NCBI RefSeq assembly: GCF_900111275.1
Contig: NZ_FOGR01000004.1
Span: 62,001-126,000, forward strand
Source of the DNA: Rhizobium sp. NFR03
Lineage (GTDB): Bacteria > Pseudomonadota > Alphaproteobacteria > Rhizobiales > Rhizobiaceae
Length of the DNA: 64,000 bases
Direction: 5' to 3'
A program made the translations under genes and the position numbers. The notes below the pieces were generated by a model that saw nothing but the letters and a program-made list of their open reading frames with translations, ran no database searches and had not been told where the DNA came from. Shown in pieces: positions 1-64,000 of the stretch (position 1 is the first letter of the stretch; the number at the start of each line of letters is the position of its first letter).

Positions 1-1174
1 GTCCAGAAGGTCGAGGGTCTGGTAGGCTACGCTCTCCAGCGCTGCGCGTGCGAATTCGGCGGGGCCGGTGGCCCGCGTCAGGCCGAACACGGCGCCGCGT
101 GCGTCGGGGTCCCAATGAGGCGCACCAAGGCCCGTGAAAGCCGGCACGAGATAGACGTGCTGGTTCGGATCCGCCGTCTTTGCCAGTTCCTCTGCTTCGG
201 ACGACTTGGAAATGAAGCCCATCTCGTCGCGCAACCACTGCACCGCGGCGCCGGCGATGAAGATCGAGCCTTCCAGGGCATAGGTCGTCTTGCCATCGAG
301 ACGGTAGGCGATTGTCGTCAAAAGACGGTTGGAGGAAACGACGCGATCCTCGCCCGTGTTAAGAAGCGCAAAGCAACCTGTTCCATAGGTCGATTTCAGC
401 ATGCCGGGCTCGAAGCAGGCATTGCCGATGACGGCGGCCTGCTGGTCGCCGGCCACGCCGAGAATGGGGATTTCCGCGCCGAAGATGGCTGCATCGGTCA
501 CGCCGAAATCGGCCGCGCAATCCTTGACCTCTGGCAGCATGGCGCGAGGAACGGACAGGATATCGAGAAGCTCGTCGTCGAAGCGGTTCTCGGTGATATC
601 ATAGAGCAGCGTGCGGGAGGCGTTGGTGGCGTCGGTCACATGCACCCGACCGCCAGTCAGCTTGTAGATGAGCCAGCTGTCGATGGTTCCGAAGCAGACC
701 TCGCCCTTCTCGGCCCGCGCACGCAGGCCATCGACCGTATCGAGCAGCCAGGCGAGCTTGGTGCCGGAGAAATACGGATCGATCAGAAGACCGGTCTTCT
801 CGGTGAAGAGCGGCTCGAGCCCGCGGGCTTTCAACTCGTCGCAGAAGCGCGCCGTACGCCGATCTTGCCATACGATGGCGCGGTGAACGGGCTCGCCGGT
901 CTCCCGGTCCCAGACAACGATCGTCTCGCGCTGGTTGGTGATTCCAATGGCCGCGATATCGGCGGCCGTGATACCTGCCGCCTCGATCGCTTTGCGGCAG
1001 GTCGAGAGCACACTCTCCCAGATCTCGTCGGCATCGTGCTCGACCCAGCCGGAATCGGGAAAGAACTGCTGGAATTCCTGGCCAGACACGCCGGCAATGG
1101 CCATTTTCGCGTCGAAGATCATCGATCGTGTGGATGTCGTTCCCTGATCGATTGCCAGAATGTAGCCGCTCATT
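1..1174 (-). CDS. glpK: Glycerol kinase (C-terminus cut by window edge)
   Basis: Phosphorylates glycerol to glycerol-3-phosphate with ATP in the cytoplasm, trapping glycerol brought in by the upstream ABC transporter. About 391 N-terminal residues are visible of a family length near 500. The FGGY-kinase phosphate-binding motif DQGTTSTR lies at residues 9-16, followed by the [11 protein letters not shown] block and, further on, GVAGDQQAA. The ATG at 1174 follows a purine-rich GGGGAGACGAGG ribosome-binding region. It is the last gene of the minus-strand glp operon, separated from glpV by 155 bp containing a terminator-like hairpin, so its expression may be set lower than that of the transporter. 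The assignment is secure from the motifs and the operon. Confidence 0.96.
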
Positions 1175-1275
1175 CGTCCTCGTCTCCCCATCGACCGATC
1201 CGGCGCCAGTCTGCGCGCGCTGGCTCGTCAGTCCGCCCACCATGCCCGCAATGTCCCGTCCGGGGCATCAGGGTC

Positions 1276-1310
1276 AAAAAGAGGCCGGGGCACGGTTGCG
1301 CGCCCCGGCC
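1276..1310 (-). terminator. Terminator-like hairpin between glpV and glpK
   Basis: GGCCGGGGC (1283-1291) pairs perfectly with GCCCCGGCC (1302-1310) across a 10-nt loop. Read on the minus strand the stem is followed by TCTTTTT (1276-1282). This has the form of an intrinsic terminator. It sits inside an operon-like gene run, so it could attenuate transcription into glpK or protect the upstream mRNA. Confidence 0.6.
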
Positions 1311-1329
1311 GCTGTCTAAACCGTCAGTC

Positions 1330-3051
1330 CTACTTCTGCCAGCTCTTGACGAGCTCGTCGTAGTTGACCGTAACCGGCTTCTCTTTCTCGTTCTCGATCT
1401 TCAGCTGCGGCGCGATGTTGCCTTTTCCGACCGCATCCTTGTTCCAGTATTCGATGTCGTGCTCTTCCGCGAGGACAGGCCCGATATCACCCTGGACGCC
1501 GGCGCGCTGAAGGCGCTGGAGAACCTTTTCCTGTTCGGCGCAGAGCGAGTCCATCGCTTCCTGCGGCGTCTTGTTGCCGGCTGCGGCATCGCCGACGGCC
1601 TGCCACCAGAGCTGTGCCAGCTTCGGATAATCCGGAACGTTGGTGCCGGTCGGCGACCACTGGACACGAGCCGGCGAGCGGTAGAACTCGACGAGACCGC
1701 CAAGTTCAGGCGCACGCTTCGTGAAACTCTTGTCCTGGATGGTCGATTCGCGGATGAGGGTCAGGCCGACATGGCTCTTCTTCACATCCACGGTCTTCGA
1801 CGTCACAAACTGTGCGTAGAGCCACGCAGCCTTCGCGTTCTTTTCCGGCGTGGACTTCATCAGCGTCCAGGCGCCAACGTCCTGGTAACCGAGCTTCATG
1901 CCGTCCTTCCAGTAGACGCCATGCGGCGACGGGGCCATGCGCCACTTCGGCGTACCGTCCTCGTTCACGACCGGCAGGCCCTTCTTGACGGCATCGGCGG
2001 TGAAGGCCGTGTACCAGAAGATCTGCTGTGCGACGTTGCCCTGTGCCGGAACCGGGCCGGCTTCGCCGAAGGTCATGCCCTGTGCTTCCGGCGGAGCGTA
2101 CGCCTTCAACCAGTCGAGGTATTTGACGATCGAGTAGACGGCAGCAGGGCCGTTGGTGTCACCACCGCGGGCAACGCAGGAGCCGACCGGCTGGGACTTC
2201 TCGTTGACCTTGATACCCCATTCATCGACGGGCAGACCGTTCGGCAGGCCCTTGTCGCCATTGCCGGCCATCGAAAGCCAGGCATCGGTGAAGCGCCAGC
2301 CGAGCGACGGGTCCTTCTTGCCGTAGTCCATGTGACCATAGACTTTCTTGCCGTCGATCTCGCGGCCGGTGAAGAATTCGGCGATATCCTCATAGGCAGA
2401 CCAGTTGACCGGAACGCCGAGATCGTAGCCGTACTTCGCCTTGAAGTCCGCCTTGTTCTTCTCGTCGTTGAACCAGTCGTATCGGAACCAGTAAAGGTTG
2501 GCGAACTGCTGGGTCGGCAGCTGATAGAGCTTCTTGTCCGGCGCTGTGGTGAACGACGTGCCGATGAAGTCCTTGATGTCGAGCGTCGGGGACGTCACGT
2601 CCTTGCCTTCGCCGGCCATCCAGTCGGTCAGGTTGCGCACCTGCTGGTAGCGCCAGTGGGTGCCGATAAGGTCGCTGTCGTTGACATAGGCGTCGTAGAT
2701 GTTCTCGCCGGACTGCATCTGAGTCTGCAGTTTCTCGACCACGTCGCCTTCGCCGATGAGGTCGTGCGTGACCTTGATACCGGTGATATCGGTGAAAGCC
2801 TTGGCCAGAACCTTGGACTCGTATTCATGCGTGGTCAGCGTCTCGGAGACCACCTTGATCTCCATGCCGGCGAAGGGCTTCGCCGCATCGATGTACCACT
2901 GCATTTCCTTTTCCTGATCGGCACGCGAGAGCGTCGAGAGATCGCCGATCTCGGCATCAAGGAATGTCTTTGCCTCTTCCATGCCCGCATAGGCGGAGCC
3001 GGTCAGGGCCAGCAGCATGGCTGCCGTCGTCGTTAGAAGGTGCCGTCGCAT
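1330..3051 (-). CDS. glpV: Glycerol ABC transporter substrate-binding protein
   Basis: Periplasmic binding protein of the rhizobial glycerol ABC importer (GlpSTPQ-V). At 573 aa it is long for a family-1 solute-binding protein but fits GlpV. The N-terminus has a clear Sec signal (basic MRRH, then a hydrophobic TAAMLLALTGSA stretch) with probable cleavage after AYA near residue 22. The ATG at 3051 is chosen because AAGAGGAGGACT lies just upstream; the open frame extends further but that extension is not protein-like. It follows glpU, and a terminator-like hairpin follows it before glpK. The function is inferred from the gene order, which matches the described Rhizobium leguminosarum glycerol locus. 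Confidence 0.9.
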   Translation of the reverse strand: MRRHLLTTTAAMLLALTGSAYAGMEEAKTFLDAEIGDLSTLSRADQEKEMQWYIDAAKPFAGMEIKVVSETLTTHEYESKVLAKAFTDITGIKVTHDLIGEGDVVEKLQTQMQSGENIYDAYVNDSDLIGTHWRYQQVRNLTDWMAGEGKDVTSPTLDIKDFIGTSFTTAPDKKLYQLPTQQFANLYWFRYDWFNDEKNKADFKAKYGYDLGVPVNWSAYEDIAEFFTGREIDGKKVYGHMDYGKKDPSLGWRFTDAWLSMAGNGDKGLPNGLPVDEWGIKVNEKSQPVGSCVARGGDTNGPAAVYSIVKYLDWLKAYAPPEAQGMTFGEAGPVPAQGNVAQQIFWYTAFTADAVKKGLPVVNEDGTPKWRMAPSPHGVYWKDGMKLGYQDVGAWTLMKSTPEKNAKAAWLYAQFVTSKTVDVKKSHVGLTLIRESTIQDKSFTKRAPELGGLVEFYRSPARVQWSPTGTNVPDYPKLAQLWWQAVGDAAAGNKTPQEAMDSLCAEQEKVLQRLQRAGVQGDIGPVLAEEHDIEYWNKDAVGKGNIAPQLKIENEKEKPVTVNYDELVKSWQK

Positions 3052-3136
3052 GAGTAGTCCTCCTCTTAAGGTTCTGCGATTGCTGTTACGGATGCCATGG
3101 ACCCTCCCCTGGCAAAACCCGTGTCGTTCAGATGCC

Positions 3137-3418
3137 TCAGACCAGCTTGAAAACGCCGACGGCGTAGACAACGGACAGGGCAAGAGCCCACCACACGTTG
3201 GGACCGACAAGTCCCAGCCATGCAAGGTGAATGAATGCGCTGCCAAGCAGCGACACGAAGAGGCGGTCCCCTCGTGTCGTCTCGAAGCGCAGGATTCCGA
3301 CACGCGGATTGCCGCCGGGCGAAAGGAACTCCCAGATCCCCATGCCGACAAGCAGCACAAGGATCGTCACGAAGAAAAGAACGGTTGGCAGCGTCCACGC
3401 CATCCAGGAGAAGTTCAT
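3137..3418 (-). CDS. glpU: GlpU-like small membrane protein (DUF2160)
   Basis: A 93-aa inner-membrane protein of unknown function found only in this kind of glycerol ABC operon. A first hydrophobic helix lies at about residues 10-29 (VLFFVTILVLLVGMGIWEFL). A polar LSPGGNPRVG loop and an RGDRLF segment follow, then one or two more hydrophobic segments toward the C-terminus. The ATG at 3418 has AAGGAG just upstream; a longer in-frame start would add an unlikely leader. It sits between permease glpQ (10 bp upstream) and glpV. It may be an accessory subunit of the permease, but nothing in the sequence shows its role. Confidence 0.85.
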   Translation of the reverse strand: MNFSWMAWTLPTVLFFVTILVLLVGMGIWEFLSPGGNPRVGILRFETTRGDRLFVSLLGSAFIHLAWLGLVGPNVWWALALSVVYAVGVFKLV

Positions 3419-3428
3419 ATCGATCTCC

Positions 3429-4307
<879 letters not shown>

Positions 4308-4328
4308 GGTTTCTCCTCCCTCCCCGGA

Positions 4329-5195
<867 letters not shown>

Positions 5196-5198
5196 GGC

Positions 5199-6287
5199 TC
5201 AAGCCCTCCCGTTGACGTGCGATGGATCGGAGACCCGCCAGCTGTCTGCATAGATATTGACCGCCGCGGGATCGAAAGTGACGCGCGGCTCAGACGGGAT
5301 CTCGCTGTTCTCACCGACGACAATAGCCATGGGCCGGTCGGCAAACAGCGCTCGCACGATCTTGTGACGGCCGATATCCTCGACTTTGGAGATCGTCACC
5401 GGCATTCCCTCACGGCCGAGCCGCACGAATTCAGGGCGGATGCCAAGTTCAACTTTGGCGCCACTGGCGATCTCGGGCCTGAAGCCGAGCGAAACGGTTC
5501 CGCCGCCGAGATCGGCCGTCGTTCCGTCGATGCGGGCCGGGATGACGTTCATGCCCGGTGAGCCGATGAAATATCCGACGAAGGTGTGACGAGGCCGTTC
5601 GAACAACTCCGCCGGAGTACCGATCTGCACGATCTCGCCGTCATACATCACCACCACCTTGTCGGCGAAGGTCAGCGCCTCCGTCTGGTCGTGCGTGACG
5701 TAAACCATTGTGAAGCCGAACTGTTTGTGCAGCCGCTTCAACTGTGAGCGCAGCACCCACTTCATATGCGGGTCGATAACGGTCAGCGGCTCGTCGAACA
5801 GGATCGCGCTGACATCGTTGCGCACCAGACCGCGGCCGAGCGAGATCTTCTGCTTCTGGTCGGCCGTGAGACCGCGCGCTGTCTTCTTCGCCCAGGAGGA
5901 CAGGTCGATCATCTCGAGGATTTCCTTGACCCGACGATCGACCTCAGGCTCCGGAATGCGGCGATTCCGCAACGGGAAGGCCAGATTGTCATAGACGGTC
6001 ATGGTGTCGTAGATCACGGGGAACTGGAACACCTGCGCGATGTTGCGGTCCTGCGTCGGTAGATTGGTCACGTCGCGCCCGTCGAACAGGATCCGGCCTT
6101 CCGATGGCGAAACGAGGCCCGATATGATGTTCAGCAACGTGGTCTTGCCGCAGCCGGAGGGGCCGAGAAGCGCGTAGGCGCCACCATCGTCCCAGTCGTG
6201 ATGAACTTCCTTCAGCGAATAGTCGGCCGGCGATTTCGGGTTCGGGCCGTAGGCGTGGCGGATATGGTCGAGGCTGATGCGGGCCAT
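5199..6287 (-). CDS. glpT: Glycerol ABC transporter ATPase GlpT (degenerate signature motif)
   Basis: One of two ATPase subunits of the glycerol importer (362 aa; not the MFS glycerol-3-phosphate antiporter called GlpT in E. coli). Walker A GPSGCGKT is at 42-49, the Q-loop glutamine at 88, Walker B AILFDE at 161-166 and the switch histidine at 199 (VTHD). The ABC signature is abnormal: LTADQ (140-144) replaces LSGGQ. A C-terminal regulatory/OB-type region follows (about 235-362). The ATG at 6287 follows TGAGGAGACAGAC; an upstream in-frame ATG at 6326 lacks support and would overlap glpS. Together with GlpS it should make one intact and one degenerate ATP site. Confidence 0.93.
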   Translation of the reverse strand: MARISLDHIRHAYGPNPKSPADYSLKEVHHDWDDGGAYALLGPSGCGKTTLLNIISGLVSPSEGRILFDGRDVTNLPTQDRNIAQVFQFPVIYDTMTVYDNLAFPLRNRRIPEPEVDRRVKEILEMIDLSSWAKKTARGLTADQKQKISLGRGLVRNDVSAILFDEPLTVIDPHMKWVLRSQLKRLHKQFGFTMVYVTHDQTEALTFADKVVVMYDGEIVQIGTPAELFERPRHTFVGYFIGSPGMNVIPARIDGTTADLGGGTVSLGFRPEIASGAKVELGIRPEFVRLGREGMPVTISKVEDIGRHKIVRALFADRPMAIVVGENSEIPSEPRVTFDPAAVNIYADSWRVSDPSHVNGRA

Positions 6288-6297
6288 GTCTGTCTCC

Positions 6298-7380
6298 TCA
6301 CGCCGCTCTGTCGAGACGGCCGGCAATGGCGCGTCCGTCGGTGGAAAAGGCCATGAGATGGCGTGTGTCGAGGATGAGGTTCACGGCCGTGTCGGGCTCG
6401 ATATTGCGGATACCCGGCTCCAGCATGATCCACCGAGCACCCGCGCTCTCCACATGCACGAAGCTCTCCGAACCGGCGATTTCGCTAATGATGATCCGTG
6501 CCGGAAGCAGAGCCGCCCCATCCGCAGGTCCGTCGAGCGAGAGATGATAGGGATGAAACGCGATCGTGCACGGTCCATCGGCGATATCGGCGAGATGCGC
6601 CGGAACGGGCAGAAGCGGTGCGCCGTCTTGCAGGAAGCTACCGCCGGACTTGACCACGACCAGCGTGTTGAGCGGCGGGTCGGCGAACGTCTTCGCCGTA
6701 ACGATATCCGCAGGACGTCGATAGACGTCGATCGTCGGGCCGAACTGGCTGATACTGCCATGATGCATCGTGGCGGTATGTCCCCCGAGCAGCAAGGCTT
6801 CACCGGGCTCGGTCGTGGCATAGACGAAGATGGCGCCGGAGGCTGCGAAGATTTTCGGCAGCTCTTCGCGCAGTTCCTCGCGCAGCTTGTAATCGAGGTT
6901 GGCGAGCGGCTCGTCCAGCAGGACGAGGCTTGCATTCTTGACGATCGCGCGCGCCAGCGCCGTGCGCTGCTGTTGACCACCCGAGAGGTTGAGCGGCGTG
7001 CGGGCGAGATAGGGCGTCAGCTTCATCAGATCGGCTGCCTGCCTCACCTCCCGGTCGATGGTCGCAGCGTCCTTGCCGGCAATCCGCATTGGTGAGGCGA
7101 TGTTCTCATAGACGGTCATGGCGGGATAGTTGATGAACTGCTGGTAGACCATCGCAACCGAGCGATCCTGCACGCGCACGCCGGTCACATCCTTGCCGTC
7201 GAAGCGGATCGTGCCCGATGTCGGCTTGTCGAGACCTGCCATCAGACGCATCAGCGAGGTCTTGCCAGACAAGGTCGGTCCGAGCAGCACATTCAGCGAG
7301 CCGCGCTGCAGAGTAAGGTTCGTCGGGTGGATATGCGTATCCGCTCCGACGACCTTGGCGATATCGATCAGTTCCAGCAT
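6298..7380 (-). CDS. glpS: Glycerol ABC transporter ATPase GlpS (no switch histidine)
   Basis: Second ATPase subunit of the glycerol importer (360 aa). Walker A GPTLSGKT is at 34-41, Q-loop Q80, a normal signature LSGGQ at 132-136 and Walker B LVLLDE ending at D156-E157. At the H-loop, where GlpT has VYVTHDQ, GlpS has VYATTEP, so threonine 190 stands in for the histidine that normally contacts the gamma phosphate. A C-terminal regulatory region follows. It lies 42 bp downstream of glpD and 10 bp upstream of glpT. The defects of the two ATPases are complementary rather than random (see findings). Confidence 0.93.
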   Translation of the reverse strand: MLELIDIAKVVGADTHIHPTNLTLQRGSLNVLLGPTLSGKTSLMRLMAGLDKPTSGTIRFDGKDVTGVRVQDRSVAMVYQQFINYPAMTVYENIASPMRIAGKDAATIDREVRQAADLMKLTPYLARTPLNLSGGQQQRTALARAIVKNASLVLLDEPLANLDYKLREELREELPKIFAASGAIFVYATTEPGEALLLGGHTATMHHGSISQFGPTIDVYRRPADIVTAKTFADPPLNTLVVVKSGGSFLQDGAPLLPVPAHLADIADGPCTIAFHPYHLSLDGPADGAALLPARIIISEIAGSESFVHVESAGARWIMLEPGIRNIEPDTAVNLILDTRHLMAFSTDGRAIAGRLDRAA

Positions 7381-7422
7381 GTCTTTCCTCCCAGCCCGTG
7401 GCGCTCTCTCCGTGGAGCAGCC

Positions 7423-8943
7423 TCAGGCGACGCAGCGCGCCATCAAATCCTGCATGTCATCCGCGAGCGCGCTCGCCTCGGCTCCCGAAAGATTCAGACC
7501 GAGCTTCGTGCGGCGCCAGAGGATGTCCTCCGCCGTGCGCGCCCACTCCTCCTCGATCAGATAGCGCACCTCGGCTTCGTAGAGATCCGCTCCATAGTGC
7601 CGTCCGAGAGCCTCGATCGCCTGCGCATCGCCGACGATCTTTCCGGCAAGCGTTCCATAAAGCCGCACCAGCCGCCGTGCATGGCGATCGCTGAGAAAGC
7701 CGCACCGCTTTTTCAAGGCGGCAACCTCGGCCTCATAGCCTGTTGGCGCGAAGTCGCCGCCCGGAAGCGTGCTCTTGGACGTCCAGGGCGCTCCCTTGTT
7801 ACCGATTGCCTCGCCAATCTTTTCCAGAGCGTGTTCCGCAAGACGGCGATAGGTGGTGAGCTTGCCACCGAAAACATTCAGCAGTGGCGCCGCGCCATCA
7901 TCCGCCTCGACTTTCAGGACATAGTCGCGGGTTGCTTCCTGCGCCTTCGATGCACCATCATCAAACAGCGGCCGGACGCCCGAATAGCTCCAGACGATAT
8001 CCTCGCGGCGCACGGGTTCGGCGAAATATTCGCTGGCCGCCTTGCAGAGATAATCGGTCTCGGCATCCGTGATGCGGATATCCTTGGGATCGCCCGTAAA
8101 ATCCTGATCCGTCGTCCCGATCAGCGTGAAATCCCGCTCATAGGGAATGGCGAAAATGATGCGTCCATCGGGGTTCTGGAAGAAGTAGGCCCTGGGGTCG
8201 TTGAATTTCTGGCGAATGACGATGTGGCTGCCCTGCACGAGGCGGACATTGTGGACCTGATTCTTGCCGACGGCATTCGAGAGCACGCGATCGACCCAAG
8301 GACCTGCCGCGTTGACCAGCATCCGTGCCGTCACGCGCTTCACCGGGCCGCCCTTGCCTTCCTGAATGTCGATCGTCCACAGCTTGCCCTCACGCCGGGC
8401 GGAAATCACACGGCTCCGTGACAGAATTTCCGCGCCACGATTGGCAGCATCACGGGCATTCAGCACCACGAGCCGCGCATCGTCGACCCAGCCGTCCGAA
8501 TATTCGAAGGCCTTGGTAAAGAGCGGCTTCAACGGCTTGCCGGCAGGGTCGCGCCGCATGTCCAGCGTCTTCGTCGCCGGGAGAAGCTTGCGACCACCGA
8601 TATGATCATACAGGAACAGACCGAGACGGATGAGCCAGGCGGGACGTATGCCGCCTTTGTGAAAGGGCAGAACGAAGCGCATCGGCCAGATGATGTGCGG
8701 CGCCATGGCCCAGAGCACTTCGCGCTCCATGAGCGATTCCCGGACCAGCCGAAATTCATAATGCTCGAGATACCGCAGACCGCCATGGATGAGCTTGGTG
8801 GCGCCTGACGATGTGCCCGAGGCGAAATCGTTCATCTCCGCAAGGCCGACCGAGTATCCACGACCGATAGCATCGCGCGCGATGCCGCAGCCGTTGATCC
8901 CGCCGCCTATGACGAAGATGTCAAAAGATTTCTGCGCTGCCAT
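7423..8943 (-). CDS. glpD: Glycerol-3-phosphate dehydrogenase (FAD, aerobic)
   Basis: Oxidises glycerol-3-phosphate to dihydroxyacetone phosphate at the inner membrane and passes electrons to quinone. It is 506 aa, usual for GlpD. The N-terminal FAD-binding Rossmann motif VIGGGINGCG lies near residues 11-20, and the family block SGTSSGATKLIHGGLRYLE follows. The ATG at 8943 is preferred to one 21 bp upstream because GAGGTGGGGAAC immediately precedes it. It is the first structural gene after glpR. The 123-bp glpR-glpD gap carries three 11-bp-spaced half-sites, suggesting GlpR control of the operon from here. Confidence 0.96.
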   Translation of the reverse strand: MAAQKSFDIFVIGGGINGCGIARDAIGRGYSVGLAEMNDFASGTSSGATKLIHGGLRYLEHYEFRLVRESLMEREVLWAMAPHIIWPMRFVLPFHKGGIRPAWLIRLGLFLYDHIGGRKLLPATKTLDMRRDPAGKPLKPLFTKAFEYSDGWVDDARLVVLNARDAANRGAEILSRSRVISARREGKLWTIDIQEGKGGPVKRVTARMLVNAAGPWVDRVLSNAVGKNQVHNVRLVQGSHIVIRQKFNDPRAYFFQNPDGRIIFAIPYERDFTLIGTTDQDFTGDPKDIRITDAETDYLCKAASEYFAEPVRREDIVWSYSGVRPLFDDGASKAQEATRDYVLKVEADDGAAPLLNVFGGKLTTYRRLAEHALEKIGEAIGNKGAPWTSKSTLPGGDFAPTGYEAEVAALKKRCGFLSDRHARRLVRLYGTLAGKIVGDAQAIEALGRHYGADLYEAEVRYLIEEEWARTAEDILWRRTKLGLNLSGAEASALADDMQDLMARCVA

Positions 8944-9003
8944 GTTCCCCACCTCTTTCGCCATGCAGCATAAATGCGCATCTGCGAAACAGAGATATCT
9001 AAA

Positions 9004-9033
9004 GCGAAATGTAAACGAATGTCAAATGAAAGT
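9004..9033 (-). promoter_or_regulatory. Candidate GlpR operator upstream of glpD
   Basis: Three half-sites, CGAA (9005-9008), CGAA (9016-9019) and TGAA (9027-9030), lie exactly 11 bp apart in GCGAAATGT / ACGAATGTC / ATGAAAGTA. This is one DNA turn per repeat on the same face, as is common for DeoR-family tandem operators. They lie 62-90 bp upstream of the glpD start. The resemblance to the CGAAA arms upstream of glpR supports a GlpR site; this is inferred, not shown. Confidence 0.45.
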
Positions 9034-9066
9034 ATGCGTGAAGAGATGCCTGCCTAGCGAAGGGCA

Positions 9067-9828
9067 TCAGGCGGTTTCCATCAGCTCGACATTGTGCTCC
9101 CGGCAAAGCGCTCGGATGCTCTCGGATGGGCAGCGATCGGTGATGAACGAATCGACCTGGGAGATATGTCCGATACGAACCGGAGCCGTGCGATCGAACT
9201 TGGATGAATCGGAGACGAGGATGACGTGGCGCGCATTGGCTATAATCGCCTGAGCGACCTTGACCTCGCGAAAATCATAGTCGAGCAAGGCGCCGTCCTC
9301 ATCGATGGCGGAGACGCCGATGATGGCGAAATCGACTTTGAACTGACGGATGAAATCGACAGCCGCTTCACCCACAATGCCGCCATCCGATCCACGCACG
9401 ACACCGCCGGCAATGACCACCTCGATCTGGGGATAAACCCGCAAACGGTTGGCAACATTGATATTGTTGGTAATCACCATCAGCGATTTGTGGTCAACAA
9501 GCGCGTCGCCCACTGTCTCCGTGGTGGTGCCGATATTGATGAAGAGAGATGCGTTGTCCGGAATGAGAGCAGCGGCGGCGCGCCCGATCGCCTGCTTCTC
9601 CAGCGCCGCCATGGAGCGGCGCTCTTCATACTCCACGTTCTCGTTGCCACGCGGAAAGACGGCCCCGCCGTGAATGCGGGTCAGTGCGCGCGTGTCGCAA
9701 AGGTCGTTCAGGTCCTTGCGGATCGTCTGGGGCGAGACGGAGAACCGAAGTGCGAGATCCTCGACCAGAACACGGCCCTGCTCGCGCGCGATCGATATAA
9801 TCTCGCTCTGACGCGATGATAGTAACAC
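9067..9828 (-). CDS. glpR: DeoR-family glycerol regulon repressor GlpR
   Basis: DNA-binding repressor, 253 aa, standard DeoR-family length. Residues 1-57 form the winged helix-turn-helix: SRQSEIISIAREQGRVLVEDL, then FSVSPQTIRKDLNDL as the recognition helix, and the family HGGA motif. The C-terminal DeoRC sensor domain contains INIGTTTE, the sugar-phosphate-binding type of motif, and the VIAGGVVRGSDGGIVG block. The likely inducer is glycerol-3-phosphate, as for other GlpR proteins. It sits directly upstream of glpD on the same strand. A perfect 11-bp inverted repeat lies 11 bp upstream of its start, suggesting autoregulation. Confidence 0.92.
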   Translation of the reverse strand: MLLSSRQSEIISIAREQGRVLVEDLALRFSVSPQTIRKDLNDLCDTRALTRIHGGAVFPRGNENVEYEERRSMAALEKQAIGRAAAALIPDNASLFINIGTTTETVGDALVDHKSLMVITNNINVANRLRVYPQIEVVIAGGVVRGSDGGIVGEAAVDFIRQFKVDFAIIGVSAIDEDGALLDYDFREVKVAQAIIANARHVILVSDSSKFDRTAPVRIGHISQVDSFITDRCPSESIRALCREHNVELMETA

Positions 9829-9838
9829 GACGACCTCC

Positions 9839-9873
9839 CTTTCGTTTTCTTCAATCTAGGCAGAAAACGAAAG
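9839..9873 (-). promoter_or_regulatory. Perfect inverted repeat upstream of glpR (candidate operator)
   Basis: CTTTCGTTTTC (9839-9849) and GAAAACGAAAG (9863-9873) are perfect 11-bp inverted arms with a 13-bp spacer. The element fills most of the 59-bp gap between the ribokinase stop and the glpR start. Runs of TTTCG are typical of DeoR-family operators in alphaproteobacteria, so autoregulation by GlpR is the simplest reading. A terminator for the ribokinase gene is less likely because the stem is AT-rich with no following T-run. Confidence 0.55.
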
Positions 9874-9887
9874 CAGCACAATCCGCC

Positions 9888-10814
9888 TCATTTCGTTGTG
9901 GCGAGAACCGCCTCGATCTCCTCACGCGACGGCATGGCCGGCGCCGTTCCGCGCCGCGTAACGGAAATGCCCGCCGTAGCACAGCCGAATCGTACGGCCT
10001 CCAACGGGCTGCGACCTGCCGAAAGTGCTGCCGAAAACCCGCCGACGAAAGCATCCCCCGCCCCGGTCGTGTCGACCACCTGTCCGACGCTGAAGACCGG
10101 GAGGTGCACGGATTGATGCGGTGAATGAAAAAGGACGCCACGACCGCCGAGCGTGATGACGGCCGCCCCGGCGCCACGCTTCAGGAGCGCATCCCCCGCG
10201 CGCCTCGCATCGTCGATCGTCTCGATACCAAAACCGACAAGCGCCGACGCCTCGGTTTCGTTGGGTATGATGTAGTCGGTCAAAGCATAGAGCTCGTCGG
10301 GAAATCTTTCGGCGGGCGCAGGATTGAAAACCGTGACGACGCCAGCACTCCGGGCGATATCGAGCGCGTGCTGCGCGGCGGCCACCGGCTGTTCCAACTG
10401 AGTGACGAAGATCGCAGACCGTTCGATGGTCGCCCGGGCAGCCTCTACATCCTCGACACCGATCGTACCGGCCGCGCCGGGATAGACGATGATGGCGTTA
10501 TCGCCGTTGATCTCGTTGACGTAGATGAAGGCCGCTCCCGTCGGCTCCGTATCCATCACGGTCAGAACCGGCGTGACGCCAGCATCTGCATAAGTTTTCT
10601 GCGCGAGTTCGCCGAATGTGTCGCGACCGATTTTCGATATGAAGGAGACCGCAGCACCGGCACGTGCTGCCGCAACCGCCTGGTTCGAACCCTTACCGCC
10701 CGGCCCGACCGCAAACCCGCTGCCACGGATCGTCTCGCCGACCATCGGCATCCGCGCGGCGAGATAGGCCGTGTCGGCTACGAAAATACCGAGAATGGAT
10801 ACGCCGCTCTTCAT
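9888..10814 (-). CDS. rbsK: Ribokinase (PfkB family)
   Basis: Phosphorylates ribose (or a related sugar) to the 5-phosphate with ATP; 308 aa, the usual length. The N-terminal PfkB signature GPGGKGSNQAVAAARAG lies at about residues 37-53. The C-terminal signature with catalytic aspartate, DTTGAGDAFVGG, lies at about 246-257. No ribose transporter is adjacent, so the natural substrate is not fixed by context. It is upstream of glpR on the same strand, 59 bp apart, with an inverted repeat between, so it is probably a separate unit or weakly coupled. Confidence 0.88.
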   Translation of the reverse strand: MKSGVSILGIFVADTAYLAARMPMVGETIRGSGFAVGPGGKGSNQAVAAARAGAAVSFISKIGRDTFGELAQKTYADAGVTPVLTVMDTEPTGAAFIYVNEINGDNAIIVYPGAAGTIGVEDVEAARATIERSAIFVTQLEQPVAAAQHALDIARSAGVVTVFNPAPAERFPDELYALTDYIIPNETEASALVGFGIETIDDARRAGDALLKRGAGAAVITLGGRGVLFHSPHQSVHLPVFSVGQVVDTTGAGDAFVGGFSAALSAGRSPLEAVRFGCATAGISVTRRGTAPAMPSREEIEAVLATTK

Positions 10815-10940
10815 CTGCCTTCTCCTCCCCTCTCATGTCCTGCCGTGCAGTTCTAGTGCGAGCGCGCAGTGAACGGCTTCTCCTCCCGCTCCCCTGCATT
10901 GGGTCCCGCAACCACAGAAGCCCGTCACAAGGGCTGCATC

Positions 10941-11174
10941 CTACCCCTTGTCGTTCATCGCGGCGCGCAGTGTCGCGTTCATCCGCTCCTGCCAGCCGGG
11001 GCCAGCGGACTGGAAATGCGCAAGGACATCGCTGTCGATCTTCAAGGTGACCATCTCGCGGGTCTTCGGAACAGCCTGGCGCTCCACAGCCGGCGCAATC
11101 GGCTTCTTGACGGGTTTGAACAGCGCTTCCGCTGCATCCTTGGCACTCATGGGCCGGCGGGGGGTGATCGCCAT
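10941..11174 (-). CDS. BrnA-like antitoxin family protein (orphan)
   Basis: A 77-aa basic protein. The C-terminal half (REMVTLKIDSDVLAHFQ..GWQERMNATLRAAM) matches the ribbon-helix-helix fold of BrnA/DUF4415 antitoxins, which bind DNA and neutralise a BrnT RNase toxin. The ATG at 11174 has GAGGA 8 bp upstream; another in-frame ATG at 11189 is possible. BrnT normally lies immediately upstream of BrnA, but no BrnT-like frame is visible on either side, so this is an orphan antitoxin or a stand-alone regulator. Confidence 0.7.
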   Translation of the reverse strand: MAITPRRPMSAKDAAEALFKPVKKPIAPAVERQAVPKTREMVTLKIDSDVLAHFQSAGPGWQERMNATLRAAMNDKG

Positions 11175-11591
11175 CGATCGTATCCTCATGTCGAATGGAA
11201 AACCTGACTCTATCAGCAATTTCGATCGGACGTGACGGAATCCGCACGGCTTTCCATGCGTCCACAAGCGATTTTCATGACAAGATCATCTGAATGCCTA
11301 AAACGCACACAGATCGCTCTTTGCACGGCGTCAACGCTGACATCGCGGAGGTTTACTGCAGTATTTCAGCGCTCCACTGCCGATTATCCGGCATGTTGTG
11401 GCAGCTAGCCGATCAGAAGCGTTTGACAAACGGCCTCTCCTGCCATAAAACATGCTCATCGATACTTTGTTTGCCGATCGTTTTTTTTGCTGCGCCTCGC
11501 GCCACGTGATAAAATCCCCTCTCAAAAGTCGACAAAAATCCCGTCATGCGTCGTATGATGGGCAACGAATATTGCACTGAAAGGGTTTATC
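11175..11591. other. Intergenic region upstream of the cold-shock gene
   Basis: This 417-bp stretch lies between the divergent brnA-like and csp genes. I see no convincing gene in it. It is AT-richer than its neighbours toward 11400-11520 and includes a run of eight T (about 11481-11488). It probably holds both promoters and a long csp leader. Confidence 0.5.
11423..11450 (+). promoter_or_regulatory. Possible sigma-70-type promoter for csp
   Basis: A perfect TTGACA (11423-11428) is followed after 16 bp by ATAAAA (11445-11450). Initiation just downstream would give a 5' untranslated leader of about 130 nt, as in cspA-type genes whose leaders act as RNA thermosensors. The -10 element is weak, so this is a candidate only. 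Confidence 0.35.
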
Positions 11592-11801
11592 ATGACCACA
11601 GGCACCGTAAAATGGTTCAATGCCACCAAGGGCTTCGGCTTCATTCAGCCTGACGATGGCTCGGCTGACGTTTTCGTTCACATTTCGGCCGTCGAACGCG
11701 CTGGCATGCGCGAAATCGTCGAAGGCCAGAAGCTCGGCTTCGAGCTTGAGAAGGACCGCAAGTCGGGCAAGATGTCCGCTGGTTCGCTCCAGGCGGCTTA
11801 A
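11592..11801 (+). CDS. Cold-shock domain protein (CspA family)
   Basis: A 69-aa single cold-shock-domain RNA/DNA chaperone. RNP1 (KGFGFIQ) is at residues 13-19 and RNP2 (VFVHIS) at about 27-32, both intact, with the usual N-terminal GTVKWFN. It binds single-stranded RNA and melts secondary structure. The ATG at 11592 follows GAAAGGG. A GC-rich hairpin with a T-run after the stop makes it a monocistronic unit. Rhizobia carry several paralogues, so no individual symbol is assigned. Confidence 0.95.
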
Positions 11802-11858
11802 GTCTTTCGCTCCCCTTGACCGCGGATGTACCGGCTCGGGAAGCATTAGATGGTGAAA

Positions 11859-11883
11859 GGTCAGGCGGATGCCTGGCCTTTTT
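11859..11883 (+). terminator. Intrinsic terminator after csp
   Basis: GGTCAGGC (11859-11866) pairs with GCCTGGCC (11871-11878) across a GGAT loop, with one G-U pair, and is followed by TTTTT (11879-11883). It lies 58 bp past the csp stop codon. Confidence 0.85.
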
Positions 11884-12100
11884 GCGTCGGCTGACAATCA
11901 CGATCGGCAGCGTTGGCGGGTTTTGCCAGCGGCGCATGTTCTTTCGCCCGACGCGTATTTGAGGCATGATGCGACGGCAGGTCCCTCATCGGGCTTTGCA
12001 AGGTCGCAGACCCGCAACTGGTGGGCTGTCGCAGATCCAGTCAGTGCAGAAAGACGCGGTAGCTTCGCTGCCATCGAGAAAGTAGAACAAGGAAGACACG

Positions 12101-12481
12101 TTGAGACACCCGAACGACAATGGCTTCAACGAACGCCGCAAGACGGCAATCGAAGCCAAGAAGCAGCTCCTCGCGAAGTTTGCTGCAGCCCCCAAGCCGA
12201 CAGATCCTGAAATGCAGGCCCAGCTTGCGGCCCGCGAAGCGACTGCAAAGGCTCGTGAAGAGCGCCGCGCAGAGCGCGAAGCCCTGAAGAAGGCCGAGAA
12301 TGAACGCCTGATGGCTGAGGCCGCAGAAGCGGCTGCGGCTGCAGAGGCTAACGAGCGCGCCGAAGCTGAAGCTCGCCAGGCAGAAGTCAACGACCGCGTT
12401 GCCCGCGTTGTGGCCGACGAGGCAGCACGCAAAGCCGAACGCGACCGCCGTTATGCGGCACGTAAAGCCCGCCAGGGTTGA
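12101..12481 (+). CDS. DUF6481 family protein (Ala/Glu/Arg-rich)
   Basis: A 126-aa highly charged protein, predicted almost wholly helical. Residues 55-120 are an alanine/glutamate/arginine coiled-coil-like run (EALKKAENERLMAEAAEAAA). The start is a TTG at 12101, supported by AAGGAAG about 7 bp upstream; no ATG is available near the conserved N-terminus MRHPNDNGFNERRK. Proteins of this type often lie next to cold-shock genes in rhizobia, as here. The function is unknown; the basic helical composition would suit RNA or ribosome binding, but that is a guess. Confidence 0.8.
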   Translation: MRHPNDNGFNERRKTAIEAKKQLLAKFAAAPKPTDPEMQAQLAAREATAKAREERRAEREALKKAENERLMAEAAEAAAAAEANERAEAEARQAEVNDRVARVVADEAARKAERDRRYAARKARQG

Positions 12482-12818
12482 TGCCCTGGCAATCGGACGA
12501 TGGCGGTGCGTTGCGCCGCCATCCCGAATTTGCCAATTTCCTACGCCGTGCCGAAAAAGCCGTGCCGACGCGCCACCCTCCCTTGATCGATCACGGTTGT
12601 CGGAGCTTTCAGCGCCCGACCGAAGATCCGGCAGGCCTTCGACCGCCGATGCCCTGACGATCGGCGCCATAACGCGAGATCGAAGGGCGCTTCGCGAGAC
12701 ACGCATGACGTACATTCTCTTTGGCGGGTGACCGCTTGCACCTGCCGTGCCCGTGAGATCGAGAGATCGTGGCCCATGTGAATGTGGGAGGGCGCATATC
12801 CCACTTGAAGGACCCGAA
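12482..12818. other. Intergenic region with a hairpin, no gene seen
   Basis: Between the DUF6481 gene and the next small gene. GATGGCGG (12499-12506) pairs with CCGCCATC (12516-12523), forming a GC-rich hairpin 18 bp past the stop but without a T-run; it is a possible terminator. Open frames here on both strands have no protein-like composition. Confidence 0.45.
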
Positions 12819-13112
12819 ATGACCGCTCTAACACTCACGCCGACGCAGATCCGCGGATTGAAGCTTGCCAAGGACGGCAATCTCTTCCCGCAGGAGACCA
12901 AGAAGTGGACGCACGAAAACGCCACCATCACCTATGCGAAGACAGACCGCTTCAAGGAACGCCCGCAGAAGATAAAGTTCGTAACGACGACGACGCTCGA
13001 CGAACTCCGTGGCATGGGCCTGCTGCGTGCGATCGAGGCTGACAGCGCGCCGCTGGAAACGCCGCATGAAATCACCATGGCCGGCAAGATCTGGCTGCTC
13101 CAGAATAAATAA
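12819..13112 (+). CDS. Conserved small protein of unknown function
   Basis: A 97-aa protein I do not recognise. It opens with TALTLTPTQIRGLKLAKDGNL, a helix-turn-helix-like or winged-helix-like beginning. Lysine/threonine-rich strands follow, then TTTLDELRGMGLLRAIE and a short aromatic end (MAGKIWLLQNK). The overall pattern resembles small wing-containing domains, where the LDELRGMGLL segment would be a helix, but there is no diagnostic motif. The ATG at 12819 has AAGGA 7-8 bp upstream. No signal peptide or membrane segment is visible. Confidence 0.7.
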   Translation: MTALTLTPTQIRGLKLAKDGNLFPQETKKWTHENATITYAKTDRFKERPQKIKFVTTTTLDELRGMGLLRAIEADSAPLETPHEITMAGKIWLLQNK

Positions 13113-13372
13113 TCGATAGTCCGCGATAACCCGAAACTGCGTGAGCACCGGCGTCCTTTGGCGTCGTCGGTGAGCGCATGCCTGCAAGGTTCTGCGCGTT
13201 CGAGATCATTCGCGGCCGTTTGGCGTGATTGTTGCTGGCGGCGCGTTCCGGCCTTGCCGGCGAGCGACCTTCGTTCATATAGGTAGTGGACGCGGCGCAT
13301 ATTTGCGCCTTGTCCAATATCGAAATATGCAACCAGCACCGAAGGCCCGGATATGATATCGCTCACGCATCC

Positions 13373-14407
13373 ATGGACGCGGCTGTGACGGCCTCCAGCG
13401 AAACCGATCGCCTCAAGCGACTTGGTTGGTCGGACACGTTCGCCGAACAACTCGCGCCTGATGAAAGCGATCTGCATATTCTGCGCGTCTCCTCCGTCCA
13501 TCGCTCGCGCGTCGACGTGATCGATGTGAACGGCGCCGCCGATGTCGTTCTGCCGCCAAATACGAACACCGCCGATTTTGCGGTCGGCGACTGGGTGCTG
13601 GCATCGCGTGTGAACGGTGACTTCGTGCGTCGGCTGGACCGCAAGACGGTTCTCCAGCGGCGAACAGAGGGCAGTCACGGGCAGCAACTCGCAGCCGCCA
13701 ATGTCGATACGCTGTTCATCGTCACATCCTGCAACGCCGACTTCAATCCGGCGCGGCTCGAGCGCTACCTCATCATGGCGAACCAGTCGGGAAGCCGGCC
13801 GGTCATCGTGTTGACCAAGGCCGATACTGTCGAGGATGCCGCGACCTATGAAGCCCAAGCGCGCGCGCTCCAGAGGGATCTGCCGGTCGTGGTTCTCAAC
13901 GCCCGCTCGCCCGACGCTTATTTGAAACTTGCTCCCTGGTGCGGCCCCGGCGAAACGGTTGCCCTTGTGGGCTCGTCAGGCGTCGGCAAATCGACGCTGG
14001 TCAACACGCTTGCGGGATCGACCGCGGAAGCGCAGCAAAAGACCGGAGAAATCCGCCAGCACGATGCTAAAGGTCGGCATACGACGACCGCGCGTTCGCT
14101 GCACCCCATCGCTGGCGGTGGCTGGGTGATCGACACGCCGGGCATTCGGACGCTCTATGTGAGCGACGTCACCGACGGCATCGACACCCTGTTTGCCGAA
14201 ATCACCGAACTCGCACCGCTTTGCCGCTTTCGAGACTGCACCCACCAGCACGAACCGGGATGCGCCGTTCAGGCAGCTATCGCAAGCGGCACGCTGGACG
14301 CCGCGCGCCTGGAGCGCTGGCGCGGGCTACTGGCCGAAAACCGGGAAAAAACGCCGGTTGCGAGCGGTCCGAAAGGCAACAAGATCTTTCGGAAGAAGAA
14401 ATACTAG
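13373..14407 (+). CDS. rsgA: Ribosome small-subunit-dependent GTPase A
   Basis: Circularly permuted GTPase that checks late 30S subunit maturation; 344 aa. An N-terminal OB-fold (about 35-115) is followed by GTPase motifs in the permuted order typical of RsgA: G4 LTKAD, then G1 GSSGVGKST, then G3 DTPG. The C-terminal zinc-binding region has CRFRDCTH..EPGC, the C-x4-C-x-H-x5-C arrangement expected. The ATG at 13373 is chosen because upstream in-frame sequence is not protein-like, although no strong ribosome-binding site is visible. The C-terminus is lysine-rich (FRKKKY), typical for rRNA contact. Confidence 0.93.
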   Translation: MDAAVTASSETDRLKRLGWSDTFAEQLAPDESDLHILRVSSVHRSRVDVIDVNGAADVVLPPNTNTADFAVGDWVLASRVNGDFVRRLDRKTVLQRRTEGSHGQQLAAANVDTLFIVTSCNADFNPARLERYLIMANQSGSRPVIVLTKADTVEDAATYEAQARALQRDLPVVVLNARSPDAYLKLAPWCGPGETVALVGSSGVGKSTLVNTLAGSTAEAQQKTGEIRQHDAKGRHTTTARSLHPIAGGGWVIDTPGIRTLYVSDVTDGIDTLFAEITELAPLCRFRDCTHQHEPGCAVQAAIASGTLDAARLERWRGLLAENREKTPVASGPKGNKIFRKKKY

Positions 14408-14450
14408 GCAGGTCTTGCCGCCGTTTACGGCAGCGAAAACCTGAAAGACC

Positions 14451-14485
14451 GCGACGCGCTTCAGGCCGCCGCTGAAACGCGTCGC
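14451..14485 (+). other. Strong 13-bp hairpin downstream of rsgA
   Basis: GCGACGCG (14451-14458) pairs with CGCGTCGC (14478-14485), and TTCAG (14460-14464) with CTGAA (14472-14476), with one C/A mismatch and a 7-nt loop. There is no T-run after it on the plus strand. It could end the rsgA message or be part of a structured leader for the small genes that follow. Confidence 0.5.
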
Positions 14486-14630
14486 GAAAGGCGATTTGAC
14501 AGGTCGCAGCGCATGCGCAACCCATTGCCAAGTCTGCGATATGGGCGCAAGATGAGGGCTTCGGCAGCACATGATGCGGGCGCTGCCGCTCGGGGTTATG
14601 AAACCCTGGCCCCAAGCAAAGGAGGACATC

Positions 14631-14759
14631 ATGTCTTCCACTTCAACCGCATTCGTTCCAACTGTCGCTTCCCAGACGGCTCTCTTCCTTGTGAAGGCAA
14701 CGCCCGTTCTGTCGTTGATCGTCATCACATACTGCTCGCTCATGGGTTTCGTCTGGTAG
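14631..14759 (+). CDS. 42-aa single-helix membrane peptide
   Basis: A tiny gene supported by an excellent ribosome-binding site: AAAGGAGGACATC directly before ATG 14631. The product has a polar Ser/Thr N-terminus (MSSTSTAFVPTVASQT), then one hydrophobic helix of about 22 residues (ALFLVKATPVLSLIVITYC) ending SLMGFVW. It would span the inner membrane once. The function is unknown. It is followed 35 bp later by another tiny gene with the same GGAGGACATCATG start context, so the two are probably co-expressed. Confidence 0.65.
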   Translation: MSSTSTAFVPTVASQTALFLVKATPVLSLIVITYCSLMGFVW

Positions 14760-14794
14760 ACCAGCCGACCCCGCAAACACTTTCGGAGGACATC

Positions 14795-14920
14795 ATGGCC
14801 AAAGGTCAAGTTCGCGGCAACAAGGAAACCCGCAAACCCAAGAAGGACAAGGCCGCCGCGGCTCCTGCGCCGACACTGGGTTCGCAGGTCAAGGCCGCAA
14901 CCTCAAGCAAGAAGAGCTGA
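14795..14920 (+). CDS. 41-aa basic lysine-rich small protein
   Basis: A tiny gene with CGGAGGACATC directly before ATG 14795. The product is strongly basic and low-complexity: MAKGQVRGNKETRKPKKDK, an alanine/proline linker, then QVKAATSSKKS. Its composition suggests nucleic-acid or ribosome binding and intrinsic disorder. Similar MAKGQ.RGNKE.KKPK peptides are, as far as I recall, widespread in alphaproteobacteria without known function. A GC-rich hairpin follows at 14931-14961. Confidence 0.7.
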   Translation: MAKGQVRGNKETRKPKKDKAAAAPAPTLGSQVKAATSSKKS

Positions 14921-15428
14921 ACGGCTCCCCCCGTGCCCGCTGCTCCTGCACAGCGGCACGGATGTTTGCATACCGAGCTGTCAAACTTTCTGGCAACCAG
15001 ATATCGGGCAGCAATAACAGGTTGCCGCACGCGCACCTGCCATTTGTCACGGACACTGGCAACAACATGTCGATACCGCCTCGCCTGAGCGGCCCTGCGC
15101 AGCCTGACAGCCTCCCGGCCACCTTTCTTCTCCTTCGTCTTGATCGGCAACGGCAATAGGTTGGGTAACTGCCCGCGCAGTTCTTGAGTCGCGCCGTGAA
15201 CAAGCGCCTTCGTCCTCCCGCCACCGATGAGAACTGCTCACGAAATATGCGTGACCGGATGAAAGTTTCAGCAGGCAGCCGAGATGTTCGGCATATTTTT
15301 ATCGGACGATAAATTTTTGACCTTTTGATAAATTTATTGCTGGTAGATTGGTTTTTTTCGGTGCAGCTTGCTGTCAACAAGGACCCGAGAGACCGGGTTC
15401 AAGCGGACAAAAACGAGGGGATCGCACC
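14921..15428. other. Intergenic region before the rut operon
   Basis: About 510 bp with no convincing gene. It starts with a hairpin, CCGTGC..CGCTG (14931-14942) against CAGCG/GCACGG (14951-14961), with a one-base bulge; this is a probable terminator for the small genes. From about 15290 it becomes AT-rich and contains a candidate RutR box (15317-15332), so the rut promoter should lie here. Confidence 0.5.
15317..15332 (+). promoter_or_regulatory. Candidate RutR operator
   Basis: TTGACCTTTTGATAAA agrees at 11 of 14 defined positions with the known RutR consensus TTGACCANNTGGTCAA. It lies 97 bp upstream of rutA in the AT-rich promoter region. RutR releases DNA when uracil or thymine is bound, which would suit control of this operon. 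rutR itself is not in the window. Confidence 0.5.
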
Positions 15429-16523
15429 GTGGAAATAGGCATTTTCATCCCGATCGGCAATAATGGCTGGCTGTTGTCGGAAAACGCTCCGCAGTACAAG
15501 CCGACCTTCGAGCTGAACAAGGAGATCACCCTGAAGGCCGAAAAGTACGGCCTCGATTTCGTGCTCTCCATGATCAAGCTCCGCGGCTTCGGTGGCAAAA
15601 CGGAATTCTGGGATCACAATCTGGAATCCTTCACGCTGATGGCAGGCCTTGCAGCCGTCACCACCCGCATCAAGCTGTTCGCCACGGCCGCCAGCCTCGT
15701 CATGCCGCCTGCCATCGTGGCACGCATGGCTTCGACCATCGACAGCATTTCCAACGGCCGCTTCGGTCTCAACCTCGTCACCGGCTGGCAGCGTCCGGAA
15801 TACTCCCAGATGGGCCTGTGGCCAGGCGACGAATACTTCTCCAAGCGTTACGAATATCTCGCGGAATATGCGACCGTGCTGCGCGACCTTTGGGAAACGG
15901 GAAGCAGCGACCTCAAGGGCGAATTCTTCCAGATGGACGACTGCCGCCTCTCCCCTCGCCCGCAGGCCGACATGAAGATCATCTGCGCCGGCTCCTCCAC
16001 CGCCGGTATGGATTTCTCGGCAGAGTATGCCGACTATAATTTCTGCTTCGGCGTCGGCGTCAACACACCGAAAGCTTTCGCGCCGGCCGCCGAACGCCTG
16101 ATCGCGGCAACGGAGAAGACAGGCCGGGACGTCTCGTCCTTCGTTCTCTTCATGATCATCGCGGACGAAACAGACGAAGCCGCCCGCGCCAAGTGGGAGC
16201 ATTATAAGGCGGGTGCGGACCAGGAAGCGATCCAATGGCTCGGCATTCAGGGCGCAGCTGACACGCGCTCCGGCACGGATACCAATGTCCGCCAGATGGC
16301 CGATCCGGTTTCCGCCGTGAACATCAACATGGGAACGCTGGTCGGCTCTTATGAAACGGTCGCTCGACTGCTGGACGAAGTGCCCACCGTTCCCGGAACC
16401 GGCGGGGTCTTGCTCACCTTCGATGACTTCCTGAAGGGCGTCGAGGATTTCGGGACGCGTATTCAGCCGTTGATGGCCTGCCGCCAGCATGTCAAGACGA
16501 TGACCATGGAGGCTGCACAATGA
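15429..16523 (+). CDS. rutA: Pyrimidine oxygenase RutA
   Basis: Flavin-dependent monooxygenase (364 aa) that opens the uracil ring between N3 and C4, giving a ureidoacrylate peracid. Luciferase-like fold throughout, with the RutA-specific blocks [34 protein letters not shown](R)PEY and [14 protein letters not shown]. The start is the GTG at 15429, preceded by GAGGGG; it gives an N-terminus [10 protein letters not shown] aligned with known RutA. It is the first gene of rutABCDF; its stop overlaps the rutB start (ATGA). Confidence 0.96.
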
Positions 16524-17263
16524 GCGAAACCCTGACCACCGCCGGTTACCAGCTGCCCCGCCGCCACGTGCAAAGCGTAACCGTTCCGGCACGCCCGGAG
16601 CCGATCAGCCTCAAGCCGAACGAAACGGCCGTTGTCGTCGTCGACATGCAGAATGCCTATTCCACAGAGGGTGGCTATGTCGATCTCGCGGGCTTCGACA
16701 TCGCCGGAGCCAAAGGCACCATCGCCAACATCAAGAAGACGCTGGACGCTGCCCGTGCGGCCGGTGTGCTCGTCGTCTACTTCCAGAACGGCTGGGACAA
16801 GGACTATGTCGAGGCCGGCGGCCCGGGTTCGCCGAACTGGCACAAGTCCAACGCACTGAAGACCATGCGTGCAAAACCGGAACTGCAAGGCCAGCTTCTC
16901 GCCAAGGGCACCTGGGATTACGCCATCGTGGATGAATTGCAGCCGCAGCCAGGCGATATCCTCGTGCCGAAAACGCGCTATAGCGGTTTTTTCAATACCA
17001 ACATGGACAGCGTGTTGCGGGCCCGCGGCATCCGCAATCTGGTCTTCGTTGGTATAGCCACCAATGTCTGCGTGGAAAGCTCGCTCCGTGACGCTTTCCA
17101 CCTCGAATATTTTGGCGTCATGCTGGAAGATGCGACGCATCATCTCGGACCGGAGTTCATACAGCAGGCGACGGTTTACAACGTCGAGAAATTCTTCGGC
17201 TGGGTTTCCACCGTCAACGATTTCTGCGGCGCGATTTCGCAAGTCGCACCCGATCAGGCCTGA
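16520..17263 (+). CDS. rutB: Ureidoacrylate amidohydrolase RutB
   Basis: Isochorismatase-like hydrolase (247 aa) that releases carbamate (then CO2 and ammonia) from the product of RutA. The catalytic triad is present: Asp42 (VVVDMQNAY), Lys151 ([10 protein letters not shown]) and Cys184 (IATNVCVES), with spacing equal to E. coli RutB Asp24/Lys133/Cys166. The start overlaps the rutA stop by 4 bp. Confidence 0.95.
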
Positions 17264-17304
17264 ACCTTTCACGCGCAACCATTCCGCTCGACCAAGGAGA
17301 CACC

Positions 17305-17688
17305 ATGCCGAAATCCATCATCGTCCCTGAAGGCACACACAAGCCGATCGCCCCGTTTTCTCCCGGCACGCTTGCCGATGGCGTTGTCTATGTCTCCGGC
17401 ACATTGCCCTTCGACAAGAACAACGATGTGGTTCACGTCGGCGACGCCGGCGCGCAGACCCGGCATGTGCTCGAAACCATCAAGTCGGTGATCGAGACAG
17501 CCGGCGGCACGATGGATGACGTGACGATGAACCACATCTTTATTACCGACTGGGCGAACTATCAGGCCGTCAATGCCGTCTATGCCGAGTATTTCCCCGG
17601 CGACAAGCCGGCCCGGTTCTGCATCCAGTGCGGTCTGGTGAAGCCGGACGCTTTGATCGAAATCGCGACCATCGCCCATATCGGCTGA
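17305..17688 (+). CDS. rutC: RidA-family protein RutC
   Basis: A 127-aa YjgF/YER057c/RidA-fold protein of the rut pathway, long annotated as aminoacrylate deaminase and later linked to 3-aminoacrylate handling. It has the family blocks [16 protein letters not shown] and [15 protein letters not shown] with the conserved arginine that binds the substrate carboxylate. CCAAGGAGACACC precedes the ATG. It lies 41 bp after rutB. Confidence 0.93.
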
Positions 17689-17739
17689 GGCAGGCCGAAC
17701 CACTTCGCCATCGGGCCCGGCATGAAAAGGGGCGGTTCC

Positions 17740-18540
17740 ATGCATTTCGAACTTCACGGCCGCACGGATGCGGACGCCCGTACCGTGCTGCTATCTTCGG
17801 GGCTTGGCGGGTCGGGCGCCTACTGGGCGGATCAGATACCGGCACTCGCCCCTCACGTCCGCGTCGTGACCTACGATCACCGGGGCACGGGCCGCACAGG
17901 CGGCGATGTGCCGGAGGCCGGCGGCATCGGCGCGATGGCGGATGACGTGCTGAAGATTCTGGACGCGCTCGGTATCGACAAGGTCGATTTCGTCGGTCAC
18001 GCCCTCGGTGGCTTGATCGGGCTCGATATCGCGCTTCGTCAGCCGAGCCGCATCGATCGGCTCGTCCTGATCAATGCGTGGAGCAAGGCTGATCCGCATT
18101 CCGGTCGCTGCTTCGACATCCGCATCGAGCTTCTCGAAAAGTCCGGCATTCCCGCCTTCATCAAGGCGCAACCGCTGTTCCTCTATCCCGCTGTGTGGAT
18201 GGCTGAGAGGCCGGAACGCATGGCAGCGGACGAGGCACATGGCATAGCGCATTTTCAGGGCAGGACGAATATTCTGCGCCGCATCGCGGCCCTTCGTGCC
18301 TTCGATATCGACGACAGACTTGCGGACATCACCCACGAAACGCTGGTGATGGCGACGAAGGACGACCTTCTAGTCCCCTGGACACGCTCGAACCGGCTGG
18401 TCGAGGGGCTTCCAAATGCCGTGCTGGACCTTGTCGATCATGGCGGTCACGCGGTCAACGTGGTCGATCCCGACCCGTTCAATCAGCGACTTCTTGAGTT
18501 TCTTGAACGTCCGGACGACACGAAAGCCAGCGCACCATGA
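17740..18540 (+). CDS. rutD: Alpha/beta-hydrolase-fold protein RutD
   Basis: A 266-aa alpha/beta-hydrolase-fold protein proposed to speed aminoacrylate hydrolysis to malonic semialdehyde. The nucleophile elbow reads VGHALGG, so alanine replaces the usual catalytic serine. This is a RutD family trait (E. coli RutD has VGHALG), not a local defect. The ATG at 17740 is preferred over 17722 because AAAAGGGGCGG precedes it. The stop overlaps rutF by 4 bp. Confidence 0.92.
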
Positions 18541-19061
18541 GCATCGCCGTTTCCAGCCGCACGGATTTCACTGATATCGCGGACAATGACACCCGGCGCA
18601 CACTCTTCCGCGGTGCGATGGCGAAGCTCGGGGCCGCCGTCAACATCATCACGACCGATGGACCGGGCGGGCGCACCGGTTTTGCCGCGACCGCCGTTTG
18701 CAGCGTGACCGACGATCCGCCGACGCTGCTCGTCTGCCTCAACCGGTCAGCCTCGGTCTACGGTGCCGTAACGACCAACAAGGTGCTCTGCGTCAACACG
18801 CTGAACGCCGGTCACCAGGCCCTATCACAACTTTTCGGCGGAAAGACACCGGCAGCCGAGCGGTTCGCCACCGCCAACTGGTCGGTTCTGACGACAGGGG
18901 CTCCCGCGCTGGACGACGCGCTGGTCTCGTTTGATTGCGTGATCGAAAACACGGTCTCGCAAGGCACGCATGATGTGCTTTTCTGCCGCGTGGTTTCTAC
19001 AGCTACCCGCGCGGATGGGCAGGCGCTCTTCTACTTCGACCGCGCATATCACGAGGTTTGA
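18537..19061 (+). CDS. rutF: FMN reductase RutF
   Basis: Flavin reductase (174 aa) that supplies reduced FMN to RutA using NADH. It has the flavin-reductase-like split-barrel blocks: [46 protein letters not shown] and, near the end, FYFDRAYH. It is the last gene of the operon. rutE (malonic semialdehyde reductase) and rutG (uracil permease) are not adjacent, so those steps must be supplied elsewhere. Confidence 0.93.
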
Positions 19062-19097
19062 CGGTCCGGAAACGGATATTCCGCCATGGGCCGAAGA

Positions 19098-19140
19098 GGA
19101 GGCGCCGTCGGGAGACCATCTTCTCCGTCTCAGCGCCTCC
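19098..19140. terminator. Bidirectional hairpin between convergent rutF and dgoD
   Basis: GGAGGCGC (19098-19105) pairs with GCGCCTCC (19133-19140); inside, GGAGA (19111-19115) pairs with TCTCC (19122-19126). It fills the 92-bp gap between two convergent genes, so it probably ends both messages, although neither side has a long T-run. Confidence 0.6.
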
Positions 19141-19153
19141 GCAAATCAGTCGA

Positions 19154-20302
19154 CTACCACTCGGCAACGCTGCCGTCGGAATGGCGCCACAGCGGGTTGC
19201 GCCAGCGATGGCCTTCGGCGGCGCGGGCAATCACATATTCCTCATCGACCTCGATGCCGAGGCCCGGGCCCTGCGGGATGGAAACGAAGCCATCCTCGTA
19301 GTGGAAGACCTCCTTGTTGGAGATGTAGTCGAGAATATCGTTGCCCTTGTTGTAGTGGATGCCGAGGCTCTGCTCCTGAATGAAGGCATTGTAGCTGACG
19401 GCGTCGACCTGCAGGCAGGCAGCGAGCGCAATGGGGCCGAGCGGGCAATGCGGGGCCAGCGCCACATCGTAGGCTTCGGCCATTGCCGCGATCTTGCGGC
19501 ATTCGGTAATACCGCCGGCATGCGAAAGGTCCGGCTGAAGGATATCGACATAGCCGTCGGAGAGGACCTGCTTGAAGTCCCAGCGCGAGTAAAGCCGTTC
19601 ACCGAGCGCGATCGGCGTCGAGCAATGGTTGGCAATCTCCTTCAGCGCCTCACGATTCTCCGAGAGAACAGGTTCCTCGATGAACATCAGGTTGTAGGGC
19701 TGCAACTCCTTGGCCAGGACCTTCGCCATCGGCCGGTGCACGCGGCCGTGGAAATCGACGCCGATGCCGACATGCGGGCCGATCGCCTCGCGGATGATGG
19801 CGATCGTCTCGACGGCGCGCTCGACCTTGTCCCAGCTATCGACGATCTGCATTTCTTCGCAGCCGTTCAGCTTGATGGCCTTGAAGCCGCGGGCAACGAC
19901 CTCGCGTGCATTGTTGGCGACGTCGCTCGGGCGGTCGCCGCCGATCCAGGAATAGACCTTGATCTTGTCGCGAACCTGCCCGCCGAGCAGCGAGTGGATC
20001 GGTTGGCCGAGCGCCTTGCCCTTGATGTCCCAAAGCGCCTGATCGATGCCGGCGATGGCGCTCATGTGGATCGCGCCGCCGCGGTAGAAGCCGCCGCGAT
20101 ACATGACGTTCCAGTGGTCCTCGATCAGGAACGGGTCTTTGCCGATCAGGTAATCCTCGAGTTCGTGAACGGCGGCCTGAACGGTCAGTGCACGGCCCTC
20201 GACCACGGGTTCACCCCAGCCGGTGATGCCCTCGTCGGTCTCGATCTTCAGGAACATCCAGCGCGGAGGCACGATGTAGGTGGTCAGCTTCGTAATTTTC
20301 AT
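19154..20302 (-). CDS. dgoD: D-galactonate dehydratase
   Basis: Enolase-superfamily enzyme (382 aa, the same length as E. coli DgoD) that dehydrates D-galactonate to 2-keto-3-deoxy-D-galactonate. Visible features are the capping domain start [25 protein letters not shown], the catalytic-base region [12 protein letters not shown], the metal-ligand motif [15 protein letters not shown], and the second base [11 protein letters not shown]. The ATG at 20302 is used; the frame continues upstream into the regulator gene. It lies 46 bp after the GntR gene on the same strand. No dgoK or dgoA is adjacent. Confidence 0.93.
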
Positions 20303-20348
20303 AGGCTCTGTCTCATAAGTGACGGGTGGTTGGGTGAGAAGGAGATGG

Positions 20349-21125
20349 TCAGGACGACGGCGTCCGCGGATGCTTTCGCAGCGCTGTTGCCAGATCGCGG
20401 GCCGCAAGGTCGAGCATGCGCGTCGAACAGTCCCGCGCGGCAGCCTTGTTCCGCACTCTCAGGGCCTCGATCAGCGCGCGGTGGATATCAACGGCTTCGC
20501 CCCGGGCATCGACAGCCTCGTTGGAAGCATGAAGGGCGAATTCGAGTGCTGCCTGAATGATGCTCGACAGCTGCATGAAGACCTGATTGTGGCTCGCCCT
20601 CATGAGGTTGGTGTGAAAGGCCACGTCAGCCGCCGTGAAGGCTTCCACATCGCCTTCGGCCTCCTGCATGCGCTGCCAGGCGCTCTCGATTTCCGCGATA
20701 TCCTGCACGGTCGCCCGCTCGGCCGCCAGTTCCGCAGCAAAGGGCTCGATGGCGCGGCGCGCTTCGAGGATGGACTGGAGGAGATCCAGATCAAAGATGC
20801 GCGGGCCGATCCATTCCAGAACCTGCCGGTCGAGCAGGTTCCACGCCTCACGCGGGCAGATCTGGGTTCCGATCCGCGAGCGCCCTTGCACCATGCCCTT
20901 GGACTCCAGGATCTTCAGCGATTCCCGAATGACGGTCCGGCTGACGCTGTAGCGGATGCAGAGTTCGTTCTCGGTCGGAAGCATGCCGTTCGGCGGAAAA
21001 AGGTCGGCGCAGATATCGGAAGCGAGCGAGCGCGTCACGTTTTTCTGGACACGCGGACGCTTGACCGAAACGTCGCTGCCAGTCGCTGTGGTCAGCAGGG
21101 CGATGCGGTCGCGCGGTCTTCTCAT
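20349..21125 (-). CDS. GntR/FadR-family (FCD) regulator, probably DgoR-like
   Basis: Transcription factor of 258 aa. A winged helix-turn-helix (about 35-100; [25 protein letters not shown] is the recognition region) is followed by an all-helical FCD effector domain (about 115-240) with the metal-binding histidine [13 protein letters not shown]. The ATG at 21125 follows GGTGGGGAGGCG. It sits upstream of dgoD in the same direction, so it is likely a galactonate-responsive repressor. An N-terminal extension of about 30 residues before the HTH is slightly longer than usual. Confidence 0.88.
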
Positions 21126-21714
21126 TTACGCCTCCCCACCCTGCGGACCATCGCCCGAACCTCATAAATTCAACGAGGCTAAGTACATCAGATTTCCAAT
21201 CATCATACAATAACATTTACGCATCAGATGAAAGCCTTTGCAGATGATCGCCGAGGTGGCGCAGTGGCTTGGGAGAGATATGCCCTGAAGGCACGCCGCT
21301 CGATCAGGAAGTGGTATCTTCGCTTGAGAGGAGTGTCACGGATCGCGGTCGCGCTGGCACTTTGCCCATCCCCGCCGCTTGCATGCCTAATGGGCCAAGG
21401 CACTGAATATGCATACGCGCTAAAGCTGCACCTCTGATGCCAAGATGCTCTACAACCCACTACTACGTTGCAATCACACGCGCATTAGCGACACCGACTG
21501 AAGACAACGCGCAAATGCCCCTAGTCTATAGGAAGGGCAAAAACGTCGCGAAGGAACGTGCCGCGGTGCGGCTGAAAGATAAATACCCCAGATAGAAGTG
21601 TACGAAATGGACAAAGATGTAGGGAGCGTAAATTAACGTCTCGTTAGGTTTTTAAGTGCAACCTTACGGAGAACCAAGGGGGCTTGGTTTAACAGTAAAA
21701 TAAGAGGTCCCGTG
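21126..21714. other. 589-bp intergenic region before tadE
   Basis: No gene recognised. The left part (21126-21220) should hold the gntR-dgoD promoter. The right part is AT-richer and carries two inverted repeats: TAACG-TCT-CGTTA (21634-21646) and AACCAAG-GGGG-CTTGGTT (21672-21689), the second ending 25 bp before the tadE start. Either may be a regulator site, or the second a leader hairpin. A short open frame at 21228-21437 is not protein-like. Confidence 0.45.
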
Positions 21715-22140
21715 ATGTCGATCATGTCACGTTTGACGCGTCGTGCTTCTGGCGTCGCTGCGATCGAATTCGCCTTCATTGCGCCGTTGTTTCTGGGCGT
21801 TATGTTCACGATGGTTGCATGGGGCCTCTATCTCGGGGCCACGCACTCCGTCCAGCAGATCGCTGCGGATACGGCCCGCGCCGCGATTGCAGGCCTCTCG
21901 GCAAGCGAACGGAATGCCTTGGCATCTGCTTACATTGGCTCGATGAAGCCAGGCGAGTTTGCACTCATCAACCAGAAGAAGCTGAACGTCCTGGTTGAAG
22001 ACGACAAAGTTCGCCCGAATCAGTTCACCGTAAAGCTCACCTATGACGCGAGCGACCTTCCCATCTGGAACCTCATGACCTTCGCCTTGCCGGATACCAT
22101 CATCGCACGCTCCGCGACGATCCGGATCGGCGGCGCGTGA
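21715..22140 (+). CDS. TadE-like pseudopilin/assembly protein
   Basis: A 141-aa protein with the TadE pattern: a short basic N-terminus (MSIMSRLTRR), then ASGVAAIEFAFIAPLFL, the pilin-like motif with glutamate at position 5 of the hydrophobic helix, and a periplasmic remainder. TadE proteins are minor pseudopilins or assembly factors of Flp/Tad pili. ATG 21715 is preferred to the adjacent GTG 21712; AGAGG lies upstream. It overlaps the next gene by one base. No other tad/cpa genes are nearby. Confidence 0.82.
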   Translation: MSIMSRLTRRASGVAAIEFAFIAPLFLGVMFTMVAWGLYLGATHSVQQIAADTARAAIAGLSASERNALASAYIGSMKPGEFALINQKKLNVLVEDDKVRPNQFTVKLTYDASDLPIWNLMTFALPDTIIARSATIRIGGA

Positions 22141-23876
22141 TGTTTACCCGCATCAACCAAAAAGCGCAGACTTTCAGATCCAGGATCGATGGTAACGTCG
22201 CCGTCATGACGGCGCTCGTCCTTCCCGCCTGCATCGGCGTGGTCGCCATCGGCGTCGATTATGGCCACCTGACGCTGGAGAGACGGCAGATGCAGGTGGC
22301 AGCAGATCTCACTGCGATCGCGGTGGCGTCCGATATGGCTCACGCAGAAGCAGCGGCTCTGTCGCATATCGAGAACAACGGTCTGAATCTCGTCCTGAAA
22401 ACTCCGGAAGGATGGAAGGCGGCGAGTGGCGCGGTCATTCCTGACGTTGCCATAACAGGCACCACCGGTCGTGTAGCCCTCGAAAAGGGTCGCTATGTCG
22501 CCAACGCTGCTCTCGGCGTCGATCAGCGGTTTCAACCGGGTGCGGCACCAAACGATGCGGTGCGCGTCACCGTCGAGCAACCGGGAACCCTGTTCTTCGC
22601 CTCGATGTTCACGACGGCGCCGGTCATGTCGGCTGTCGGCACGGCGGCCATGACCAAAACCGCTGCCTTCTCTATCGGATCGCGCCTTGCAAGCCTTGAA
22701 GGCGGACTTCTAAACGCCATTCTCGGGAAGATGCTCGGCACCACGCTCGAATTGAAAGCCGTGGACTACCGTGCATTGGCGACGACGGATATCGACCTTT
22801 TTCAATTGACGCGTGGTCTTGCGGCCGATCTTAACCTGACGACCGTTACCTATGACGAGATTCTCGCGACGGAAATCACCGTGCCGCAACTCATGACAGC
22901 GATCCTGCGTCATGGCGGACTGACGTCCAGCACGGCCACGCTCGTGTCGAAGATTCGGCAATCGCTGCCGGCAAACGGGAAGCGTTTCTCGCTCGCCCGT
23001 CTCGTCGATCTCGGCAACAAGGGACATCCGCGCGTCGATGCGCCCACGGGGCTCGGCATCAAGGTCGGCGTGCTCGATCTCCTGCAGTCGAGCGCGGCTC
23101 TCGCCAACGGTGCCGAGCTGGTGAAGGTCGATACCAAGCTTGATCTTCCCGGCCTCGGCTCGGTCGAGCTCGCGCTTGCAGTCGGCGAGCCGGCCATTGG
23201 CACGCCGCTTCATCGCGTTGGCGAACCGGGGCTCGCCGTTCGCACCGCTCAGGTTCGCGTCGCCATGGCCATCAAGATCGACGGTCTGGCGGACCTCCTC
23301 GGAATCAGGATCAGTCTGCCGCTCTATATCGAAGTGGCGCATGCCGAAGCGAAGCTCGCCAGCATCCAGTGTCATGGTGGCAAGCCGAACAATGCGACCG
23401 TCGTGATCGACACCGTTCCCGGCGTGGCCGAGGTTTCGATCGGCCAGGTCGATGCAGCAGCACTCAAGAATTTCGGATCGTCGCCCAGGGTGACCAAGGC
23501 AAAGCTGGTCGATTCAGGTCTTCTCACGGTCGAGGGTCTGGCTTCCGTCAATGTCGGTAGTGCACAGGTCAAGAAGCTGACGTTTACGCCAGGGGATATC
23601 GCAGTCGGTTCAACAAAGAACGTCTCATCGAGCGGCCTTCTTACGTCCTTGACCCAATCACTTCTAGCCGATCTCGAAGCGGAAATCCGGCTGCCACTTC
23701 TCTCTCTCATGACGGACAAGGTGGTGCAGGCTGCGCTGGCGAAAACGCTGGGCGCCGTCACACCCAGTATTGACGCACTTCTCGAGCGAATTCTGGCCGT
23801 TGCCGGCGTCCGCATCGGGGAAGCGGATGTCCGCGTCACCCAGGTCGATTGCGCAAATCCCGTGCTCGTTCAATAG
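22140..23876 (+). CDS. TadG-like membrane-anchored surface protein
   Basis: A 578-aa protein. The N-terminus matches the TadG/TadE-like anchor: RSRIDGNVAVMTALVLPACIGVVAIGVDYGHLTLERRQMQVAAD. This is one membrane helix followed by the conserved RRxxQxAADxxAxA helix. The remaining 500 residues are outside the membrane, rich in Ala/Val/Leu, with no von Willebrand or other named domain that I recognise; a late Cys pair (IQCHGG, QVDCANP) could form a disulfide. It starts one base inside the preceding stop (TGATG overlap), so the two are translationally coupled. Confidence 0.78.
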   Translation: MFTRINQKAQTFRSRIDGNVAVMTALVLPACIGVVAIGVDYGHLTLERRQMQVAADLTAIAVASDMAHAEAAALSHIENNGLNLVLKTPEGWKAASGAVIPDVAITGTTGRVALEKGRYVANAALGVDQRFQPGAAPNDAVRVTVEQPGTLFFASMFTTAPVMSAVGTAAMTKTAAFSIGSRLASLEGGLLNAILGKMLGTTLELKAVDYRALATTDIDLFQLTRGLAADLNLTTVTYDEILATEITVPQLMTAILRHGGLTSSTATLVSKIRQSLPANGKRFSLARLVDLGNKGHPRVDAPTGLGIKVGVLDLLQSSAALANGAELVKVDTKLDLPGLGSVELALAVGEPAIGTPLHRVGEPGLAVRTAQVRVAMAIKIDGLADLLGIRISLPLYIEVAHAEAKLASIQCHGGKPNNATVVIDTVPGVAEVSIGQVDAAALKNFGSSPRVTKAKLVDSGLLTVEGLASVNVGSAQVKKLTFTPGDIAVGSTKNVSSSGLLTSLTQSLLADLEAEIRLPLLSLMTDKVVQAALAKTLGAVTPSIDALLERILAVAGVRIGEADVRVTQVDCANPVLVQ

Positions 23877-23926
23877 GCCGAGCAAAGACGACGATGTTGA
23901 GATGTGGACCAAGGAAAGCGATGTAG

Positions 23927-26308
23927 ATGTTCACCGTCCTCGAATGCGTCACGGACCGGCACGACCTGTCGATCACGGTCATATCAGGCTTGATCGCGCT
24001 TCTTGGCATGCTGGCTTTCTATCACCTCGTCCTGCGCGCGGAGGAGAGCACCGCAAGTCGGCGCCGAAACTGGCGTCTCGTTGCTGCCTTTTCGGCGGGC
24101 CTCAGCGTCTGGGCCACGCATTTCGTGGCCATGCTGGCGTATGAGGGGACGGTCGCGCTGCGATTCGATCTGATATTTACGACACTCTCCGCCGCCATAG
24201 CCGTTATCGGCTTCTGGCTCGCCATCCGCCATGGCTTCATCGGCGCCGGCTCCATGGCCTCATCCGCGGGGCTCATGACCATCACGGTCGCCGCCATGCA
24301 TTTCGTCGGCATGGCAGGGCTTCGGGCGGAGGCGCATCTGAACTTTGCCTGGGGCCCGATTGTCGTTGCGACCGTTGCCGCATTTGCGCTGTTTGCTCTG
24401 TCGCTCGTCCTCTTTTCCCGGTTGAGCGGCCACATCAGGATCATTGCGTCTGCGATCTGCGCCGTCCTCGGCATCTGTACGCTCCACTTCGTCACCATGT
24501 CGGCCACGATCATCACGCCCGACCCGACGCTGCCGGCCGTCGTCATCGACATGGCGGATAATGTCTGGCTGACGAGCGCGATCACCGGTGTCACGCTGCT
24601 CATTCTCGTCTCCTCTGCCATCGGCGTCATCATCGATCGGCATCTCGTCGATCTCAAAGGCTTTGCCAACTCCACACTCGATGGCCTTGCCGTCGTGCGC
24701 GACGGTGTCATCCTCGAGGTCAATACAAAATTCTCCACAATGCTCGATCGCGCGGACGGCGATCTCGTCGGCTGTCGGGCGGATCAGTTCCTCTCGGCGA
24801 TCGACGATCAACCTATCGACTTGCCACGCCGATCAGCCGTCGAAGCCTCGCCGCGCACAGGCGACAGTACCCGCATCTTCGAGGTCGCCGTGCACACCAT
24901 CGAATATGGTGGCCGCCCTTCGGAGGTGATCGCAGTGCGCGACCTGACCGAGAGGCGTGCCGTGCAAAAGAAGGTGGAATACCTTGCGCGTCACGACATG
25001 CTGACAGGCCTGATGAACCGCTCGATTTTTCAGGAGAGCCTTCAAACGCAGCTGGAGTGCGGTGCGGCAACCGGAAAGCCCTTTGCGCTGCTTGCGCTCG
25101 ATCTCGATCGGTTCAAGGCGGTGAACGATCTTTTCGGCCACGCCGAGGGCGATCGCGTGCTGCGCGACGTTGCCGCAATCCTGCGTGCCAGCTGCCGCGG
25201 CGGCGACACGGTCGCGCGCATCGGCGGTGACGAATTCGTCATTCTGACGGCGGAGGGTGTCGATACGGAAGGTGCGGGCGCGCTTGCCGCACGTATCCGC
25301 ACCACCTTCCGCGAACGCATGAACATCTCTCTCGACCCGACCGCCGTCGGCGTCAGCATCGGCATCGCCGTTTTTCCGAAGGACGGTGCCGATGCCGATG
25401 CACTGACGCAGGCTGCCGACGTGGCGCTTTACAGGGCGAAAGCGAGCGGGCGCGGCATGCACGCCTTCTACGACCTCGCCATGGACCAGGAGCGGCGTGA
25501 TCGGCGCCAGCTTGAAAGCGATCTGCGCCAAGCGATTTCCCGCAACGAGTTGCGCCTGCTTTTCCAGCCGATTCAGTCGGTCGATGAAGCCGCCATTCTT
25601 GCTTATGAGGCGCTGTTGCGCTGGTCCCACCCGGCGCGGGGCAATGTGTCGCCGGACGTTTTCATTCCCATCGCAGAGGAAAGCGGCATTATCCTGTCGA
25701 TCGGCGAATGGGTCCTGCGCGAGGCATGCCGACAGGCTGCCGGCTGGGACCCGGCGCTGAAAGTCGCGGTCAACATGTCCGCCGTCCAGTTCCGGCTTCC
25801 AAACCTTGCCGGCTCCATCGCCGGCGTCCTCGACGCGACAGGTCTGGCGCCGGCACGGCTGGAACTCGAAATCACCGAGACGGCGCTGCTGAAGGATCGA
25901 GTCGCAACGCTCGATATCCTGCGGCAGATCAAGGCGCTCGGCGTCAAGGTCGTCATGGACGACTTCGGCACGGGCTACTCCTCCCTGAGCAATCTCCAGT
26001 CCTTCCCTTTCGACGGGCTGAAAATCGACCGCAGCTTCATCGCCGACATGGATCACGACGCCAATGCACGCGCTATCGTGCGCGCCGTCGTCAGCCTCGG
26101 CCGCAGCCTCGATCTCCCCGTCACGGCGGAAGGCATCGAGACCCAAGCGCAGTACAGCATGATCGTCGACGAAGGTTGCGCGCATGCCCAGGGCTACCTG
26201 TTCGGCAAACCGGGAGCGGGGCCGGAACCAATCATCGGCGGGCGGGAGCAACGCGCCGAGCTGAAGAAAACGAAGCCGAGAAAAGAGCGGGACACATGTT
26301 TGGATTGA
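23927..26308 (+). CDS. MHYT-PAS-GGDEF-EAL cyclic-di-GMP enzyme
   Basis: Inner-membrane protein of 793 aa. Residues 1-230 hold about seven helices with three MHYT-type motifs in the form [14 protein letters not shown] and LHFVTMSA (Phe for Tyr), a sensor thought to bind copper and respond to gases. A PAS-like region follows (about 245-350). The GGDEF domain has an intact active site (GGDEF 433-437) and a canonical inhibitory RxxD five residues before it (RGGD). The EAL domain has E561-[27 protein letters not shown] and AEGIET. Both synthesis and breakdown of cyclic-di-GMP look possible. Its last 13 bp overlap the chemoreceptor gene. Confidence 0.93.
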
Positions 26309-27963
26309 AAAAAGGCGCAGGCTGGGGATCCGACATTTCGGATGCGCTTTCAAAATCGCAGGCCATCATAGAGTTCGACCTTGAGGGGAACATCCTTCGG
26401 GCGAACGAGAACTTCTGCCGGGCGCTCGGCTACACGATCGAGGAGATCGTCGGAAAACATCACAGTCTTTTCTGCGATCCGGAAACGGTCCGGTCTGCGG
26501 ACTATGCCGCATTCTGGAAACGTCTTGCGAGCGGCACGTTCGATGCCGGCGCCTATAGACGCATTGGGAAGGGCGGTCGAGCGATCTGGATCCAGGCGAC
26601 CTATAATCCTGTGATGAAAAGCGGCAAGCCTTACAAGGTTGTCAAGTTTGCAGCCGACATCACGGCTGCGAAGGAGAAGGCGATCGAGGACGCGGGAAAG
26701 CTGGAGGCTATTTCCCGCTCGCAAGCGGTTATTGAATTCTACCCGACCGGTGAGATCATCACGGCGAACGATAATTTCTGCAAGACGCTGGGATATGCGC
26801 TGGGCGAAATCGTCGGGCGGCATCACAGCATGTTCTGCCGCACCGACTATGCTGCAACACCTGAATACAAGACCTTCTGGGCGCAGCTCGCCGGCGGCAC
26901 GTTTATTGCCAACGAATTCGTCCGTGTCGGCAAAGGGGGAAAAGAGGTCTGGATCCAGGCCGCCTACAACCCGATCCTCGATTCCAGCGGCAAGGTGTGC
27001 AAGGTGGTGAAGTTCGCAACCGATGTGACCGAGCGCATGAGCGCCATCGGCGAGATCGGGGCGGCGATGAAGGCGCTGTCGAATGGCGATCTCACCTCGA
27101 CCCTGGACCGCGCTTTCGTGCCTTCGATGGAAGAGCTGCGACATCACTTCAATACAACGCTCGCGCAGTTGCGCAACACGATGGAGAACATCGATATCAG
27201 CGTGGCGGCCATCGCCGACGGCTCCCGCGAGATCAGCCAGAACGCCGGCAGCCTGTCGCGCCGCACGGAGCAGAATGCGGCAAGTCTGGAGGAGACCGCA
27301 GCCGCGCTGGAGGAGATCACCACCACTGTCAACGACACCAGTGCCCGCGCGCAGGAGGCCGGCAGCCTTGTAAACCAGACCCGCAGCGGCGCCGAGCGGT
27401 CCGGTGCCCTCGTTGAGCGGGCCGTCTCGGCGATGGCCGAGATCGCAGCATCGTCTCAATCGATCACCAATATCATCGGCGTTATCGACGAAATCGCGTT
27501 CCAGACGAACTTGCTTGCCCTCAATGCCGGCATCGAAGCCGCGCGTGCCGGAGAGGCGGGTCGCGGCTTTGCGGTGGTCGCGCAAGAGGTCCGCGAGCTG
27601 GCGCAGCGTTCGGCACAGGCCGCCAAGGAGATCAACGCGCTGATTGCCGCGTCGAACGGGATCGTTCGCAACGGCGTGGATCTTGTCGGAGAAACCGGGC
27701 GCGCGCTCGAGGAAATCGTGAGCAAGGTCACGCAGATCGACGTCAACATCGCCGCGATCGTGCAGGCGGGACGCGAACAGGCCGTCGGCCTGCGCGAGAT
27801 CAACATTGCCGTCAACGCCATGGACCAGGCGACGCAACAGAACGCGGCCATGGCGGAGGAGAGCACAGCCGCGAGCGTGGAACTGGCGACGCAGACGACG
27901 GCCCTCCGGCAGCTCCTTTCCGCCTTTACCTATCACAAGGCGCGGCTGCGCATCGTCGCCTGA
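26296..27963 (+). CDS. Soluble methyl-accepting chemotaxis protein with two PAS domains
   Basis: A 555-aa cytoplasmic chemoreceptor without transmembrane helices. Two tandem PAS domains are close repeats of each other (about 10-125, [20 protein letters not shown]; about 132-250, [20 protein letters not shown]). Each has GYxxxEIVGxHHSxFC, a pattern seen in haem- or flavin-type aerotaxis sensors. A HAMP-like linker ([21 protein letters not shown]) leads to the signalling domain, with the CheA/CheW-contact hairpin [20 protein letters not shown] near 397-416. The C-terminus lacks the NWETF methylation pentapeptide. ATG 26296 lies inside the GGDEF-EAL gene, so the two are coupled. Confidence 0.92.
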
Positions 27964-28066
27964 CGACACCCTCTGATGGAGACGCTGCAGCTTTCGTGAG
28001 CGCTGCGGCATGTTCGAGGGAACCCGCCGGCTCCGGGGCGGTTGTGGCGCAAAGAAAGGACGCGCC

Positions 28067-28807
28067 ATGCCACCCAAGCAGAACACCTATCCGCCGCTCG
28101 ACCGGCCGAAGCAGATCGCCGAGAACGTCTGGATTGTCGATAGCGGTCCGCTGATGGCGATGGGGATCATCCCGCTCCCCGTTCGGATGACGATCGTACG
28201 GCTGGCGGACGGTTCGCTCTGGGTTCACTCCCCGACGCAGTTCTTTGCCATGCTGCACCGGCAAATGGACGCGCTGGGCCGCATCAGCCACTTCGTCGCG
28301 CCGAACAGCGCGCACTGGACATTTCTGGAAGAGTGGCAGGGCCGAGTTCCCGATGCGGCGACCTGGGCAGCACCCGGATTGAAGGATCGCACGCAGGTCA
28401 AGCGGTCGTCTGTACGACTTGACCATGAACTTGATCGGGACGCGAAAACGCCATGGGCGGATGAGATCGAGCAGATCTTCGTGGATGGCGGTGGCGGTTT
28501 CTGCGAGGTCTGCTTCTTTCATCGGCCGAGCGGTACGCTGATCCTGACCGACCTCGTGCAGAATATGGAACCGTCCAAGCTCTCCCTGCCCGGCCGCATC
28601 CTCGGCCGCATTGCGGGTGTCACGGCCCCTGAGGGTCGCGCACCCGTCTATCTTCGCGGGGTCATCAAGCAGAAGGGCGAAGCACCGCGCAATGCGGCAC
28701 GCCGCCTTGTTGCGCTTGCGCCCGAGCGCGTCGTCTTCGCGCACGGCGCCTGGTTCGAACAGGATGCCACAGCCCGTCTCACGACCTCGCTCGACTGGCT
28801 GCTGTGA
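28067..28807 (+). CDS. DUF4336 protein (metallo-beta-lactamase-like fold)
   Basis: A 246-aa cytoplasmic protein of the DUF4336 family, related to the metallo-beta-lactamase fold. It has the family blocks IAENVWIVDSGPL, VRMTIVRLADGSLWVHSP, HFVAPNSAHWTFLEEW and the late ERVVFAHGAWFEQDATARL. The classical HxHxDH zinc motif is not present; APNSAHW with a single histidine replaces it. AAAGAAAGGACG precedes ATG 28067. The biochemical role is unknown. It stands alone between the chemoreceptor and a convergent TRAP gene. Confidence 0.8.
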   Translation: MPPKQNTYPPLDRPKQIAENVWIVDSGPLMAMGIIPLPVRMTIVRLADGSLWVHSPTQFFAMLHRQMDALGRISHFVAPNSAHWTFLEEWQGRVPDAATWAAPGLKDRTQVKRSSVRLDHELDRDAKTPWADEIEQIFVDGGGGFCEVCFFHRPSGTLILTDLVQNMEPSKLSLPGRILGRIAGVTAPEGRAPVYLRGVIKQKGEAPRNAARRLVALAPERVVFAHGAWFEQDATARLTTSLDWLL

Positions 28808-28815
28808 CGGGCCGA

Positions 28816-30129
28816 CTATTGTACGGCGGCTGTTCCGTAGATCAGGTTCGGTAGCCACAGCGAGAGTTGCGGGAAGACGCTGAGAACGCCGAGCAACACC
28901 ATCATCATCGCAAGATATGGCAAGACTTCTCGCGCATAGGCCATCATCGGCACTTTCATCACCATGGACGAGATATACATCAGCCCGCCGACCGGCGGAG
29001 TGATACCGGCGATGGTGAGATTGGTGATGAAGACGATGCCGAAATGGACGCGGTCGATGTGAACGCCATCGATGATCGGGATCAGCATCGGCGTCAGAAT
29101 GATAAGCGCCGCCGAGCCCTCGATTGCCGTTCCGATGACCAGCAACATGACGTTGATGAGCAACAGCATGACGAGCGGGTTGCTCGTCGCACCGCCAAGC
29201 CAGCCCGACATCGCCTGCGGCACCTGCTCCCAGGCAAGGTAGAAACCGAAGGCGGCAGCCGCGCAGATCATGACCATGACGACGGCGGAGTCCCGCACGG
29301 CCTCCGCCAATACCTCGGGGATCTCACGCACGGTAAATTCCCGGTAGCCGAAGATAGCGACGAAGAGGACGTAGATGACGACCACGGCGCCGGCCTCTGT
29401 CGTCGTGAACAGGCCGTAGCGTGTGCCGGCAAAGATGACGACCGGAATGGATAGCGCCCAGAGACCGTCGATGAGTGCGGTGCGCATTTCGACGCCGGTG
29501 GCGCGCTTATCGCGCAGCGAGCGATAGCCTCGCTTGCGGGCGATAAAATAGGTGGTGACCATCAGCCCGAGCGCCAGCACCAGACCGGGTACGACACCCG
29601 CCGCAAAAAGGCGGCCAATCGACGTTTCCGCGAGAAAGCCGTAGACGATGAGGCCGATCGATGGCGGAATGAGGCTCGTGATGATCGCGGCGGACGAGGT
29701 GATGACAGCAGCGAACGCCCTGCTATAGCCGCGCTCGGCCATCTGGATGCCCAGGGTCTTTGCCAGCATCGCCGCATCCGCATTGGCGGATGCCGTAAGG
29801 CCGCCAAGCAGCGTGGCGAGCACCGTGCACATTTGCGCCAGAGCGCCCGTCATGTGCCCGACCAGCACATCGGCAAGCGTCAAGAGACGTCGCGTAATGC
29901 CGGACGCATTCATGATGCAGCCCGCGAGCACGAAGAGCGGCAGCGCCAGCAGGGAAACGGACTGGCTACCCTCCGCCATCTCCTGCGCGAAATTGGACAG
30001 AGGGATCATGTCCATGTTGAGGAAGAAGAAAGCGAGCGCACCGATTGCCAGCGCCCAGGTGATCGGCGTCGACAGAAGGAACAGAAGGACGACGACGAGG
30101 GATGGGCCGGCCAGGTGAAAGAATGTCAT
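28816..30129 (-). CDS. dctM: TRAP transporter large permease (DctM type)
   Basis: Inner-membrane subunit (437 aa, about 12 helices) of a sodium-driven TRAP importer. Family blocks include LLALPLFVLAGCIMNASGI, GGLTASANADAAMLAKTLG, ITSLIPPSIGLIVYG and NLTIAGITPPVGGLMYISS. The start ATG 30129 overlaps the dctQ stop by 4 bp (ATGA). An upstream extension of the open frame is the dctQ shadow. The substrate is probably a sugar acid or other carboxylate, judged from the flanking dehydratase genes. Confidence 0.94.
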   Translation of the reverse strand: MTFFHLAGPSLVVVLLFLLSTPITWALAIGALAFFFLNMDMIPLSNFAQEMAEGSQSVSLLALPLFVLAGCIMNASGITRRLLTLADVLVGHMTGALAQMCTVLATLLGGLTASANADAAMLAKTLGIQMAERGYSRAFAAVITSSAAIITSLIPPSIGLIVYGFLAETSIGRLFAAGVVPGLVLALGLMVTTYFIARKRGYRSLRDKRATGVEMRTALIDGLWALSIPVVIFAGTRYGLFTTTEAGAVVVIYVLFVAIFGYREFTVREIPEVLAEAVRDSAVVMVMICAAAAFGFYLAWEQVPQAMSGWLGGATSNPLVMLLLINVMLLVIGTAIEGSAALIILTPMLIPIIDGVHIDRVHFGIVFITNLTIAGITPPVGGLMYISSMVMKVPMMAYAREVLPYLAMMMVLLGVLSVFPQLSLWLPNLIYGTAAVQ

Positions 30130-30638
30130 ATGATCGAATCCACGATGCGATGCGTGCGCGGGCGCCAGGGGCGCTCGACGATGAGGTGCTGCACGAGCAT
30201 ACCGGCCGAAGCGATGGCCAAGGGCGCATAGGCGATGCTGCGCGACAGGTCGAGCGCGATGGTGTGCACATTGCGCGACGTCCAGGCCTGCCACAGGAAG
30301 AGACCCGTCATCAGAACGAAGAAGGCGGTCAGAAGCAGGTAGTTGAACCAGCGCACACCGTCCTGCCAACGCTGCGGCAGGGCGCCAACCAGCACATCGA
30401 TGGCAGCGTGGGTGCCGAGCCGTACACCGGCAACAGCCCCGAAGAAAACGAGATAGGAGAAAGCGAGGATCGCCAGCTCGTACGTCCAGGCTGCCGGCTG
30501 CGGAAATATATAGCGGCTGACGATGCCCCAAAGAATGGAAACGACGATGACCAGCAAGGCAAGGACGCCCACCGCCTCATCGAGACGTCGAAAGCTCCAG
30601 AGCGGCGGCTCGGTCGAGGTTTGTGCTGGAATGTCCAT
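30126..30638 (-). CDS. dctQ: TRAP transporter small permease (DctQ type)
   Basis: Four-helix small subunit (170 aa) of the TRAP transporter. It has the family block WTYELAILAFSYLVFFGAVAGVRLGTHAAIDVL. ATG 30638 is chosen because CGGGAG lies 6 bp upstream; an in-frame start at 30659 is less well supported. It lies 51 bp after dctP, and its stop overlaps dctM. Confidence 0.9.
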   Translation of the reverse strand: MDIPAQTSTEPPLWSFRRLDEAVGVLALLVIVVSILWGIVSRYIFPQPAAWTYELAILAFSYLVFFGAVAGVRLGTHAAIDVLVGALPQRWQDGVRWFNYLLLTAFFVLMTGLFLWQAWTSRNVHTIALDLSRSIAYAPLAIASAGMLVQHLIVERPWRPRTHRIVDSII

Positions 30639-30689
30639 GAATGCTCCCGGCAAGGACAAGCCCGGCCATTTGCGGCCGGGCCCCGACCT

Positions 30690-31664
30690 TTATTGCATGA
30701 CGGCCTGAATGCGCTCGAACATGCCCGGCGTCAGGTTCGGAACCTTGCCATAGGCGGATTTCGAAGCCTCGACGAAAGCGGGAACATCAACGTCCGAGAC
30801 GATTTCGACGCCGCTGTCGGCAAGCTGCTTGGCATAGCCGTCATCGGTCTCGATCGTCATCTTCGTCAGGTCGGCGGCGATCTTCTGACCTTCATCGGTC
30901 AGCACCTTCTGCAGATCTTCCGGAAGGCTGTTGTAGAAGCTTGCAGAGGCGACCCAGGCCGTGAACATGACCTGATGGCCGGTCTTGGAGATGACCTTGC
31001 GCGTCTCGTTCAGCTTCGAGCCGGCAATCGACCCGAACGGCCCTTCCGCGGCATCGACGACGCCGGTCTGCAACGCATTGTAGACGTCGCCCCATGGAAG
31101 CTCCGTCGGGCGGGCGCCATAGGTTGCGAACGTCGCCATCATGATCGGCGAAGAGGGGACGCGCACGGTAACACCAGCGAGATCGGCAGGCGTGCGGACC
31201 GCCTTGTTGGCGATGATGTGCCGGTATCCGAACAGACCATTCGGCATAATGATCTTCAGGCCCTTCGCCTCGAGCTTTATCGAGAGTTCCTTGAAGACGT
31301 CGGAGGCAAACAGCTTGTCGCTCGCTTCAATGCTCGGGTAGACATAGGGGCCGGCGAGGATCGACAGATCCGGCTCGAACTGGCCAAGCTGGCCGTAATC
31401 GGTGGCGCTGAGCAGGCTTGCGCCGCTCATGACCATCTCGTTGACCTTCTTCTGAGCTCCGAGCTGATCGCCCGTCATGACGGTGATGGCGATGCGGCCG
31501 CCCGAGCGCTCACCGACGCGCTCGGCATATAGCTTCATTGCCTTGACGATCGGTTCGTTCGGATTGACCTGCGATGTCGAGAACCGCAGGCTGTAGTCCT
31601 GCGCCTGCGCAAGACCACAAAAGCACAGCGCCGCCAGTGCGGACGCTACGAGTACGCTCTTCAT
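30690..31664 (-). CDS. dctP: TRAP transporter substrate-binding protein (DctP type)
   Basis: Periplasmic binding protein of 324 aa. The signal peptide MKSVLVASALAALCFCGLAQAQ probably cleaves after AQA. Family features are the SGGRIAITVMTGDQLGAQKKVNEMV block and the carboxylate-binding arginine in VRVPSSPIMMATFATYGARPTELPW. ATG 31664 has GGAGGGTCTC before it. It is the first gene of the dctPQM unit, separated from fucD-like gene by a terminator and a 170-bp promoter region with an AT-rich palindrome (31701-31714). Confidence 0.93.
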   Translation of the reverse strand: MKSVLVASALAALCFCGLAQAQDYSLRFSTSQVNPNEPIVKAMKLYAERVGERSGGRIAITVMTGDQLGAQKKVNEMVMSGASLLSATDYGQLGQFEPDLSILAGPYVYPSIEASDKLFASDVFKELSIKLEAKGLKIIMPNGLFGYRHIIANKAVRTPADLAGVTVRVPSSPIMMATFATYGARPTELPWGDVYNALQTGVVDAAEGPFGSIAGSKLNETRKVISKTGHQVMFTAWVASASFYNSLPEDLQKVLTDEGQKIAADLTKMTIETDDGYAKQLADSGVEIVSDVDVPAFVEASKSAYGKVPNLTPGMFERIQAVMQ

Positions 31665-31700
31665 GAGACCCTCCATTGCCCGGGCTCCTCCCCTGGCATC

Positions 31701-31714
31701 ATTCATATACGAAT
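31701..31714 (-). promoter_or_regulatory. Palindromic site upstream of dctP (candidate operator, site A)
   Basis: ATTCATATACGAAT is a near-perfect palindrome 37 bp upstream of the dctP start. The 10-mer CATATACGAA recurs exactly, on the other strand, upstream of the IclR gene (site C). Four related sites lie before other units of the sugar island, so a shared regulator is plausible. Confidence 0.45.
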
Positions 31715-31781
31715 AGATACGTTATGAAAGAATAGTCATCGAGGGTCAAGACGTAAGTTGTGGCTTTCTCCTCAGGCGCAG

Positions 31782-31810
31782 AAAAGCCGGGCTGCGAACA
31801 GCCCGGCTTT
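31782..31810 (-). terminator. Intrinsic terminator of the fucose-type operon
   Basis: AAAGCCGGGCTG (31783-31794) and CAGCCCGGCTTT (31799-31810) form a perfect 12-bp stem with a 4-nt CGAA/TTCG loop. On the minus strand it ends in TTTT. It lies 29 bp past the L-fuconate dehydratase stop and separates the eleven-gene operon from dctPQM. Confidence 0.9.
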
Positions 31811-31838
31811 GTTCGTCCTGTCGATCGATGAGGCCTGT

Positions 31839-33116
31839 TCAGCCCTTGAACGTGTAGTCCGCGATCGACTGCGCCTTCATCTCGATAGAGAACCCCGGAA
31901 GGGTCGGCGGCATATATGCGGCATTTTCGATGATGCAGGGCTCGAGAAAGTGCTCGTGCAGATGATCGACATACTCGATGACGCGATCCGTCTTCGTCCC
32001 GGACACGGCGATATAGTCGATCATCGAGAGGTGCTGGACATATTCGCAAAGTCCGACGCCGCCGGCATGCGGCCAGACGGGCAGCTGGTATTTCGCAGCG
32101 ACAAGAAGCACGGCGAGAACCTCGTTCAAGCCACCCATGCGGCAGCTGTCGATCTGCACGATATCGATCGCGCCTTCGGCGATGAACTGCTTGAACATGA
32201 TGCGGTTCTGGCACATCTCGCCGGTCGCGACCTTGACCGGCGAGATCGCCTGCCGGATCTTGCGATGGCCCGCAACATCGTCGGGGCTCGTCGGCTCCTC
32301 GATGAAGAAGGGCTTGCAGAAAGCCAACTGCTTCACCCAGTCGATCGCTTCTCCGACTTCCCAGACCTGATTGGCATCGATCATCAGATAACGGTCGGGA
32401 CCGATGACCTCGCGGGCGATCGTCAGCCGACGGATGTCGTCTTCGAGATCGCGCCCGACCTTCATCTTGACGTGGTTGAAACCCTCATCGATCGCCTCCT
32501 GGCAGAGCCGGCGCAGCTTGTCATCGTCGTAGCCGAGCCAACCGGCCGACGTGGTGTAGCAGGTGTAGCCCTCTGCCCGCAGCACGGCCATTCGCTCGGC
32601 CTTGCCGGGCTCGGCGCGCTTCAGGATGTCGATTGCCTCGTCACGGGTCAGAACGTCCGTCAGGTAGCGATAATCGACGATGTCGGCGATCTGCTCCGGC
32701 GACATCTCGCTCACCATCTGCCAGACGGGCTTGCCCGCCTGCTTGGCGAGAAGGTCCCACACCGCATTGACGACAGCGCCGGTCGCCAGATGCATCGCGC
32801 CTTTTTCGGGTCCGATCCAGCGCAACTGGCTGTCGCTCGTCAGGTGTCGCCAGTAGCGGCCGGGATTTTCGAGCACCGTCGAAAGCTCGGTCCCGACCAC
32901 GAGATGCCGCATCGCCTTGATGGCCATGCAGCAGATGTCGTTGCCGCGACCGATGGTGAAGGTCAGGCCATGACCCGAAAGACCGGGCGTATCCGTGTCG
33001 AGAATGACATAGGCTGCCGAGTAATCCGGATCGGGATTCATGGCATCCGAGCCATCGAGGCTTTGGGACGTGGGAAAGCGCAGATCGAACACGCGCAGGT
33101 CTGTGATGCGGGTCAT
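31839..33116 (-). CDS. L-fuconate dehydratase
   Basis: Enolase-superfamily dehydratase (425 aa) converting L-fuconate to 2-keto-3-deoxy-L-fuconate. Diagnostic blocks are the opening MTRITDLRVFDLRFPTSQSLDGSDAMNPDPDYSAAY; the long insertion with ICCMAIKAM and WIGPEKGAMHLATGAV; the catalytic lysine pair HVKMKVG; metal ligands IDANQVWE, EEPTSPDD and GEMCQNR; and the catalytic histidine PHAGGVGLCEY. Length and blocks match the Xanthomonas enzyme and human ENOSF1. It is the last gene of the minus-strand operon before a strong terminator. Confidence 0.92.
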   Translation of the reverse strand: MTRITDLRVFDLRFPTSQSLDGSDAMNPDPDYSAAYVILDTDTPGLSGHGLTFTIGRGNDICCMAIKAMRHLVVGTELSTVLENPGRYWRHLTSDSQLRWIGPEKGAMHLATGAVVNAVWDLLAKQAGKPVWQMVSEMSPEQIADIVDYRYLTDVLTRDEAIDILKRAEPGKAERMAVLRAEGYTCYTTSAGWLGYDDDKLRRLCQEAIDEGFNHVKMKVGRDLEDDIRRLTIAREVIGPDRYLMIDANQVWEVGEAIDWVKQLAFCKPFFIEEPTSPDDVAGHRKIRQAISPVKVATGEMCQNRIMFKQFIAEGAIDIVQIDSCRMGGLNEVLAVLLVAAKYQLPVWPHAGGVGLCEYVQHLSMIDYIAVSGTKTDRVIEYVDHLHEHFLEPCIIENAAYMPPTLPGFSIEMKAQSIADYTFKG

Positions 33117-33144
33117 GGGGGCTCCGGAGAGGTGGGATCAGGGA

Positions 33145-33990
33145 TCAGGCGTCGGCGCGGGCGGTCTGGCGCTGCGAACCGAGACCATCGATCCCCAGCT
33201 CGATCACGTCACCCGGCTTCAGATAGCGCGGCGGCTTCATGCCCATGCCGACACCCGGAGGCGTGCCCGTGGAGATGATGTCACCCGGCTGGAGCGACAT
33301 GAACTGCGAGAGGTAGGAAACCAGATAGGCCGCGCCGTAGACCATGGTCTTGGTGGTGCCGTCCTGCATCGTCTCGCCATTGACCTTCAGCCAGAGGCGC
33401 AGGTTCTGCGGATCTGGAACCTCGTCCTTCGTCACCAGCCATGGACCGGTCGGCCCGAACGTGTCGCAGGACTTGCCCTTGGTCCACTGGCCGGAGCGCT
33501 CCGTCTGGAAGGCGCGCTCGCTGACGTCGTGGATCGTGCAATAGCCCGCGACATAGTCGAGCGCTTCGGCCTCGCTGACATACTTTGCCTTGCGGCCGAT
33601 GACGATGCCGAGTTCGACTTCCCAGTCCGTCTTCTCGGAGCCGCGCGGGATGAGAAGGTCGTCGTTCGGTCCAGATATGGCCGATGTCGCCTTCATGAAG
33701 ATGATCGGCTCCGGCGGCACGGTAGCGCCCGTTTCAGCGGCATGGTCTGAATAGTTGAGGCCGATGCAGATGAACTTGCCGGTGCCGGCAACGCAGGGCC
33801 CCAGGCGCTCGTCGGCAGACACCAGCGGCAGCGTTGCAGGATCGACCGCGCCAAGCTTGGCCAAGGCCTCGGGATCAATGGACGTACCCGAGAGATCGGA
33901 CATGTGACCGGAGAGGTCGCGGATGGCGCCGGTCGAATCGACCAGACCGGGCTTCTCGGCGCCCTGCGCACCGTAACGAACGAATTTCAT
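33145..33990 (-). CDS. FAH-family hydrolase, likely 2,4-diketo-3-deoxy-L-fuconate hydrolase
   Basis: Fumarylacetoacetate-hydrolase-fold enzyme (281 aa). It has the FAH blocks FICIGLNYSDHAAETG, EPIIFMKATSAISGPNDDLLIP and metal-ligand motifs WEVELGIVIGRKA and GYCTIHDVSERAFQ. The late TGTPPGVGMGMKPPRYLKPGD is shared with acylpyruvate-type hydrolases. In this operon, next to the fuconate dehydratase and keto-deoxy-fuconate dehydrogenase, it should cleave the diketo acid to pyruvate and L-lactate. Only the general fold is certain from sequence; the substrate comes from context. Confidence 0.87.
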   Translation of the reverse strand: MKFVRYGAQGAEKPGLVDSTGAIRDLSGHMSDLSGTSIDPEALAKLGAVDPATLPLVSADERLGPCVAGTGKFICIGLNYSDHAAETGATVPPEPIIFMKATSAISGPNDDLLIPRGSEKTDWEVELGIVIGRKAKYVSEAEALDYVAGYCTIHDVSERAFQTERSGQWTKGKSCDTFGPTGPWLVTKDEVPDPQNLRLWLKVNGETMQDGTTKTMVYGAAYLVSYLSQFMSLQPGDIISTGTPPGVGMGMKPPRYLKPGDVIELGIDGLGSQRQTARADA

Positions 33991-34031
33991 AGCAGTATCC
34001 TTGCGGTTTCAGTGAACAAGCGAGCGGCCGG

Positions 34032-34766
34032 TCAGATCGACCAGCCGCCGTCGATGCAGTAGGCTTGGCCTGTGGTGTAGGTCGCGCCTGCAAGATAGAC
34101 GGCGAGATCAGCAATTTCTTCTGCCGTCCCCAGTCGGCCCATCGGCTGACGGGCGATGAAGGCGGCACGCGCCGTCTCGTAGTCGCCCTGCGCCCGCATG
34201 CGTCCTTCGAGCGAGGGGCTCTCGACCGTGCCCGGGCAAATCGCGTTGCAGCGAATGCCGGAGGCGACATAATCGGCGGCGACCGCCTTGGTCAGACCGA
34301 TCACAGCGGCTTTGGTCGTGCCGTAGGCGAAGCGGTTCGGCACACCCTTGATGCTGGAGGCGACGGAGGCCATGTTGACGATCGCGCCATCCTTGCGCTC
34401 GATCATGCCGGGCAGCACGGCGCGGATGGTGCGTATCATTGCCTTGACGTTGAGATCGAAGGCAAATTCAAGATCCTTGTCCGGCATATCGAGGATCGAG
34501 CCGGAATGGACGACGCCTGCGCAGTTGAAAAGCACATCCACCTCGCCGACCTCCTCGACAAGGGCCTTCACGGCGGCCTCATCGAGGACATCGAGCTTGT
34601 GCGTCAGAATGCCGGGCTCGCCGGCGATCTCCGAGAGTATATCGAGGTTGATGTCGGTCGCGTGCACCGTCGCACCCGCCTTTGCGAAGGCCAGCGCGGT
34701 TGCGCGCCCGATCCCCTGGGCCGCGGCGGTGATCAGCACCGTCTTGCCCGTCATTGTCGTCGTCAT
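34032..34766 (-). CDS. SDR oxidoreductase, likely 2-keto-3-deoxy-L-fuconate dehydrogenase
   Basis: Short-chain dehydrogenase (244 aa). The NAD-binding motif is TAAAQGIGRA (about 13-22). An aspartate ends strand 2 (HATDIN), suggesting NAD rather than NADP. The NCAG motif follows, then the catalytic Ser (ASVASS) and YGTTK (Tyr-x3-Lys), and a C-terminal IDGGW. The CPGTVESPSLEGR region is typical of the keto-deoxy-fuconate/rhamnonate SDRs. It oxidises the C4 hydroxyl in the non-phosphorylative fucose route. It lies between the MaoC-like gene (10 bp) and the FAH hydrolase. Confidence 0.87.
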   Translation of the reverse strand: MTTTMTGKTVLITAAAQGIGRATALAFAKAGATVHATDINLDILSEIAGEPGILTHKLDVLDEAAVKALVEEVGEVDVLFNCAGVVHSGSILDMPDKDLEFAFDLNVKAMIRTIRAVLPGMIERKDGAIVNMASVASSIKGVPNRFAYGTTKAAVIGLTKAVAADYVASGIRCNAICPGTVESPSLEGRMRAQGDYETARAAFIARQPMGRLGTAEEIADLAVYLAGATYTTGQAYCIDGGWSI

Positions 34767-34776
34767 GGCTTGATCC

Positions 34777-35226
34777 TCACTTCTGTTTTCGTTCGACGAG
34801 CAGGATGTGATCTGCGGCCAGCACCACCTCGTCGCGCTGGTTCAGCACCTCGCACCGCTCGATCACCCGTCCCCTGTCCGCGCGCTTCGGGTCATCCTCC
34901 TTGGCGGAGATCGTCACCCGCGTCCTGATCGTATCGCCAATATGAACCGGACGCACGAATCTCAACCTATCGTAACCGTAGGAAAACGCGACCGGGTTGA
35001 TAAGCGACGCCGTCATTCCGATGCCGATCGAGAAGATCATGGTGCCATGCGCGATCCGTTGCCCGCCCGGCAGCGTCTTTGCAAATTCGCTGTCCATGTG
35101 ATGCGGAAAGAAGTCGCCGGTGTGGCCGGCATGGACGACGAAATCCGTCTCCGTCATGGTTCGCCCCGTCGTCATCCGCTGGGAACCGAGGTCGTAATCT
35201 TCGAAATAGTGCGTTTGCTCGATCAT
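34777..35226 (-). CDS. MaoC-like hot-dog dehydratase domain protein (first of two)
   Basis: A 149-aa single hot-dog-fold protein. The hydratase-2 motif appears as [14 protein letters not shown], keeping the catalytic Asp and His (consensus GDxNPxH) with Phe for Asn. The block [19 protein letters not shown] recurs almost unchanged in the MaoC-like protein at 51126-51674. MaoC proteins usually hydrate enoyl-CoA thioesters, which is unexpected inside a sugar-acid operon. ATG 35226 overlaps the oxidoreductase stop region (TGAGATG). The substrate is unknown. Confidence 0.82.
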
Positions 35227-35227
35227 C

Positions 35228-36325
35228 TCATGTCTCCGGCAGTGCTCGCAAAGGCGTCGCAGGCTGCGCACTGGATTGATAGGCGGCTTCGACCAGCGCC
35301 ATGGTCCGCCACGCGTCTTCCACGTCACCGACGAGCGTCTCGTCCTCGCCGCTCGCAAAACGCTGGAGGTTCGCCATGCGCCCGATGAAGGCGTCCGGGA
35401 ACCACGTGCCTTCGAGCGGGACCTCGATCCACGCGTCTCCGTCGGCGGGGTAGATCCAGAGTTCGTCCGGCTCGCCCGTGGGATAGTCGAGATTGACCCC
35501 GAGCTTCACGGTAGCCGCCCCCTTCGTGCCGCAGATGCGGAACGCGCAGGCCTGGAACTTCCGCCCGTAATCATGGTCGTGATTGATCGACAAGGCACAG
35601 CGCACGCTATCACCATAGTCGAGGATGGCGCTCGTGCGGGTCTGCGCAACATCGTGATGTGGGTACCCGAGGGTTTTCGCATGGACACCTTTCGGGTCAC
35701 CCAGCAGGCTGCGCACGAGGTCGAGATAGTGAATCGAGTGCATGGCGATCTCGATGCGCGGCAGCCCTTTGAGGAAGGGCCATAGCCCCCATGGCGTGGC
35801 GAGCGCGAGGTGAGCGTCGAAATCGACGATATTGCCCAGCAATCCACGCTGGATGGCATCGCGCAGCGCCAGCATCATCGGTGCGAAACGAAGCTGGAAA
35901 TTCACGGCTGCATGGAGCCTGCGCTTTCGGCAGAGGTCGAGAATCTCCGTCGCTGCATCGAGATCCGCGCCCATCGGCTTCTGGACGAGAGCGTAAGAGC
36001 CTTCCGGAAGGGCTGCGAGAATACGCGCATGGGCTGCCGGAGGCGTGGCAAGATCGAAGATCGCGCCTTCGATAGCAGCGGCTTCCTCAACGGAAGCATA
36101 GGCTTCGACGCCCCAACGTGCGGCCGTCGCACGCGCCTTTTCATGGTCCGGATCGTAAAGACCGGCCACAGGGAAGCCGGCCTTCCGGTAAGCCGGAAAA
36201 TGCGCATCGCTGACGATGCTGCCGGCGCCGAAGATGACGATCGGGCGCGGGCGGCTCGGCTTCGGCCACCACTGCTGCAAGCTCGCGGGGTCGAAACTCG
36301 CTTTGCTATCCTGAACGTCAGTCAT
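35228..36325 (-). CDS. Gfo/Idh/MocA-family oxidoreductase
   Basis: NAD(P)-dependent sugar dehydrogenase-type protein, 365 aa. The Rossmann motif [17 protein letters not shown] lies near residues 29-45 (GxGxxx form). [14 protein letters not shown] follows at the usual EKP position, with the catalytic lysine present but Glu replaced by Gln. The C-terminal beta-sheet domain includes [16 protein letters not shown]. It could oxidise the free sugar to its lactone at the pathway entrance or act on a side substrate. An N-terminal extension of about 27 residues rich in polar residues precedes the fold. It overlaps the mutarotase gene by 8 bp. Confidence 0.86.
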
Positions 36326-36647
36326 GATGGAAGACCTCTTCCATCATCGCCCACCACTCGCCCTCTTTCCGCGTTTCCAACGGCTGCTGGCAGGGCATGC
36401 ACACGGCCCACCATTCCGCATTGCGCGGGTCGGCGGCCATCTTCGCCATATCCGCCGCAAAGTCGTCGCCGACATAGGTCCATGTGCCGAACAGCAGGTT
36501 TTCCGGCTCCTTCAGGAAGATCGAGTATTGGGTCACGTTGCAGGCCGAGATCAGCGACAGAATCTCCGGCCATACCGCCGCATGCAACGCCTTGTATTCG
36601 GCGACCTTGTCCGGCTGCAGACCGATGACCATTCCCATCCGTTGCAT
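36318..36647 (-). CDS. L-rhamnose/L-fucose mutarotase family protein
   Basis: A 109-aa ferredoxin-like (dimeric alpha-beta barrel) mutarotase of the RhaU/RhaM family, interconverting alpha and beta anomers of an L-sugar. It has the family blocks GMVIGLQPDKVAEYKALHAAVWPEIL and NVTQYSIFLKEPENLLFGTWTYVG, with the catalytic His of HAAVWP and the late WW pair. In this operon it would present the right L-fucose (or related) anomer to the dehydrogenase. Confidence 0.9.
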   Translation of the reverse strand: MQRMGMVIGLQPDKVAEYKALHAAVWPEILSLISACNVTQYSIFLKEPENLLFGTWTYVGDDFAADMAKMAADPRNAEWWAVCMPCQQPLETRKEGEWWAMMEEVFHHD

Positions 36648-36656
36648 CGCACTCTC

Positions 36657-37772
36657 CTATCGCGCCGTGATGTCGCGGGTGAACTCGGAAACGCTCTGGG
36701 CCTTCACAGCATCCCAGTCCCAGGCGATGCCCAGCCCTGAGTCGCTGGGGGCGACGGCTCGGCCATCCCGGATCTCCATCCCCTTGGTCGTGAGGTCATC
36801 GAGCTGCGGGATGTACTCGACATAGCGCCCGTTCGGTACGGCGCAGACGAGGCTGACATGCAGCTCCATCAGAAAGTGCGGGCAGACGGGAATGTCGAAT
36901 GCTTCGGCGGCATGCGCCACCTTCAGCCACGGCGTGATGCCGCCGATACGGGCAACATCGACCTGCACAATGGAGCAGGCGCCCTTCTGCATGTATTCGC
37001 GGAAGTGACGGATGGAGTAGATGGATTCGCCGACCGCGATCGGCGTGGCCGTCGAGCGCGTCAGGCGGATATGTCCGTCGAGATCGTCGGCCGGCAGCGG
37101 CTCCTCGATCCAGGCGAGATCGAGCTCCTTCAGCCGCTCGGCCCGCCGAATGGCCTCGTCCACCGAAAAACCCTGATTGCAGTCCGTCATGATCTCGAAG
37201 CTGTTGCCCAGCGCCTTGCGCATGGCCGAAAGTCGGGCGAAATCTTCCGAACCATGCGGCTTGCCGATCTTCACCTTCGATCCGGCAAAGCCATTCTCCT
37301 TGGCTTGCAGAGCATCCTCCACCAGAGCACCGGCTTCGATATGCAGCCAGCCGCCCTCGGTGGTGTAGAGTGGGCAGCTTTCGCGCGCGCCTCCGGCAAG
37401 TTTCCACAGGGGCAGGTTCTGCTTGCGCGCGCGCAAATCCCAGAGCGCCGTATCGACTGCCGCCAGTGCCAGTGCGCTGATGGCGCCGATGGTGGTTGCG
37501 TGGGTGTGGAACTCGAGCTTGTGCCAGATCGCCTCGATCCGGTCCGCATCCTCCCCCAGGAGAACGGGGGCGAGATGGTCCGCAAGCAGCCGCATGACGG
37601 ACGAGCCGCCAGTGCCAATCGTGTAGGAATAGCCGGTGCCCGTTGCGCCATCGCTATCGGTGATGGTGAGGATGGGCGTTTCCTGGCTGACGAAGCTTTG
37701 GATCGCATCCGTCCGCTTCACCTTCGGCTTCAGGTCGACCATGCGCAGTTCGATGCGTTCAATCCGGGCCAC
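36657..37772 (-). CDS. Mandelate racemase/muconate lactonizing-family sugar acid dehydratase
   Basis: Enolase-superfamily protein (371 aa), distinct from the two other dehydratases in the window. The catalytic lysine motif is SKVKIGKP, metal ligands are TDCNQGF, WIEEPL and VGESIYS, and the second base is in VCPHFLMELHVSL. The Lys/His arrangement and HFLMELH block resemble galactarate/talarate-type dehydratases, but the exact acid is not readable from sequence. The start is GTG 37772, with GGGGAGG 6 bp upstream; an in-frame TTG at 37787 is less likely. It begins next to the ATPase stop, so it is translated with the transporter. Confidence 0.86.
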   Translation of the reverse strand: MARIERIELRMVDLKPKVKRTDAIQSFVSQETPILTITDSDGATGTGYSYTIGTGGSSVMRLLADHLAPVLLGEDADRIEAIWHKLEFHTHATTIGAISALALAAVDTALWDLRARKQNLPLWKLAGGARESCPLYTTEGGWLHIEAGALVEDALQAKENGFAGSKVKIGKPHGSEDFARLSAMRKALGNSFEIMTDCNQGFSVDEAIRRAERLKELDLAWIEEPLPADDLDGHIRLTRSTATPIAVGESIYSIRHFREYMQKGACSIVQVDVARIGGITPWLKVAHAAEAFDIPVCPHFLMELHVSLVCAVPNGRYVEYIPQLDDLTTKGMEIRDGRAVAPSDSGLGIAWDWDAVKAQSVSEFTRDITAR

Positions 37773-37773
37773 G

Positions 37774-38883
37774 TCAGACCTCCCCAATTGCGGCGAGGCT
37801 GCGCCCGGTCTCAGCCGAAAACAGGTGCGCCTGCGAAAAATCGAAGCTCATGGCGATGCGCTCGCCGGACTTGAGTGCCCTTGGATTGAGCATCCGCGAC
37901 ACCCATTCGCGCCCTGCGAATTCTACGAAGACGAGCGTTTCATTTCCGAGAGGTTCGGTGATCGAGACCGGAAGCGTTATCTCGTGCACGGCGCCGTCGC
38001 TCCCGGAACTGAGGCCATGACCGCTCGGGAAGATATCGTCGGGACGCAGGCCGAAAATGACCTTTTCACCCTCCTTCACCCTGCCGGTAAACTGGGACGG
38101 AAGCGGAAGGCTGTCGCCGTTGGCAAAGACGAGCTGGCCGGACGACACCCGCGCTTCCTCCATATTCATCGGCGGCGAACCGATGAAGCCGGCGACGAAG
38201 CGGCTTACCGGCCGCCGGAACACCTCGTCCGGCGTTCCCACCTGTTCGATATAGCCATCGCGCATGATGACGATCCGGTCAGCGAGCGTCATCGCCTCCA
38301 CCTGGTCGTGCGTCACATAGATGACGGTCGATTGCACCTTGGCGTGCAGTTTCTTGATCTCGGTGCGCATCTGCGTGCGCAGCTTGGCGTCGAGGTTGGA
38401 AAGAGGTTCGTCGAACAGAAAGACTTCTGGATGACGAACGATGGCCCGGCCCATGGCCACGCGCTGGCGCTGGCCGCCGGAAAGCTGCGCCGGCCGCCGT
38501 TCCATCAGCGTCTCAAGTCCCAGGATCGCGGCCGCCTCGTTGACCTGCCTGTCGATCTCGCTTTGCGGCTGCTTGGCGATCTTGAGCGAAAAACCCATAT
38601 TCTCCCGCACCGTCATGTGCGGGTAGAGCGCATAGGACTGGAACACCATGGAGATGTTGCGGTCGCGCGGCGGAAGGTCGTTGACGACGGTGCCGCCGAT
38701 CTCGATGGCGCCGCCCGACACGCTTTCGAGCCCCGCAATCATGCGCAGCGTTGTCGATTTGCCGCAGCCGGAGGGGCCGACCAGAGCGACGAACTCGCCA
38801 TCCGCGACGTCGAGATCGATGCCATGCACGACCTGTAGCGCACCGTAGGATTTGACCAGCTTCTTGAGAGAGACCTGAGCCAT
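37774..38883 (-). CDS. CUT1 sugar ABC transporter ATPase (UgpC/MsmK type)
   Basis: ATPase of 369 aa. Walker A GPSGCGKST, Q-loop VFQSYALYPHMTV, signature LSGGQRQRVAMGRA, Walker B EVFLFDEPLSNLD and H-loop VTHDQ are all intact. The C-terminal OB/regulatory domain starts near residue 240 (GSPPMNMEEA) and includes FGLRPDDI. It works as a homodimer with the two permeases upstream. It lies 4 bp after the permease gene. Confidence 0.94.
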   Translation of the reverse strand: MAQVSLKKLVKSYGALQVVHGIDLDVADGEFVALVGPSGCGKSTTLRMIAGLESVSGGAIEIGGTVVNDLPPRDRNISMVFQSYALYPHMTVRENMGFSLKIAKQPQSEIDRQVNEAAAILGLETLMERRPAQLSGGQRQRVAMGRAIVRHPEVFLFDEPLSNLDAKLRTQMRTEIKKLHAKVQSTVIYVTHDQVEAMTLADRIVIMRDGYIEQVGTPDEVFRRPVSRFVAGFIGSPPMNMEEARVSSGQLVFANGDSLPLPSQFTGRVKEGEKVIFGLRPDDIFPSGHGLSSGSDGAVHEITLPVSITEPLGNETLVFVEFAGREWVSRMLNPRALKSGERIAMSFDFSQAHLFSAETGRSLAAIGEV

Positions 38884-38887
38884 GAGA

Positions 38888-39754
38888 TCAGCCTTTGACA
38901 GCGCCGAATGTCAAACCTGACACGAGGTGCTTTTGAATAGCGAAGGTCAGAGCCAGCGCCGGGAGGATCATGATCACCGCCAGCGCGCACATGCCGCGCC
39001 AGTCGATGGTGAATTCGGAGGTGTAATCGAGCAATCCCACGGGAAGCGTCTTGGAGTTGACCGAGCGCGTCAGCTGGGAGGCCAGCGCGTACTCGTTCCA
39101 GCAAGTGAGGAAGGAGAAGATACCGGCAGATGCGATGCCGGGGCCGGCAAGCGGAAACTCGACCTGCCAGAACGCCTGCCATCGGGTGCAGCCGTCGATC
39201 TGTGCAGCTTCGGCGAGATCGCGCGGCACCTGCCGGAAGAACCCGTCGATCAGCCAGATCGTGAAGGGTACGTTCAGCGCGACATAAGTGAGGATGAGCC
39301 CGAAATGCGTATCGATGATACCGAGACGGGAATAGACGATGAAGAGCGGCAACGACAGGGCGATGCCGGGCACCGAGCGCGTCAGCATCAGGCCAAGAAA
39401 CGCACCGGACTTGCCGCGAAACCGAAACCGCGCAAACGCGTAGCCGCCGGACATGCCGATGGCGAGCGCGATGACGGTTGACGTCATCGACACGATCAAC
39501 GAGTTGCGGAAATATTCCCAGATGGGAATGCCGCCCTGCCCGACGCCGCCGAACATGGCGCGATAGGCATCGAGCGTGATTTCCTGCGGTATCCAGACCG
39601 GCGGCTTCGCCATGATCTCGACCGTCGGGCGCAGCGAGCTGAGCACGATCCAGAGGCCCGGCAGGCAGATCACGAGCATCGCGAGGAAAAGCCCGATCAG
39701 ATAGGCGACATGGAGAACGCGGCGCTTCAGGCGCTGTTTCGAGTTGCGGTCCAT
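38888..39754 (-). CDS. CUT1 sugar ABC transporter permease (MalG type)
   Basis: Inner-membrane permease, 288 aa, about six helices. The EAA loop reads LAEAAQIDGCTRWQAFWQVEFPLAGPG. It starts with a basic cytoplasmic MDRNSKQRLKRRV. ATG 39754 overlaps nothing and lies 1 bp from the upstream permease stop. It pairs with the 39756-40649 permease. Confidence 0.92.
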   Translation of the reverse strand: MDRNSKQRLKRRVLHVAYLIGLFLAMLVICLPGLWIVLSSLRPTVEIMAKPPVWIPQEITLDAYRAMFGGVGQGGIPIWEYFRNSLIVSMTSTVIALAIGMSGGYAFARFRFRGKSGAFLGLMLTRSVPGIALSLPLFIVYSRLGIIDTHFGLILTYVALNVPFTIWLIDGFFRQVPRDLAEAAQIDGCTRWQAFWQVEFPLAGPGIASAGIFSFLTCWNEYALASQLTRSVNSKTLPVGLLDYTSEFTIDWRGMCALAVIMILPALALTFAIQKHLVSGLTFGAVKG

Positions 39755-39755
39755 C

Positions 39756-40649
39756 TTACCACTCCGCTCCGATCTGGGTCCGGGCGGCAGCAAGCTTCCG
39801 GAAGAAATAGACGGTGAACAGGATCGACAGCAGGATCGAGACGTAAGCCATGGCGTTGGCGAGGCCCATCTGCGCATCGGAATAGGCGGTGCGGCCGACC
39901 AGCGTCCAGATCAGCTCCGTGCGTCGCGCCGGCCCGCCATCGGTCATGATCTTCACGATGTCGTACGCACGGGCGATATCGAGCGAGCGAATGGTCATGG
40001 CGATGTAGGCGAACGGCATGATGAAGGGCAGCGTGACATAACGAAAGGTCTGCCAAGCCGTGCAGCCATCGACCTTTGCCGCTTCCACGGGCTCCTGCGG
40101 CATCGCGAGAAGCCCTGCCAGAATAAGAATCGCGAAGACGGAGGTGGAGGACCAGACCTCGGCGACGACGATGGCGAACAGCGCGAGATTGCCGTCGATC
40201 AGCCATGGGATCGCCTGATCCGTCAGGCCGAGAGACTGCAGAGCGTTGTTTACGAGGCCGACATTGTCGTTGAACATGAACTTGAACTGGAAGCCGACCA
40301 GAACCGGTGAGAACATCATCGGAAACATCATGATCGTGCGCAGCGCCCGCTTGCCCCGCGTCGCCTTGTTGACGAGCAGCGCGAGGCCGAGGCCGAGCAG
40401 CATTTCAAGATTGAGCGCGATGGTGAGCAGGACGATCGTGCGCAGGAACGCCGACCAGAAGACCCAGTCGCTCAGGATACGCTCGTAGTTGCGAAAGCCG
40501 GCCCAGACCCAGAGCGAGGCCGGTCGCGTCAGGCGAAAGGGTGTAAAGCTCGAATAGAGCGACAGAAGCAGCGGCAGCAGCACGACGGCCGCCAGCACGA
40601 CGAGCGCCGGCAGCAGAAGAAGAACCGGTGTTGATACTTTTCGAAACAT
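39756..40649 (-). CDS. CUT1 sugar ABC transporter permease (MalF type)
   Basis: Inner-membrane permease, 297 aa, about six helices. The EAA loop reads PVEAAKVDGCTAWQTFRYVTLPF. The first helix is a long leucine/valine run right after MFRKVST. ATG 40649 has AGGTGG upstream. A 137-bp gap with a very stable hairpin separates it from the binding-protein gene. Confidence 0.92.
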   Translation of the reverse strand: MFRKVSTPVLLLLPALVVLAAVVLLPLLLSLYSSFTPFRLTRPASLWVWAGFRNYERILSDWVFWSAFLRTIVLLTIALNLEMLLGLGLALLVNKATRGKRALRTIMMFPMMFSPVLVGFQFKFMFNDNVGLVNNALQSLGLTDQAIPWLIDGNLALFAIVVAEVWSSTSVFAILILAGLLAMPQEPVEAAKVDGCTAWQTFRYVTLPFIMPFAYIAMTIRSLDIARAYDIVKIMTDGGPARRTELIWTLVGRTAYSDAQMGLANAMAYVSILLSILFTVYFFRKLAAARTQIGAEW

Positions 40650-40741
40650 GCTTGCCACCTGATGGCCAACGACAAAGCGCGTGGCCGATCGAGAACGGAG
40701 ACCCGCCCCGAGACGGTATGGGGGCACGCCTGGAGCCGACG

Positions 40742-40777
40742 CGCTTTCGCCCGCCCGTTATACTGCGGGCGAAAGCG
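40742..40777 (-). other. Perfect 13-bp hairpin after the binding-protein gene
   Basis: CGCTTTCGCCCGC (40742-40754) and GCGGGCGAAAGCG (40765-40777) pair perfectly across a 10-nt loop, starting 10 bp past the binding-protein stop. No T-run follows on the minus strand. Such hairpins between binding-protein and permease genes typically protect the upstream mRNA so that the binding protein is made in excess; partial termination is also possible. Confidence 0.75.
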
Positions 40778-40786
40778 GGGATGGCG

Positions 40787-42106
40787 TCAGAGCGCGCCAG
40801 CGTCTTTCAGGATGGTGGTCGCTTTTTCAGCGGCCGCGTCCAGGGCTTCCTTCGACGTCTTGTCGCCGAGGATGGCGGCCTGAAGCTCCGGATAAACCGT
40901 ATTCGAGATCTCGATCCACTCCGGTGTCTGCGGCACGGCAAAGGCGCCTTTCGCCGTTTCCTGGAAGGTGCTCAGCACTTCCTTCTTGTAGGGATCCGAG
41001 GCAGCCTGCTGGATATCCCATTCCCACACGGCCGTGCGGGTCGGGAGCGTGCCGTTCGCGGCCTCCAGCTTCTGCGAGTCCTCGTTGGTCAGAAACCAGA
41101 CGAGCGACGCAGCAGCCTCCTTGTTGGCGCAGGCGTCCGTGATGGAGAAGCCGTGGTGGCCGGACCACCCCGTACGCTTGCCGGTCGAACCGGCCGGCGC
41201 CACGGTGACACCGACATTGCCGGCAACCTTGGAAGACTTCGGGTCGTTGAAATATGTCGCCCATCCTGGCCAGTCGAGGTTGAGCGCGACAGTGCCCGAA
41301 GCAAAGCCGGCACCAAGCTCGTCCCAAAGATAATTGGTCGTGCCGGCGGGAACGGCTTTCGACTTGTAGAGATTGACGAACCAGTCGAGCGCACGGACGC
41401 CTGCCTCCGAATTGAAGGCGGGCCTGCCGTCTTCATCCAGATAGGCGCCACCCTCGGCGATCAGCATCTCGTAGAAGCGGCCGTTGATCGCCTCTTCCTT
41501 GCCGGCGAACTGCGTGCCGTAGAAGTTCGGTGGGGCGGCGAAAAACTGCGCCTGGTCCGAGACCTGTTTCCAGGTATCCGGCGGCCCAAGGTCGTAGCCG
41601 TATTTCTCCTTGAATGCCGCCTTCTTGGCGTCATCCGTGTAGAGGCTCTTCTGATAGTACAGGGCGGAAACATCGAACTGCGCGCGCGGCAGCATGACCA
41701 GCTTGCCGTCGATGGTGGACGCCTTGATGACGGTGTCGACATATTCGCCGACGATCTCGTTCGGAACCAGCGTGTTCAGGTCGACATAGAGATCGGGATA
41801 TTGCGGGGCGAAGGAGGAATGATTGGAGCCGACGCACCAGGAAATAGAGCCGGAGGCGATGTCCGACTTGATCTCCTTGTCGAGTTCGAAATGGTTCTTC
41901 TTCGAGAGCACGTTGACCTTGGCGCCCGTCGCCTTCTCCCATTCCGCAATCCGCGCATAGAGCGGCTCGTATTGCTGGCCTCCGATCAGCTTGGCGTCGA
42001 TAACGACGCCGTCGAATTTGCCCATCAGTTCGGCCGCGCCGGCTACGCCATGCACCAGAACCAATGCCACGACGCCGGACGCGGCGCCACTCAGCAGCTT
42101 GTTCAT
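40787..42106 (-). CDS. Family-1 sugar ABC transporter substrate-binding protein
   Basis: Periplasmic binding protein, 439 aa, CUT1 type. The signal peptide MNKLLSGAASGVVALVLVHGVAGA probably cleaves near residue 24-25. The mature part shows the two-lobe family pattern with FYEMLIAEGGAYLDEDGRPAFNSEAGVRALDWFVNLY. AGGAGGGGAACC precedes ATG 42106. It is the first gene of the eleven-gene operon; the divergent IclR gene starts 166 bp away. The substrate is inferred to be an L-fucose-like sugar from the catabolic genes downstream. Confidence 0.93.
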   Translation of the reverse strand: MNKLLSGAASGVVALVLVHGVAGAAELMGKFDGVVIDAKLIGGQQYEPLYARIAEWEKATGAKVNVLSKKNHFELDKEIKSDIASGSISWCVGSNHSSFAPQYPDLYVDLNTLVPNEIVGEYVDTVIKASTIDGKLVMLPRAQFDVSALYYQKSLYTDDAKKAAFKEKYGYDLGPPDTWKQVSDQAQFFAAPPNFYGTQFAGKEEAINGRFYEMLIAEGGAYLDEDGRPAFNSEAGVRALDWFVNLYKSKAVPAGTTNYLWDELGAGFASGTVALNLDWPGWATYFNDPKSSKVAGNVGVTVAPAGSTGKRTGWSGHHGFSITDACANKEAAASLVWFLTNEDSQKLEAANGTLPTRTAVWEWDIQQAASDPYKKEVLSTFQETAKGAFAVPQTPEWIEISNTVYPELQAAILGDKTSKEALDAAAEKATTILKDAGAL

Positions 42107-42170
42107 CAGGTTCCCCTCCTCCGCATGCACCCCTCCTCAGGAGCACAGACTCTCATCTGCGAGAATTTCA

Positions 42171-42182
42171 TTCATATACAAA
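42171..42182 (-). promoter_or_regulatory. Candidate operator upstream of the CUT1 operon (site B)
   Basis: TTCATATACAAA, one base different from TTCATATACGAA of site A, lies 65 bp upstream of the binding-protein start in the divergent promoter region. Confidence 0.4.
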
Positions 42183-42235
42183 CAACATTTGCGAACGTCG
42201 TCAAGCGACAACTTTGCTTTGTCCAGCAATGGTTC

Positions 42236-42248
42236 TTCGTATATGGAA
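42236..42248 (+). promoter_or_regulatory. Candidate operator upstream of the IclR gene (site C)
   Basis: TTCGTATATGGAA contains the exact complement of the site A 10-mer CATATACGAA and lies 25 bp upstream of the IclR start. Its position suits autoregulation. Confidence 0.4.
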
Positions 42249-42272
42249 ATGCGTATTCACAGAGGACGCTGA

Positions 42273-43070
42273 ATGTCGGACGGAGAAGACGATCGCTACC
42301 GCGCACCGGCGCTGGACAAGGGGCTCGATATTCTGGAGCTGCTCGCCGGTGTGGATGGCGGACTGACGCAAGCTGAGATATCCAAGAAGCTCAATCGTAG
42401 CCCGAACGAGTTCTACCGGATGCTCGACCGCCTCGTGCGGCGCGGCTACATCACCCGAATCGATGGCGATCGTTATTCCCTGACGCTCAAGCTCTTTGGC
42501 CTTGCGCAGCTGCATGCCCCGACGCGCCGGCTGGCAGCCTATGCCACGCCGCTGATGCGCGATCTTGCGCAGCGAACACGACAAGCCAATCAGCTTGCCG
42601 TGTTCGATCGCGGCTCCGCCGTCGTCATCGCGCAGCAGGAAGCCCCCGACTACTGGGGTATTTCCATCCGCGTGGGGTCGCATATCAGCCTGTTCGATAC
42701 GGGCTCCGGCCATGTTCTGCTCGCCTTTCGCCCACCGGAGGAGCGGGAGATGATGATCTCGGAGCATGTGAAGAGCCGGAAGGATATCGAGCTCACACCG
42801 GAGTTCTTCGCGCGCCTGGATGAGATCCGCGCGCGCGGCTACGAGATGATGGCGAGCGCGCAGACGGCTGGCGTGTTCAACCTTTCCGCCCCCATCCTCG
42901 GGCCGGACCGTCGCGGCATTGCGGCCCTCACCGTGCCCTATATCAGCCTCGTCAACGCGCCGTCGGCGCCCGATATCTCCACGACGATCTCGCTGCTGCA
43001 GAAGACCGCCGAGCAGCTTTCGCTTCTCGCCGGCTCGGATGTGCAACACGACAACCCGGCGGAGTTGTGA
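42273..43070 (+). CDS. IclR-family transcriptional regulator
   Basis: DNA-binding regulator of 265 aa. A winged helix-turn-helix occupies about 12-75 (ALDKGLDILELLAG, then LTQAEISKKLNRSPNEFYRMLDRLVRRGYI). The IclR effector domain (about 90-255) has LHMR-equivalent IRVGSHISLFDTGSGHVLLAF and ends with a typical small-molecule pocket region. It is divergent from the eleven-gene CUT1/fucose-type operon and upstream of the lactone hydrolase, so it is the natural local regulator; the inducer is probably an intermediate such as L-fuconate. Confidence 0.91.
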   Translation: MSDGEDDRYRAPALDKGLDILELLAGVDGGLTQAEISKKLNRSPNEFYRMLDRLVRRGYITRIDGDRYSLTLKLFGLAQLHAPTRRLAAYATPLMRDLAQRTRQANQLAVFDRGSAVVIAQQEAPDYWGISIRVGSHISLFDTGSGHVLLAFRPPEEREMMISEHVKSRKDIELTPEFFARLDEIRARGYEMMASAQTAGVFNLSAPILGPDRRGIAALTVPYISLVNAPSAPDISTTISLLQKTAEQLSLLAGSDVQHDNPAEL

Positions 43071-43098
43071 GTTCCCCCGAAGCACGCAAACCGGTGCA

Positions 43099-43110
43099 TT
43101 CTTATTTGAA
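43099..43110 (+). promoter_or_regulatory. Candidate operator upstream of the lactone hydrolase gene (site E)
   Basis: TTCTTATTTGAA agrees at 10 of 12 positions with TTCGTATATGAA (site A read on the other strand). It lies 57 bp before the hydrolase start, between it and the IclR gene. Confidence 0.3.
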
Positions 43111-43166
43111 ACCTCTGCTCCCCTGTGAGAGTGTCCTTTCAGGCGCATGACGCGGGAGGAGCAAAC

Positions 43167-44021
43167 ATGATCATCGACACCCATCTTCACCTGATCGACA
43201 AGACGGCCCTCACCTATCCCTGGCTTTCCTCCGTTCCGGCACTCGACCGGGACTACCTGTACGAGACCTATCGTCAGGAGGCATTGCGCTGCGGCATTGC
43301 GGCCAGTCTGCACATGGAGGTGGATGTCGCGCCCGATGAGATCGAGGCGGAAACCCTGCATGTCGGGCAACTCGCGGCAAAGCCGGAAAGCCTCATCGTC
43401 GGCGCCATCTCCGCCTGCCGGCCGGAAGAGGAGAGCTTTGCCGCCCTCCTGGAGCGTCAGCGCGAGAACCCGCTGGTCAAAGGCTTTCGCCGTGTGCTCC
43501 ACGTCATGCCGGACGCGCTCTCGGAAAGCGCCACGTTTCGCGAGAACATCAGACGTCTGGGTGGCACCGGCCTCACGTTCGACCTTTGCGTTCTACCGCG
43601 CCAGCTGGGCCACGCGGCGGCACTTGCCGACCTCGCACCGGATGTGACCTTCATCCTCGATCATTGCGGCGTGCCCGATATCCGCTCGGGCGACATCTCG
43701 CTCTGGCGGGACGAGCTGAAGGATGTGGCGCGCCGCCCGAACGTGGTCTGCAAGATCTCAGGTCTGATCGCTTATACCGAGCCGGATAGCTGGACCGTGG
43801 ACACGATCCGGCCCTATGCGGAAACCGCCATCCTGCAGTTTGGATGGGACCGCGTTGTGTGGGGCAGCGACTGGCCCGTCTGCACGCTCGCCGGCAGTCT
43901 CTCGACCTGGGTGGCCGCAACGCAGGCGCTGCTCGCAACCAGCAGCGATACGGAGCGTCATGCGCTGCTCGCCGGCAATGCGCTCACGCTCTGGAGCCTC
44001 GACCTGCCCATCGGGGTGTGA
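43167..44021 (+). CDS. Amidohydrolase-family lactone hydrolase (L-fuconolactonase type)
   Basis: A 284-aa TIM-barrel amidohydrolase_2 enzyme. The metal motif is DTHLHL (residues 4-9, HxH form). ILDHCGVPDI follows, then the late WGSDWPVC with catalytic aspartate. Family members open 1,4- or 1,5-lactones of L-fucose, L-rhamnose or related sugars. With the fuconate dehydratase nearby, L-fucono-lactone is the most likely substrate. GGGAGGAGC precedes ATG 43167. It ends 9 bp from a convergent permease gene. Confidence 0.88.
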   Translation: MIIDTHLHLIDKTALTYPWLSSVPALDRDYLYETYRQEALRCGIAASLHMEVDVAPDEIEAETLHVGQLAAKPESLIVGAISACRPEEESFAALLERQRENPLVKGFRRVLHVMPDALSESATFRENIRRLGGTGLTFDLCVLPRQLGHAAALADLAPDVTFILDHCGVPDIRSGDISLWRDELKDVARRPNVVCKISGLIAYTEPDSWTVDTIRPYAETAILQFGWDRVVWGSDWPVCTLAGSLSTWVAATQALLATSSDTERHALLAGNALTLWSLDLPIGV

Positions 44022-44030
44022 AACCCCGTT

Positions 44031-45050
44031 TCAGATCGTCATGCTGACATGTTTCTCCCGGCCGTAGATGGAGACGAGCAGGATGATGACGGCCCCCAGC
44101 GACGCCTGAACGGCGGCCGGCTGGAAACCCAGGCCGATCAGCAGCGTGTTGATCTCGGTGAGGACCAGCACGCCGGCGATCGTGCCGAGATAGCTGCCCC
44201 GCCCGCCGACAAGCGCCGCGCCACCCACCACGACCGCAGCGATCGTCTGGAACAGATAGGGCTGGCCGACGTCGCCATAGGCCGAGCCGGTGAAGCCGAG
44301 AAGAAGAATACCTGTGACGGCGGCAAACATGGCGCTGAGCGAGAAGGTCAGCATCCACATGCGCACGGGGTCGATCAGCGCGAGAGAGGCCGCACCGGGA
44401 TTGCTCCCGAGCGCATAGAGCCGCCGACCATAGGGCGTGCGCGCGAGGACGACGACGATGAGCGCTGCAAGGACCACGAGCGCCGGCACCACCCAGGGGA
44501 ACGGCAACGGCCCCGCCGACCCGCCGATGGAGACGAAGGCCGAGACGTAAGGCGGCGCGGACCCGGATGGGAACCCCGCTGTCCACAGCAGAACGGAACC
44601 CTGCATGATCATGCCGATGCCCAGAGTGACGATCAGCGGATGGATATCGAGCCGACGCGAGATGTAGCCGTTCAGCGCGCCGATGAGCATCGCGACCACG
44701 ATGACGAACAGGCAGACAAGGGCGAAATTCCATTTGTCGCCATAGAGCTGCGCCGCGACCACATTGGCAAAGCCGATGATGAAGGGGATCGACAGATCGA
44801 TCCCGCCGAGGATGACCACCAGCGTCTGCCCGATGGAGGCGACGGCGAGGAGCGCAGCGATAACAAGAAGTGCGCGGATGGCGAACGGCGAGGAATAGCC
44901 CGGAATGACAAGTGTACCGACAAGGTGCAGCACGCCCGCAATGAGGAAGGCCATGAGGATGCGGCCGTTCGTGCCGGCAAGGCTTGAGCGGATGCGCAGG
45001 GCGAAGCCGGTGCCCGGTCTTTCGCCGGTACGCGTCTCGACGATAGCCAT
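44031..45050 (-). CDS. CUT2 sugar ABC transporter permease (RbsC type, second)
   Basis: Inner-membrane permease, 339 aa, with 8-10 hydrophobic segments. RbsC-family blocks are VILGGIDLSIPFIIGFANVV and IAAVVVGGAALVGGRGSYLGTIAGVLVL. GGGAGGTCTGAC precedes ATG 45050. It lies next to a second, similar permease, so the channel is a heterodimer, unlike the RbsC homodimer. Confidence 0.92.
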   Translation of the reverse strand: MAIVETRTGERPGTGFALRIRSSLAGTNGRILMAFLIAGVLHLVGTLVIPGYSSPFAIRALLVIAALLAVASIGQTLVVILGGIDLSIPFIIGFANVVAAQLYGDKWNFALVCLFVIVVAMLIGALNGYISRRLDIHPLIVTLGIGMIMQGSVLLWTAGFPSGSAPPYVSAFVSIGGSAGPLPFPWVVPALVVLAALIVVVLARTPYGRRLYALGSNPGAASLALIDPVRMWMLTFSLSAMFAAVTGILLLGFTGSAYGDVGQPYLFQTIAAVVVGGAALVGGRGSYLGTIAGVLVLTEINTLLIGLGFQPAAVQASLGAVIILLVSIYGREKHVSMTI

Positions 45051-45051
45051 G

Positions 45052-46011
45052 TCAGACCTCCCGGCCACGGGCCGCCCGCTCCTGCACGGCCGTCAGGATG
45101 ACGGCGACGACGAGGATGGCGCCATAGGCGATTTGTAGAACGTATGTGGAAACGTTGAAGGCAGTGAGCACGCTTTGCAGCAGAAAGATATCGATCGCGC
45201 CGATGGAGGCGCCGACAAGCCCGCCTCGTCCGCCGGCAAGGCTGACGCCGCCGAGGGCGACGGCTGCAATCGAGATCAACGTGTAGGCCTGTCCGATATT
45301 CGGATCGGCCGAGCCGATCAGCGCCGTCAGCATGAGGCCGGCAATGGCGGCAAAGACGCCCGTGATGACATAAGCGATGAACCGGACGCGGGTGACATTG
45401 ACGCCGGCGGTATACGCGGCACGGTCGTCGCTTCCGATCGCCATCAGCTGGTCGTAATAGGGAAGTCGCCTGATCGTCCACCATGCAGCAAAGAGCGCGA
45501 TCAGCGGCAGCGCCGACCAAGGGCCGGCCAGAGCCTTCAGCCAGGCCGGCGCCGGACCGATCGGCGCAGGCAGGATCGTCAGGGTGACACCGGTCAGCAC
45601 GAGATAGGTTCCGAGCGTCGCGACGATCGGCTGGATGCGTACCAACGTCGTCAAGGCACCGTTTATGGCGCCGATGGCAGCGCCGATCAAAAGGGCAGCG
45701 GGAATGATGACGAAGGGTGAGGAGATGCCTGCTTTCAGGAACAGAAGCTGGATGACGATGGCGTTGACGAAGCCCATCAGCGGGCCGACCGAGATGTCGA
45801 TGCCGCCACGGCCGCCGAGGATGACAGGAGCAGAGGCGACCGCCGCTCCGATGAGGGGTGCAGCGAGCCCGATGAGCGAGCCCCAGGCCGACGGCTGAAA
45901 ACGCGTCGGATTGAGAATGAGATTGACGACGAGCAAGATGACGAGGAGCACGAGCGCAAAGCCCGTATCCCGCCATAGCCGTTGCAATATGTGCAGAGGC
46001 GTCTTCGTCAT
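45052..46011 (-). CDS. CUT2 sugar ABC transporter permease (RbsC type, first)
   Basis: Inner-membrane permease, 319 aa. Family blocks are VILGGRGGIDISVGPLMGFVNA and SIAAVALGGVSLAGGRGGLVGASIGAIDI. The start at 46011 overlaps the stop of the ATPase C-half by 4 bp, and its stop lies 1 bp before the next permease start. Confidence 0.92.
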   Translation of the reverse strand: MTKTPLHILQRLWRDTGFALVLLVILLVVNLILNPTRFQPSAWGSLIGLAAPLIGAAVASAPVILGGRGGIDISVGPLMGFVNAIVIQLLFLKAGISSPFVIIPAALLIGAAIGAINGALTTLVRIQPIVATLGTYLVLTGVTLTILPAPIGPAPAWLKALAGPWSALPLIALFAAWWTIRRLPYYDQLMAIGSDDRAAYTAGVNVTRVRFIAYVITGVFAAIAGLMLTALIGSADPNIGQAYTLISIAAVALGGVSLAGGRGGLVGASIGAIDIFLLQSVLTAFNVSTYVLQIAYGAILVVAVILTAVQERAARGREV

Positions 46012-46751
46012 GCGGCACGTCCAAACATGGCGGCAATGACGGCGTCCGTTGTCATCGCGGACCCTTTGAGGTTTGCGACGATGTCATGGTCGCGGAAAAC
46101 GAGAACGCGGTGGCACAAGAGCAGAATTTCCTCGATCTCGCTGGAGAGAACGGCCAGCGCCATGCCGTCCGCTGCGAGACCGCGAAAGACGTCGTAGAGC
46201 ACATGACGGGTGGCAACATCGACGCCACGGGTGGGATCATTCAGCAGCAACACGTCGGGCTGCAGCGCCAGAGCACGCGCCAGCAGCACCTTCTGCTGGT
46301 TGCCGCCGGAAAGCGTGGTAATCGGCGCATCCGGCCGCGGCGCGGCGATAGATAAGCGATCGCGATAAACCTCATAGCGCCGCGCCCGGTGACCGGCTCT
46401 GATGAAGCCGAAGCGGGCATCCTCGGAGACGGTGGAAATCGCGAAATTGTCGAGAACCGACTGGGTGGGGAAAATACCGGTCGCCCGCCGGTCGCGCGGG
46501 AGGTACGCGATACGTGCGGCAACGGCCTTTCGAAAATCCGTGATCCGCCTCTCGCTACCGCAGCGCTCCAGAGAAACGCTGCCGGCAATCGGCTTCTGCA
46601 GGCCGGCCAGCGTTTCGAGAAAACGCTCCTGCCCATGCCCATCGAGGCCGGCAAGACCGACGATCTCACCGGAGCGGATCTTTTCAGTGATCGGTGACGC
46701 GCCGCGCCGGATGACGAGGTCTCGGGCATGAAGGCTTGCCGTATCAGACAT
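46008..46751 (-). CDS. Split CUT2 ATPase, C-terminal-half homologue
   Basis: A 247-aa protein matching only the second ABC domain of fused RbsA-type ATPases. Walker A is degenerate (GLDGHGQER, 35-43, no lysine), normal for RbsA C-halves. The signature LSGGNQQK (147-154) is good. Walker B is altered beyond the family norm: LLLNDPTRGVD, so Asp-Glu becomes Asn171-Asp172. The switch position is SSEIEE, again C-half-like. It should contribute the signature motif to the ATP site of the partner protein. It overlaps the N-half gene by 8 bp. Confidence 0.88.
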   Translation of the reverse strand: MSDTASLHARDLVIRRGASPITEKIRSGEIVGLAGLDGHGQERFLETLAGLQKPIAGSVSLERCGSERRITDFRKAVAARIAYLPRDRRATGIFPTQSVLDNFAISTVSEDARFGFIRAGHRARRYEVYRDRLSIAAPRPDAPITTLSGGNQQKVLLARALALQPDVLLLNDPTRGVDVATRHVLYDVFRGLAADGMALAVLSSEIEEILLLCHRVLVFRDHDIVANLKGSAMTTDAVIAAMFGRAA

Positions 46752-47481
46752 GCAGCAACTCCGCGGCCGTTTGAGGTGCCATGGCTTTCAGAAGCTCGGC
46801 AGGCGTCGAGAGCCCTCGCTCCTCGGTCGTCACGACCTTGCCGCTGCGCAGGATGGAGATCCTGTCGGAAAGGCTCATCACCTCATCCATCCTGTGCGTG
46901 ATGAAGAGAAGCAGGGAGCCCTCCGCCGCCAGTTGGCGCATGAGCGAGAAGACGGACTCCCGGTCGGCATAATCGAGCGCGGCCGTCACCTCATCGAGGA
47001 TGAGAATGCGCGGACGGCGGACGACGGCGCGCGCAAGCACGATCAGCTGCTGTGCGGCCAGCGGCAGGGCGCCGGTCTCGATATCGAGCGGAACAGGCGT
47101 AACGGCAAAGCGGGCAAGCGCATCGGCTGCGGTCTGCCGCCGGCGCGCGCGCGGGATCGTCCGGTGAACAAGACCGTCGAGCCCGAGAAGGATGTTGTCT
47201 TCGACGCTCCTGTCGGGTGCGATCAGCACCTCCTGGAAGACGGTCGCAAAGCCCGCTGCCTGGAAATCGGCGGGCCTCCTGCCCGAAAACGGTTTGCCAT
47301 CCAGCAGCATCGTGCCGCCATCCGGCTGGACGATGCCCGAGAGCAGCTTCACAAGCGTGCTTTTGCCCGAGCCGTTTTCGCCGAGGATCGTGTGGATGGT
47401 TCCGGCCCGGAACGCGATGGAGGCGCCGGCAAGGGCCACCGTTTCGCCATAGCGTTTCGAGAGGGTGTCGATTTCAAGCAT
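46744..47481 (-). CDS. Split CUT2 ATPase, N-terminal-half homologue
   Basis: A 245-aa protein matching the first ABC domain of RbsA-type ATPases. Walker A GENGSGKS (34-41), Q83 (VFQEV), Walker B LILDEVTAALD (D163-E164) and switch H196 (FITHRMDE) are intact. The signature is degenerate (LPLAAQQ, 139-145, for LSxGQ). RbsA-type ATPases are normally one chain of about 500 aa; here the halves are separate genes with an 8-bp overlap. ATG 47481 has only a weak ribosome-binding site. The N- and C-half defects are complementary, giving one expected hydrolytic site. Confidence 0.88.
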   Translation of the reverse strand: MLEIDTLSKRYGETVALAGASIAFRAGTIHTILGENGSGKSTLVKLLSGIVQPDGGTMLLDGKPFSGRRPADFQAAGFATVFQEVLIAPDRSVEDNILLGLDGLVHRTIPRARRRQTAADALARFAVTPVPLDIETGALPLAAQQLIVLARAVVRRPRILILDEVTAALDYADRESVFSLMRQLAAEGSLLLFITHRMDEVMSLSDRISILRSGKVVTTEERGLSTPAELLKAMAPQTAAELLHV

Positions 47482-47546
47482 CACGCAGTCCGTCTGTGGC
47501 GGCGGGTCGTTTTTTGGACCGCGCCCGCCTGTCCCTGAGGTTAGCC

Positions 47547-48737
47547 CTACTTCGCGCACGCATCCGGGGTGGATGCGTAGTCCCAGCCCGGCGTGGGCTT
47601 GGCCCCGTTGAAGTAAGCGTCGAGCAGCGGCTCCGGCATCGGGTCTTCCGGCGGCACGGGAAACACGGATACCGAGTCCGGCATCATGCAGTCCTTGTAC
47701 CAGTTCGGCAGGTCCGCATTGTGGATGGCCGGAATCGGGATCATCAGCGTGTTCAGCTTCGGCTTCTGTCCATCCAGCATGCGGGCGCCGACACGGAAAA
47801 GCGTCTGAGCCGTCCAGTGCGGCAGGAGCGCATGCCCCTCGAAGCGGTACTTGTCGGGATTGGCTTTCCAGTAGCCGAGCGCATCGCCGGTGAGCGAGCC
47901 CGTGATCAGCGGCGCCGGGCGGCCTGCTTCTGCGAAAGCTTCTGCTACGACACGGCTTTCGCTGCCCGTGGTCCACACGGCATCGATGGGCGCCGGATTG
48001 GTGGCAATCGCCTGGAAGACCACCGTCTTCGTGACGTTTGCGGTCCAGTTGCCATTGACGCTGCGTGCGACCTTGAGCTTGGCGTTTTCGGCGAGCGCCT
48101 TGTCGCCGCCCTGCCGCTCCTGAACCACGATCGGGTGGCCAGCGATGCCCTCTACGAGGAGAACGCTGCCGCCATCCGGCAGCGCCTTACCGACGGCGCT
48201 CATCATGTCGTAGCCCCAGCGCGCATAATTGGAATCGACATTGATGGCGTTCGGGCTGGTGACGGAGCCTGCGGCCGTGACGAAGGGGATACCGGCCTTG
48301 GCAGCGGCGTCGATCGCATCGTCCAGCGCCGTTGCGGAGCCGGGAATGGACGTGATGATCGAGCAGCCCTTGTCGACGAAAGCGCGGATCTGGTTGATCT
48401 GCTGGCTGACGTCGTTGTTGCTGTCGGACACTTCGAAGCTGGCCACGGTCCCGCTCGCGATCAGCCCTTCGACCAGACGCTGCAATTCCTTTGTCACCGT
48501 CACTCGCCACGGGTTACCCTGATAGGACTCCGAATGGCACCATTTCCATGGCTTTGCAGGTGCCGTGAAGCCGTCCCAGGCCGATGGCGCGATGGCTTGC
48601 GGCGCACCCTCATACTGCGCCTTCAGGGGCTCCGGCAGACCGGCGACGACATTTGCCACGGCATCCTGCGCCTGCGCGGCCGGCATGGACAACACGAACG
48701 CCGTAGCGGCCAAAAGGCCGTTGATCCTCAATTTCAT
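47547..48737 (-). CDS. CUT2-type periplasmic sugar-binding protein
   Basis: Substrate-binding protein of 396 aa (periplasmic-binding-protein type 1 fold, RbsB-like but about 80 aa longer). The signal peptide MKLRINGLLAATAFVLSMPAAQA cleaves after AQA. Family-like blocks are DNNDVSQQINQIRAFVDKGCSIITS with SDSN, AGIPFVTAAGSVTS, and GGSVLLVEGIAGHPIVVQERQGG. GGGAGGAGAAAC precedes ATG 48737. It feeds the split ATPase/permease set just downstream. Confidence 0.9.
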   Translation of the reverse strand: MKLRINGLLAATAFVLSMPAAQAQDAVANVVAGLPEPLKAQYEGAPQAIAPSAWDGFTAPAKPWKWCHSESYQGNPWRVTVTKELQRLVEGLIASGTVASFEVSDSNNDVSQQINQIRAFVDKGCSIITSIPGSATALDDAIDAAAKAGIPFVTAAGSVTSPNAINVDSNYARWGYDMMSAVGKALPDGGSVLLVEGIAGHPIVVQERQGGDKALAENAKLKVARSVNGNWTANVTKTVVFQAIATNPAPIDAVWTTGSESRVVAEAFAEAGRPAPLITGSLTGDALGYWKANPDKYRFEGHALLPHWTAQTLFRVGARMLDGQKPKLNTLMIPIPAIHNADLPNWYKDCMMPDSVSVFPVPPEDPMPEPLLDAYFNGAKPTPGWDYASTPDACAK

Positions 48738-48777
48738 ATGTTTCTCCTCCCGAATGCCCGGCTCCTCCGCCGGAAAG

Positions 48778-49923
48778 CTAGATCGTCTTGAAACTCTCAC
48801 GAAACAGGCGGTTGAGGTCGGCGACGACCTCGACCGCCGCGTGTTTCTCCAGAAGACCGCGATTGACCCGGTCGGACGCTGACTGTTGAAACGGCATGTA
48901 GCCATCGTGGCGCGGGCGAACCCAGGCCGCTTCCAGTGTCGCCCGCGTGGCCCGATAGAAACGGGCCGTCGCAGCGTTCACCGTTTCGTCCTCCCAGGCC
49001 GCAGCATGTCCCGGCTGCCCGCCGGACGCGGCATAGAGACCTTTTTGCACATCGCCGCTGGCGATCCAGTAAGCAAAGTCGATCGCCTCCCGGGGCGACG
49101 CCGAAAAGGCGGAAACCGCGATACCTGTGCCGCCCAGCGCTGACCCTGCCGGTCCGCTTTTGCCCGCTGAGGGTATGTCGCAGAAGTGGATGCGCCTCTT
49201 CCGAAATCCAACAACGGCGTAGCTGACATAGCCGTAGATCAGCGGCGCACAGGAAAACGCGGAACCGCCGTCCGCCATCGTCTCGAGAACAGCAATCGGG
49301 TCCATCTCGAAACAGGTCGCGGGCACGAGAGCGGCCATCTCCCGCAACGCCTCGAAGGCCGCTTCTCCAGCCTCGGGCGCGATCAGCCGGTCCCCCTCGA
49401 CAGAGCATGGCGTGCCGAGATTGGCGGCCAGCGTATAGAAGCTCATGAGGCTGTGCGGCGGACGAAGCGGCAACAACACGCGGCCGTCGCGCGCGAGGTC
49501 CAGCGCTTCGTCCCATGTTGCAGGCGCTGCCGAGAGGAGATCGGGCCTGAAGGCCTGCACCTGCGTTGCCGCATCGATAGGCAGGCCCCATTGCCGGCCC
49601 TGCCAGTGGTAGCTCGGAAACGATGCACCGACGCTTCCGGCGCGAAGAGCCTCGGCCTCGGCCGCTTTCTCCGCCACATCGAGCGGCGCGAGGCAATTCT
49701 CCCGTGTGATCTGCCCGACATGCGGATGGTCGATGACGATGAGGTCGTAGGCGCGAGCGAGATCCTCGACCGGATAGGTCTCGAAATCCTGCAGGGATCG
49801 CTTGTCCCAGGTGATCGAGATACCGGTTTGCTCTTCCCACAGACGCGAGCAGGCAACCATCGGATCGTAGCCGCGCGGGTGGTTCCAGGTCATGCCCTTG
49901 AGGGTGATCCGTGCGGTTGTCAC
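48778..49923 (-). CDS. Solute-binding-like protein without a signal peptide
   Basis: A 381-aa protein of the family-1 extracellular solute-binding fold (MTWNHPRGYDPMVACSRLWEEQTGISITWD..; DLIVIDHPHVGQI; PIDAATQVQAFRPDLL). The start GTG 49923 overlaps the CoA-transferase stop (GTGA), and the N-terminus MTTARITLKG runs straight into the first beta-strand of the fold with no hydrophobic leader. The protein should therefore stay in the cytoplasm, unless the true start lies inside the previous gene. Upstream in-frame sequence is arginine-rich shadow. A cytoplasmic binding-protein fold beside a CoA-transferase suggests a sensing or enzymatic role. Confidence 0.8.
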   Translation of the reverse strand: MTTARITLKGMTWNHPRGYDPMVACSRLWEEQTGISITWDKRSLQDFETYPVEDLARAYDLIVIDHPHVGQITRENCLAPLDVAEKAAEAEALRAGSVGASFPSYHWQGRQWGLPIDAATQVQAFRPDLLSAAPATWDEALDLARDGRVLLPLRPPHSLMSFYTLAANLGTPCSVEGDRLIAPEAGEAAFEALREMAALVPATCFEMDPIAVLETMADGGSAFSCAPLIYGYVSYAVVGFRKRRIHFCDIPSAGKSGPAGSALGGTGIAVSAFSASPREAIDFAYWIASGDVQKGLYAASGGQPGHAAAWEDETVNAATARFYRATRATLEAAWVRPRHDGYMPFQQSASDRVNRGLLEKHAAVEVVADLNRLFRESFKTI

Positions 49924-51119
49924 AGGCCGAACTCCTCTCGGATCGCCGCGCTTTGCTCGCCGATGCGTGGTGCGGCCCGATCGAAGGTCGGACGAACGCC
50001 GTCGATCCGCAAAGGGGACCGCGTCGTGTGGATCGAGACGCCATCGTCGCGCGAAACCGTCTGGAGCATATCGAGATGCTGAAAGCCGTCGCTTTCCATC
50101 AGCTCCTTCCAGTCCATCACCTTTGCGCACCAGATATCCGCCGGCTCCAGGATCGCCAGCCATTCATCGATGGTCTTCTGCGAGATGCGTTTGGCGATCA
50201 GCGCCTTGATGGCGTCGCGCGCTGTAAACCAGGTCGACGGGTCATCCCGGAACATGGCAAGCTCGTCCATCTCCAGAAGGTCCGCCAGTTTGGGGATCGG
50301 CGTCATAGCGATGGCGAGATAGCCGTCCGCTGCGGGGTAGACGCCGTAGGGGGCCGAAAGGTAAGCGTGGGCGCTGCGGAAATCCGAGCGCTTCGGCAGG
50401 CGACGGCCGTCGTTCAGGTGTGTGGTCAGAACCTCGAATTGCAGATCGACCAGAGCTTCGAGAAGGCTGGTCTCCACATGGCTGCCTTTGCCCGTGACGC
50501 CACGGCGCACAAGCGCCGCAAGAATGCCCTGCGCCGCAGCCGCACCGGCCAGCATATCGCCGATGGCAAGCCCGAAGGGCACAGGGCCCTGTCCCTCATC
50601 GCCGTTCAGCCACATGACACCGGAGCGCGATTGCGCGAGAAGATCCTGCCCCGGCCTTGCCACCCACGGCCCCTCATTGCCGTAACCGCTGATCGAACAG
50701 AAGACGATGCGCGGATTGATCGCCTTCACGGCGGTGTAGTCGAGCCCCAGCCGCTCGATGACGCCAGGGCGGAAATTCTGGATGACGACGTCGGCGCTTT
50801 CCAGCAGCTTGCGAAGGGCTGCCAAATCGCTCGCATTCTTCAGGTCGATCGCAAGGCTTTCCTTAGCGCGGTTGATCGCGTGGAAAATCGTGGAGTCGCC
50901 ACCGATCTCGGTATCGCTCAGGTAGAGCCGTCGCGACAGATCGCCGCCATCGGGACGCTCGATCTTGATGACGCGCGCGCCCAAATCCATCAGGCGAAGC
51001 GAGCAATACGGGCCGGACAGGAACTGGCTCATATCCACGACCAGAAGACCGCTCAAGGGAAGTTCCGCCTCGTTCGTTTCGGCTGTCGTCGTGAAGGCAG
51101 GGATATCGGACATCGGCAT
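49920..51119 (-). CDS. CaiB/BaiF family CoA-transferase
   Basis: Class III CoA-transferase (399 aa) moving CoA between carboxylic acids through an aspartyl-CoA intermediate. The catalytic Asp is Asp159 (GQDLLAQSRSG), at the expected place. Other family blocks are LLVVDMSQFLSGPYCSLRLMDLGARVIKIERPDGGD, FRPGVIERLGLDY and GDMLAGAAAAQGILAAL. It lies between a MaoC-like gene (6 bp) and the signal-less binding-like gene (4-bp overlap), implying CoA-thioester chemistry on the imported substrate or its product. The acid used is unknown. Confidence 0.92.
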   Translation of the reverse strand: MPMSDIPAFTTTAETNEAELPLSGLLVVDMSQFLSGPYCSLRLMDLGARVIKIERPDGGDLSRRLYLSDTEIGGDSTIFHAINRAKESLAIDLKNASDLAALRKLLESADVVIQNFRPGVIERLGLDYTAVKAINPRIVFCSISGYGNEGPWVARPGQDLLAQSRSGVMWLNGDEGQGPVPFGLAIGDMLAGAAAAQGILAALVRRGVTGKGSHVETSLLEALVDLQFEVLTTHLNDGRRLPKRSDFRSAHAYLSAPYGVYPAADGYLAIAMTPIPKLADLLEMDELAMFRDDPSTWFTARDAIKALIAKRISQKTIDEWLAILEPADIWCAKVMDWKELMESDGFQHLDMLQTVSRDDGVSIHTTRSPLRIDGVRPTFDRAAPRIGEQSAAIREEFGL

Positions 51120-51125
51120 AAAGGC

Positions 51126-51674
51126 TTACTTTTCCGTGGCGGCAATGGCGCCGGGGTTTTTGTAGCGGACGGTTTGAAGGTGCTCGCAGTAGAGGACCAG
51201 CTCGCCCTCTCCCTTGAAAATCTCGTAGCTGGCCCTGATCAGGCCGAGATCCGCAGTGCGGGGCTTCTTCTCCATGTTGGTCCGGATCGTGTAGATCGTG
51301 TCGCCTATGAAGACGGGCTTGATAAAGCGCAGCCTGTCATAGCCATAGGAGAAGGCATTGACGCAATTCGTTGCAACGAGGCCAAGACCTGCCGAAAAGA
51401 CGAAAGCGCCGGCGACCAGTCGACGACCGAAGACACCCTCGCGCCGGGCGAACATATCGTCCTGAACATAGGGGTGGATATCCGTGACCAGCGTGTTGAA
51501 GAGGTGACTGTCAGATTCACCGAGCGTTCGACGCAGCGAACGGATCTTCTGACCGACGGGCCAGTCCTCGTAAAACCAGTTCTCTGCATTCCATACGGGC
51601 AGGCCTGCATGATCGGCCGGCATGTCCGAGGGAAAGGTGCTCTCCACCCCGACCGTGGGCTGAAATATCTCCAC
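51126..51674 (-). CDS. MaoC-like hot-dog protein (second; catalytic His not evident)
   Basis: A 182-aa hot-dog-fold protein. It shares the block [19 protein letters not shown] with the MaoC-like protein at 34777-35226. At the hydratase motif it reads [11 protein letters not shown] where GDxNPxH is expected, so the usual catalytic His position is Val and activity as a normal enoyl-CoA hydratase is doubtful. A 40-residue N-terminal extension ([21 protein letters not shown]) precedes the fold. GGAGGAGCTTC lies before the ATG. It is the first gene of the CoA-transferase/CUT2 operon. Confidence 0.82.
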
Positions 51675-51712
51675 GAAGCTCCTCCTCCGCTTTTTCTTAT
51701 GTAAAGATAGTT

Positions 51713-51724
51713 TTCACATATGGA
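51713..51724. promoter_or_regulatory. Candidate operator between the MaoC-like gene and lactonase (site D)
   Basis: TTCACATATGGA (TCCATATGTGAA on the other strand) matches 10 of 12 bases of TCCATATACGAA in site C. It lies 39 bp upstream of the MaoC-like gene and 89 bp upstream of the divergent lactonase gene. An AT-rich block TTATGTAAAGATAG adjoins it and resembles TTATGAAAGAATAG next to site A. Confidence 0.35.
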
Positions 51725-51812
51725 TTGAATTTGCAAGAGGCATCAAGCATTCTGATGTTGGGCGCAAACGCTCGGCGACGGCTTGTGCGGAGGGGGAACG
51801 GGAGTAAGAAAC

Positions 51813-52910
51813 ATGGCGGAACTCTGCCTGATGTTTGTCGGATCGCTCAACCGCGAAGCACCTTACTTCCAGGGCGCGCGGGGCACAGGCCTGACCGTCT
51901 ACGGTTTTGATGAGGATACGCTGGCGGTCGAGACCCTTGGCGCCTTTTCCGATATCGACAACCCCACCTTCCTCTCCGTTACGCCGGATGGCCGCCGTAT
52001 CTATGCCAACTCCGAGATTTTCGGCTGGGCGGAAGGTCTCGTCTCGGCGCTGTCCTTCGACAAAGCGTCAGGCCGCATCGAGCCGATCGGCATGCAGCCA
52101 ACGCTCGGCAGCATTACCGCGCACAATACGCTTTCCGACGACGGGAAATGGTTGTTGGTCGTGAACTACGGCATGGGCGCCGGTGGACCGGATCAGTCGC
52201 TCGTCGTCTACGGCATTCGGGAGGATGGACGCCTGACGCCGCCGGTCTCCAGCGTGCAGCAGGCCGGGAGCGGACCGGATGCCGACCGGCAGGAGCGAAG
52301 CCACGCCCATAGTGTAACCCGCATCGGACCGAACCTGCTTCTTGTCGCAGATCTCGGTACGGATACGTTGACCACCTACGCGCTTGATGAAGAAGGCACC
52401 CTGTCGCGCCGCCATGTCTGCCCCACAGCACCCGGCGCCGGACCCCGGCATGCAGCGCTTCATCCCGGGGGAGGCTGGATCTTCTTCATGAACGAGCTCG
52501 ACTCGACCGTATCAAGCTATGCCGTCAACGGCGATGGACGCCTGACGCTCGCAGATACCCAGCCCGCCGTACCAGAGGATGCGAAGTCGGCCAATCATTG
52601 CGCCGATATCCAGATCTCGCCGGATGGCCGCTTCGTCTATGGCTCGAACCGGGGACACGACAGCATCGTCATCTTCGCCGTCAATGCCGAAACGGGCGCA
52701 CTGACGCTCGTCGGCCATACGCCTTGCGGCGGCGCGACACCGCGAAACCTTGCGATCTCGCCGTCTGGTCGGCACCTTCTTTGCGCCAACCAGAACGCCG
52801 ACGTCATCACGATCTTCGCGCGCGATGCGGACACCGGCGCCCTGGCCCCGACCGGGAAGATGATCGCCGTGGGCACGCCGATGTGCATCCGCTTTGCGGG
52901 ATCGTCCTGA
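51813..52910 (+). CDS. Beta-propeller lactonase family protein
   Basis: A 365-aa seven-bladed beta-propeller protein of the 6-phosphogluconolactonase-like (lactonase, YbhE/Pgl) family. Repeating blade segments are FLSVTPDGRRIYANSE, GPNLLLVADLGTDTLTTYALDEEG, ISPDGRFVYGSNRGHDSIVIFAVNAETG and ISPSGRHLLCANQNADVITIFARDADTG. It has no signal peptide, so it is cytoplasmic. It probably opens a sugar lactone in the adjacent catabolic route; the exact sugar is not readable. CGGGAGTAAG precedes ATG 51813. It is divergent from the CoA-transferase operon. Confidence 0.88.
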   Translation: MAELCLMFVGSLNREAPYFQGARGTGLTVYGFDEDTLAVETLGAFSDIDNPTFLSVTPDGRRIYANSEIFGWAEGLVSALSFDKASGRIEPIGMQPTLGSITAHNTLSDDGKWLLVVNYGMGAGGPDQSLVVYGIREDGRLTPPVSSVQQAGSGPDADRQERSHAHSVTRIGPNLLLVADLGTDTLTTYALDEEGTLSRRHVCPTAPGAGPRHAALHPGGGWIFFMNELDSTVSSYAVNGDGRLTLADTQPAVPEDAKSANHCADIQISPDGRFVYGSNRGHDSIVIFAVNAETGALTLVGHTPCGGATPRNLAISPSGRHLLCANQNADVITIFARDADTGALAPTGKMIAVGTPMCIRFAGSS

Positions 52911-52912
52911 AT

Positions 52913-52937
52913 GGCCGGCGAAGACGCCCCGCCGGCC
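52913..52937. terminator. Bidirectional terminator hairpin
   Basis: GGCCGGCG (52913-52920) pairs perfectly with CGCCGGCC (52930-52937) across a 9-nt loop; the outer T-A pair extends it. It sits 3 bp after the lactonase stop and 9 bp from the stop of the convergent binding-protein gene, filling the gap. There is no T-run, so this is a probable rather than certain terminator. Confidence 0.6.
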
Positions 52938-52945
52938 AGCAAGGC

Positions 52946-54205
52946 TTAACTGCCGTCCTTCAGCTTGCCCACTTCTTCGGCGCTTAGTTCGCCGACCGTG
53001 GTGACTTCGCCGTTCGTGATCTTCCACAAACGGAATGGGCCGGTGATATCGCCATACTGGTCGAAGCTGACCGGGCCGATGACGCCTTCATACTTCACCG
53101 GCTTGCCGTCCTTGATCAGCGCCAGAGCCTTGACGAACTCTTGCTTGCCAGCATGGATCGGCGTGCCGCCTTCGGCCACGACCTCACGCATCGCGGTCTT
53201 GATGGCTGCGGCATCCGACTTGCCGGCTTTCGCAATGGCTAGCCCGACGATGGCACCCGCATCGTAGGAGCGATCGGCAGCCGGCGCAGAAGGCGCGATG
53301 CCACCGGAGAAGGCCTCGTAGTTGGCGTTGAAATACTCTGTCGAGGCGGTCGGACTGGTGCCGGACGATGTGCCGTAGGCGTTTTCCAGATACTGTGCGC
53401 CGACGCTTTCAATGAAGTCCTTGGAGTTCATGCCGTCGTTCAGCAGAAATGTCTGCTTGCCGCCGCCGGAAATCCAGGCGCGGGCAATGGTCGCACCGTC
53501 CACCGGCGTGCTGACGAGGTAGAGCGCGTCCGGCTCCCCGGCCATGGCGGCGCTCGCCTCCGATGCGTAGCTGGACTGCTTCTCATTGTACGGGGTCGTG
53601 GTGGTGATGGTGCCGCCGAGCTTCTCATAGGCCGTCTTGAATTCGCGCACCATGTTGACGCCGAAGTCGTTGTTGACGTTGATGATCGCGATCTTCTTCA
53701 AGCCCTGGTCGATCGCGTATTTTGCAGCCGCCGTGCCCTGCAGCGCATCGGAGGTAATGGTGCGGAAGAACACGCCATTCGTCTTGCCGTCACGACCGAG
53801 CGCGGTCAGCGTCGGCGACGACGAGGCCGGAGAGACCTGCACGACGCCGGCCGGCGCCGTGACCGAGGTCAGGATCGGAATGGACACCGAGGAGATGATG
53901 CCGCCGATGATGACCGGCACCTTCTTGATGTTGACGAGCTGCGTTGCCTGATCGACCGCGACATTGCCCTGGCTCTGGCTGTCGCGCGTGTCGGCTACGA
54001 CATTACACCCACCCACGCCACCGGCTTCGTTAATGTCGCGGAAGGCCATCTCGACGGATTTCGCACCCGCCTGACCGTATTCGCCGGCCGGGCCCGTCAG
54101 TTCCATCACAAGGCCGACGGTGATGTCGCAGTCGGCCGACAGAGCCGGCGATGTGGACGCTGCCAGCGCAGTAAAGAGCGCTGCGAGCAGATAGGACGAT
54201 CTCAT
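52946..54205 (-). CDS. LivJ/LivK-type ABC substrate-binding protein (orphan)
   Basis: Periplasmic binding protein of 419 aa, branched-chain amino acid/amide type. The signal peptide MRSSYLLAALFTALAASTSPALSA is followed by DCDITVGLVMELTGPAGEYGQAGAKSVEMAFRDIN. Family blocks include GGIISSVSIPILTSVTAPAGVVQVSPASSSPTLT and the late FDQYGDITGPFRLWKI. No livHMGF genes are nearby, so its transporter is elsewhere or it serves as a sensor. It is the last gene of the gntR-TIGR04076-AKR unit; its start touches the AKR stop. Confidence 0.91.
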   Translation of the reverse strand: MRSSYLLAALFTALAASTSPALSADCDITVGLVMELTGPAGEYGQAGAKSVEMAFRDINEAGGVGGCNVVADTRDSQSQGNVAVDQATQLVNIKKVPVIIGGIISSVSIPILTSVTAPAGVVQVSPASSSPTLTALGRDGKTNGVFFRTITSDALQGTAAAKYAIDQGLKKIAIINVNNDFGVNMVREFKTAYEKLGGTITTTTPYNEKQSSYASEASAAMAGEPDALYLVSTPVDGATIARAWISGGGKQTFLLNDGMNSKDFIESVGAQYLENAYGTSSGTSPTASTEYFNANYEAFSGGIAPSAPAADRSYDAGAIVGLAIAKAGKSDAAAIKTAMREVVAEGGTPIHAGKQEFVKALALIKDGKPVKYEGVIGPVSFDQYGDITGPFRLWKITNGEVTTVGELSAEEVGKLKDGS

Positions 54206-54206
54206 T

Positions 54207-55253
54207 CTATTCCCCTTTGTTGAGATTGTATTTCATAATGGCGCCGTGGCGGCCCGTGCGGTCGCGCTCCAGCGCATAGACGTCGCCCTCCAGCGGTCGG
54301 GCTTCGGCGAGCACAGCTTCCAGCGCCGCATGGTCCGCGCCATCGAGCTGGATGTCGGAGATAGCAAGATTGCCCGCCAGATGGCTGCGATTGCGCGCGC
54401 CGACGATCACAGCGGCAACAGCGGGCTTTGTCAGCATGGCAGCGCTGGCGACCGTCGCGATATCGGTCCCTTGCCGGTCGGCAATGCGCCGCAGCGTCTG
54501 TAGAAGGGACTGGAAAAGCGCCCATCCGCCAAAATCGTCTATGATCAGCTTGTACTTGGTCAGTGAGCGGTTTTCGAGCGGGTGCTCCGGTTCCGCCTGC
54601 CCCAGCCAGCGATCGCTGAGAAAGCCACCGGCGACCGTGCCGTAGCAAAATAAAGCAAATCCCTTCTCGCGAGCAAGCTCGACCATGCGTTTTTCCGGGC
54701 GCTGGTCGAGCAGCGAGTATTGCAGCTGCAGAGAGGCGACCGGCACGCCGGCGTCGATGATGGCAGCGACATGATCGGTGTCGAAATTCGTCAAACTGAC
54801 CTTGCCGATCCTGCCCTCCTCCGACAGTTCCTTCAACCATCCGGCCGTCTCCAGCCAGCCGGGCACATCGAGCGCCCACCAGTGAAACTGGACGAGATCG
54901 AGCGTATCGAGGTTCAGCCGCTTGCGCGAGGTGTCGATCACGCCCTCGACATAGCCCTTGTCGATGGTGTGGAGGACGGCGAGGTCGGGCACGAACTTCG
55001 TGTGGACCCGGATGCGTGAGAGAGCCTCGGCACCCCGCAGGTTGCCATAGGCGAGCCGGAAGCGCCCGATCAGCTCTTCCACCCCGGTATAGATGTCGGC
55101 ACAGTCGAAGGTGGTGATGCCCGCATCGGCAAACGCGATCATGTCCTCCACCGCAGCATCGGCATCGACAGCGCCATGGCCGCCGGCCAACTGCCAGCCG
55201 CCGCGGATGACGCGGGAAATCTCGTACTCGGGAGCAATAGCGATGCGTTGCAT
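54207..55253 (-). CDS. Aldo/keto reductase
   Basis: NAD(P)-dependent TIM-barrel oxidoreductase, 348 aa. The catalytic tetrad appears as Asp and Tyr in FDCADIYTGVEELIG, Lys in RVHTKFVPD and His in DLVQFHWW. Cofactor-binding C-terminal blocks include AVIVGARNRSHLAGNL. AKRs of this kind include L-fucose/D-arabinose dehydrogenases, so it could feed the fucose-type route, but the operon context (GntR, TIGR04076, LivJ-type binding protein) gives no direct support. The start at 55253 lies 10 bp from the TIGR04076 gene. Confidence 0.88.
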   Translation of the reverse strand: MQRIAIAPEYEISRVIRGGWQLAGGHGAVDADAAVEDMIAFADAGITTFDCADIYTGVEELIGRFRLAYGNLRGAEALSRIRVHTKFVPDLAVLHTIDKGYVEGVIDTSRKRLNLDTLDLVQFHWWALDVPGWLETAGWLKELSEEGRIGKVSLTNFDTDHVAAIIDAGVPVASLQLQYSLLDQRPEKRMVELAREKGFALFCYGTVAGGFLSDRWLGQAEPEHPLENRSLTKYKLIIDDFGGWALFQSLLQTLRRIADRQGTDIATVASAAMLTKPAVAAVIVGARNRSHLAGNLAISDIQLDGADHAALEAVLAEARPLEGDVYALERDRTGRHGAIMKYNLNKGE

Positions 55254-55263
55254 ATCGTGAGGC

Positions 55264-55617
55264 CTATGTCTCGTCGTTCAGGGGGACTGCGGTGGTCGCG
55301 GCATGGCTGAAACGCCTATGGCGCAGTCGCGTGATCCGCAGCCGCGTGGAGCAGTTCGGGTCCGGGCACGCGATGTCGGTATCCGTCGTCATCCAGTCGT
55401 TGCGATGGGTCGGCCGCTGCTTTGCGGCAAGGAGCGGCAGCACCGAGGCGAGCGAATAGATCGACAGTCCCTGCCCCTCCGGCAGGTAAAGCATTTCGCC
55501 ACGCAACTCGAAATGATCCCCCGGTCTCGCGCCGCAGTAGACCGCTCCTCCCTCGGGGATGATGACATCCACGCGAAGATCGAACAGCTCGAAGCCGTCA
55601 TCGCCCGTTTCAGCCAT
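55264..55617 (-). CDS. TIGR04076 family protein
   Basis: A 117-aa cytoplasmic protein of unknown function. It shows the family pattern: a strand FELFDLRVDVIIPEGGAVYCGARPGDHFELRGEML, then YSLASVLPLLAAKQR and a late CPDPNC pair that could bind a metal. It starts 8 bp inside the GntR gene end, so it is translationally coupled to the regulator. The AKR gene follows, and similar TIGR04076-AKR pairs exist elsewhere as far as I recall. No function is proposed. Confidence 0.78.
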   Translation of the reverse strand: MAETGDDGFELFDLRVDVIIPEGGAVYCGARPGDHFELRGEMLYLPEGQGLSIYSLASVLPLLAAKQRPTHRNDWMTTDTDIACPDPNCSTRLRITRLRHRRFSHAATTAVPLNDET

Positions 55618-56368
55618 AGCGCACGTCCACCCGCTCCTGCGCATCGAGCCGGCCCCGGATGAGGTCGAACGAGCGACTGATATCATTGGCAAGCGACGTC
55701 AGCGCTGCCTCTTCGTGCCGCTCCTCAAGGGCTGAAATCAGCGCCCAGTGATGATCGGTGGCGGCAAGCCCACCCTGCTCGTCGTGGATCTGTGCCGCCT
55801 GCCGGATGATAGCGCCGGATTGCAGCCACAGGCTTTCCACGATCGACAGCAGAACGGGAGATCGGGCAACGCCGTAAAGATGGAAATGGAAGCGCTGGTT
55901 CAGCGCTGATGTGACATGGCCGATATCCTTGCCATGCTGCTCGAAAGCGGCATCGCAGTCCGTATTGACCTTTCTCAGGATGCCGAGGTCCTCATGTGTC
56001 AGATGCGGCAGCGCCAGCGAGACCATCCGCCCTTCGATAAGAATACGAGCCCGTGCAAGGTCGTCGAGCCGCGCACGCGTAATCAGAGGCACGCGGACGG
56101 AGCGGTTCGGCAGAGACTCCAGCGCCTTCTCCGAAACGAGACGGCCCAGCGCCTCGCGCACCGGCATGGTGCTTGTCTGCAAGCGATCCGCCAGATCAAC
56201 GATCCGCAGCACGTCGCCCGCAGCGAACATGCCGTTGACCAGCGACTTCCGCAACTCCGCATAGACGCGATCCTGCAACGTCTCGCGTCCGACAGGAGAG
56301 AGGGTCTGTTCATCGACGCCAGCGGGCATGCTTTCGTTTCGCCAACCGCCCTTTGATTTCATCTCCAT
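55610..56368 (-). CDS. GntR-family (FCD) transcriptional regulator
   Basis: Regulator of 252 aa. A winged helix-turn-helix lies at about 30-95 ([45 protein letters not shown]). The FCD domain (about 105-235) carries the metal-type histidines in [28 protein letters not shown] 56368 is chosen with AGGAACAGGCG upstream; a TTG at 56425 would extend the frame into the operator region. It is the first gene of its own operon and likely controls the AKR and binding protein, with a palindromic operator 48 bp upstream. Confidence 0.87.
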
Positions 56369-56415
56369 CGCCTGTTCCTGCCGCGTTCCCGCACCCGACC
56401 TTTTCTGCCTCGTAA

Positions 56416-56440
56416 GTTTGATCAAACATCACGGATCAAA
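56416..56440 (-). promoter_or_regulatory. Palindromic operator candidate upstream of the GntR gene
   Basis: GTTTGATCAAAC (56416-56427) is a perfect 12-bp palindrome. The half-site GATCAAA occurs there (56420-56426) and again at 56434-56440, 14 bp apart. It is 48 bp before the chosen GntR start, in the divergent promoter region, so autoregulation by the GntR protein is the simplest reading. Confidence 0.5.
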
Positions 56441-56564
56441 TCAAGCGCGTTTGGAACATGATCCTCTTCCACTCTCACGATGGCATTTCGAACCCGCTCT
56501 GGAACTTCACTCCTACTCCGCAGTTCGAACGACCTTCTCGTGCGCACAGCAAAGGAGCCGATCC

Positions 56565-56828
56565 ATGAGCAGTTCCGAAACCACAACGGACCATGACACC
56601 ATCCGCAAATGGGCGGAGGCGCGCAAAGGGCGTCCATCCGTCATTCGGACCGAAGGCAAAGGCGGTGTCTTGCGGTTCGATTTCGGTGACAAGGAGGAGG
56701 CGTTCGAAGAGGTGGACTGGGACGAGTTCTTCCGGATCTTCGACGAAAGCAAGCTCGCCTTCCTCTATCAGGACAAAACGAAAGACGGCGATACCAGTCG
56801 CTTTAACAAGTTTGTTGCCCGCGACTGA
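56565..56828 (+). CDS. Small acidic conserved protein
   Basis: An 87-aa acidic cytoplasmic protein. It has the pattern [29 protein letters not shown], then [25 protein letters not shown] and [10 protein letters not shown]. Similar small proteins are often labelled in databases with the name of an alpha-glucan branching enzyme, a label not supported by any glycosidase feature here. AAAGGAG precedes ATG 56565. The function is unknown; it may be linked to the adjacent oxidoreductase, 76 bp downstream. Confidence 0.78.
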
Positions 56829-56904
56829 GGCGCCGATGTCGCGCCCGTTCCTCGGCGTTCTCCACCCGCTTTGACGGGAAACGATCAAGAGAAAGACGGC
56901 AGAT

Positions 56905-59307
56905 ATGACAGCAGGACCGAGCGCTCGACCTGTGATCAAGACCTATACCGGCCCGGCTGGCGGATGGGGTTCGGCGAAGTCCGTAAGCGAAATCATCGTT
57001 CGCGAACGTGTGCCGGCCAGCGGCTCGGCGCTGATGCGCAAGCAGAACAAGCCGGACGGCTATATGTGCGTCAGTTGCGCCTGGGCGAAACCGGCCAAGC
57101 CTCACCCGCTGGAATTCTGCGAGAACGGAGCAAAGGCAACCGCCTGGGAGATCACGCGCCGCCGGACAGGACCGGACTTCTTCGCGAAGCATACATTGCG
57201 CGAACTGGAGGACTGGCGCGACCATGATCTTGAGGAGCAGGGCCGGCTGCTGGAGCCGATGCGATGGAACGCGGAGACGGACCGTTACGAGCCGGTAACG
57301 TGGGAGGCAGCCTTCGCGGAGATCGGGCGGGAGCTGCAGTCGCTGGCGCCCGATCAGGTCGATTTCTATACCTCCGGCCGCGCCTCCCTGGAAACATCCT
57401 ACATGTACCAGCTTTTCGCCCGGCTCTATGGCAACAACAACCTGCCGGACAGCTCCAACATGTGCCATGAAAGCACATCCGCCGGGCTTCCCGAAAGCAT
57501 CGGCGCAACGGTCGGGACAGCGGTCCTGTCGGACTTCCAGAACACCGACTGCATCTTCTACATCGCACAGAACGTCGGCACCTCATCGCCGCGTCTGCTG
57601 CACGACTTGCAGGATGCCGCCGACCGTGGCGTTCCCATCGTCACCTTCAACCTGCTGCGGGAGCGCGGTCTGGAGCGGTTCAAGAACCCGCAGGCGCCGA
57701 GCGAGATGCTCTCGCCGTCGGACACGCAGATTTCATCGGACTATTTCCAGGTCAGAAACGGCGGCGATACCGCCGCGCTCTTCGGCGTCTGCAAGGCGCT
57801 GATCGAGGCCGATGACCTGCTGAAAGCGTCCGGTGAAAGCCTTGTGGCCGGTAAGGATGGTCAGCCGGACGATCCCTCCGAGGCGGGAACGGTGGCCTTC
57901 GCCGCATCGATCGCCGCTGCGGACAAGAAGCATGTGCTCGATCACGATTTCATTGCCACCCACACCGCAGGCTTCGAGGAATTTGCGAATGCCGCCCGTC
58001 GACGCCGCTGGGAAGAGCTGGAGCGTATCTCCGGTCTGACGCGGGAGCAGATGGTGAAGGCCGCAAGCATCTACGCGTCGGCGGATGCCGTGCTGATCGC
58101 CTTCGGCATGGGGCTGACGCAGCATGTCATGGGCGTCGAAAACGTGCAGATGGTTGCCAACCTCGCGCTTCTGCGTGGCAACATCGGCAAGCCGGGCGCA
58201 AATATCTGTGCGGTTCGCGGACATTCCAACGTGCAGGGGCAGCGCACCGTCGGCATTACCGAGAAGCCCGGGCTGGTTCCGCTCGACAAGCTCGCCGAAC
58301 TCTATGCTTTCGAACCTCCACGCGAGATGGGCCGCAGCACGGTCGATACCTGCGAGGCGATTCTTTCCGGGAAGGCGCGCGCTTTCGTCGGCCTTGGCGG
58401 CAATTTCCTGCGCGCGATCCCCGAGACGCAAGCCGTCGAAAAGGCCTGGCGCAAGCTGCGCCTGACCGTGCAGATCGCTACAAAGCTCAACCGCAGCCAC
58501 GTCCTTCATGGCGAGGTCGCCTATCTCCTCCCCTGTCTCGGGAGGATCGAGATCGACAACCAGGCAAGCGGTCCGCAGGCGGTCTCCATCGAGAGCTCGG
58601 TCGCCCAGTTTCACGGCTCACGAGGCCACGCGAAACCAGCGGGGCCGAACCTCAGATCCGAACCCGCCATCATCGCCGGCATCGCCAAGGCAACGCTGCA
58701 ACGTGGAAACGTGCCATGGGATGCATGGGTCGCCGACTATGGAAAGGTGCGGGACGCGATCGAGGCGACCTATCCCGAGACCTTTCGCGACTTCAACGCG
58801 CGCCTCTTCCAGCCCGGTGGCATCACGCGGCCCGTGCCGGCGCGCGAGCGCAAATGGGTGACGCCGAACGGCAAGGCGAACTTCATCACGCCCGAGCGCC
58901 TGTTTCCGGATTTCGACCTGAAACCGGGCGTCGAAGCGGTGCTCAATCTCGCGACACTTCGCTCGAACGACCAGTTCAACACGACGATCTACGGCTACAC
59001 GGATCGTTTTCGCGGCGTCGATGGCACGCGCAAGGTCGTCTTCATGAACGTTGTCGACATCGCGCGCTTCGGCCTTGCCGGAGGGCGCAGCGTCGATCTG
59101 GTCACTGCTATCGCGGACGGTACGGAGCGGAAGGTCGAGGGGTTCAGGATCGTGCCCTACGCCATCCCGGAGGGATGTTGCGCCGCCTATTTTCCGGAAA
59201 CCAACCCGTTGTTCCCGCTGTCGCATCATGACGCGAAGGCGAAAACGCCGTCTTACAAGCTGCTGCCGGTCATCATCCGCGCGTCGAACGCGCAGCCGGT
59301 GGATTGA
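56905..59307 (+). CDS. FdhF/YdeP-family molybdopterin oxidoreductase
   Basis: Cytoplasmic molybdopterin enzyme of 800 aa. An N-terminal [4Fe-4S] site of the YdeP type is seen in PDGYMCVSCAWAKP and, further on, EFCENGAKATAWE. Molybdopterin-domain blocks follow: SNMCHESTSAGLPESIGATVGTAVL, FGMGLTQHVMGVENVQMVANLALLRGNIGKPGANICAVRGHSNVQGQRTVGI and the C-terminal QFNTTIYGYTDRFRGVDGTRKVVFMN. No twin-arginine signal, so cytoplasmic. The substrate of this family is not settled (formate is suggested by homology, acid resistance in E. coli). A cytochrome c/oxidase operon follows 10 bp later. Confidence 0.88.
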   Translation: MTAGPSARPVIKTYTGPAGGWGSAKSVSEIIVRERVPASGSALMRKQNKPDGYMCVSCAWAKPAKPHPLEFCENGAKATAWEITRRRTGPDFFAKHTLRELEDWRDHDLEEQGRLLEPMRWNAETDRYEPVTWEAAFAEIGRELQSLAPDQVDFYTSGRASLETSYMYQLFARLYGNNNLPDSSNMCHESTSAGLPESIGATVGTAVLSDFQNTDCIFYIAQNVGTSSPRLLHDLQDAADRGVPIVTFNLLRERGLERFKNPQAPSEMLSPSDTQISSDYFQVRNGGDTAALFGVCKALIEADDLLKASGESLVAGKDGQPDDPSEAGTVAFAASIAAADKKHVLDHDFIATHTAGFEEFANAARRRRWEELERISGLTREQMVKAASIYASADAVLIAFGMGLTQHVMGVENVQMVANLALLRGNIGKPGANICAVRGHSNVQGQRTVGITEKPGLVPLDKLAELYAFEPPREMGRSTVDTCEAILSGKARAFVGLGGNFLRAIPETQAVEKAWRKLRLTVQIATKLNRSHVLHGEVAYLLPCLGRIEIDNQASGPQAVSIESSVAQFHGSRGHAKPAGPNLRSEPAIIAGIAKATLQRGNVPWDAWVADYGKVRDAIEATYPETFRDFNARLFQPGGITRPVPARERKWVTPNGKANFITPERLFPDFDLKPGVEAVLNLATLRSNDQFNTTIYGYTDRFRGVDGTRKVVFMNVVDIARFGLAGGRSVDLVTAIADGTERKVEGFRIVPYAIPEGCCAAYFPETNPLFPLSHHDAKAKTPSYKLLPVIIRASNAQPVD

Positions 59308-59317
59308 GGGAGCGTCG

Positions 59318-59941
59318 GTGGGGTCATCAGGGGGGCGTCGTCGATCGGGATGGAGCGTCGCATCGGGCACGCTGTCGCTCTGCGGCGTCACGCTCTGCTG
59401 TCTGGCCTGCGCTACCGCTCTGGGCTGGATGCGCGCGCCGCGACAATTCCGGACCGACCCGCCGTTGCAGGCAGACCTCGGCAACCTCAGGCTCCTGCCG
59501 AACCGCATTGGCGGCACGCCGCCGGAGAGCTACTTCGCGCTTGGCAAACCCTACGAGAAGGTGGCTTACGATCTCTCGCAGGGAAAACGGCTCTATACAT
59601 GGTTCGGCTGCGCCACATGCCATGGCGATGGCCGCGGGAATATCGGCCCATCCTTCCTCGACGGCTGGTGGCTCTATGGTCCGGAAATGATCTCCGTCGC
59701 CGCTTCCATCCGCGACGGGCGTCCGCATGGCATGCCGGCCTATCGCGACCGGATGACCAACGACCAGATATGGCAACTGGCAGGCTATGTCAGAACCATC
59801 GGCGCTTATGGACCAAGCGTTTCAGCCACTGCGCGTAACGACGACCCCCAAACGCGACCGGCTGAAAACCGTGGTCCGGCCTCCATTTTGTTCGAGCAAG
59901 GGCCCGCGGGCATGAAGCCCGAACAAGGGCCTTCGCCATGA
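59318..59941 (+). CDS. Membrane-anchored cytochrome c
   Basis: A 207-aa monohaem c-type cytochrome. The haem motif CATCH is at residues 98-102, with Met139 (PHGMPAY) the likely distal ligand. One hydrophobic helix (about 15-37, TLSLCGVTLCCLACATALGW) acts as anchor or uncleaved signal. The start is GTG 59318, supported by GAGGGAG. It overlaps the next gene by 4 bp (ATGA). It should carry electrons to the subunit II cytochrome c domain of the oxidase encoded downstream. Confidence 0.88.
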   Translation: MGSSGGRRRSGWSVASGTLSLCGVTLCCLACATALGWMRAPRQFRTDPPLQADLGNLRLLPNRIGGTPPESYFALGKPYEKVAYDLSQGKRLYTWFGCATCHGDGRGNIGPSFLDGWWLYGPEMISVAASIRDGRPHGMPAYRDRMTNDQIWQLAGYVRTIGAYGPSVSATARNDDPQTRPAENRGPASILFEQGPAGMKPEQGPSP

Positions 59942-60921
59942 TCGCGCGCCGAGGCGTTCCCCTACCTGCTCTTCTTGCGCTGCCCCTCCTGCCCGGATGC
60001 ACCGGCATGCAATCCTCGCTCGATGTCGGCGGGCCCGCGGCCGGGGAGTTGCGGTTGCTGATCGTCTCTTTCACGGTCATCTGCGGCATCGTCTGGCTGC
60101 TCGTCGTCGCCACGCTCGGATGGGCGCTTCTACGACGCCGACCGGCCGGCACCGGCGCGCGGACGCAACGGCAACTGACATGGGCGGTCTCTCTCAGCGT
60201 GGCCGCCACCGCCATCATCGTTGCCGGGCTGACGACCCTCAGCTTCCTTGCCACGCGGTCGCTTGGAGGAGGCGATGGCGAGATCGAGGTGGTGGCCGTG
60301 GGGCAGCAATGGTGGTGGCAGTTTCTCTATCCGCGCGAGGGATTCCAGACGGCGAACGAGCTGCACATTCCGGTCGGGCGCACGGTTCGCATCCGGCTGG
60401 AAAGCGCCGATGTCATACATTCGTTCTGGGTGCCGAGCCTGTCGGGCAAGATGGACATGATCCCCGGGCGCACGACGGCGCTGACATTGAAGGCCGAGCG
60501 GCCGGGCGTCTATCGCGGACAATGCGCGGAGTTCTGCGGTCTACAGCACAGCCATATGGGCTTCACTGTCATTGCCGAGGACGACGTCTCCTACCGCAAA
60601 TGGCTGACGGGCCAGGCGCAACCGGCGCGCCCCGCCGCAACGGAAGAGATCAGGGCCGGACAAGCCGTGTTTCTCGCAAAACCCTGCGCTGCCTGCCACA
60701 CCATTCGCGGCACCACCGCCGTTGGCACCGCCGGGCCGGACCTGACCCACATCGGCAGCCGCCGGAGCATCGCGGCAGGTCTTCTGGAAACCACCCGGGG
60801 GACCCTTGCCGCATGGACGGCCGATCCGCAGACGCTCAAGCCCGGCACCACCATGCCCCTCGTCCCGTTGACAAGCATCGAGCTACGGCAGGTCGCAGTC
60901 TATCTGGAGAGCCTCAAGTGA
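59938..60921 (+). CDS. coxB: Cytochrome c oxidase subunit II with fused cytochrome c domain
   Basis: A 327-aa caa3-type subunit II. A lipobox LLPGC puts a lipidated Cys at residue 21; two membrane helices follow (about 40-65 and 85-105). The CuA site is complete: H161 (VIHSFWVP), C196, C200, H204 and M207 (CAEFCGLQHSHM). A C-terminal cytochrome c domain has CAACH at 250-254 and Met306 as probable distal ligand. The aromatic electron-entry patch QQWWWQF is present. The stop overlaps subunit I (GTGA). Confidence 0.94.
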   Translation: MIARRGVPLPALLALPLLPGCTGMQSSLDVGGPAAGELRLLIVSFTVICGIVWLLVVATLGWALLRRRPAGTGARTQRQLTWAVSLSVAATAIIVAGLTTLSFLATRSLGGGDGEIEVVAVGQQWWWQFLYPREGFQTANELHIPVGRTVRIRLESADVIHSFWVPSLSGKMDMIPGRTTALTLKAERPGVYRGQCAEFCGLQHSHMGFTVIAEDDVSYRKWLTGQAQPARPAATEEIRAGQAVFLAKPCAACHTIRGTTAVGTAGPDLTHIGSRRSIAAGLLETTRGTLAAWTADPQTLKPGTTMPLVPLTSIELRQVAVYLESLK

Positions 60922-62846
60922 CCGGGAACCGGAACGCCCGTACGCGAGAAGACGACCGGCCGTCGGACACCGATGTCTCGGACGCCGAGGGCGAGCGCCG
61001 GCTGCTTGCGACCTGGGCGACGCCCCGCACGCTGAAGGGCGTCCTCTCCACTGTCGATCACAAGATCATCGGCCGGCGCTACATCGCTACGGCCTTCGTT
61101 TTCCTCATCCTCGGAGGCCTGCTGGCGCTGGCCATGCGGCTGCAACTGGCGGCACCCGAAGCGCGGTTCATCGGTCCGGATCGCTACAACCAGATCTTCA
61201 CCATGCACGGGTCGACAATGATGTTCCTGTTTGCGGTGCCGGTCATGGAAGCCGTCGGGGTCTTCCTCGTGCCGCTGATGATCGGCACGCGCAATATCGC
61301 ATTTCCCAGGCTGAATGCCTTCTCCTACTGGATTTTCCTCAGCGGCGGCATCCTGCTCTGGGTGTCGTTCGCGCTCGATGTGGGGCCAGATGTCGGCTGG
61401 TTTGCCTATGTTCCCCTTGCCGGCCCGGAATTCTCACCCGGCAAGCGCGCCGACATCTGGGCTCAGATGATCACGTTTACGGAGCTTGCCGCTCTTGCTG
61501 TCGCCGTGGAGCTCGTCGCCACGATCCTCAAGCAGCGCGCGCCGGGCATGTCGCTGGATCGTATCCCCGTCTTCGTCTGGGCCATGCTGGTCACCTCCTT
61601 TCTGATCATCATGGCCATGCCGGCGATCATGATTGCCAGCAGCACGCTGATCCTCGACCGGCTGGTCGGCACGCAGTTCTACAATCCGGCTGAAGGTGGG
61701 GATGCGCTTTTGTGGCAGCACCTGTTCTGGTTCTTCGGCCATCCCGAGGTCTACATCATCTTCCTGCCCGCCGTCGGCATGGTCTCCACCATCATCCCGA
61801 CCTTTGCCGGGCGGCCTATCTTCGGTTACCTGCCGCTGGTCATGGCGCTGATCGCAACGGGCATCCTCTCCTTCGGGCTGTGGGTGCACCACATGTTCAC
61901 GACCGGCCTGCCGCGTCTGGGGGAGAGCTTTTTCACCGCCTCCAGCATGTCCATCGCCATCCCCGCCGGCGTCCAGATCTTCTGCTGGATCGCGACGCTC
62001 TGGGCCGGGCGTCCACAACTGAAGACGCCGCTTCTCTTCGTCTGCGGCTTCATTTTCACCTTCGTTCTCGGCGGCATGACGGGCGTCATGGTCGCATCCG
62101 TTCCCCTGGATACGCAGGTCCACGACACCTACTTCGTCGTCGCCCATTTCCATTATGTCCTGATCGGTGGCGCACTCTTCCCGTTGATCGCTGCCGTTTA
62201 TTACTGGCTGCCGAAGGTGAGCGGGCGGATGATGAGCGAGCGGCTCGGCCGCATCGTCTTTGCCCTCATCTTCCTCGGGTTTCACGGCACATTCTTTCCC
62301 ATGCATTTCCTCGGGCTCATGGGCATGCCGCGCCGGGTCTACACCTACCAGCCGGAGATGGGATGGGGCGGGCTGAACCTCTTCGTCAGCCTCAGCGCGC
62401 TGGTGCTCGCCGCGGGCTTCCTCCTGTTCTTCATCGATGCCATCCGCAGCGCGCGATCCGGGCCGCTGGCCGGGCCGAACCCTTGGAATGCGCCGACGCT
62501 CGAATGGGCGACGTCGTCGCCGCCACCGGCCTACAACTTCCGCCGTATCCCTGTCGTGACCTCGGCCAATCCCTTGTGGGACAATGGCGAGACGCTGCCG
62601 GTAGCCGGTGGCCTCAATATTGACCGTCGGGAGCTGCTGGTGTCGAGCGTGGTGGAAGCCCTGCCGGAGGCGCGGGAATCGTCCCCGACGGACTCGATCT
62701 GGCCTTTCTGGGCGGCAATGGCGACCTCGATCCTGCTGATCACCTCGATCTTCACGCCTTGGGCTGTCGTCTGGGGTTCCATTCCCGTGGCCATCACGCT
62801 GATCGGCTGGTTCTGGCCGAAAGGCGAACCGGAGGATGAGGCATGA
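60918..62846 (+). CDS. ctaD: Haem-copper oxidase subunit I with altered proton-channel residues
   Basis: A 642-aa A-type subunit I from GTG 60918. Haem a ligands H97 and H412, haem a3 ligand H410, CuB ligands H275, H324 and H325, the crosslinked Tyr279 and Glu277 (GHPEVY) are present. The D-channel entry aspartate is replaced: GTRNIAFPRLN has Asn126 where APDMAFPRMN has Asp. The K-channel lysine is replaced: IPAGVQIFCW has Gln353 where IPTGVKVFSW has Lys. The C-terminal extension (about 530-642) has two more helices, like caa3 enzymes with part of subunit III fused. Overlaps flank both ends. Confidence 0.94.
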   Translation: MTGNRNARTREDDRPSDTDVSDAEGERRLLATWATPRTLKGVLSTVDHKIIGRRYIATAFVFLILGGLLALAMRLQLAAPEARFIGPDRYNQIFTMHGSTMMFLFAVPVMEAVGVFLVPLMIGTRNIAFPRLNAFSYWIFLSGGILLWVSFALDVGPDVGWFAYVPLAGPEFSPGKRADIWAQMITFTELAALAVAVELVATILKQRAPGMSLDRIPVFVWAMLVTSFLIIMAMPAIMIASSTLILDRLVGTQFYNPAEGGDALLWQHLFWFFGHPEVYIIFLPAVGMVSTIIPTFAGRPIFGYLPLVMALIATGILSFGLWVHHMFTTGLPRLGESFFTASSMSIAIPAGVQIFCWIATLWAGRPQLKTPLLFVCGFIFTFVLGGMTGVMVASVPLDTQVHDTYFVVAHFHYVLIGGALFPLIAAVYYWLPKVSGRMMSERLGRIVFALIFLGFHGTFFPMHFLGLMGMPRRVYTYQPEMGWGGLNLFVSLSALVLAAGFLLFFIDAIRSARSGPLAGPNPWNAPTLEWATSSPPPAYNFRRIPVVTSANPLWDNGETLPVAGGLNIDRRELLVSSVVEALPEARESSPTDSIWPFWAAMATSILLITSIFTPWAVVWGSIPVAITLIGWFWPKGEPEDEA

Positions 62847-63445
62847 AGGAACGTATCGTCCACGACCTCTCGCACCTGCCGCTGCATGGGCTTGGAACCG
62901 CCAGCCTGACATGGTGGGGCACCTGCGCCTTCATGCTGATCGAAGGCACGGGATTTGCGCTCTCCGTCGCCGTCTATCTCTACCTGATGAGCCTGGCGCC
63001 CGCGTGGCCGATCGATGCACCGGCGCCTGACCTTCTGGCGGGCACGCTGCTCACGTGCCTCTTGCTCATCAGTCTCGTGCCAAACCTCCTTCTCCGGCGC
63101 TGGGCCGAACGCGAGGATCTCCACAAAGTGCGGATCGGGCTCGTCGTCATGACGGTGGCAGGAGTATTGCCGCTGATCGTAAGAATCTTCGAATTTCCGG
63201 CCCTGCACGTCTCCTGGGACGACAGCGCCTACGGCTCTATCACCTGGCTCATGCTGGGCCTCCACACGACCCACATCCTGACAGATGTCGTCGATACGGT
63301 CGTGCTCATGGCGCTCATGTTCTCCAGGCATGCCGACAAGCCGAGACGGTACGGAGATGTTTCGGACAACGTGATGTACTGGAACTTCGTCGTGGCAACC
63401 TGGGTTCCGATCTACATCTGCCTCTATTGGGTGCCGCGGCTATGA
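62843..63445 (+). CDS. Cytochrome c oxidase subunit III-like protein
   Basis: A 200-aa inner-membrane protein, five helices. It opens with polar MKERIVHDLSHLPLHGLGTASLTWWGT, then EGTGFALSVAVYLYLMSLAP, which matches the subunit III glutamate region, and ends TWVPIYICLYWVPRL. It is shorter than the 260-270 aa seven-helix form, consistent with the first two helices being at the end of subunit I. The start overlaps subunit I by 4 bp. Confidence 0.86.
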   Translation: MKERIVHDLSHLPLHGLGTASLTWWGTCAFMLIEGTGFALSVAVYLYLMSLAPAWPIDAPAPDLLAGTLLTCLLLISLVPNLLLRRWAEREDLHKVRIGLVVMTVAGVLPLIVRIFEFPALHVSWDDSAYGSITWLMLGLHTTHILTDVVDTVVLMALMFSRHADKPRRYGDVSDNVMYWNFVVATWVPIYICLYWVPRL

Positions 63446-63780
63446 TCTCGATAGCGATGGAAAAGGCATGGCGGAAGCCGGTATCCGCCTTGAGCGGCTT
63501 GCTGGTCTCACCCGCTCTCTGGGTGGCCAACAGTCAGGCAGGATTGATCCTGCCACCTCCGGAGTGCCATGCGGAACTCGGGCTGGCCCCGCTCGCCTCT
63601 GTCGTCCTGGCGCTCGTTTCGGCCACGAGCGCGGGCTGTTCCTTTGCCGCCATCGGAGGAACCGCGCCGAGACTGCGGAGATTCATCGCGCTCGCGTCTG
63701 GCCTCGCAGGCCTCATCTTCACCTATGCCCTTCTCCTGCAGGGAGCGGCATCCGTGCTGGTCGATCCATGCCTGTCCTGA
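63442..63780 (+). CDS. Small membrane protein of the oxidase operon
   Basis: A 112-aa inner-membrane protein that I do not recognise by name. Three hydrophobic segments: about 14-32, 47-66 and 80-105; cysteines at ECHAEL and near the end (DPCLS). It overlaps the subunit III-like stop by 4 bp and the next gene by 13 bp. Position and tight overlaps suggest an accessory or assembly subunit. Confidence 0.75.
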   Translation: MISIAMEKAWRKPVSALSGLLVSPALWVANSQAGLILPPPECHAELGLAPLASVVLALVSATSAGCSFAAIGGTAPRLRRFIALASGLAGLIFTYALLLQGAASVLVDPCLS

Positions 63781-64000
63781 TGCTCCTCATCATTCTCTTC
63801 GGCGCGTTGCCGGCCTTCGCACATGGCGGCATCGAGCACAACGGGATTGGCTGGACGACCGATCTCTATATCGTCATTCCCATCGCCCTCTCTGCCCTTG
63901 CTTTCATCGCCGGCAGCGCCCGCCTGCTGCGCCGCACCCGCAGCCGGCATGGCCAGCGGCGGCTCTCATGGCGCATCATGGCATACGCTGCGGGATGGCT
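63768..64000 (+). CDS. CtaG-like cytochrome c oxidase assembly protein (cut by window edge)
   Basis: The first 77 residues are visible. A signal-like helix MPVLMLLIILFGALPAFAHGG is followed by GWTTDLYIVIPIALSALAF and a basic loop RRTRSRHGQRR leading to AYAAGWL. This pattern fits the N-terminus of the multi-helix caa3-type CtaG family, which helps copper delivery to CuB. It starts 13 bp inside the preceding gene. The rest lies beyond the window. Confidence 0.75.
   Translation, partial: MPVLMLLIILFGALPAFAHGGIEHNGIGWTTDLYIVIPIALSALAFIAGSARLLRRTRSRHGQRRLSWRIMAYAAGW

Follow-up and report, generated by a model that had tools for sequence, protein, structure and literature searches.

How an oxidase is supplied with protons when signature residues of both its proton channels have been replaced is the question raised by an operon in the window, the stretch of 64,000 nucleotides of Rhizobium sp. 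NFR03 DNA analysed here. K362 is considered essential for delivery through the K-channel, and N121, N139 and N207 are counted as D-channel residues (PMC10341450); a D132N substitution blocks uptake through the D-channel, and the slow turnover that persists has been interpreted as exit-side supply (PMC4321873). These published rules would predict a poor enzyme in the window, and still its sequence has been conserved. An alignment with R. sphaeroides 1m56 as reference, its numbering (Rs) verified at 17 sites, together with a reading of the codons, places Asn126 of subunit I (CoxI) at D132 and Gln353 at K362, as an earlier note on this DNA had claimed (Table 1). The same alignment bears out its statement that the metal ligands (H97, H275, H324, H325, H410 and H412), Glu277 (Rs Glu286) and Tyr279 (Rs Tyr288) are intact, and the propionate arginines R472 and R473 are also kept. 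An alignment error at the Rs 132 site was ruled out, since P136 and R137 do not vary among 92 of the 94 Gln-362 rows, the other two having no letters at these positions. The earlier note overlooked the carboxylates at Rs 117, 198 and 207, the loss of Asn121, which is a valine in the window, and the missing E101 of subunit II (E101-II). It had also treated Lys362 as a channel entry, whereas this residue sits inside the K-channel and the entry residue is E101-II, which is absent too.

Table 1. Genes and channel-site residues of the oxidase operon, with positions in the window
Feature	Position	Strand	Remark
FdhF/YdeP-family molybdopterin oxidoreductase	56905..59307	+	upstream of the cox genes
Small c-type cytochrome	59405..59941	+	one CxxCH; start codon not fixed
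CoxII with fused cytochrome c	59938..60921	+	CxxCH at residue 250; CuA motif present; E101-II column without Glu
CoxI (subunit I), 642 aa	60918..62846	+	GTG start overlaps the coxII stop; two predicted helices in C-terminal extension
Asp47 (GAT), Rs Asn25 site	61056..61058	+	adjoins Rs Thr24, a listed D-channel residue
Glu111 (GAA), Rs Gly117 site, helix II	61248..61250	+	alignment and codon reading
Asn126 (AAT), Rs Asp132 site, D-channel	61293..61295	+	alignment and codon reading
Glu189 (GAG), Rs Gly198 site	61482..61484	+	Glu in 91/92 Gln-362 rows
Glu198 (GAG), Rs Asn207 site, listed D-channel residue	61509..61511	+	alignment and codon reading
Gln353 (CAG), Rs Lys362 site, K-channel	61974..61976	+	alignment and codon reading
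CoxIII, short 200-aa form	62843..63445	+	profile match
Start of Caa3_CtaG assembly-factor domain	63921..64000	+	gene continues beyond the window end

The CoxI protein matched TIGR02891 (CtaD_CoxA) with 723 bits against a cut-off of 671, and Pfam COX1 as well. Two extra helices are predicted behind the COX1 domain (595-609 and 616-632), and a Pfam search of the whole protein gave no COX4 family match. CoxIII covers positions 154-255 of the 258 of the Pfam COX3 model, and an ORF downstream of the cox operon carries a CxxCH motif with 0 Pfam matches. An AlphaFold model of CoxI (pLDDT 91.3, from a 53-row alignment) superposes on R. sphaeroides CoxI entries with an rmsd of 1.4-1.6 A over 495-511 residues, the side-chain directions in the window protein being taken from published residue lists. 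When CoxI was compared with seven homologues, dN ranged from 0.15 to 0.25, dS from 0.9 to 1.7, which is near saturation, and dN/dS from 0.09 to 0.23; the window CoxI is under purifying selection. These ratios, the intact reading frame and operon, the presence of all ligands and the recurrence of the same residue in separate records largely contradict the reading of a degenerate or mis-sequenced gene, which we regard as very improbable even though close copies are sometimes broken, one being split into two overlapping pieces (in genome G015) and another (L027) looking frameshifted.

By sequence, tree and fold the enzyme nests in family A, and it fails the channel-residue definition of the A1 type. 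It shares with the aa3 oxidases of R. sphaeroides and P. denitrificans (A1) the CoxI fold, the haem a/a3-CuB ligands, the cross-link tyrosine Tyr288, Glu286 and Asn139, and differs from them by D132N, K362Q, N121V, N207E, G117E, G198E and the absence of E101-II. In terms of the D-channel definition list, which includes Asp132, Asn121, Asn139, Asn207 and Glu286 (PMC3084760), two residues are kept, Glu286 and Asn139, and three are replaced; in the K-channel, Ser299 and Tyr288 are kept, Lys362 is a glutamine and Thr359 an alanine. Membership of the B type is not borne out, as the best B-type chains matched at an E value of about 1e-14, compared with 3e-145 for A-type chains, and Glu277 is present. 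The B-type ba3 oxidases have a single proton input, a K-type path. They are also devoid of the D-channel residues and have an isoleucine in place of the helix VI glutamate according to Table 2 of PMC12901375, whereas the window enzyme keeps that glutamate and has lost the K residues.

In order to see how these residues are distributed, a CoxI alignment of 122 rows was used, made up of the best 80 of 594 confirmed relatives, other genomes, one plasmid and three reference enzymes; all row fractions given here describe this sample. Gln-362 is present in 94 rows, the window included, in accordance with the earlier suggestion that it may be a subfamily trait, and 92 of these have letters at the other sites. 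With relatives limited to the best 80 of 594, residue 132 of these 92 rows is D in 58, E in 10, N in 18 and S in 6, so that the Asn, previously considered the less expected change, is a clade trait. A glutamate at Rs 198 is found in 91 of the 92 Gln-362 rows and in 0 of the 26 Lys-362 rows of the same best-80-of-594 sample; the sole Gln-362 row devoid of it, L078, keeps G117, N121, G198 and N207. All 26 Lys-362 rows have D at 132, G at 198 and N at 207, and 25 of them N at 121. Setting aside L078 and two fragments, Asn121 occurs in 0 of 91 Gln rows, Glu117 in 84 and Glu207 in 80. The tally of 91 Gln and 26 Lys rows leaves out L027 and L087 (the fragments), L028, L088 and L078, and L015, identical to L117, is counted outside the subclade that is devoid of Asp132. 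L028 and L088 (Methylobacter, and genome G033 of the window genome's family) differ from the window in their double change, which consists of Trp at the Glu286 site and Ala at 362.

The Asp132-less subclade itself, counted with L015 set aside, has 24 rows (17 N, 6 S and, in L118, 1 E). The glutamate at Rs 198 is present in every one of its rows, and where there is a letter at the site Glu286 is found in 24/24 and both propionate arginines in 23/23. Four further plasmid copies, read separately, have Asn at the 132 site in three cases and His in that of Mesorhizobium japonicum pMLb; this last copy (L122, 5359-7230) combines the His with a Gln at Rs 117. Three rows, L017, L022 and L036 (Caballeronia, Massilia), carry a Glu at Rs 204, a position at which G204D reportedly blocks the D-channel of R. 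sphaeroides.

The loss extends to subunit II. In the same sample (relatives being the best 80 of 594), and with the reservation that the CoxII stretch ahead of TM2 aligns poorly, E101-II is a Glu in 20/20 Lys-362 systems in which CoxII was found (23 loci), in 0/92 Gln-362 systems, two more being gapped there, and in neither of two Ala-362 systems. Within the sample the contrast is complete: K362 and E101-II, the charged pair of the K-path, are lost together. A Glu situated a few residues before TM2 of CoxII in many close relatives was set aside, as the window has Gln there. The CuA cysteine motif is absent from CoxII of seven Gln-362 relatives (L037, L038, L045, L047, L058, L063 and L091), which for that reason may oxidise quinol instead of cytochrome c. 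With D132, K362 and E101-II all absent from the window enzyme, protons could be drawn from the periplasm, the route of cNOR and the one suggested for D132N mutants, in which case the enzyme would be non-electrogenic; the turnover of D132N has been read as fed by protons leaking via the exit path (PMC4321873). That turnover is nonetheless described as low, and the constant Rs 198 glutamate would lack a clear purpose in such an enzyme, an arrangement that we consider unlikely.

The order in which the changes arose was approached with a tree of 111 rows from which the trait columns had been removed, 11 of the 122 rows being left out (the fragments L027 and L087, near copies and redundant canonical enzymes), and with a second tree of 46 chosen rows. 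In the 111-row tree, where the outgroup does not form one side of a branch and long branches near the base gave rise to a warning, residue 362 changes twice and residue 198 once. The loss of K362 embraces 92 rows (SH-aLRT 100), the gain of Glu117, Glu198 and Glu207 with the loss of Asn121 embraces 89 (SH-aLRT 98), and the loss of Asp132 embraces 25 (SH-aLRT 98), next to which stands a sister group of four rows with Asp retained; in the 46-row tree the Asp132-less subclade has 24 rows (99/97). Read on the outgroup-rooted tree, this suggests that K362 was lost before the three glutamates were gained and Asn121 lost, and that Asp132 would have been the last to go. Forcing the 23 rows with no acid at 132 into a clade that excludes L118 gave an AU p of 0.010 (46-row tree), so that either L118 regained an acid, its Glu, or there was more than one loss. 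As far as sequences can tell, these patterns show the changes at Asp132 and Lys362 to be an old, conserved redesign and not a chance mutation.

A one-for-one swap of Asp132 for Glu207 is unsupported. Glu207 and Glu117 are each found in 66/66 Gln-362 rows with an acid at 132, and in 14/24 and 18/24, respectively, of the rows with Asn or Ser there (L078 and L118 left out, the Asn/Ser figures summed from two tallies, relatives being the best 80 of 594). An independent-pair test at site 207 leans against compensation, with 0.5 pairs changing the same way and 0 the opposite way among only 2 pairs. Likewise, an Asp at Rs 25 was rejected as a compensating residue: it occurs in 19/24 subclade rows, with Asn in the four sister rows, which is suggestive; it is also present in 11/26 Lys-362 enzymes, and of 2 independent pairs in the 46-row tree 0.7 went the opposite way and 1.3 showed no difference. 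Since Glu117 and Glu207 are rarer where Asp132 is gone, the acids relax, the opposite of what simple replacement predicts. In R. sphaeroides, N139D uncouples and slightly raises the activity, and N207D uncouples too (PMC6934443); the counts of Glu117 and Glu207 and the behaviour of N207D, for which uncoupling is stated whereas activity is stated only for N139D, both weigh against simple replacement. The acids at 117 and 207 would then relax or move once Asp132 is lost, which fits an acid wandering round a fixed relay and also the decay of a pump.

The operon resembles COX operon type a-II (PMC4013037), named 'A1 subtype a' and filed as A1 in PMC6431628, in its long CoxI with a C-terminal extension, its short CoxIII and the fusion of CoxII to cytochrome c. 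Features reported for type a-II are a C-terminal fusion of CoxI to a COX4-like part, a five-helix CoxIII and a PQQ dehydrogenase that often adjoins the operon and is not obligatory (PMC4013037). Such a dehydrogenase adjoins several relatives and not the window, in whose operon the FdhF/YdeP enzyme takes its place. The word 'proton' does not occur in the main text of PMC4013037, nor do 'D-channel' and 'K-channel' in that of PMC6431628. The CoxI of Rhizobium etli CFN42, on plasmid p42b, is 77% identical to that of the window and has the same set of Asn, Gln and Glu; as the only match on p42b, with four contiguous genes, its cluster is taken to be RHE_PB00063-66, described in the text of PMC4274787 just as a 'putative' cytochrome c oxidase for which mutants were not made. 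In Sinorhizobium meliloti, the relative L041 retains Asp132; its CoxI, 862 residues long and with no separate CoxIII match beside it, is probably a fusion. The alternative oxidase coxMNOP, a second aa3-type oxidase of rhizobia, is probably a distant relative.

Four more COX1 genes are found in the genome, one near the mitochondrial-type aa3, two bo3-like and one with Glu and Gln at the two sites; the first three keep both Asp and Lys. Six genomes of the same genus gave no CoxI match above 47% identity, and among 60 related genomes the single close match is the gene of G015, in two overlapping pieces (78% and 73%), the next being at 52%. Because close matches are this scarce in both sets, the operon is regarded as accessory. 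Across the class, 5 of 385 genomes, including its own, have a match at E values up to 1e-195. Of 520 plasmid records with a match, 88 show an identity of 60-80%; most of the 60 matches listed are rhizobial. The close CoxI copies L087 (that of G015) and L027 look frameshifted or mis-assembled and, judged from such copies, the operon seems dispensable.

Among 26 subclade loci, seven (L006, L007, L018, L024, L027, L040 and L121) have the FdhF/YdeP gene upstream in the orientation of the cox genes and three (L012, L015 and L036) have it elsewhere, the flank of several of the 26 being too short to judge; two further plasmids (L122 and L125) carry it there too, whereas L124 has it on the opposite strand. 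In R. etli (L121, 13295-15887) the best match to this protein extends over just 460 residues and corresponds to no listed gene, which may reflect either a broken gene or gaps in the gene table. A PQQ dehydrogenase is located upstream in L008, L014, L016, L020 and, from the sister group that keeps Asp, L023 (5/10 ORFs scanned), and also in L123. A swappable dehydrogenase, a cytochrome c and a CoxII fused to cytochrome c together suggest a short chain for the oxidation of alcohol or C1 compounds, in which direct electron transfer from the FdhF/YdeP enzyme is doubtful because no export signal is visible by eye.

This context bears on a strong rival, close behind our preferred explanation, namely an uncoupled oxidase whose substrate protons still come from the cytoplasmic side, by way of what polar residues the D-channel retains, and which pumps little or not at all, serving dehydrogenases as an electron sink in which speed counts over yield. 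The neighbouring PQQ dehydrogenases or FdhF/YdeP enzymes of its relatives, the four other COX1 genes, three of them with Asp and Lys, the relaxation of Glu117 and Glu207 after the loss of Asp132, and the uncoupling of R. sphaeroides by both N139D and N207D (PMC6934443) all agree with such a role. Nevertheless, a constant Rs 198 glutamate, Glu286 in 24/24 and the propionate arginines in 23/23 seem to go beyond what an electron sink alone requires, and we hold the uncoupled oxidase to be a serious possibility of somewhat less than even weight.

The explanation we prefer, tentatively and at a little short of an even chance, is a caa3-like cytochrome c oxidase that has lost the K-path, receives its protons via a rebuilt, glutamate-rich D-like path and pumps in an altered manner. 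In this lineage the K-channel charges K362 and E101-II would have disappeared, glutamates would have come in at Rs 117, 198 and 207, and the mouth Asp132 would have been dropped afterwards within the subclade of the window, dispensable once the glutamates acquired earlier had taken over the input. Starting from the observed residues, their co-occurrence and the purifying selection, we infer that the glutamates are proton carriers: Glu198 (Rs 207), Glu189 and Glu111 of the window, perhaps with Asp47 at the mouth, could relay protons to Glu277, which would serve both the chemistry and any pumping, with one rebuilt D-like path instead of two and pumping retained at a lower or altered ratio. Against this explanation, the glutamate at Rs 198 is the sole constant one, and it may point its side chain away from the channel. 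In R. sphaeroides the double mutant D132N/N139D is said to recouple pumping, so that an acid moved inwards can reportedly restore coupling. A more specific form of the proposal, put forward with greater reserve, is that of a lineage with no K-channel in either subunit, new carboxylates at Rs 207, 198 and 117 and one path for all protons, in which the subclade of the window might be the natural counterpart of mutants with the mouth acid moved inwards, pumping with another stoichiometry or none.

In the searchable literature no homologue with measured pumping or H+/e- data was found. Open-licence papers, a body from which most subscription papers are absent, yielded no description of this case; a closer one may exist, and novelty in print is not established. 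The nearest earlier statements found are the K-channel losses that PMC8239418, assuming one rooting hypothesis, maps onto a phylogeny of archaeal family A oxidases, and a survey of 1216 oxidases in which, according to PMC3084760, only 4 were devoid of the channel residues of their own family, all of them B-like. The D and K channels underpin much of the work on proton pumping, and a conserved natural family devoid of D132, K362 and E101-II, with a Glu at 207, where an Asp uncouples the R. sphaeroides enzyme (PMC6934443), provides a ready-made test of the requirements for pumping.
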